IMG/VR virus record: IMGVR_UViG_3300037563_000105
Location: 1 to 21,636 of that record
Reading direction: 5' to 3' (one strand)
Source of the DNA: a virus
DNA length: 21,636 bases
Below the pieces are notes generated by a model. The model was given only the letters and a program-made list of their open reading frames with translations. It ran no database searches and was not told the DNA's origin. The position numbers and the translations under genes were made by a program. Shown here piece after piece: positions 1-21,636 of this stretch. Numbering within the stretch: the stretch's first letter is position 1; the number at the start of each line of letters is the position of its first letter.

Positions 1-79
1 CACTTACATCCGGTCCCAAAGAATACTTCTTGTCCTCTGCGCTACCTTCCTTGGGATGGCCTTGCGGCTGAATGTCCAT
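1..79 (-). CDS. Partial unknown protein (N-terminus only)
   Basis: The first 26 codons of a leftward gene that runs off the left edge. The ATG at 79-77 follows a GGGGAG ribosome site lying inside the last codons of the upstream gene, whose TAA stop is at 83-85, so the two are translationally linked. The visible peptide starts MDIQPQGHPKEGSAEDKKYS and is polar and charged, without a signal peptide or a recognisable motif. As the next gene after the cement protein and an unknown protein it is probably a virion or head-completion gene, but that is position only. Confidence 0.6.
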   Translation of the reverse strand, partial: MDIQPQGHPKEGSAEDKKYSLGPDVS

Positions 80-82
80 GGT

Positions 83-868
83 TTATAACTCCCCGTTCTG
101 GCTTAACCGCTGAATCTGTTGCTCGATTTCCACGGCCACTCGGGGGCGAGACTTCCTCGACTCTTGAGCGGCATAGGCTTTCAGGAGATCAACGTCTTTC
201 AGTTCCTTGACGTAATTACAGGCGTTGTTTTCATCCATGTCAGTGATGAGGGGAGGTTCGTTGCCAGTTGGATGATCGGGGTCCCCCTTGTCCTTATTGA
301 CAGCCGCAACGACATCCGGGCCTTTTGATAGCATGTCGTAGATGCTCCCCGGATTGGCCTTGGCTTTCTTTTTCAAGAGCGCGATAACTTCGTCAGGAAT
401 ATCCCCGACGAGTTCCATGCAAATCGGATTGAAGTGTTCCAGAAACAGAACCCCAACCTTCGTTTTGTACATGAAATCGACAAGGGCTTGTCCTTCAAGT
501 TTTCGTGCCGGTAAGTAAACCTTGAGCATGGTCTTGTTTTGCATTAACCGGGGAGGGGCTGGCTCATAAACGTTTCGGGCTCCGTGATTCGTATATCCGC
601 CGGTTTCAAAAAGACGCCGACGATATTCCAGCTTGGTAATGTGATCGAAGTTCCTGCCGCCGTTGATATCCGGGCGTCCTTTGTATTCAACGCACCTGTC
701 GTTATCGTCCAGAATGTTTCCGGGTATCCATTCCTCGAAGCCGCCGTACTTGGGGCCGTCGAATTTGCTTTGAGTCATGTTGAAATTGTTGAAAGACGAG
801 ACATCGCCTTTGTGTGGCCCTGGCGAATCCTTGTAGCGAATCAGAATCGGCTTCGGATCATTTCCCAT
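83..868 (-). CDS. Unknown protein, probable virion-module gene
   Basis: A 261-residue soluble protein that I do not recognise. The frame stays open four codons further upstream to a TTG at 880, but that stretch is the ribosome site itself (GGAGGAACAG before ATG), so the ATG at 868 is chosen. The N-terminal half is rich in Asn, Gly, Tyr and Phe; the middle (about 115-185) reads as a compact alpha/beta segment with a Lys-rich stretch (ALLKKKAKANPG); the C-terminus (about 225-261) is charged and probably helical. No transmembrane segment or catalytic motif is visible. It follows the cement protein in the head operon, separated from it by a stable hairpin, so a structural or head-completion role is likely but unproven. 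Confidence 0.75.
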   Translation of the reverse strand: MGNDPKPILIRYKDSPGPHKGDVSSFNNFNMTQSKFDGPKYGGFEEWIPGNILDDNDRCVEYKGRPDINGGRNFDHITKLEYRRRLFETGGYTNHGARNVYEPAPPRLMQNKTMLKVYLPARKLEGQALVDFMYKTKVGVLFLEHFNPICMELVGDIPDEVIALLKKKAKANPGSIYDMLSKGPDVVAAVNKDKGDPDHPTGNEPPLITDMDENNACNYVKELKDVDLLKAYAAQESRKSRPRVAVEIEQQIQRLSQNGEL

Positions 869-893
869 CTGTTCCTCCAATGAAAATAAGTGA

Positions 894-913
894 GAGGGGC
901 CTTTCGACCCCTC
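894..913 (-). terminator. Hairpin with GAAA tetraloop, possible partial terminator
   Basis: On the minus strand an 8-bp stem (GAGGGGTC against GGCCCCTC, one U-G pair) closes a GAAA tetraloop in the 63-bp gap between the cement gene and the next gene. It is followed by CACTTATTTTC, only moderately T-rich, so it may be a leaky terminator or an mRNA stability element that lets capsid genes be expressed above downstream ones. The hairpin is seen directly; its function is inferred. Confidence 0.4.
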
Positions 914-931
914 CCCATTTTACACGCTGGA

Positions 932-1399
932 TTAAGGCGTGTAATTTGCGGCAACCATCGTGGCATGAGGCACTTCTGTAATCCGCCTCAGATCCGCGAT
1001 CAGGATGGAGATGGAAGGCGTTCCATTCCCAGCCAAGGTCAGCAAGACCGACAGGTATTGCAACGTGACCAAATTCCAGTCGATAGCTAAAAACAACTGG
1101 AATTGAGTCACCAAACGCGGATCGGTAATCGCCATCACGCCCGTATCCGCAACAGGCAGAGCGCCTGTCTGACCGGCGTTGTCGGACGATTCGATGACCT
1201 GAAACCGATAGCTGTTCGTACCAGCCAGCGTAATCGCTGACCAGCTCACGAACAATCCAACGGGGTTCAGCGCATCTTCGGGGTGTGTCGTCGCAGAAGG
1301 ACGATACACCGAGTACGCCAACGACGTGGTTGACGTGATTGGCGTCACCGCTGTCGAAGTCGTAGGAGTCGCAAAGCAATTTTGAAGATTAGCTTCCAT
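932..1399 (-). CDS. Bbp16-like capsid cement (decoration) protein
   Basis: 155 residues. The ATG at 1399 follows AGGAGGAATGAACC. The N-terminus is rich in Thr and Ser; the body has the beta-rich pattern of small cement proteins of BPP-1-type phages, including a FLAIDWNLVTLQYLSVLLTL stretch (near 103-122) resembling the family's 'replyLGLyYTL' strand and a following glycine-rich turn. These proteins sit on the outside of the capsid and stabilise it. It lies directly downstream of the major capsid gene, 13 bp from its stop, which is the expected place. The assignment rests on pattern and position, not on an alignment. A second leftward frame is open over the same bases but has Cys/Arg-rich low-quality content and no matching ribosome site. 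Confidence 0.6.
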   Translation of the reverse strand: MEANLQNCFATPTTSTAVTPITSTTSLAYSVYRPSATTHPEDALNPVGLFVSWSAITLAGTNSYRFQVIESSDNAGQTGALPVADTGVMAITDPRLVTQFQLFLAIDWNLVTLQYLSVLLTLAGNGTPSISILIADLRRITEVPHATMVAANYTP

Positions 1400-1412
1400 G
1401 GTTCATTCCTCC

Positions 1413-2519
1413 TTAAGCGCCAACAACGGCTTCGGTGTCGGTGATGACGTCGCAGACGCCACCCGGAACTCCACCGTAGCCTTGTTCGCCCATGTAAATG
1501 TTATCGGGGTTGTTCAAGTTGTCCGCCCTCATGCCAGAACCAGCAATGAGAGTGTTCAACAGATTGTGACCCTTATACCGTTTGAACGAACGGTTGTAGA
1601 AGAGCCAGTACATGGGCTTGGGGAGAGTGATGCCGGGTTCATAGGGAACATTGTTGCTGTTCGGAATGCGACCAAGCATTTCTTCCAAGGTGTACTTTAC
1701 ATCGGTCTGCGGGTTTGTGGTACTCAAATCCACGGTGTCGAAATTGCAACCCCGTAGAACGAAGCGCCAATCGGGGAGAGCTAATCCGCCTTTGTAGGAG
1801 AAATAGTCCCGATAAACCCTCATGCGACCGCTGGTTCCGCCCGTCGCATCAGGAGCGTTCGACAGGTCAACGATATCGGCGTCGATATGGTTAAACCCGG
1901 CGTAGGTTCCCTGGCTCCGGTCGTTGGGGTTGAAGATACCCGTACACGAATCGGGGCTGAATCCAACCAAATAACAGGAGGTTTGGGCGACTGAGGTGGT
2001 TCCACCCGCGCTAATGACGTTGATGGCAGTAGGCGAGTTAGCGGTGGAGGTGTGATTGTACCTGACGGCCAATCCGTTGAATTCCAATGGATTAACAGCC
2101 AAGGACGAATAGAAGAACATCTGAGCCACTTTATGACCCATGGCCCGGATGCGTCCCAAAACCTGACGAAGCCGATAAGCCTCGGGGTTGGGGAACTTGT
2201 CCAACACGTCGCAGGGCACTTCGAACACGTCCGGCACTTTGCAGAGCGTATCGAAATTCTGTTGCGAGGTATTGAAATTGGGGAGTTGACCCATTCCATC
2301 TGGTGCGGCAACGGGCAGAGGCATGTAATTTTCAGCCTCCGACAGATAGCCCCCCAAGACGTTACAGGCGATATAAGGCTCAACATAGAGATTCATGTTG
2401 TCCTGGTTCAAGGCGGCGATGAACGGAACGATCACCTTGCCACTCGGATCGTAGGACTTCGCGATTTCGAGTTGCGTGGGATAGTTCATCAGACCGCTTA
2501 AGGTCGCTGGATTTCCCAT
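1413..2519 (-). CDS. Major capsid protein, BPP-1 type
   Basis: 368 residues, of the length expected for HK97-fold major capsid proteins of BPP-1-like podophages. The ATG at 2519 has an AAAGGA site seven bases upstream. Features that fit this family: an N-terminal segment on conserved polar residues, the FPNPEAYRLRQVLGRIRAMGHKVA helix region (near 109-131, the spine-helix-like part), the DYFSYKGGLALPDWRFVLRGCNFD stretch (near 238-261), where 'glaVpDWRyvvRi' is a hallmark of these proteins, and a C-terminal PMYWLFYNRSFKRY element (near 302-315). It would self-assemble around the scaffold made by the gene just upstream. Scaffold upstream and cement protein downstream make the call strong. Confidence 0.85.
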   Translation of the reverse strand: MGNPATLSGLMNYPTQLEIAKSYDPSGKVIVPFIAALNQDNMNLYVEPYIACNVLGGYLSEAENYMPLPVAAPDGMGQLPNFNTSQQNFDTLCKVPDVFEVPCDVLDKFPNPEAYRLRQVLGRIRAMGHKVAQMFFYSSLAVNPLEFNGLAVRYNHTSTANSPTAINVISAGGTTSVAQTSCYLVGFSPDSCTGIFNPNDRSQGTYAGFNHIDADIVDLSNAPDATGGTSGRMRVYRDYFSYKGGLALPDWRFVLRGCNFDTVDLSTTNPQTDVKYTLEEMLGRIPNSNNVPYEPGITLPKPMYWLFYNRSFKRYKGHNLLNTLIAGSGMRADNLNNPDNIYMGEQGYGGVPGGVCDVITDTEAVVGA

Positions 2520-2544
2520 TTACTTATCCTTTCGGATAAAGCCT

Positions 2545-3330
2545 TTAATAACCGGCGTCCTTGGGTTTGTCGGAACTTCTCATTTTCGGATACATGTTCT
2601 TGGCCGTATCATCGAATGATTTTGGTGCTTCTGGCGCTTTAGGAATCTGATCGCCTAGAACCACTGGACTTGGGGCTTTCGCCCTCATTCTTCGAACAAC
2701 GGCTTTGAAAAATTCCGGCTGTGCGTCCAGCTTTCCCATTGAGAGTCCTTTGGCGAAATCTGCACCAAATTCCTCAACAACACCTCGTCTGAAAAGCTTG
2801 ACACTCGCATCGAAGTTTTTGCCACCCACCTCGGGGTCGATTTTTAACTGCTCAATCCATTCTTTGTTTTTTACGCTGGCCCCTGACGTGATACCGTTCA
2901 GAAGCTCATGCGCTGTGTCGAATCGGGCTTGGGCCTCCGCAACTGACGGGGCTTTGGTCACGATCTTTGTCAGGAATTCCTCGGGGTATTTGAAGCCCTC
3001 TGGAACTTTCAGGTCTTGGATTGTTGGCTTGGTGGGAACTGCTGGCGGAGTCGCCGGTAATTCTCCAAGCAAGGTATCCGTTGGTCCTGATGGGGCCGTA
3101 GGTTGTTGCGACGCCGGAACTGCTGGCGGCGTTGCTTTCGGAGGTGTGACAGGGACAGGCGGAGTTTGAGGGGCCTGTACTGGCGGCACAACCGGCGGCG
3201 GAACAACTTGCGGCATTTGGACCGGAACGGGAGCCTGGCTTGGAGGGGCGGCTGGCGTATCTGGCGGAGGAACATAGGGCCCTGCTGACACGGGCTCTAC
3301 TATTCCTTCTGATTTTAAATCTACGGACAT
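2545..3330 (-). CDS. Capsid scaffolding / assembly protein
   Basis: 261 residues. The first 105 are a proline-rich, low-complexity linker (PP, PV and AP repeats). The rest is charged and helical, with a segment around 158-170 (WIEQLKIDPEVGG) followed by KLFRRGVVEEFG and a PEFFKAVVRRM helix. This matches the 'W...L..DkEiGG......a...l..fg......hPe.vr' pattern of phage scaffold-like proteins encoded just before the major capsid gene. A scaffold guides capsid assembly and then leaves or is digested. The ATG at 3330 follows AAAAAGGAGTTAACCT. In BPP-1-like phages this slot has also been called an endoprotease; I see no Ser/His catalytic signature here. Confidence 0.65.
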   Translation of the reverse strand: MSVDLKSEGIVEPVSAGPYVPPPDTPAAPPSQAPVPVQMPQVVPPPVVPPVQAPQTPPVPVTPPKATPPAVPASQQPTAPSGPTDTLLGELPATPPAVPTKPTIQDLKVPEGFKYPEEFLTKIVTKAPSVAEAQARFDTAHELLNGITSGASVKNKEWIEQLKIDPEVGGKNFDASVKLFRRGVVEEFGADFAKGLSMGKLDAQPEFFKAVVRRMRAKAPSPVVLGDQIPKAPEAPKSFDDTAKNMYPKMRSSDKPKDAGY

Positions 3331-3356
3331 AGGTTAACTCCTTTTTGGTTTTTGTG

Positions 3357-3734
3357 CTACTTCTTTGTCGTTGTGGCTTGTTCGATCATCTCTGCTTGAA
3401 CATCGTCCCAACGCTCATTTCTTTCGGCGGCATCCTTTTCAATAAGAGGGCCATATTCCAGCCAAAGACCGGCCCCGCGCATCCAGTTTCGGAACCGAAA
3501 GCAAACCTCTTGCTGGCCGCATTGGAATGACGTGGTTGCTCCGTGGGCGGTATGGGGGGTTGCGTAAAAGTAGAAATCGTGGAAAAGTTGGGAAATAACA
3601 ATTCTCCCATGAGCAGATTTGACCACTTCCTCAAGGGCTGTGTTGAATTCCTTTTGACGGCTGACATTTAAAAACTCGGCAATCTCCGCTTTCTTCGCTT
3701 CTGCGGGATTCAGCGTTTGACTAGGTTGCACCAT
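3357..3734 (-). CDS. Bbp19-like small head-module protein
   Basis: 125 residues, starting at an ATG inside the end of the portal gene (14-bp overlap), which implies coupled translation. After a charged helical N-terminus (1-40), the segment SAHGRIVISQLFHDFYFYAT through FQCGQQEVCFRFRNWM matches the 'sp.GkrVL.dL......t.F..Gqr.vg.RI...l' pattern of the small Bbp19-type proteins found between portal and scaffold in BPP-1-like phages. Its biochemical role is not established for the family. The C-terminus is charged and ends in TTTKK. The identification comes from pattern plus position. Confidence 0.6.
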   Translation of the reverse strand: MVQPSQTLNPAEAKKAEIAEFLNVSRQKEFNTALEEVVKSAHGRIVISQLFHDFYFYATPHTAHGATTSFQCGQQEVCFRFRNWMRGAGLWLEYGPLIEKDAAERNERWDDVQAEMIEQATTTKK

Positions 3735-5520
3735 TCCCTCCCTGTTGTTCCATTATTTTTTGCAAGAGATTCGAGTCACCGCCCGTTGATGCACCGCCTA
3801 GATTTTTGGCGGTTTCGGACATTGTTTTGGATTGTTCGGCGGCTTGTTGTTGCTGTTTATGTTTATTCATCAGGTCACGGATTTTAGCAAGCTGAGGCCC
3901 CGTATACATGAGTTTTGGCGGAAGGTTCAAAAGCTTCAAGGAATAATCCATCGCCTCATCGCCGTTGAGGGCTTCACTTCCTGGTTGTGCTTTAATCTGT
4001 GCCACTTGCCCAACAAGCCCGAGATGGGCATTCAAAGCGTTGATGTCGCTCTGCTTTAAGGCGATGGCGATTCGAGAAACGATATTCACTTGCAAATCAG
4101 CACCATGAATAATTTTTGGCGCAGGTGGGATAACCCGATCTTCGAGCATGAGCTTGTAGAGGTCTTTCCCCATGCGTTGGAGCCAATCAAAATTGTAGGC
4201 CCCAAATATTGGACCAAGAATACGGCTATCCTCTTGGACTCTTTGAAGGACTTCGGTTGCCGTCGGGGGCGTCTGTCTCTCGTCGTTTCCAAATCGCTTG
4301 AAAATATCACGGTGACAAATCTGCTCAATTTCATTAATGCACTTGTCGATGTATTCGTCGATGGGTTTCAGCATGGCCGGGTCGAGCTGGTAGATGGGGC
4401 CTATTTTTTTATTCGGCCCTACTCCGCCTGGAACCATCGTGAGAAAGTTAGGCGTCATACCAACGCCGTTGTTTGACACTCCCCCGCCTACCGATGGATC
4501 TGCTCCAATGGGAGGTTCGAGAAGTTTTTGCGCGGAGAATAGCCACATCTGAATCGACTTGAACATCCGATAGATGGGGGCCCTTGCCTTGGAGCCTGGG
4601 CATTCAACGCCATAGGCGTCAGTTGGTTGCCGGAATCTGCGTGAGGAATAAACCGGGAAGTAGGATGACCCTTCCTCACGGAGAATCTTGTGGCCTATGT
4701 TTTTACCGAGTTCGTAATAGTTCCACGAATAGTCGGCGTACTTAGAGTTGTACTTCGCCTTGAAATAATTGTACTCGGGGTTGGGGAAAATCATCATAAC
4801 TAAATCGACCCACTCTTCATGACGGAATGGAGCAAGCCATTGGGCCTGTAGATTCTCGGAGCAGTTATCTAACGTCACCTTGCCGTATTTGTCGGTGCAG
4901 AATTCAGAGATGACCTGACGAACCGGCTTGCGGAACATGTAACAGAAGGTGTCGGCCCATCCATGTTTATTGTTTGAAAGGTAGTATGTTCCGATTGGAA
5001 ACGTGGTAAACCTAACAAAGGTATCGTCATCCCGTTCCATCATCAAAGCGCCGGTTCCGTATCTTTCACATGACCTTATCGTCTTGGGAGCCTCTTGATA
5101 AAAGTTGGAATTCAAATAAATGTTCTGAGCCTTCTTGGAAATGGTGTGGAGGTATTGCCAAACTTCCGGTCTATCCATAACCTCGCTTTCTTCGTCCTCT
5201 AACCCATACCTCTGCCACGTTTGTGCGGAAGGAATAATTCCCTCTTGAAGCCCGGCATCCAAGTCGTCAAAGGCCAATGTGTGTCGGCTCGAAATGAATT
5301 TATCTGTAACGAATTGAGGAAACCCCGCCTGGTACATATTATTTTGAACCATGTGGGGGTCGAGGATGGATTCAATTTCGGCCCAAAGATATTCGTAGGG
5401 GGAACGGTCGCTTTGCATCCGAGAGCGAAGCTGTTCCATGAGAATGTATTTATCGACGTTCCTGGTAGTTACAGGCCCCTGAGTTTCGGGGTAGGCTTGC
5501 ATTACGAATGGGTCACTCAA
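3721..5520 (-). CDS. Portal protein (podovirus head-to-tail connector)
   Basis: 599 residues. Long podovirus-type portal of the 'bacteriophage head to tail connecting protein' family: it forms the ring at one capsid vertex through which DNA enters and leaves and to which the tail attaches. Seen: an N-terminal LMEQLRSRMQSDRSPYEYLWAEIESILDP segment typical of the family start, a DDLDAGLQEGIIPSAQTW region (near 84-101), an aromatic-rich core, the PIYRMFKSIQMWLFSAQKLLEPP helix (near 317-339) and the TATEVLQRVQED helix (near 423-434). The C-terminal tail is Gln-rich. The start is a TTG at 5520 behind AAAGGGGATAACCG, overlapping the upstream stop by 8 bp; the next in-frame ATG (5502) has no ribosome site. 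Confidence 0.85.
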   Translation of the reverse strand: MSDPFVMQAYPETQGPVTTRNVDKYILMEQLRSRMQSDRSPYEYLWAEIESILDPHMVQNNMYQAGFPQFVTDKFISSRHTLAFDDLDAGLQEGIIPSAQTWQRYGLEDEESEVMDRPEVWQYLHTISKKAQNIYLNSNFYQEAPKTIRSCERYGTGALMMERDDDTFVRFTTFPIGTYYLSNNKHGWADTFCYMFRKPVRQVISEFCTDKYGKVTLDNCSENLQAQWLAPFRHEEWVDLVMMIFPNPEYNYFKAKYNSKYADYSWNYYELGKNIGHKILREEGSSYFPVYSSRRFRQPTDAYGVECPGSKARAPIYRMFKSIQMWLFSAQKLLEPPIGADPSVGGGVSNNGVGMTPNFLTMVPGGVGPNKKIGPIYQLDPAMLKPIDEYIDKCINEIEQICHRDIFKRFGNDERQTPPTATEVLQRVQEDSRILGPIFGAYNFDWLQRMGKDLYKLMLEDRVIPPAPKIIHGADLQVNIVSRIAIALKQSDINALNAHLGLVGQVAQIKAQPGSEALNGDEAMDYSLKLLNLPPKLMYTGPQLAKIRDLMNKHKQQQQAAEQSKTMSETAKNLGGASTGGDSNLLQKIMEQQGGNGAT

Positions 5521-5809
5521 CGGTTATCCCCTTTGCCTTCATGTCTTTAACCGCTTCCGGGTCCGGCTCTGGCATATCTGGTTTGGCGGTCAGGATTCGC
5601 CCAAGATCGTTTTGGCGCTCAAGAAAATTAACGAAATTTTCCAACGCCACGACTTCCCAATTGATGTCCATTTTCCCGACGAGAAGCTTTTCGTATTTGT
5701 TCACCGGCGTATTCGGCTGGTGAACAAATACCATGGTTCGGCCAATCTTATGCTTCCGAAGCGTTTCTTCCATCTGGAAGTCGTAGGTTGATCCTGGGCC
5801 ATGGAGCAT
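5513..5809 (-). CDS. Unknown small protein between terminase and portal
   Basis: 98 residues, acidic C-terminal half (KPDMPEPDPEAVKDMKAKG), no membrane segment or known motif. The ATG at 5809 follows AGGAGAAACTG and shares one base with the upstream stop (TGATG), and its own stop overlaps the portal start, so it belongs to the packaging/head operon. The N-terminal part (residues 18-55) reads as an alpha/beta fold with a VFVHQPNTPVNKYEKLLVG stretch. I cannot name it. Confidence 0.7.
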   Translation of the reverse strand: MLHGPGSTYDFQMEETLRKHKIGRTMVFVHQPNTPVNKYEKLLVGKMDINWEVVALENFVNFLERQNDLGRILTAKPDMPEPDPEAVKDMKAKGITVE

Positions 5810-6087
5810 CAGTTTCTCCTATGCCGGGGTGGCAGAGCGTGAGGCTTTTTCTGAGTCTTGGCAATGGCCGCGTTCATCGTAGCCATCAAAGGTTGCTCAC
5901 CGCTAAAGTGATAAATCTGGTCATCGAGAACGTGGCAGAGCCATTCCCTTGAAGGCGATCCAACCATCAGGACGTAGATTTCACGCTCCCCCTCGGCTTG
6001 AACGAGAATGACGGCGGGATGGGCGGTGTGCTTTCCGTGGATCGCTTCCATGTCTTTCGCCAGGGCATTGAGCTTGTCAAGGGTCAC
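5809..6087 (-). CDS. Unknown small protein
   Basis: 92 residues starting at a GTG (6087) behind TAGGAGTCTGAT; the ATG two bases upstream runs straight into a stop, so GTG is the only sensible start. Residues 25-60 look like a small beta-sheet domain (AVILVQAEGEREIYVLMVG, then HVLDDQIYHFSGEQ); the C-terminus is basic with a His/Pro/Arg tail. It is coupled to its downstream neighbour through TGATG. No family recognised. Confidence 0.65.
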   Translation of the reverse strand: MTLDKLNALAKDMEAIHGKHTAHPAVILVQAEGEREIYVLMVGSPSREWLCHVLDDQIYHFSGEQPLMATMNAAIAKTQKKPHALPPRHRRN

Positions 6088-6088
6088 A

Positions 6089-6412
6089 TCAGACTCCTAG
6101 TTGCGCTGTGGGGGTGGTTGTCTTTGTCTCTGTCGGTTGTGCGGCCAATTCTTTTGAGGCGTCCCCCGACAATGTGCTGTCTGCCGTCCATTTATCTGTA
6201 GGCCCTTGAAGTTGTTGCTCCTGGGCTGTTCGTTGCGCCACCAGGGTCACGTCCTCTGTTTGTTGCTCCTGCTGTTGTTGGGCTTCGTTTAACAGTTGGG
6301 TTTCCTGAGCCGCGGTTTGCGACGCCTGTTGATTGGCGTTATTAAGTGCAAGCAATGAGCCAATGCCACCAGCCAGGCCGGTGAATATACCCATGATACT
6401 GAGAGGGTCCAT
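6089..6412 (-). CDS. Unknown Gln-rich protein with hydrophobic N-terminus
   Basis: 107 residues. The ATG (6412) directly follows the TAG of the large terminase, and the ribosome site (GGAGG, 10 bases upstream) lies within the terminase gene. Residues 5-24 are a Gly/Ala/Leu-rich hydrophobic helix without flanking positive charges; residues 25-70 are Ala/Gln-rich (QQQQEQQ) and likely coiled coil; the tail is Thr-rich. Proteins like this, an amphipathic or glycine-zipper helix plus Gln-rich coil, occur in podophages as internal or ejection proteins, but one hydrophobic segment is also compatible with a membrane protein. Function unassigned. Confidence 0.65.
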   Translation of the reverse strand: MDPLSIMGIFTGLAGGIGSLLALNNANQQASQTAAQETQLLNEAQQQQEQQTEDVTLVAQRTAQEQQLQGPTDKWTADSTLSGDASKELAAQPTETKTTTPTAQLGV

Positions 6413-7984
6413 CTATTTGTGGCCTCCAAATAGCGACGCAAACAGCCCCTTAGCCCCTACAGGCTGTGCTTTCTGATTATGATATTCCCCAAGTGCGTCC
6501 ATGTCCATGCAAGATTTCATCCCCCCGGTGGTTCCCATCTGCTCCCCTGATATTTCCTCGTTTGGTCGGTCGTCCATCAGGAACGTCATTAGGAACGACT
6601 CCCATCTGTCAGGCGAACGGCCCAACCTGAGTTTCACAATATCCTTCGGTTCACAGGCCATTTTATCGCCTTTTATGATATACCGGGTCGCCAAGGCTTC
6701 CTCTTTGAGCAGGTCATCGGGCGGAAGTTTACCGCCCTGCTTTACCCATTGAGCCCCTTTCCAGTAAAGCTCGGTTCTGAGATTGGCGAAGAAATCATTT
6801 GCGGCCTTCCCATTCATCTTGGCCCCTTGAGCCATAATCCCGAGGGTTCGACAGGCTTCCATCACCGCATTGGCGTATCCGCCCGTGGCGTCGAAGAACC
6901 CCCACCGAGTCCCCTTATCGTTCATCAGGGGTTGGATCTTGCGAGCCTGGTTAAATCCAATTTGCGGGTCTGAGAGAGGCACTTCGATTTTCGTTTGAGG
7001 AAAACACATCTTCCCCTGCCTGATCGTGGCATACGTTGAGTCGTTGCCCTCGTAGGCCACGTCCACCCCGCAATAGGGTTGCCACTCGGCGTAAACGTTC
7101 CATGGTAATTCCAATGCCATCGCCCTCTCGATATCGTCTATCCCAAGGAAAGCGTTGAAATCCTGTGAAGGAAATTCCCCGAGAATATAAACCTGCACAA
7201 ACGGGTCATCCCGCCCGAGAGCCTTTATCATCGACCGTGCCCACTCGATGTCAATTCGAGGGCATCGGTTTGGGTCGTCCGGGTCGCCGGTCATTCTCAC
7301 CGGGCCCCTACCCCCGTTCCAGAGCGCCTTGAGTTTCGTCGCCGCCGCATACAGTGGGCCTGACTTGTGGGTTGGGTTCCCGCCTTGCAAAACTTTCATG
7401 AACCCGCCCGGAACAGGGTTCGCCAGCGTTCGCTCCAAAGCGTAGAGAACGGAAATTGGAACACCGGAGGATTCGTCGATGAGGGATAAGCTATTCTTAC
7501 TGTGGTGTCCCGCCAACCCGAGAGCCCCCGTTGGCGAGTTTGGGTCCGACGTACTCTTGGCGTCCCAAGTGCGTTTCTCAAAAAACCATGTGGCCGACGC
7601 ATGCTTCATGAAAATCTTTTCCGTCTGCCACTTCAACAACTGGTCAAGTAATGGAGCAACCTTAATGAGCTTCGCCAATTCCGGCCAGAGGTTCATCTCC
7701 ATGTTCTTCCCGTCAATGGCGGTCGCTATACCCTTGGGATGGTCCCACGGATTGGAGCCTCCACGGACAGTCATGAAATGGAGAATCGCCTCGGCCTCTA
7801 TACGAGTCTTTCCCGTTCCGGTCGCTCCAATGAGCCCGACGCGAGACATGGTGGGATCAACAAAGTCTTTCCAAAACTGCATCTGAGCGCCGTCGTAGGT
7901 CGTTCCGAACATCTCATGCCCGAAATCCCAAGGATTGTCGGCCCACCGTTCGGCGTTCTTGGTTAGCTCGGAGAATGGGTTCAA
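6413..7984 (-). CDS. terL: Terminase large subunit (packaging ATPase and nuclease)
   Basis: Packages DNA into the prohead through the portal. Counting from the TTG at 8002 (529 residues), the Walker A is GATGTGKT (59-66) and Walker B LSLIDE with D176-E177. The RNase H-like nuclease shows GVDVAYEGNDSTYATI with D314, then GFFDATGG with D371, and a GRSPDRWESF motif supplying the third acid (D465). All catalytic elements are present and the length is normal. I place the start at the TTG at 7984 (523 residues), because TTGGGAGGAA at 8002 reads as its ribosome site and TTGA overlaps the upstream stop (TGA, 7983-7981). The TTG at 8002 itself is the alternative; choosing it would only add six residues. 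Confidence 0.9.
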   Translation of the reverse strand: MNPFSELTKNAERWADNPWDFGHEMFGTTYDGAQMQFWKDFVDPTMSRVGLIGATGTGKTRIEAEAILHFMTVRGGSNPWDHPKGIATAIDGKNMEMNLWPELAKLIKVAPLLDQLLKWQTEKIFMKHASATWFFEKRTWDAKSTSDPNSPTGALGLAGHHSKNSLSLIDESSGVPISVLYALERTLANPVPGGFMKVLQGGNPTHKSGPLYAAATKLKALWNGGRGPVRMTGDPDDPNRCPRIDIEWARSMIKALGRDDPFVQVYILGEFPSQDFNAFLGIDDIERAMALELPWNVYAEWQPYCGVDVAYEGNDSTYATIRQGKMCFPQTKIEVPLSDPQIGFNQARKIQPLMNDKGTRWGFFDATGGYANAVMEACRTLGIMAQGAKMNGKAANDFFANLRTELYWKGAQWVKQGGKLPPDDLLKEEALATRYIIKGDKMACEPKDIVKLRLGRSPDRWESFLMTFLMDDRPNEEISGEQMGTTGGMKSCMDMDALGEYHNQKAQPVGAKGLFASLFGGHK

Positions 7985-8226
7985 ACGGGCAGTTCCTCCC
8001 AATCAGGGGCAATAACATCATCTGGATCTGGCGACCACGGGGCTTGACGCTCGGGAGTTTTCAGTAAGATAAATTTCTTTTCTGGCATTTCTTCGATAGG
8101 GACTTGATGGTCAACCACCTGCACGCGAACATTCACCACCCAAATATACGTCCCTTCTGGCCATTTTGGGCGTCTTAATTTAAAACCATGATTAACCATT
8201 CCAAATGATGCGCTTACGAAATTCAT
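7981..8226 (-). CDS. Tad2-like (DUF2829) candidate anti-defence protein
   Basis: 81 residues. The pattern fits the DUF2829/Tad2 family: an N-terminal 'MnF..A......G.KLRRPKW' (residues 1-22), a YIWVVN strand (27-32), then KFILLKT (51-57) and a C-terminal 'W.PDPDDVIAPDWEEL' (64-79) ending in the near-invariant DW. Tad2 proteins of other phages are small oligomeric sponges that bind the cyclic ADP-ribose-type signal of Thoeris defence, and relatives bind other nucleotide signals. Family length is about 80-100 residues, so this is full length. Its ATG overlaps the small-terminase stop (ATGA) and its stop overlaps the large-terminase start, so it is made with the packaging proteins, an unexpected place. 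The family call is by eye; ligand and activity are unknown. Confidence 0.55.
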   Translation of the reverse strand: MNFVSASFGMVNHGFKLRRPKWPEGTYIWVVNVRVQVVDHQVPIEEMPEKKFILLKTPERQAPWSPDPDDVIAPDWEELPV

Positions 8227-8822
8227 ATCGGGTCAACCTCATTAGTCGCTTCCTTAGGAACCTCCTGCGCATCTACCACCGTCTGCGCCACCACCGTCCT
8301 CGCCGCCCGACGCGCATTCATCTCATCCAGCACCTTCCCCCAATCCAACCCCCCAGCTTCATCCGACTTCGAGCCGTACCGCCCCGGCGCATGTTTCTCC
8401 GCCAACTTCCACCGAGCCTCGATTCTCAACTTCTGCGACATAGCTTCCGCCGGCGTAAACGCCTGACTATCGGCAATCGTGACCGCCTGTTCCACCATGG
8501 CTTGGGCCCCCATAGCCTCGGCCTCTACCAGAGCGTCTTTAAACTCCCTCGACTTGCGCTTCCACTTTCTGATCGTCCCCATGCTGATCCCGTACTGGCT
8601 TATGACCACCGTCAGCATCGTTCCTTCGGCCACCCTGGCAATGACTATCGCCGCCACCCTTGGGTCGTATGGCGTCGTTTTAAGCCACCCACGCTCAGTC
8701 TGCGCGGTTAGCTTGGCATTATATTCCACTGGGTCAGAGAGCGGGTCGTTCCCGCCCGTTCCCCCAACCACCTCAGGGGCCACCGCCACATCATCATCCA
8801 TTCTTTGTAGCGCAGTTCCCAT
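8223..8822 (-). CDS. terS: Terminase small subunit (Sf6-like)
   Basis: 199 residues. It recognises the packaging start site on DNA and hands it to the large terminase. Residues 50-92 hold a helix-turn-helix (DPRVAAIVIARVAEGTML, then VISQYGISMGTIRKWKRKS), and residues 93-150 match the 'F..al..A...ga.a....a..ia........e......kl....r.w.a.k..P..YG.k' pattern of Sf6-like small terminases, here ending RWKLAEKHAPGRYGSKSD. The N- and C-terminal tails are variable. The ATG at 8822 has AGGA eight bases upstream; the stop forms an ATGA overlap with the next gene. The zinc ribbon gene upstream overlaps its first 29 bp. Confidence 0.85.
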   Translation of the reverse strand: MGTALQRMDDDVAVAPEVVGGTGGNDPLSDPVEYNAKLTAQTERGWLKTTPYDPRVAAIVIARVAEGTMLTVVISQYGISMGTIRKWKRKSREFKDALVEAEAMGAQAMVEQAVTIADSQAFTPAEAMSQKLRIEARWKLAEKHAPGRYGSKSDEAGGLDWGKVLDEMNARRAARTVVAQTVVDAQEVPKEATNEVDPI

Positions 8823-8967
8823 TTATCCATCCTCGGAAATCTATCACCCTCACCATATCCCCATCGCATTGCGCCCCCGCCGGGCACTCCGGCTCCTTCG
8901 CCCCCACATCCTGCCACTCTTCCTTGCGGGAGCCGCATCGGTCGCATTCGTAGGTATATATCGGCAC
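8794..8967 (-). CDS. FmdB-like zinc ribbon protein
   Basis: 57 residues starting at a GTG: MPIYTYECDRCG is the classic opening of FmdB/CxxC-CxxC zinc ribbon proteins. Cys8 and Cys11 form the first pair; the second is irregular, ECPAGAQC, with five residues between Cys28 and Cys34 instead of two. Such proteins are presumed to bind zinc and act as small regulators or adaptors; no enzymatic role is known. The frame is open to a TTG at 9021 behind GGAGGGG, which would add a hydrophobic 18-residue extension; I prefer the GTG because the family begins there, though its ribosome site is weak. It is the first gene of the leftward packaging operon. Confidence 0.65.
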   Translation of the reverse strand: MPIYTYECDRCGSRKEEWQDVGAKEPECPAGAQCDGDMVRVIDFRGWINGNCATKNG

Positions 8968-9229
8968 GGGGCCATCATACCACCCATCCAAGCACACACG
9001 CAACAACAACCACCATAACAACTAGCTACCCCTCCGCCTTATGCAAAATCTATTTCTTGGGAGAGAGGTTGGTGGTGTGGTGTAGCGCTGTAGTTTCAGC
9101 CCCCCCCACCCGGTCGTTCTCATATAAAGACCGCTTCGCCTGTCGTTTGCCGAGCGTTTGATTTGTCGTGTCGGTTACTAATGACTAGGCTTGACTAAGG
9201 CGCCGGCCGCGGGCGGTAGTGTGCCGACC

Positions 9230-9248
9230 ATGCCTGGCATACATGCCA
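9230..9248. repeat. Compound palindrome ATGCC-T-GGCAT-AC-ATGCCA
   Basis: Two overlapping inverted repeats share the central GGCAT: ATGCC/GGCAT (9230-9240) and TGGCAT/ATGCCA with a two-base centre (9235-9248). The arms are exact. This is the shape of a protein-binding operator with two alternative dimer sites; the protein is unknown. Confidence 0.45.
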
Positions 9249-9326
9249 CAAGGCGAGCGAGCGAGCGCATGACAAACCAAACAAGCACTCATAACGATAC
9301 AAGGTGATTTCCACATTCTATAGTGT

Positions 9327-9335
9327 TGATCCACA
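9327..9335 (+). other. DnaA-box-like 9-mer next to AT-rich DNA
   Basis: TGATCCACA differs from the bacterial DnaA box TTATCCACA at one position. A weaker relative, ATTTCCACA, lies about 20 bp upstream. The following 200 bp are AT-rich, as in a DNA-unwinding element. A single near-match is weak evidence, so an origin here is only a possibility. Confidence 0.25.
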
Positions 9336-9549
9336 TCGACTAACACCATCAATAACTAACGTGCTTAACAAGAAGAAAAGAATATAATCTCGACAGAATT
9401 AATAAATCGGCCAATTACGCCTAAATGTGAAAAAGTTAAAACATGCCGGGGTAACAAAGGGTTTTTGGGGTATCATGTATAAATGTCCTTATTTGCATCG
9501 CTAAACAACGAAAACCTAAAAACTCATTCCTCATAACGCTTTCAGTACC

Positions 9550-9577
9550 ACTATCATTCATAATTTTAACGTGTCAA
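9550..9577 (-). promoter_or_regulatory. Leftward promoter candidate for the packaging operon
   Basis: On the minus strand a perfect -35 TTGACA (9577-9572) is followed after 16 bases by GATAGT (9555-9550, four of six matches to TATAAT). Transcription would run left toward the zinc ribbon and terminase genes, with a leader of about 580 bases. It sits just downstream of a leftward terminator, which would isolate it. Confidence 0.45.
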
Positions 9578-9597
9578 CATTATGTTACCCCTGAACC

Positions 9598-9618
9598 AAA
9601 AAAAAGGGGTCAAGACCC
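9598..9618 (-). terminator. Leftward intrinsic terminator
   Basis: On the minus strand AGGGT-CTTG-ACCC forms a short GC-rich stem with a CUUG tetraloop followed by CTTTTTTTT. An overlapping longer inverted repeat (ACCCCT at 9587-9592, AGGGGT at 9605-9610) flanks the A/T tract. The stem is short, so strength is uncertain, but position and T tract are right for stopping leftward transcripts before the TTGACA promoter. Confidence 0.45.
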
Positions 9619-9685
9619 TGGTGGAAATATAGACACCGGCTATGAGGCGGTACGGCTAGGACGTGGCCTATCGCGCTACCCTATG

Positions 9686-9708
9686 TAATATAGTTACCTG
9701 TTATATTA
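9686..9708 (+). promoter_or_regulatory. Palindrome TAATATA-9-TATATTA with extended -10 site
   Basis: Exact 7-bp arms surround GTTACCTGT. The right arm contains TG-T-TATATT (9699-9707), an extended -10-like hexamer pointing right, so the palindrome could be an operator lying on a promoter. No -35 is visible at the usual distance. Confidence 0.3.
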
Positions 9709-9998
9709 TTCTCTTATTAAAAAAGGGGAAATATATAGAAATGGGGGTAATTGTTGGATTTGGATGGGTAACACAAGAGGTAACGGAGGGGGAGCATTGT
9801 CGCCGTTATGGTAAGGCGTTGGCCGGTTTGGCTAGGTTCTTTGCATTAGGCTTCGTTTTAAGGGCGGTAATATGTGGAGGGTGGTGTGATGGGATGGGGC
9901 CTGGCGGGCCAGGATGGTGGGTTGTGCCGTGGTAGGCCTGCGCGGTAGGCGGTGGTTGCTCTGTTAGTTTGTTATCGTTACTCTGTGTGGTTTGCTGT

Positions 9999-10015
9999 CG
10001 TTATGTCAGATAACG
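9999..10015. repeat. Operator-like palindrome CGTTAT-GTCAG-ATAACG
   Basis: Perfect 6-bp arms around five bases. Both arms belong to the CATAACG-type motif that recurs across the intergenic region, so this is the best candidate for a full dimer site. It lies about 50 bp upstream of the rightward extended -10 promoter. Confidence 0.45.
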
Positions 10016-10066
10016 CAACAGGTTTGCCATTATATGCATAACGTATGCCAAGATGGTTAAGCGTTG

Positions 10067-10075
10067 TGGTATAAT
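10067..10075 (+). promoter_or_regulatory. Rightward extended -10 promoter (TGGTATAAT)
   Basis: A perfect TATAAT preceded by TGG, the extended -10 form that can work without a good -35. The expected start near 10082 gives a leader of about 78 bases before the first accessory gene; that leader carries a small hairpin (GCGGC-GGT-GCCGC, 10129-10141). Operator-like sites lie just upstream. Confidence 0.5.
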
Positions 10076-10159
10076 GGTTTGCTTGAGTTGGCATGGGGTT
10101 TGCTAGTGTATGATGTAGTTAGCAGACGGCGGCGGTGCCGCTAGGAAGCGAGGGATGGC

Positions 10160-10420
10160 ATGAGGACATTGGCTTTGAAAGATTTTCGCGAGGATGGGCC
10201 GGACGCCTATCTTTGGGAAGAAACCGGGCGCGGATCGTTGGCGCGGATTAAATACGTGACGGCTGATTGCTGGGCAAAAACCGAGTATATGTCCTGGTGT
10301 TGTTGCTGGGATACTCCCATATATATATTCGATAGCAAGCAAGAGCACGACAAAGTAGAGCGAGATATGCAAGGGCGACTAACTGACAGGCGCGTTGCCT
10401 GGGGGCTGGTGACAGCATGA
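10160..10420 (+). CDS. Unknown small protein, first accessory gene
   Basis: 86 residues, no family recognised. The ATG at 10160 has AGGGA five bases upstream, and its stop forms an ATGA overlap with the next gene, which supports both. Residues 36-54 contain three consecutive cysteines and many aromatics (ADCWAKTEYMSWCCCWD); the rest is charged. The Cys/Trp cluster could bind metal but has no standard CxxC spacing. As the first gene after the rightward promoter it is probably expressed early. Confidence 0.6.
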   Translation: MRTLALKDFREDGPDAYLWEETGRGSLARIKYVTADCWAKTEYMSWCCCWDTPIYIFDSKQEHDKVERDMQGRLTDRRVAWGLVTA

Positions 10421-10626
10421 TCATCGAAACTCTGATAGGTCACTGCTACAGGTGCCAAGAGCCCGGCGCTGGCCCTGGTGGGCTATGTGACGCATGCATT
10501 GAGGTAATTGAAGCCCTGCCGGTGTCACGGGAGCGCAGGGCGTCGATGGGTAGGGCGTTCGTGTCGGACGTGGTGGAGGTTGGGCAGGTCACGGGCCGTG
10601 AGCAGGTGCAAGGGCAGTTGTTTTGA
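10417..10626 (+). CDS. Small zinc-ribbon protein
   Basis: 69 residues. Cys10-x2-Cys13 and Cys24-x2-Cys27 (HCYRCQEPGAGPGGLCDACI) form a short zinc ribbon or treble-clef knuckle. The remainder is a charged helix (EALPVSRERRAS) and a Val/Gln-rich tail. The ATG overlaps the upstream stop (ATGA), so the pair is co-translated. Small phage zinc-finger proteins often bind nucleic acid or host proteins; no specific role can be given. Confidence 0.65.
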   Translation: MIIETLIGHCYRCQEPGAGPGGLCDACIEVIEALPVSRERRASMGRAFVSDVVEVGQVTGREQVQGQLF

Positions 10627-10662
10627 GGTTGTAGGCAGAAACAAACGTTTTGGAGGAATACC

Positions 10663-10803
10663 ATGAAATTTCAATTTTATAAAAACATCAATACCGATTA
10701 TGAGCCCGTCTTTTTAATCGGCTCCAAAAACAATGGAATAGAACTTTCAAAATCCGACGCCTGTTTTTCATTATTCGGATACACTTTTCAAATTATTTTT
10801 TAG
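10663..10803 (+). CDS. Unknown 46-residue protein
   Basis: A short gene with a textbook ribosome site (TGGAGGAATACC before ATG). The product is MKFQFYKNINTDYEPVFLIG followed by a polar middle and a Phe/Ile-rich end (YTFQIIF). It is Asn/Phe-rich, without a signal peptide. AT-rich coding and the strong start support translation; no family recognised. Confidence 0.55.
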   Translation: MKFQFYKNINTDYEPVFLIGSKNNGIELSKSDACFSLFGYTFQIIF

Positions 10804-10826
10804 TTCCCGGCATCAAACGACGCCGC

Positions 10827-10856
10827 CGGTTTAAAATAGTCCTATTAACTAAACCG
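10827..10856 (+). other. Nested inverted repeat in the leader of the LPD29 gene
   Basis: CGGTTTA (10827-10833) pairs with TAAACCG (10850-10856), and inside lies the palindrome AATAG-TC-CTATT (10835-10846). There is no T tract, so a terminator is unlikely; it may shape the mRNA leader or be a DNA-binding site. The 135-bp gap to the next gene has nothing else I can interpret. Confidence 0.3.
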
Positions 10857-10918
10857 ACCGGAGCGATCTGGCGGAAAAAGGTTTGGCTGAAATTAGATTT
10901 TAGGTTGGTAGTTAATAA

Positions 10919-10936
10919 ACGTCCTGGAGGGACAAA
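10919..10936 (+). repeat. Initiation leader repeat 1a (hairpin over ribosome site)
   Basis: ACGTCCTGGAGGGACAAA precedes the ATG at 10939 and is repeated exactly at 11701-11718. GTCC and GGAC pair around TGGAG, so the GGAGG ribosome site is partly held in a small hairpin, suggesting shared translational control of the two genes. Confidence 0.55.
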
Positions 10937-10938
10937 TC

Positions 10939-11637
10939 ATGGAACGGAGAAAGACGCAAGCGGCTTTATGCGCTCAAGCAATTAGGGTAATTCTCAAAAA
11001 GGAATTTCCCGGTATCAAGTTTGAAGTGCATTCGAGCAATTTTTCGATGGGTGATTCAGTTGACGTTAAATACATTGACGGGCCACCAACCAAGACAGTT
11101 GAAGCCCATATCGGAAAATTTCAATACGGGCATTTTGACGGAATGACTGACATGTATGAGCATACCAATTGCCGGGATGACATACCGCAAACCAAGTATT
11201 TAATGGTTTCCCGCAATCTGTCAGACGAAACCAGAAAACGTTGGACGGATGAAATCAGGACACGATACGGCTATCCGGCAGATCAGGATGTCAATTTTAT
11301 GATGAAAGGCAATGGGGCTTATTTCAGTATCGCAAACCTTCTTTGGAGGGAATACCAGAACAGGGACACGCGAAGCCGCCCGCATCCCTGCTCAAAGTGC
11401 CAACACGTCCAATGGGATTTAACCCTGATGGCAGATGATTCGAGCCTTTGCGATCATTGCGCCTTTCTTTTCAGACAAGCTGAAAAGGCCAAAGAGCCAA
11501 AAAAGACCTGCAAAAAGTGCAAAAAGGAATTAGGCGAAACCTACCGCATCGACACGCCAAACGATACCGGAAGCCTTTACTATTGCCCGGAATGCTATCA
11601 GGAGGTTAAAAAGCCGATCTTATCAATCGTTCGTTAA
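10939..11637 (+). CDS. LPD29-domain protein with two zinc ribbons
   Basis: 232 residues. Residues 8-75 match the LPD29 domain ('IR..LKKEFPGIKFEVhSs.fS.G.SVdV.yiDGP....V......f....FDGMtD.y'), a small domain found in large polyvalent phage and plasmid proteins and as stand-alone phage proteins; its function is unknown, with injected host-takeover proteins suspected. The C-terminus carries two Cys4 clusters: C151/C154/C171/C174 and C191/C194/C216/C219. The middle (95-140) is helical. Start: ATG at 10939 behind the GGAGGGACAAATC leader shared with the gene at 11719. A nested hairpin follows the stop directly. The combination suggests a nucleic-acid or protein-binding accessory factor. Confidence 0.65.
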   Translation: MERRKTQAALCAQAIRVILKKEFPGIKFEVHSSNFSMGDSVDVKYIDGPPTKTVEAHIGKFQYGHFDGMTDMYEHTNCRDDIPQTKYLMVSRNLSDETRKRWTDEIRTRYGYPADQDVNFMMKGNGAYFSIANLLWREYQNRDTRSRPHPCSKCQHVQWDLTLMADDSSLCDHCAFLFRQAEKAKEPKKTCKKCKKELGETYRIDTPNDTGSLYYCPECYQEVKKPILSIVR

Positions 11638-11686
11638 TCGCCTAGCTTAAGCCCCTCATAGGTTCGGGGGGCTTGCTGGTAGGCGA
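11638..11686 (+). ncRNA. Two-tier hairpin after the LPD29 gene
   Basis: Two exact 7-bp stems nest: TCGCCTA (11638-11644) with TAGGCGA (11680-11686), and AAGCCCC (11649-11655) with GGGGCTT (11668-11674), with a 12-base loop. It starts one base after the stop codon. There is no T tract, so it may be a structured regulatory RNA, an mRNA end-protection element or a processing site rather than a standard terminator. Confidence 0.4.
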
Positions 11687-11700
11687 CTACCGAAGAATCA

Positions 11701-11718
11701 ACGTCCTGGAGGGACAAA
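11701..11718 (+). repeat. Initiation leader repeat 1b
   Basis: Exact second copy of ACGTCCTGGAGGGACAAA, directly before the ATG at 11719. The flanking sequence outside the 18 bases differs from the copy at 10919, so the leader itself is the conserved unit. Confidence 0.55.
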
Positions 11719-11841
11719 ATGAAAAACGGTAATTTTAATCTGGTTCACTATCCTGATCCGGTCAAGGATTTGGAAGCTTTGAAAGCCGAAGAACTAGCCA
11801 TTGATAAGGCTCTTGAATACGCTGTTTCGGGGAGGTTATAA
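11719..11841 (+). CDS. Unknown 40-residue protein
   Basis: Starts at the ATG directly after leader copy 1b (GGAGGGACAAA). The product begins MKNGNFNLVHYPDPVKDLEA and continues as a charged helix (LKAEELAIDKALEYAVSG). Its last codons contain the GGGGAGG ribosome site of the next gene, one base separating stop and ATG, so translation is probably coupled. No family recognised. Confidence 0.55.
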   Translation: MKNGNFNLVHYPDPVKDLEALKAEELAIDKALEYAVSGRL

Positions 11842-11842
11842 A

Positions 11843-12442
11843 ATGATAAACCATTGGACGCAGAAATTAAAAAAGTTGGGAGCTTGCGAGGATGCAGTTA
11901 TTTGGGCTTCAGAGCAACAGAGCCTCGAAAAAGCCTGGCAGAATTGTGAGCGGGGGGATTGGATGCTTTGGCTGGCCGGAAAAACTGCTGGCCCTTCGGG
12001 CGATACACGCCGAAAGCAGCTGGTTTTAGCCGCGGTCGAATGCGCTCAACTTTCTATCTCGTATGTGAGAGCCGGCGAAAAGCGCCCCGTCGAGGCGATG
12101 CGGATAGCCAGAGATTGGGCTATAGGCGGGAAATCGACATTAGAAGATGTTAAATCCGCCGCCGACGCCGCCGACGCCTACGCCTACGCCGCCGACGCCG
12201 CCTACGCCGCCGACGCCGCCTACGCCTCCGCCGCCTACGCCGACGCCGCCTACGCCGCCGACGCCGCCGACGCCGCCGCCGCCGCCGCCTCCTCCGCCGC
12301 CTCCGCCGCCTACGCCTCCGCCGCCTACGCCTACGCCGCCTACACCGCCGCCTACGCCGCCTACGCCGCCGCAAGAAAGAAAACCTTAAAACAATGTTCG
12401 GATATTGTCCGAAAACATTACCCAGCGCCGCCAAAGATTTGA
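11843..12442 (+). CDS. Ala/Asp/Tyr-repeat helical protein, Imm5-like
   Basis: 199 residues. Residues 1-100 form a normal helical domain (GACEDAVIWASEQQSLEKAW, then WMLWLAGK and a RIARDWAIGGKSTLEDV end) recalling the helical Imm5-like immunity-protein family and many phage hypotheticals. Residues 106-177 are 72 residues of almost only Ala, Asp, Tyr and Ser (ADAAYAADAAYAS), then RKKTLKQCSDIVRKHYP closes the protein. The repeat would make a long Ala-rich helix with Tyr/Asp faces. The ATG at 11843 behind GGGGAGGTTATAAA is preferred over an upstream in-frame start at 11801 that lies inside the previous gene. The role is unknown; the family link is tentative. Confidence 0.65.
   Translation: MINHWTQKLKKLGACEDAVIWASEQQSLEKAWQNCERGDWMLWLAGKTAGPSGDTRRKQLVLAAVECAQLSISYVRAGEKRPVEAMRIARDWAIGGKSTLEDVKSAADAADAYAYAADAAYAADAAYASAAYADAAYAADAADAAAAAASSAASAAYASAAYAYAAYTAAYAAYAAARKKTLKQCSDIVRKHYPAPPKI
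12158..12373 (+). repeat. Low-complexity GCC/GAC/TAC/TCC codon tract
   Basis: 72 consecutive codons, nearly all from the set {G,T}{A,C}C, that is GCC, GAC, TCC and TAC, with a single ACC and a final GCA. Every codon but the last ends in C. The tract lies inside the Ala-rich gene and keeps its frame, so length changes have been in multiples of three. It would be prone to slippage. Confidence 0.8.
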
Positions 12443-12514
12443 ACATTCCGATAATTTAATTGTAGGGAATGAGCATCAAGCAGAAAATAAATCAAAGCAC
12501 GGGAGGCTTTAATC

Positions 12515-12961
12515 ATGAAAAACGAAACGGTAATTGGTTCGGTTTCCGGTCCCTGTGGCCTTTACGATTCGATTCATTACAAGGGAACGGCTCTCGATGG
12601 GCATAATTACTTCCGGTTTCACTTTTACATTAACCGAAAGCATCACTCGGACGTAACGTCAACGATCCTTGAATCGTGTTATCAGGTAGAAGAACAGTTT
12701 TTAAAATACGCTAGGACACTAGAACAGCCAATTGGAAAGGAAAAGAAAATGAAAACAACTGACACGAAGAAAGCGGAAAATTTTACCGTCAGCTTAAAAG
12801 AAAATATCAAAAGGAAAGGATGGTTTCAAGTGATTGTCAACGGTGGGGTTATTGCGCTTTTCGAGAAAAAAGAACAGGCCGAAAATTACGCAAAACCATT
12901 AATTAAGTTGGGCAATCCTTCGCTCAAAACCGAAATCATTCAATCAATTAACCGCCTTTAG
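12515..12961 (+). CDS. Unknown protein with internal start module
   Basis: 148 residues; the ATG at 12515 follows GGGAGGCTTTAATC. Residues 1-72 form a beta-rich, aromatic segment (NYFRFHFYINRKHH). At residues 73-81 the peptide IGKEKKMKT is encoded by a GGAAAGGAAAAGAAA-ATG module that is itself a good translation start, repeated before other genes. The part from Met79 on (70 residues, SLKENIKRKGWFQVIVNGGV, then KKEQAENYAKPLIKLG) looks like a complete small domain. So this is either one fused protein, or two products from nested starts (12515 and 12749). No family recognised. Confidence 0.6.
   Translation: MKNETVIGSVSGPCGLYDSIHYKGTALDGHNYFRFHFYINRKHHSDVTSTILESCYQVEEQFLKYARTLEQPIGKEKKMKTTDTKKAENFTVSLKENIKRKGWFQVIVNGGVIALFEKKEQAENYAKPLIKLGNPSLKTEIIQSINRL
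12729..12757 (+). repeat. Initiation leader repeat 2a
   Basis: 29 bases from CAATTGGAAAGG to ATGAAAACA are identical to 13353-13381, and 15 of them (GGAAAGGAAAAGAAA) recur at 13786-13800 before a TTG. Each copy gives a purine-rich ribosome site just ahead of a start codon, joined in frame to unrelated upstream codons. Confidence 0.6.
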
Positions 12962-13030
12962 CATTCGGGCGTACCAACCGAACAAACCGAAAAGACGATC
13001 AGTTTAAATCCTGTACCAGAGGAGAGAAAA

Positions 13031-13276
13031 ATGAAAAATTGCAAATCAGAAAAACATTGGGACTGCACCGACCTTCGCGGAGACTGCTCCTACCTTCGCG
13101 GAGACTGCTCCGGCCTGAGCGGGGACTGCACCGACCTTCGCGGAGACTGCTCCGGCCTGAGCGGGCTCTGCACCGGCCTTCGCGGAGACTGCTCCTACCT
13201 TCGCGGAGACTGCTCCGGCCTGAGCGGGGACTGCACCGACCTTCGCGGAGACTGCTCCGGCCTGACGAGCCGGTAA
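13031..13276 (+). CDS. Heptapeptide-repeat protein (DCSxLRG units)
   Basis: 81 residues; the ATG at 13031 follows GAGGAGAGAAAA. After a short head (MKNCKSEKHW) the protein is ten units of seven residues, consensus D-C-[ST]-x-L-[RS]-G with x = Asp, Tyr or Gly, ending GLTSR. It resembles the pentapeptide-like DCSGLRGDCSGL proteins seen in many environmental phage genomes, whose role is unknown. Ten regularly spaced cysteines could bind metal or form disulfides. A true pentapeptide beta-helix would need a 5-residue period, which this does not have. The stop codon lies in the loop of the first hairpin of a structured intergenic element. Confidence 0.6.
   Translation: MKNCKSEKHWDCTDLRGDCSYLRGDCSGLSGDCTDLRGDCSGLSGLCTGLRGDCSYLRGDCSGLSGDCTDLRGDCSGLTSR
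13061..13270 (+). repeat. Ten 21-bp tandem repeats in the order A-BCAC-D-BCAC
   Basis: Units: A (CTDLRG), B (CSYLRG), C (CSGLSG), D (CTGLRG with a leading Leu). The order is A B C A C D B C A C. The two BCAC blocks (13082-13165 and 13187-13270) are identical at nucleotide level except for the end of the last unit, indicating recent duplication of an 84-bp block. Confidence 0.8.
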
Positions 13277-13325
13277 CGGCGAAATCCCCGAGAGGGGATA
13301 GCTGGATAGGACAGCCGAGAGGCTG
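13269..13325 (+). ncRNA. Cluster of three GNRA-tetraloop hairpins
   Basis: Three consecutive perfect stems, each closing a GNRA tetraloop: GCCG-GTAA-CGGC (13269-13280, containing the upstream stop codon), ATCCCC-GAGA-GGGGAT (13284-13299) and CAGCC-GAGA-GGCTG (13312-13325), just before the ATG at 13328. The third holds the GAGAGG ribosome site of that start. GCTG (13301-13304) could instead pair with CAGC (13312-13315), giving two exclusive folds. Confidence 0.5.
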
Positions 13326-13327
13326 AT

Positions 13328-13699
13328 ATGACGAGACTCGCGCTTAATCGAGCAATTGGAAAGGAAAAGAAAATGAAAACAGCTACTAAGTGGAAAAAGG
13401 CAGTTGATGAGGTTTCGGGTTACCCAGAAATTACCACCGAGGAAGCTTTGGCGATCCTACAGGCGAAAGGTGGCGCTGATTTTTACGCTTACGGGGTTTC
13501 TGGCTTGCTTCGTGGGCTTCAACGCAAGGGGTTAGTGTGGGACGACCGGAGCGGGATTAAAGAGCCTAAAAACAGCCTTGTAACGCTAACAAAGGCCATG
13601 CAAGCGCCTAAAGGCTCAGAGCAACAGCCTTACTTTGGAGCGATTGCCACGGCTTATGGTGTCAAGGTTGCCAAATGGAGAGTTAAAAACATTTATTGA
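13328..13699 (+). CDS. Unknown protein after the hairpin cluster
   Basis: 123 residues from the ATG at 13328 (ribosome site GAGAGG inside a hairpin), or 108 residues from the ATG at 13373 behind leader copy 2b. By comparison with the other copies, 13373 may be the main start and the first 15 codons a leader peptide. The body (KKAVDEVSGYPEITTEEALA, then GGADFYAYGVSGLLRGLQRKGLV) looks like a winged-helix-like alpha/beta unit, followed by SLVTLTKAMQAP and a basic C-terminus. This could be a DNA-binding protein but I recognise no family. The stop TGA overlaps a TTG of the following frame. Confidence 0.6.
   Translation: MTRLALNRAIGKEKKMKTATKWKKAVDEVSGYPEITTEEALAILQAKGGADFYAYGVSGLLRGLQRKGLVWDDRSGIKEPKNSLVTLTKAMQAPKGSEQQPYFGAIATAYGVKVAKWRVKNIY
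13353..13381 (+). repeat. Initiation leader repeat 2b
   Basis: Second exact copy of the 29-base module at 12729-12757, placing AATTGGAAAGG and an ATG in front of a different coding body. See copy 2a for the third, partial copy. Confidence 0.6.
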
Positions 13700-13800
13700 C
13701 AAATCAGTTCTGGAGAAACCCTGGCCCTTATGATCCTCCAGGTCAGCCCTTAGATGGGCGAATGAGGGCCACCTATCACGAAAAAGGAAAGGAAAAGAAA

Positions 13801-14247
13801 TTGAAGCTGAAACTAAAAAGCATAGCCGAGGAAGCCAATGCGTGCCGGAAAGCGTTTAAGAATATTGCAATCGGTTCAAATGTTGTCCATTGCCATCATT
13901 CGCGAGAATACGAAACATTAGAAGAACCGGCAGAAAACCGTATTTCCTACATTCTTTCGAATAAGCCTAAAGGAGAACAAGCTTTAAGATTAAGGCTATT
14001 TAGACCTGTCAAGGGTCCGGCGTGGGCTGAATACAAGAAGGTCAAGGGTCCGGCGTTGGCTGAATACGAGAAGGTCACGGATTTGGCGTGGGCTGAATAC
14101 AAGAAGGTCACGGATTTGGCGTGGGCTGAATACGAGAAGGTCAAGGGTCCGGCGTTGGCTGAATACGAGAAGGTCGCGGGTTCGGCGCATAGTCTAATTT
14201 GCAAAACAAAGGGATGCACTTGGAATGGGGGAAATATTTTTGAATAG
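13801..14247 (+). CDS. 11-residue tandem-repeat protein (AEYEKV units)
   Basis: 148 residues from a TTG at 13801 directly after GGAAAGGAAAAGAAA, the same leader module used before two other genes. The frame is open back to 13696, but the earlier TTG and ATG candidates (13696, 13762) lack good ribosome sites. Residues 1-68 are a mixed domain (IAEEANACRKAFKNIAIGSN, then HCHHSREYE). Then come five 11-residue units, consensus K-V-[KT]-[GD]-[PL]-A-[WL]-A-E-Y-[KE], and a degenerate sixth, followed by a short Cys-containing tail. Such AEYEKVKG repeats recur in environmental phage hypotheticals; they should form a helical rod. Function unknown. Confidence 0.6.
   Translation: MKLKLKSIAEEANACRKAFKNIAIGSNVVHCHHSREYETLEEPAENRISYILSNKPKGEQALRLRLFRPVKGPAWAEYKKVKGPALAEYEKVTDLAWAEYKKVTDLAWAEYEKVKGPALAEYEKVAGSAHSLICKTKGCTWNGGNIFE
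14005..14184 (+). repeat. Five 33-bp tandem repeats plus a partial sixth
   Basis: Units at 14005, 14038, 14071, 14104 and 14137, with a decayed copy from 14170. Units 2 and 5 are identical base for base; units 3 and 4 differ only at the last codon (AAG or GAG). Two unit types (KGPA and TDLA) alternate, a sign of recent duplication and reshuffling. Confidence 0.75.
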
Positions 14248-14301
14248 CAAGCAACCACAACTCAACTTTAGTACCGCAACAAACCGAAAGGAAGGTTTTA
14301 A

Positions 14302-14460
14302 ATGTCGAAAGTAAAACGCAATTTTGTGAAGGTGGACGACGAAGTGCTGACAGCTCTAAAGTCTAAAGCCGATGGGCGTTCGCTCAACAATGTAATTAGA
14401 ATATTATTGGGCCTTCCAGTTGTGCCGATGACTCGGGAGCCAAAGCAGAATAAGATTTAG
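14302..14460 (+). CDS. Ribbon-helix-helix (Arc/MetJ-like) DNA-binding protein
   Basis: 52 residues; the ATG at 14302 follows AAAGGAAGGTTTTAA. The sequence has a beta strand NFVKVDDEVLTALKSKA (residues 7-23) and a second helix SLNNVIRILLGL (27-38), the classic ribbon-helix-helix pattern in which a dimer inserts a two-stranded ribbon into the DNA major groove. Most such phage proteins are transcriptional repressors. As the last gene of the rightward operon, it could bind operator-like repeats in the intergenic region, but that link is a guess. The last 65 bp overlap the end of the primase gene on the opposite strand. Confidence 0.65.
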   Translation: MSKVKRNFVKVDDEVLTALKSKADGRSLNNVIRILLGLPVVPMTREPKQNKI

Positions 14461-16756
14461 TTTCGTTTTCGATACCGTCCAAGTCGTCCGGTTCGTAGTG
14501 CCACATTTTTCTTAGCCTTCCGTCTGCGCCACGAACCGGCCTATTATCCCACTGAAAAAACCTGAGTATCCTTCCGACTCGTTTTTGGGTTTTCATGTCA
14601 AGACGCTCAACCGGAATATTTAAGCATTGTGGGCCAAAAATATCAGCTATAAATACTCCCTGGTCTTTGTATCTCGCTATATATTCCCCGACGACGTCCT
14701 CCCAAGGATCTACTATCCGGCGGTCCTCTGTTTCTTCTGCGTGTTTTTTGTCGTCAACTTCGTGCCATTTGTCCTTGTTAATAAACCGATGGTAAGCCTC
14801 TGCGAATAATTGTTCACGATTGTCTTGGAGGTATTGAAGGCAAATCTTACTGACCTTGATAGGCCAAAAACGGCGAGCGCCCGTAGTGTCATCAAAAACA
14901 CAGTGAACGTTGGTAGTTCCTACAAAAATACAGGTGCGCGGGAAGTCTTGCGTTGTTTCTGCGTATGGTGGGCGGTATCGGTCTACTGGCGTGGCGAGCA
15001 TTTCCTTAATCGCGGCCTGTTGTTGTTTATTGAAATCCTCAAACTCAGCTATCTCAATAAGCCATTTCCCCTGTATGGCGTTAAAGAAGTTTGGCGTTCC
15101 TATTTGGTGGCGCACCTGGGCGTACCATTTTCCCCCAAGAATGCGGAGGGATGATGTTTTAAATTGCCCTTGCTTGCCCTCTAAAATCATCATTGAATCA
15201 GCCTGACAGCCAGGAGACAGGATACGAGCCGCAAGGGAAACAAAGAAGTTTTTGGATATCGCGTAAGTTAGTGGATTCGTCTGTGCGTTGAAAGCTTCGC
15301 TAAGGCACTCTTCAACCCTGGATTTTCCATCCCACTTTAAGGACAAGAGCCAATCCTTCGGCTCGTTTTTAGGATGGACGTGGGAGTATTGAATTCTGGC
15401 ATTGCCAACTTGGGAAATTGATATTTTGGAAAGTCCCCATTTTCTCTGTAAATAAGTAGTGAGCCGGATATTGTCAACTCGGTCTTGCCACTCCCTGACA
15501 TGCCCGTTTCGAATGCCTATATCCGACCATTGGGTGAAATATTTTTTGTGAAATTCATCGTACCAAACGAAATCTTTGAAAAGTTCATCACGCTCGAAAA
15601 TCCTCAAAATGTTTTCTTCGTTATAAATCGGCATTCCGTTCCCTGAAACGGCCAGTCCCGTATCCATCCATCGAGCCGCGAGGGATGACGTGACCTTTAT
15701 TTGGTCGGTGACGTTTTCAACTTTGGCTGTTGGTGCTGGTGCACCCTTTGGCATGTGTTCGGTCATGGGCGTGGTGGTTGGGGTGGGTAGCGGTTTTCCT
15801 CCGGTCGAAAGAATGGTCAAGCGCTCTTTTGCCCAAACGATAACATCGGCCTGTGTCCATTTGGCTTGCAGGGCATCATCAGCATCCCATCCGTCATTCT
15901 TTCCGTTTTTACCCTTGGTTGGGTCAAGTATCTTAATTTCCGCCGTGTGAGGCGCTATTCGATGGGCAATATTAAGCATCGCCTTTGCCCCTGGTTCGTC
16001 GGCATCCGGCCACATAAGGATTCGACGGCCTTCCAGAGGCTTCCAATCCGTTTTCTCCGTAGCCATTGACCCACCAGGCCATGTCATAACCGTATAAATT
16101 GACCCCATTAAAGCCCTTGCGGCATCACAAGCCTTCTCACCTTCAACAAGCAGGATCGCAGAATTAGGGGCTCGGGAGAGCAATTCCAGCCCGTATAGGG
16201 GCCTTGGGGCCGGATAGTGCTTCTTAACCCACGTTGAGCCGTCCCATGAAAAAGGAATAATTGCCTTGCCTTTCCCGGCCCGGTCATATCGGGCAATGTG
16301 GAAAAGTGGATCTCCGGCGGCGTTCCTGTAGCACCACGTTTTAGACGGGGACCCGAAAGGTGGTTTTGGGGCGTCAAGGGGCGGTTTGCTTATTTTGATG
16401 GCTGGTAGTTCCGGGGCTTGCGTCTGTATGGCCCTAGGTTGGGCGATCTCGGAAGGGGTGGCTATCCCACTACCCCCTAAGTATTCGGTCGATAGCTTAA
16501 TCGCGGCGTCATGATTTGACAGGGCGTAGATGGTTCCGTACAAGTCGATGAGGTCTTTACCCTTCTGATCGGCGGCAAAATCGCCCCAAAGCCCGGTGGT
16601 CATGCTGACCTTGAAACTGTCGCCGGGGCCTCCCTGAATATTCCCGCATTCGTAATATTGGCCTCGGACCTTGCCACCGGGGAGCCATGATGGCAGTAGG
16701 TCATTGGCACGTTGGAGTAGAGACGAGGCTATAACGGCATAGTCAAGTGGAGCCAT
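14396..16756 (-). CDS. Toprim primase / VirE-like helicase fusion
   Basis: 786 residues. The N-terminal zinc-less primase part (about 30-95, CGNIQGGPGDSFKVS, then DLIDLYGTIYALS) precedes a Toprim domain with LLVEGEKACDAARAL (E205) and ILMWPDADEPG (D251, D253). A Pro/Thr linker (315-345) joins a VirE-type AAA+ ATPase: Walker A-like EGKQGQFKTS (526-535), KWLIEIAEFEDF (564-575), DRYRPPYAE, CIFVGTTN and the arginine finger region TGARRFWPI (625-633). Such proteins prime and unwind the replication fork. The Walker A has Phe where Gly normally precedes the Lys. The ATG at 16756 follows AAAGGCCCCC. It is the last gene of the leftward replication operon and overlaps a convergent gene by 65 bp. Confidence 0.85.
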   Translation of the reverse strand: MAPLDYAVIASSLLQRANDLLPSWLPGGKVRGQYYECGNIQGGPGDSFKVSMTTGLWGDFAADQKGKDLIDLYGTIYALSNHDAAIKLSTEYLGGSGIATPSEIAQPRAIQTQAPELPAIKISKPPLDAPKPPFGSPSKTWCYRNAAGDPLFHIARYDRAGKGKAIIPFSWDGSTWVKKHYPAPRPLYGLELLSRAPNSAILLVEGEKACDAARALMGSIYTVMTWPGGSMATEKTDWKPLEGRRILMWPDADEPGAKAMLNIAHRIAPHTAEIKILDPTKGKNGKNDGWDADDALQAKWTQADVIVWAKERLTILSTGGKPLPTPTTTPMTEHMPKGAPAPTAKVENVTDQIKVTSSLAARWMDTGLAVSGNGMPIYNEENILRIFERDELFKDFVWYDEFHKKYFTQWSDIGIRNGHVREWQDRVDNIRLTTYLQRKWGLSKISISQVGNARIQYSHVHPKNEPKDWLLSLKWDGKSRVEECLSEAFNAQTNPLTYAISKNFFVSLAARILSPGCQADSMMILEGKQGQFKTSSLRILGGKWYAQVRHQIGTPNFFNAIQGKWLIEIAEFEDFNKQQQAAIKEMLATPVDRYRPPYAETTQDFPRTCIFVGTTNVHCVFDDTTGARRFWPIKVSKICLQYLQDNREQLFAEAYHRFINKDKWHEVDDKKHAEETEDRRIVDPWEDVVGEYIARYKDQGVFIADIFGPQCLNIPVERLDMKTQKRVGRILRFFQWDNRPVRGADGRLRKMWHYEPDDLDGIENETKSYSALAPESSAQLEGPIIF

Positions 16757-16768
16757 GGGGGCCTTTCG

Positions 16769-16855
16769 TTATTTGGTTGGGTTGTTGTAGCGGGAGCCTA
16801 AATCGATAACGGTATCTTCTTGCTGACGTTTGTAAGTTTTCTCGTTAGCGCTCAT
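16769..16855 (-). CDS. Unknown 28-residue protein
   Basis: A tiny gene between nuclease and primase. Its ATG forms an ATGA overlap with the nuclease stop, with GGGGGAATTGAG upstream, and it ends 12 bp before the primase ATG. The product begins MSANEKTYKRQQEDTVIDLG and ends in a polar tail. The stop/start overlap, identical in style to its neighbours, is the main support. No family recognised. Confidence 0.5.
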   Translation of the reverse strand: MSANEKTYKRQQEDTVIDLGSRYNNPTK

Positions 16856-17178
16856 CTCAATTCCCCCTCTGATCTAACCATCATCGCCACGCCACCAGCG
16901 AGGCGTACCGTTGCCAAAAACGCTATCTGTTCCTCGGTCAATGTCCCCGTGTCCGTTTTAACTTCAACGGCCACGAATTGAGCTATTGGTTGGCCTACCA
17001 TGTCGGGTGTCACAACACGGGTGCGCCACCCTATGAGGTCGCTACTGCCAACGCACAAGCCATATTGAACCCATTGGCCCGTTTTAGCTTGTAATCGACC
17101 AACGTTGTTGCGGTAAAGTCTCCATCCGAGTTCGGACGCCTTTAACTGTACCGCCTTGACGATCGGGGTTTCTTTCAT
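16852..17178 (-). CDS. VRR-NUC family nuclease
   Basis: 108 residues, a stand-alone VRR-NUC domain of usual length. Catalytic elements are visible: GLCVGSSDLIGW with D47, the VAVEVKTDTG strand with E72 and K74, and TEEQ with Q84, then a final strand GGVAMMVRS. VRR-NUC proteins are PD-(D/E)XK nucleases, related to FAN1, that cut branched DNA, probably resolving replication or recombination intermediates here. The start shares one base with the upstream stop (TGATG). It sits between the helicase group and the primase, which fits a replication or repair role. Confidence 0.85.
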   Translation of the reverse strand: MKETPIVKAVQLKASELGWRLYRNNVGRLQAKTGQWVQYGLCVGSSDLIGWRTRVVTPDMVGQPIAQFVAVEVKTDTGTLTEEQIAFLATVRLAGGVAMMVRSEGELR

Positions 17179-17336
17179 CAGTAACGATCCGCTATAAGGC
17201 GCAAGGGAGGCTCGCCAAACCGATTGGTATTTTTTGGGCCAAAAACTAGCTGATGACGTTTCTTTGGCGGCTTTTTCTTAGGCGGTGCGTAGCGGATCAG
17301 TTCAACCACTTCTCGAACGGTATCGAGTCGTTTCAT
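17178..17336 (-). CDS. Unknown basic 52-residue protein
   Basis: The ATG (17336) overlaps the upstream stop as ATGA with AGGGGG five bases before it; the stop shares a base with the nuclease ATG (TGATG). An N-terminal helix (MKRLDTVREVVELIRYAPP) is followed by a very basic stretch (KKKPPKKRH) and an FGPKNTNRFGEPPLR tail. Likely a nucleic-acid or protein-binding accessory factor of the replication operon; no family recognised. Confidence 0.6.
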   Translation of the reverse strand: MKRLDTVREVVELIRYAPPKKKPPKKRHQLVFGPKNTNRFGEPPLRLIADRY

Positions 17337-17494
17337 CTAGTCCCCCTGTAAAGCACCCAAAAATGGCCATCCTTCATCACGATCAGCTTGAACGATGGGT
17401 AATCCATGTCGCCCTTCATCGAGTCCAGCCAATTACAAAGCTCGGTCGAGTCTTTTAACGGAGCCATTTTCCACTTCCATACCCTTCTTGCCAT
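17333..17494 (-). CDS. Unknown 53-residue protein
   Basis: The ATG at 17494 has a perfect ribosome site (AAGGAGGAACAG). The product (MARRVWKWKMAPLKDSTELC, then DYPSFKLIVMKDGHFWVLYR) looks like a small alpha/beta fold. The same frame is open to 17623, which would add a hydrophobic 43-residue N-terminus, but that part overlaps a better gene in another frame, so the internal start is preferred. It overlaps its upstream neighbour by 62 bp and forms ATGA with the downstream one. Confidence 0.55.
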   Translation of the reverse strand: MARRVWKWKMAPLKDSTELCNWLDSMKGDMDYPSFKLIVMKDGHFWVLYRGTR

Positions 17495-17630
17495 CTGTTC
17501 CTCCTTGGTGGCACGGACAGCCACATAAGTATTTATTATTTTGTTCACTGCCATTAACCCAATAATAACCAACGCAATTAGCATGAAGGTTGTAACGACA
17601 GTCTGCGAATATTTCGAGGGCATCGGTCAT
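17433..17630 (-). CDS. Small Cys/His (putative zinc-binding) protein
   Basis: 65 residues. The ATG overlaps the helicase stop (ATGA) with AAGGAG just upstream. Residues C11, H16, C19, C36, C38, C40 and H41 (NLHANCVGYYW, then YLCGCPCHQ) match the short phage and actinobacterial zinc proteins with 'H..C.G......C.C.CH' spacing. The C-terminus is charged. Support comes from this cysteine pattern and the operon's overlap style. It competes with a longer reading of another frame that would encode a membrane helix. Confidence 0.55.
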   Translation of the reverse strand: MTDALEIFADCRYNLHANCVGYYWVNGSEQNNKYLCGCPCHQGGTDGKKGMEVENGSVKRLDRAL

Positions 17631-19021
17631 AGCTCCTTCCCCATCATTGCTTTTTGTTTTCTAGCGAGGATGACATGGCTTGCCCAACCCATCGGATTTT
17701 TCATTCCCCTGCGTATCCCAACCGATACCAGATCCTCATACGATTGTGCCTTCCCCTGCTCTCTCTTGACCTGCGCCTGAGCCCTCATCTTCTCGATATC
17801 CATTTCCGATAGAGGCCCTTCCTTGCGAGCAACCTTCCGTTCCTTGACGGGAAACACCTTCCCGCAATATCGGCATTCACGACCTGGGGCCTGAGCCGCA
17901 AAACAGGATGGACATATTTTTACCTTCAATGACGGCTCGTTTGGGTTGCTGTCTCGGGAATGACCTTCGAGTTTCCAATCAATAACCTCTTCGGGGAGTC
18001 CATGGCGGGATACGTTTCCAGCGTGGTCTAGTATAATCGCACGAGTCTTTCCCTGCGATGGTCTTAACGCCCGTCCTACTTGCTGACGATAGAGCCCTAT
18101 ACTAGCCGTTGGACGATAAAGAATAACCCCGTCAAGGCAAGGTAGGTCGAATCCCTCTCCAAATAAATCTACATTTCCCAAGTATAATATTTTCCCTTCC
18201 GCGAACAATCGAAGTGCTTCATCCCTAACCTGCATGTCCGTTTCGCCGTCAACGTGGGCCGCTGGCACTCCATTTTGAAGAAACAGGTCAACCAACTCTT
18301 TTGAAATTTTTATTGACGGGGCGAAACCAATAACTCTTTTTCCTTTGGCGTGCTTTAGGTATTCGTGCAAAACGTTCCCGAAAAGGGTTGGCTTATCGGC
18401 GGCGGCGTTCACATCTTCCTTGGCGAAATCCCCTGCCCTCATGTGCATTCCCTCCGTTGAAATTCCAGGGGGAGCGAATATCCTGTAGTCAGAAAGAAAA
18501 CCTTGCTCTATTAGCTCTCGAACGGTGGGGCCCTTGACTATTGTTTTGAAATAACCTTTGAGTCCTTTCCCGTCCAGGCGCTCGGGTGTCGCGGTGAGGC
18601 CAATATGATACGTTTTAGGGAATAGACCGTATATTTTTGTGAAACTTTTTGCGGCCAAATGGTGAGCCTCATCCCAAATGATCATGTTCGGAACGACCAT
18701 CCTTTCGGCTCGGGTTCGTAAGGCCCCTATCGAGCAAACCTTTATCAGGTTACGGCGTGTTTCCAAAAACCCGTTTGCGATAATGTCAAATTTCAACCCA
18801 ACCTTGTCTAACGCAAGAACCCATTGCTTTACCAGTTCCCGGCGGTGCATGACAACCCACGCACTCATCCCTTTTTCAGCGCACGTTTTTAGCATGAAGC
18901 TACTGAGGGTTGTCTTGCCGCTCCCGGTAGCGCTCTCCACAATGACATTCCTGACGCCTTGAGCGAATTGAGCCCGGACAGCGTTAATTATTTCAGTTTG
19001 ATACGGGCGTAATTGGATCAT
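17627..19021 (-). CDS. SF2 DEAH-box helicase with zinc ribbon
   Basis: 464 residues. Superfamily 2 helicase motifs in order: LRPYQ (Q-motif-like, 4-8), I ATGSGKT (31-37), Ia HRRELVKQW, II DEAH (117-120), III TATPER (143-148), IV GFAPS (232-236), V GNVDLFGEGFDLP (282-294), VI YRQQVGRALRPS (311-322). A Cys4 ribbon follows (C370, C373, C383, C386), then a charged C-terminal helix. This resembles RadD-like and T5 D10-like phage helicases, ATP-driven DNA or branch-unwinding enzymes for replication or recombination. The ATG at 19021 has GGAGAG seven bases upstream. It leads the nuclease/primase group. Confidence 0.9.
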   Translation of the reverse strand: MIQLRPYQTEIINAVRAQFAQGVRNVIVESATGSGKTTLSSFMLKTCAEKGMSAWVVMHRRELVKQWVLALDKVGLKFDIIANGFLETRRNLIKVCSIGALRTRAERMVVPNMIIWDEAHHLAAKSFTKIYGLFPKTYHIGLTATPERLDGKGLKGYFKTIVKGPTVRELIEQGFLSDYRIFAPPGISTEGMHMRAGDFAKEDVNAAADKPTLFGNVLHEYLKHAKGKRVIGFAPSIKISKELVDLFLQNGVPAAHVDGETDMQVRDEALRLFAEGKILYLGNVDLFGEGFDLPCLDGVILYRPTASIGLYRQQVGRALRPSQGKTRAIILDHAGNVSRHGLPEEVIDWKLEGHSRDSNPNEPSLKVKICPSCFAAQAPGRECRYCGKVFPVKERKVARKEGPLSEMDIEKMRAQAQVKREQGKAQSYEDLVSVGIRRGMKNPMGWASHVILARKQKAMMGKEL

Positions 19022-19065
19022 TCACTGGCTCTCCGAGTTCATTTTCATTAGGCGTTTCCACCATC

Positions 19066-19143
19066 TCAACGGATCTTGGTTTTTGGCATTTACAGATTAA
19101 GAACCCGCAAATGTCACATGGAATAAACGTCAAATCTCCCATG
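19066..19143 (-). CDS. Possible 25-residue Cys-rich miniprotein
   Basis: MGDLTFIPCDICGFLICKCQ plus five residues; Cys at 9, 12, 17 and 19 could form a tiny zinc knuckle. A strong ribosome site (AAAGGGAGGCGGC) precedes the ATG, and this leader is duplicated before another gene at 21239. At this length the coding claim is modest. The helicase start is 44 bp further on. Confidence 0.4.
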
Positions 19144-19144
19144 C

Positions 19145-19167
19145 CGCCTCCCTTTCAATGGAACAAC
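19145..19167 (-). repeat. Initiation leader repeat 3a
   Basis: 23 bases, beginning CCGCCTCCCTTTCAATGG on the plus strand, identical to 21241-21263. On the minus strand they supply AAAGGGAGGCGG right before an ATG in both places, though the genes differ. Confidence 0.6.
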
Positions 19168-19204
19168 TTTCCGCTTCACCCTTTATGGGTTTGGCTACCG
19201 ATCA

Positions 19205-19738
19205 CTAAATCAAAACTTCTTGGCTGGCTTCTGGTGAGGCGGTGAGGGCCTGTTGAATCTTCATCCACCAGCAATTGTCAGTATGTGGCTTATCATTCGG
19301 TCCATAAGTAACAAATCCACATGCCCCGCATCCTGGTGCGCCACTCGAATAACTTGACGAAGGCTTTGGAACGGATTGGAGCGCTTCCCTTAACCTTCCC
19401 TCCTGGCTTCGGGCGCTGGATTGGCCGAGAGCAAAACCTTTCCTCGCAAAAGCCATGTAATCGTGACATTCTCGGAGTTTTGCAGGTCCGAAAATATTTA
19501 TCCTATTTTCTTGCAAAGTGTAAAAACCTGGGCAACTAATACTGGGTACTGTTTTGTACGGCCCCACTTCCGATGGTTGGGTGGGCGCTGGGGTGGCTGG
19601 TTTAACTTCAACGCAATCAAAAAATCCAATAACTAGCTCTGCTTCAAATTTTCGGATTAAATCAGCGCTAGCCGTATTTGACAGAAAATTTCTCAGCTTA
19701 TTCAAATTTACATGGCGTTTTTCAAATGGCTCTTTCAT
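19205..19738 (-). CDS. Unknown protein with C-terminal Cys/His motif
   Basis: 177 residues; the ATG overlaps the upstream stop (ATGA) behind AGGGGGAACAA. A helical N-terminus (1-40), a Pro/Thr linker (47-60), a central part (SCPGFYTLQENRINIFGP), a helical stretch (ECHDYMAFARKGFALGQSSA) and a Ser-rich linker lead to CGACGFVTYGPNDKPHTDNC at 137-156, a C-x2-C-x13-H-x3-C zinc-finger-like signature. Modular, probably a DNA- or protein-binding factor. The 60 bp after its stop hold only the leader repeat and no gene. Confidence 0.65.
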   Translation of the reverse strand: MKEPFEKRHVNLNKLRNFLSNTASADLIRKFEAELVIGFFDCVEVKPATPAPTQPSEVGPYKTVPSISCPGFYTLQENRINIFGPAKLRECHDYMAFARKGFALGQSSARSQEGRLREALQSVPKPSSSYSSGAPGCGACGFVTYGPNDKPHTDNCWWMKIQQALTASPEASQEVLI

Positions 19739-19956
19739 TTGTTCCCCCTTCGGTTGGCCCTGCGGTTTCCAGGGCGGTCATTTCTGCTCAAGTACTCGTT
19801 AATCATTTCCATTCCATCTTGGTAATACTGGATTTCCTTATCGCTCCAATCCTTTACAGGTTTCGGTTTCCACTCCTTTTCGGGGAAAATTGCCCGAACG
19901 GTGGCCTCCTGAATTGCATCAACTTTACCCTCGGTAATGACTTTCTTCTTGCTCAT
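19735..19956 (-). CDS. Unknown basic small protein
   Basis: 73 residues, starting at an ATG behind GGGAGGGGCAC that lies in leader repeat 4a. N-terminal MSKKKVITEGKVDAIQEAT is followed by KDWSDKEIQYYQDGMEMINE (helix) and a basic tail rich in Arg and Asn (RNDRPGNRRANRRGNK). It forms ATGA with its downstream gene. No family recognised; the tail suggests nucleic-acid contact. Confidence 0.6.
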   Translation of the reverse strand: MSKKKVITEGKVDAIQEATVRAIFPEKEWKPKPVKDWSDKEIQYYQDGMEMINEYLSRNDRPGNRRANRRGNK

Positions 19957-19961
19957 GTGCC

Positions 19962-19991
19962 CCTCCCAACCTATCGGCTTAGTTGCTGACT
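19962..19991 (-). repeat. Initiation leader repeat 4a
   Basis: 30 bases match 20255-20284 at 26 positions. On the minus strand both copies read roughly AACTAARCCGAKAGGTTGGG and end in GGGAGG shortly before a start codon, again ahead of unrelated genes. Confidence 0.5.
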
Positions 19992-20248
19992 CGAACCCTG
20001 AATTTATCTAAAAATGCGTTCCATTTACGGCACATCCAATTACCAATGGTTTCATCTTGGTGAAACCAAATCCTAACTTGGCGGACATCTTCCCGATTAA
20101 CTCTCTCGATTGACCACCCTTGCTTATATTTTTTCTCCACATCAAAGGCAAGCCTTGAGGCAAATTCCAGAGCATCCGTTTCACTCTCGTAGCTTCCAAA
20201 TACAACAAGAATCGTGTCTGTTCTTTTTCTGAGTTCGATCAATCCCAT
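19979..20248 (-). CDS. Unknown small protein
   Basis: 89 residues from the ATG at 20248, chosen because GGGAGG stands six bases upstream inside leader repeat 4b; a longer reading from 20368 (129 residues) would overlap its neighbour by over 80 bp and lacks a clear ribosome site. The fold looks alpha/beta: TDTILVVFGSYESETDALEF, a helix FASRLAFDVEKKYKQG, then QVRIWFHQDETIGNWMCRKW. No family recognised. Confidence 0.6.
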   Translation of the reverse strand: MGLIELRKRTDTILVVFGSYESETDALEFASRLAFDVEKKYKQGWSIERVNREDVRQVRIWFHQDETIGNWMCRKWNAFLDKFRVRVSN

Positions 20249-20254
20249 CCTCAT

Positions 20255-20284
20255 CCTCCCAACCTCTCGGTTTAGTTGCCTACT
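20255..20284 (-). repeat. Initiation leader repeat 4b
   Basis: Second copy of the 30-base leader (see 4a), just upstream of the ATG at 20248. Its presence is an extra reason to choose that start over the longer frame. Confidence 0.5.
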
Positions 20285-20510
20285 TGCCTTTTCCACCAAG
20301 ACGCCTTGGTTTTGCCTGACATTCAGCTTCCGGCCATCCAAATAAATTTCTTTTGATAAGGTTTCCATTCATGGCCGCCCTAAAGCAATCCCCTATGGTT
20401 TTCCCGAAAGTCGTAACGTGTTGCTTGTTTCCGGTTTGGCCTATAAGAATCACCTCGTCCCATCCGTACAGTTTTGCAATTCTCTTTGCTTCTTTAATCG
20501 GTATTTCCAT
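20280..20510 (-). CDS. Unknown conserved-looking phage protein
   Basis: 76 residues from the ATG at 20510 (AAAGGCGGGAGTG upstream; a GTG one codon earlier is the alternative). The pattern IKEAKRIAKLYGWDEVILIG, then HVTTFGKTIGDCFRAAMNGN and a GWPE end, resembles a recurrent class of small phage proteins ('a..iak.yg.d.Vi..g......qhv.TfG.t..dc.qAA..Gn..k'). No activity is known for it. The C-terminus is basic. It follows the methyltransferase by 44 bp. Confidence 0.6.
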   Translation of the reverse strand: MEIPIKEAKRIAKLYGWDEVILIGQTGNKQHVTTFGKTIGDCFRAAMNGNLIKRNLFGWPEAECQAKPRRLGGKGK

Positions 20511-20554
20511 CACTCCCGCCTTTCCTCTGCATCAATGCCCTCTTTGTTCCATCG

Positions 20555-21094
20555 CTAAACTTCGTTTCCCCAAGAATCCCAACCGTCTCTTTTATTTCTA
20601 GCAAAAAGCTCTATTCTTTCCGAATATGGACTTATGGATTCAATTAGTTCATAGGTTTTGACTGGTTTTTTACTGTGCTTAACCGGGGTATAGTATTGTG
20701 AAGTTAGGGAATATCTGCCATCTCCCATTTTTAATCCACCTTTATACCCAAAAAGAAGGTGTTGTGTCGTATTTACAAACCAAGGGCCAACTCCTGCTGG
20801 TTTATTGTATGTCAAAATATTTAAATATTTAAAACCCCATTTTTCCATAACATGAAAAGCATCGTGTAGTATTTTATTTGTTGCCCACAACCACAAGTGG
20901 GCCTCTTCGCCTGAAATAGATGGAACCGGAAGATTCAATATTTCCTCAATCTTCATTGTTGGATATGGCACAGGAACGGCTTCGCCAACTTTATAGACTC
21001 TCCCTGGCCTAGTGTCCTTTCCCTTACCCATCTTCCCCATTTCCCATGGAGGGTCGGCGTAAATAACATTGTATTTTTTAGTAGGAAATTCCAT
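20555..21094 (-). CDS. MT-A70-type DNA adenine methyltransferase
   Basis: 179 residues, start ATG behind GAAGGGGGTTAAAA. The catalytic motif DPPW lies at 14-17 (YNVIYADPPWEMG). Further family signs: a substrate/AdoMet region (MKIEEILNLPVPSISGEEAH, then LWLWATNKIL), LNILTYNKPAGVGPWFVNTTQHLLFG (FG of the GxFG-like motif) and PVKTYELIESISPYSERIELFA, the usual C-terminal motif. MT-A70 phage enzymes transfer a methyl group from AdoMet to adenine N6 and often protect phage DNA from restriction. Orphan, as no nuclease is adjacent. The upstream small gene overlaps its start by 17 bp. Confidence 0.85.
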   Translation of the reverse strand: MEFPTKKYNVIYADPPWEMGKMGKGKDTRPGRVYKVGEAVPVPYPTMKIEEILNLPVPSISGEEAHLWLWATNKILHDAFHVMEKWGFKYLNILTYNKPAGVGPWFVNTTQHLLFGYKGGLKMGDGRYSLTSQYYTPVKHSKKPVKTYELIESISPYSERIELFARNKRDGWDSWGNEV

Positions 21095-21239
21095 TTTTAA
21101 CCCCCTTCATAATCAAGTAATCTTCGACTGGATCGCCAGTCAGTTTATCTTGTATGTCTTTCGGAATACGATTTTCCCATTCCACAAAAGCTTCTGCGGC
21201 CTCTTCACCGAATTCCTCTAAAACCTGTTGATAATTCAT
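21078..21239 (-). CDS. Unknown acidic 53-residue protein
   Basis: The ATG at 21239 follows AAAGGGAGGCGGT from leader repeat 3b. Product MNYQQVLEEFGEEAAEAFVE, then WENRIPKDIQDKLTGDPVED and a short tail; strongly acidic, helical. It runs 17 bp into the methyltransferase gene, so translation may be coupled. No family recognised. Confidence 0.6.
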   Translation of the reverse strand: MNYQQVLEEFGEEAAEAFVEWENRIPKDIQDKLTGDPVEDYLIMKGVKNGISY

Positions 21240-21240
21240 A

Positions 21241-21263
21241 CCGCCTCCCTTTCAATGGAACAA
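21241..21263 (-). repeat. Initiation leader repeat 3b
   Basis: Exact 23-base twin of 19145-19167 (CCGCCTCCCTTTCAATGG and five more bases), here before the acidic 53-residue gene. The region beyond the repeat differs, so the homology is confined to the leader. Confidence 0.6.
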
Positions 21264-21282
21264 AGACTCCGATTCAAAGCAA

Positions 21283-21456
21283 TTAACAGCTTTCTAAAAT
21301 CCTGTCAATAACCTCAGTATGCTTTTCATAATATCTTTCCAATTTTCGCTTCCTTTTTAAAAATCTTACAACGTCTCGATGAACAGCTTTAGCTCGTTTT
21401 TTCCATTGGAGTTCTTCTCGTTTGTGCTTTTGACAGTTTAATTTATGACACCCCAT
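21283..21456 (-). CDS. Unknown basic 57-residue protein
   Basis: Start ATG at 21456 behind GAAAGGGGCTGT. Product MGCHKLNCQKHKREELQWKK, then a Lys/Arg-rich helix (RFLKRKRKLERYYEKHTEVI) ending ILESC. Cys3, His4, Cys8 and His11 near the N-terminus could bind zinc. Likely a nucleic-acid-binding accessory factor; no family recognised. Confidence 0.55.
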   Translation of the reverse strand: MGCHKLNCQKHKREELQWKKRAKAVHRDVVRFLKRKRKLERYYEKHTEVIDRILESC

Positions 21457-21466
21457 ACAGCCCCTT

Positions 21467-21636
21467 TCAAGCGTGTTTGCATTTATTCACATCATTTCTT
21501 AGAAACTCCTGCAACTTTTCCCACCTGTCCGTTGCCTTGGCTAGTTCAGCCTCTGCCTTCATCAATCGCACGTTTATCTTCTCGAATTCGGCCTCCTTGG
21601 CGGCGAGGCCCTGGGCGTAGGCGATATTTAAAATTT
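21467..21636 (-). CDS. Partial unknown coiled-coil protein (C-terminus)
   Basis: An open frame entering from the right edge: 55 residues ending at TGA (21469-21467). It is helical with heptad character (GLAAKEAEFEKINVRLMKAE, then LAKATDRWEKLQEF), ending in KCKHA. The start is outside the window. The next gene follows 10 bp further on. No family recognised. Confidence 0.5.
   Translation of the reverse strand, partial: ILNIAYAQGLAAKEAEFEKINVRLMKAEAELAKATDRWEKLQEFLRNDVNKCKHA

Follow-up and report, generated by a model that had tools for sequence, protein, structure and literature searches.

Proteins of the Tad2 family sequester bacterial immune signals. SPO1 Tad2 (gp34.65 of a Bacillus phage; PDB 8sme/8smf/8smg and 8wje) binds gcADPR, and ModTad2 from a Myroides odoratus prophage (PDB 9eib and 8v3e) binds His-ADPR; among their relatives, AcrIIA7 (PDB 8kbi/8kbk) is seen with cADPR and cGG and SptTad2 (PDB 8wjd) with cGG. 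The ligand pocket of Tad2 is made up of the β1-β2 loop, the β3-β4 loop, β4, the β4-α3 loop, and α3 (PMC12043709). As for where such genes lie, a DUF2829 gene between the minor head protein and scaffold genes of phage SpaA1 was tabulated in 2012 (PMC3398947). In the current study, we followed up an earlier note on a 21,636-nt stretch of viral DNA (IMG/VR record IMGVR_UViG_3300037563_000105; the whole stretch is called the window here) and analyzed by computation a Tad2-like ORF, tad2, that lies between the two terminase genes.

Results

The 81-residue ORF that the earlier note had reported exists and lies on the minus strand, as do terS and terL (Table 1); the plus strand across the same positions is interrupted by stops. 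Comparison with the DUF2829 profile, which that note had proposed as a check, bore out the family: the sole Pfam match of the product is PF11195 (Tad2-like, formerly DUF2829), at 39.6 bits (E 8e-10) against a curated cutoff of 25 bits, and the alignment takes in profile positions 1 to 72 of 73. When the whole record was searched with PF11195, tad2 was the single match (E 3.2e-11), and among 14 control genomes a match came up in just one, so the assignment is not a product of chance. The product matched PHROGs families of unknown function weakly, and it had no match in NCBIfam or in PADLOC, which models defense rather than counterdefense proteins. A phmmer search of the PDB was marginal (best E 0.03, to Tad2 8v3e), and a profile of seven relatives reached the solved Tad2/AcrIIA7 chains at E 2e-16 or better.

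The N-terminal motif of the product reads G-F-K-L-R-R-P-K-W and the C-terminal motif W-S-P-D-P-D-D-V-I-A-P-D-W; the pattern described earlier is present, except that its N-terminal half, given as G-K-L-R-R-P-x-W, had omitted one residue. R19, W22, W64, D70, and D75, all invariant in the family, and the near-invariant W76 are kept in both of our alignments, one of which (A6) exaggerates how conserved the loop is, having been collected with the pattern GWNGKGM, while the other (A8) was rebuilt from tblastn matches found without the loop pattern. On sequence grounds, then, the product is a divergent new member of the known Tad2 family, an assignment that we regard as solid.

The product is also predicted to have the Tad2 fold (AlphaFold2, single chain; pLDDT 88, pTM 0.73). 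The best 22 Foldseek matches of this model in the PDB were all Tad2/AcrIIA7 chains at a probability of 1.00 (ModTad2 and SPO1 Tad2, each both apo and bound to its ligand, His-ADPR or gcADPR, respectively; AcrIIA7, both apo and in complexes with cADPR and cGG; and SptTad2 bound to cGG); the probability then dropped to 0.51 for the following match, and a viral structure library pointed to the same family. The structural comparison suggested in the earlier note thus gave confident matches solely to Tad2/AcrIIA7, although the model was built from a Tad2 alignment and the fold match is therefore not independent of homology.

It is in the pocket that the protein departs from its characterized relatives. 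The W-N-G-K-(G/N) loop between β1 and β2 is absent and W-P-E-G-T stands in its place, whereas the SPO1 Tad2, ModTad2, and AcrIIA7 chains all keep W-N-G-K. In the Tad2 of a diverged relative, L005 (see below), W-K-D-G-R replaces W-N-G-K-G and the second loop reads P-T-Q; outside the window/L005 lineage, W-N-G is kept in 23 of the 24 proteins of A8. As aligned, this lineage keeps the scaffold residues R, W, W, D, D, and W and has a rebuilt β1-β2 loop. The original reading of the protein as a Tad2 signal sponge of the Thoeris kind consequently stands as far as family (by profile) and predicted fold are concerned, but the named Thoeris ligand is not transferable, since most of the pocket-forming loop has been replaced.

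Table 1. tad2, its neighbors in the late module, and other features of the window
Feature	Position	Strand	Basis or remark
tad2, Tad2-like (PF11195/DUF2829) ORF, 81 aa	7981–8226	minus	ATG at 8226, stop TGA at 7983–7981
β1-β2 loop region of its product, R19–T26, RPKWPEGT (family R-x-G-W-N-G-K-G)	8149–8172	minus	Alignments A6 and A8; secondary structure of the model
β4-α3 region of its product, W64–I72, WSPDPDDVI (family W-L-A-S-Q-T-D-V-L)	8011–8037	minus	Alignments A6 and A8; secondary structure of the model
Putative Shine-Dalgarno-like GAGGT, within terS	8236–8240	minus	Sequence read; 9 nt before tad2 ATG
Putative Shine-Dalgarno-like GGAGG, within tad2	7995–7999	minus	Sequence read; 10 nt before terL TTG
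terS, terminase small subunit, Sf6-like	8223–8822	minus	PF20901 (Sf6_terminase) E 1.9e-16; phrog_1482 E 6.4e-16
terL, terminase large subunit, 523 aa	6413–7984	minus	phrog_2 E 1.8e-16; start taken as TTG 7984
Zinc-ribbon protein	8794–9021	minus	Zn_ribbon_8 E 1.6e-8; directly upstream of terS and overlapping it
Portal/head-tail adaptor, downstream in the late module	3721–5520	minus	phrog_332 E 2.4e-74
Major capsid protein (MCP), late module	1413–2519	minus	phrog_212 E 2.1e-22
ORF, 232 aa	10939–11637	plus	LPD29 (large polyvalent protein-associated domain) E 2e-16; CxxC pairs
ORF, 213 aa	11801–12442	plus	Long Ala/Tyr/Asp tract (YAADAAYAADAA); DNA repeat periods 9–24; no Pfam match
ORF, 81 aa, of 21-nt repeats	13031–13276	plus	C-x-x-L-R/S-G-D-C units; 63-nt higher-order repeat; Pfam matches (MSG, ShK) probably from the cysteine-rich repeats
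ORF, 183 aa	13696–14247	plus	33-nt tandem repeat, about 5.5 copies; A-x-A-E-Y-x-K-V units; no Pfam match
MT-A70-type DNA methyltransferase	20555–21094	minus	E 1e-26; may help this phage evade restriction

The interlocking of tad2 with both terminase genes, as first described, is real: the terS stop and tad2 start share the four nucleotides ATGA (8226–8223), and the tad2 stop and terL start share TTGA (7984–7981) if terL begins at the TTG. We adopted that start because it aligns with the ATG of the L005 TerL and has GGAGG upstream. Given these stop/start overlaps, terS, tad2, and terL are likely coexpressed, in agreement with the earlier idea that the protein is made with the packaging genes, cotranscription being read from the tight overlaps. 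Around the operon, sites resembling promoters or terminators were no commoner than in shuffled sequences, and we claim no late promoter.

An identical copy of tad2 occurs in IMG/VR contig 3300048771_000012, and a further contig (L004) has the same terL and is cut before tad2. L005 (IMGVR_UViG_3300020125_000109, 47 kb) is a diverged relative of the window phage (TerL 66%, portal 67%, MCP 77%, and TerS 51% identical), in which the terS-terL gap holds a 109-aa ORF, a Tad2-like gene (PF11195, 58.3 bits), and a 134-aa ORF. Tad2 is thus common to both genomes at this junction, unlike the two extra ORFs of L005, neither of which has a Pfam match. The 134-aa ORF (L005 positions 4585–4989, plus strand, between tad2 and terL) has a C-x-x-C...H-x-x-x-H-like stretch and looks like another cargo gene. 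In the tree, the two Tad2 proteins are sisters (support, 89/87); their branches are very long (6.1 changes per column for the window and 3.0 for L005), so the grouping may be long-branch attraction.

The base composition of tad2 sets it apart from its neighbors. Its GC content is 45.8% (GC3, 0.41), compared with 59.4% (0.69) for terS and 54.4% (0.65) for terL, and a value this low is reached by just 4.5% of 240-base segments of the late module. The 134-aa ORF of L005 has a GC content of 40.6% between neighbors at 54% and 52%. These values fit a terS-terL junction that accepts cargo genes, with the low-GC tad2 as one such gene inserted in the late operon, although Tad2, unlike the other ORFs, is present at this junction in both genomes.

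Farther out, no Tad2-like ORF was found in the contig sequence of TerL relatives at 33 to 38% identity (L006, L007, L009, L010, L012, L112, L113, and L115), in which varied ORFs occupy the stretch upstream of terL; in a closer relative (L114; TerL 43% and portal 56% identical to those of the window), the contig ends inside terL. A tblastn search of annotated phages with the tad2 product gave nothing even at E 1, scans of viral contigs with single proteins and pairs returned only the same few contigs, and bacterial genome contigs scanned with the terL pair contained no relative. The seven-sequence alignment was too diverse to serve as a scan query.

The earlier note had treated a late location as unusual for a gene of this kind. 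This does not hold; in many phages, the neighbors of a Tad2-like gene include genes for TerL, portal, scaffold, or capsid proteins, lysis genes, or terS. Of the 24 annotated Tad2-like loci that we inspected, a hand-picked set that gives no estimate of frequency, about 12 are in or near genes for structure, packaging, or lysis. The gene is found between the MCP and tail tubular protein A in KMI6, between a head morphogenesis protein and the capsid region in phiAH14a, and between TerL/portal-like and capsid genes in Vibrio phage 1.205.O. It is upstream of terS in MalagasyRose, Curiosium, and a Latilactobacillus phage, between the Rz spanin gene and terS or the record end in the P22-like Kapi1, Louie, and Huey, near lysis genes in Pm86, and next to tail genes in vir215 and PP99. 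Elsewhere, it is near replication genes (XC38, PaBG, and ct76p945) or, at one further locus, beside the N4 vRNAP. In Escherichia phage Huey, two genes between Rz and the record end (3776–4276 and 4511–4891) are annotated as anti-CRISPR, and the first of these is Tad2-like.

Among 122 neighbors at 77 metagenomic Tad2 loci, six match TerL (phrog_2), and portal and capsid proteins are also present. Tad2 directly precedes terL in L063 and follows it in L047, while the order in L084 is terS-like, terL, Tad2, portal; these three loci rule out the notion that a Tad2 gene adjoining TerL is unique to the window phage. The L063 TerL has no significant BLAST similarity to that of the window, but it is 39% identical to the L047 TerL, so the side of terL on which Tad2 occurs varies even in a single TerL family. 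Proximity is weakly enriched overall: across 25 contigs in which TerL could be detected, 7 Tad2 genes are no more than 3 kb away from it, versus 3.5 expected at random (P 0.05). The location of tad2 is new in detail and recurrent in kind.

Discussion

We consider it probable that tad2, sitting as cargo between terS and terL in a podovirus-like late operon, is an accessory sponge gene whose product delays abortive infection by binding an immune nucleotide. The protein would be synthesized late in infection, alongside the terminase; by analogy with other Tad2 proteins, it would assemble into tetramers that take up a small nucleotide-type immune signal in stoichiometric amounts; and when capsid or packaging proteins set off the alarm in the cell, the signal would be bound and abortive infection would not be triggered. 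Because the W-N-G-K-G loop has been replaced, we only infer nucleotide sequestration, and the ligand probably differs from gcADPR or is bound differently. The observed footing of the sponge account is the family by profile, the predicted fold, the overlaps, the site shared with one diverged relative, the atypical GC content, and the changed loop. In its favor we counted the PF11195 matches in the window and L005, the Tad2-matching model, the retained residues, the L005 arrangement, the GC content, and the sister grouping; against it we counted the divergence of the loop in both lineage members, the long branches, the lack of a Tad2-like ORF in the contig sequence of the 33 to 38% TerL relatives, and the dependence of the fold match on homology.

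The strongest rival on function is that the Tad2 fold has been repurposed, so that the protein has ceased to sequester a signal and now assists in packaging or controls it, for instance as a partner of the terminase. Such a role would explain both the place of tad2 between terS and terL, which it overlaps, and the lost pocket loop, and the same site in L005 and the Tad2-like genes beside TerL in the unrelated lineages L063, L084, and L047 are in keeping with it. A packaging role is nonetheless disfavored, and we judge it unlikely: distant TerL relatives of the same group have no Tad2-like ORF in their contig sequence, the gene shifts from upstream (L063) to downstream (L047) of terL within one TerL family, its low GC content marks it as a latecomer, and other unrelated ORFs share the gap in L005. 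It is comparably improbable that the protein is a sponge of classical Thoeris specificity (for gcADPR or His-ADPR) in spite of its loop. The best structural match is indeed ModTad2 with His-ADPR, and no invariant W, D, or R residue has been lost; however, N-G-K-G in the β1-β2 loop and S-Q in the β4-α3 region are both replaced in the window, whereas SPO1 Tad2 keeps W-N-G-K and S-Q, AcrIIA7 keeps W-N-G-K-G and S-Q, and ModTad2 keeps W-N-G-K-G and S.

Two further explanations seem to us very improbable. AcrIIA7 contains DUF2829 (PMC6739104), the only domain that it shares with the window protein, and Foldseek matches its structures (8kbi/8kbk), which could suggest an anti-CRISPR of the AcrIIA7 type. 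Yet the PDB entry shows AcrIIA7 itself bound to cADPR and cGG, which points back to a sponge, the match to AcrIIA7 is weaker than that to Tad2, and no CRISPR host is known for the window phage. Nor do we give much credence to tad2 as a decaying cargo gene without current function: the long terminal branch and the lost pocket loop could be read in this way, but the reading frame is unbroken, its ribosome sites are good, and the invariant residues are in place, and the L005 homologue is likewise intact despite a divergence that leaves TerL only 66% identical.

Returning to the sponge account, Tad2 proteins of different phages bind different immune nucleotides, which makes a lineage with a rebuilt loop a candidate for a new specificity. 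One narrower proposal, which we offer tentatively and consider doubtful, is that a Tad2 sublineage with the re-made loop W-x-[D/E]-G-[T/R]-[Y/F]-[I/L]-W captures an immune signal with which Tad2 has so far not been linked and is synthesized in parallel with the terminase. Were this true, the sponge would peak just as sensors of late proteins would raise the alarm. More generally, the arrangement suggests an idea about timing, namely that a sponge may be produced at the same time as structural proteins that certain defenses detect, and the occurrence of Tad2-like genes near head, packaging, lysis, and tail genes in many unrelated phages argues against seeking counterdefense only in early regions.

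With SPO1 Tad2, the window protein shares its Pfam domain, predicted fold, size, and the R/W/W/D/D/W residues, but the two are only about 20% identical; SPO1 Tad2 has W-N-G-K and S-Q where the window has W-P-E-G and D-P, and the gcADPR bound by SPO1 Tad2 cannot be assumed to be the ligand of the window protein. ModTad2 is its best structural match (E 2.3e-4; TM 0.78 by query length) and, like it, has no Q in the second loop; the two are 24% identical, and ModTad2 keeps W-N-G-K-G-M. AcrIIA7 and SptTad2 agree with the window protein in domain and fold class, but they are longer (101 to 104 aa) and match it more weakly, albeit still at a Foldseek probability of 1.00. In genomic setting, SpaA1 (PMC3398947), phiAH14a, KMI6, and Vibrio phage 1.205.O also have a Tad2-like gene inside the head/packaging cluster, although in these phages it follows a portal, minor head, or capsid gene rather than separating terS from terL. 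The Tad2 of L005 has the same terS-terL site, the same late gene order, and a similarly replaced loop (W-K-D-G-R-F-L-W); it differs in being about 31 to 37% identical to the window protein, in the two further ORFs beside it in the gap, and in keeping the Q of the second loop.
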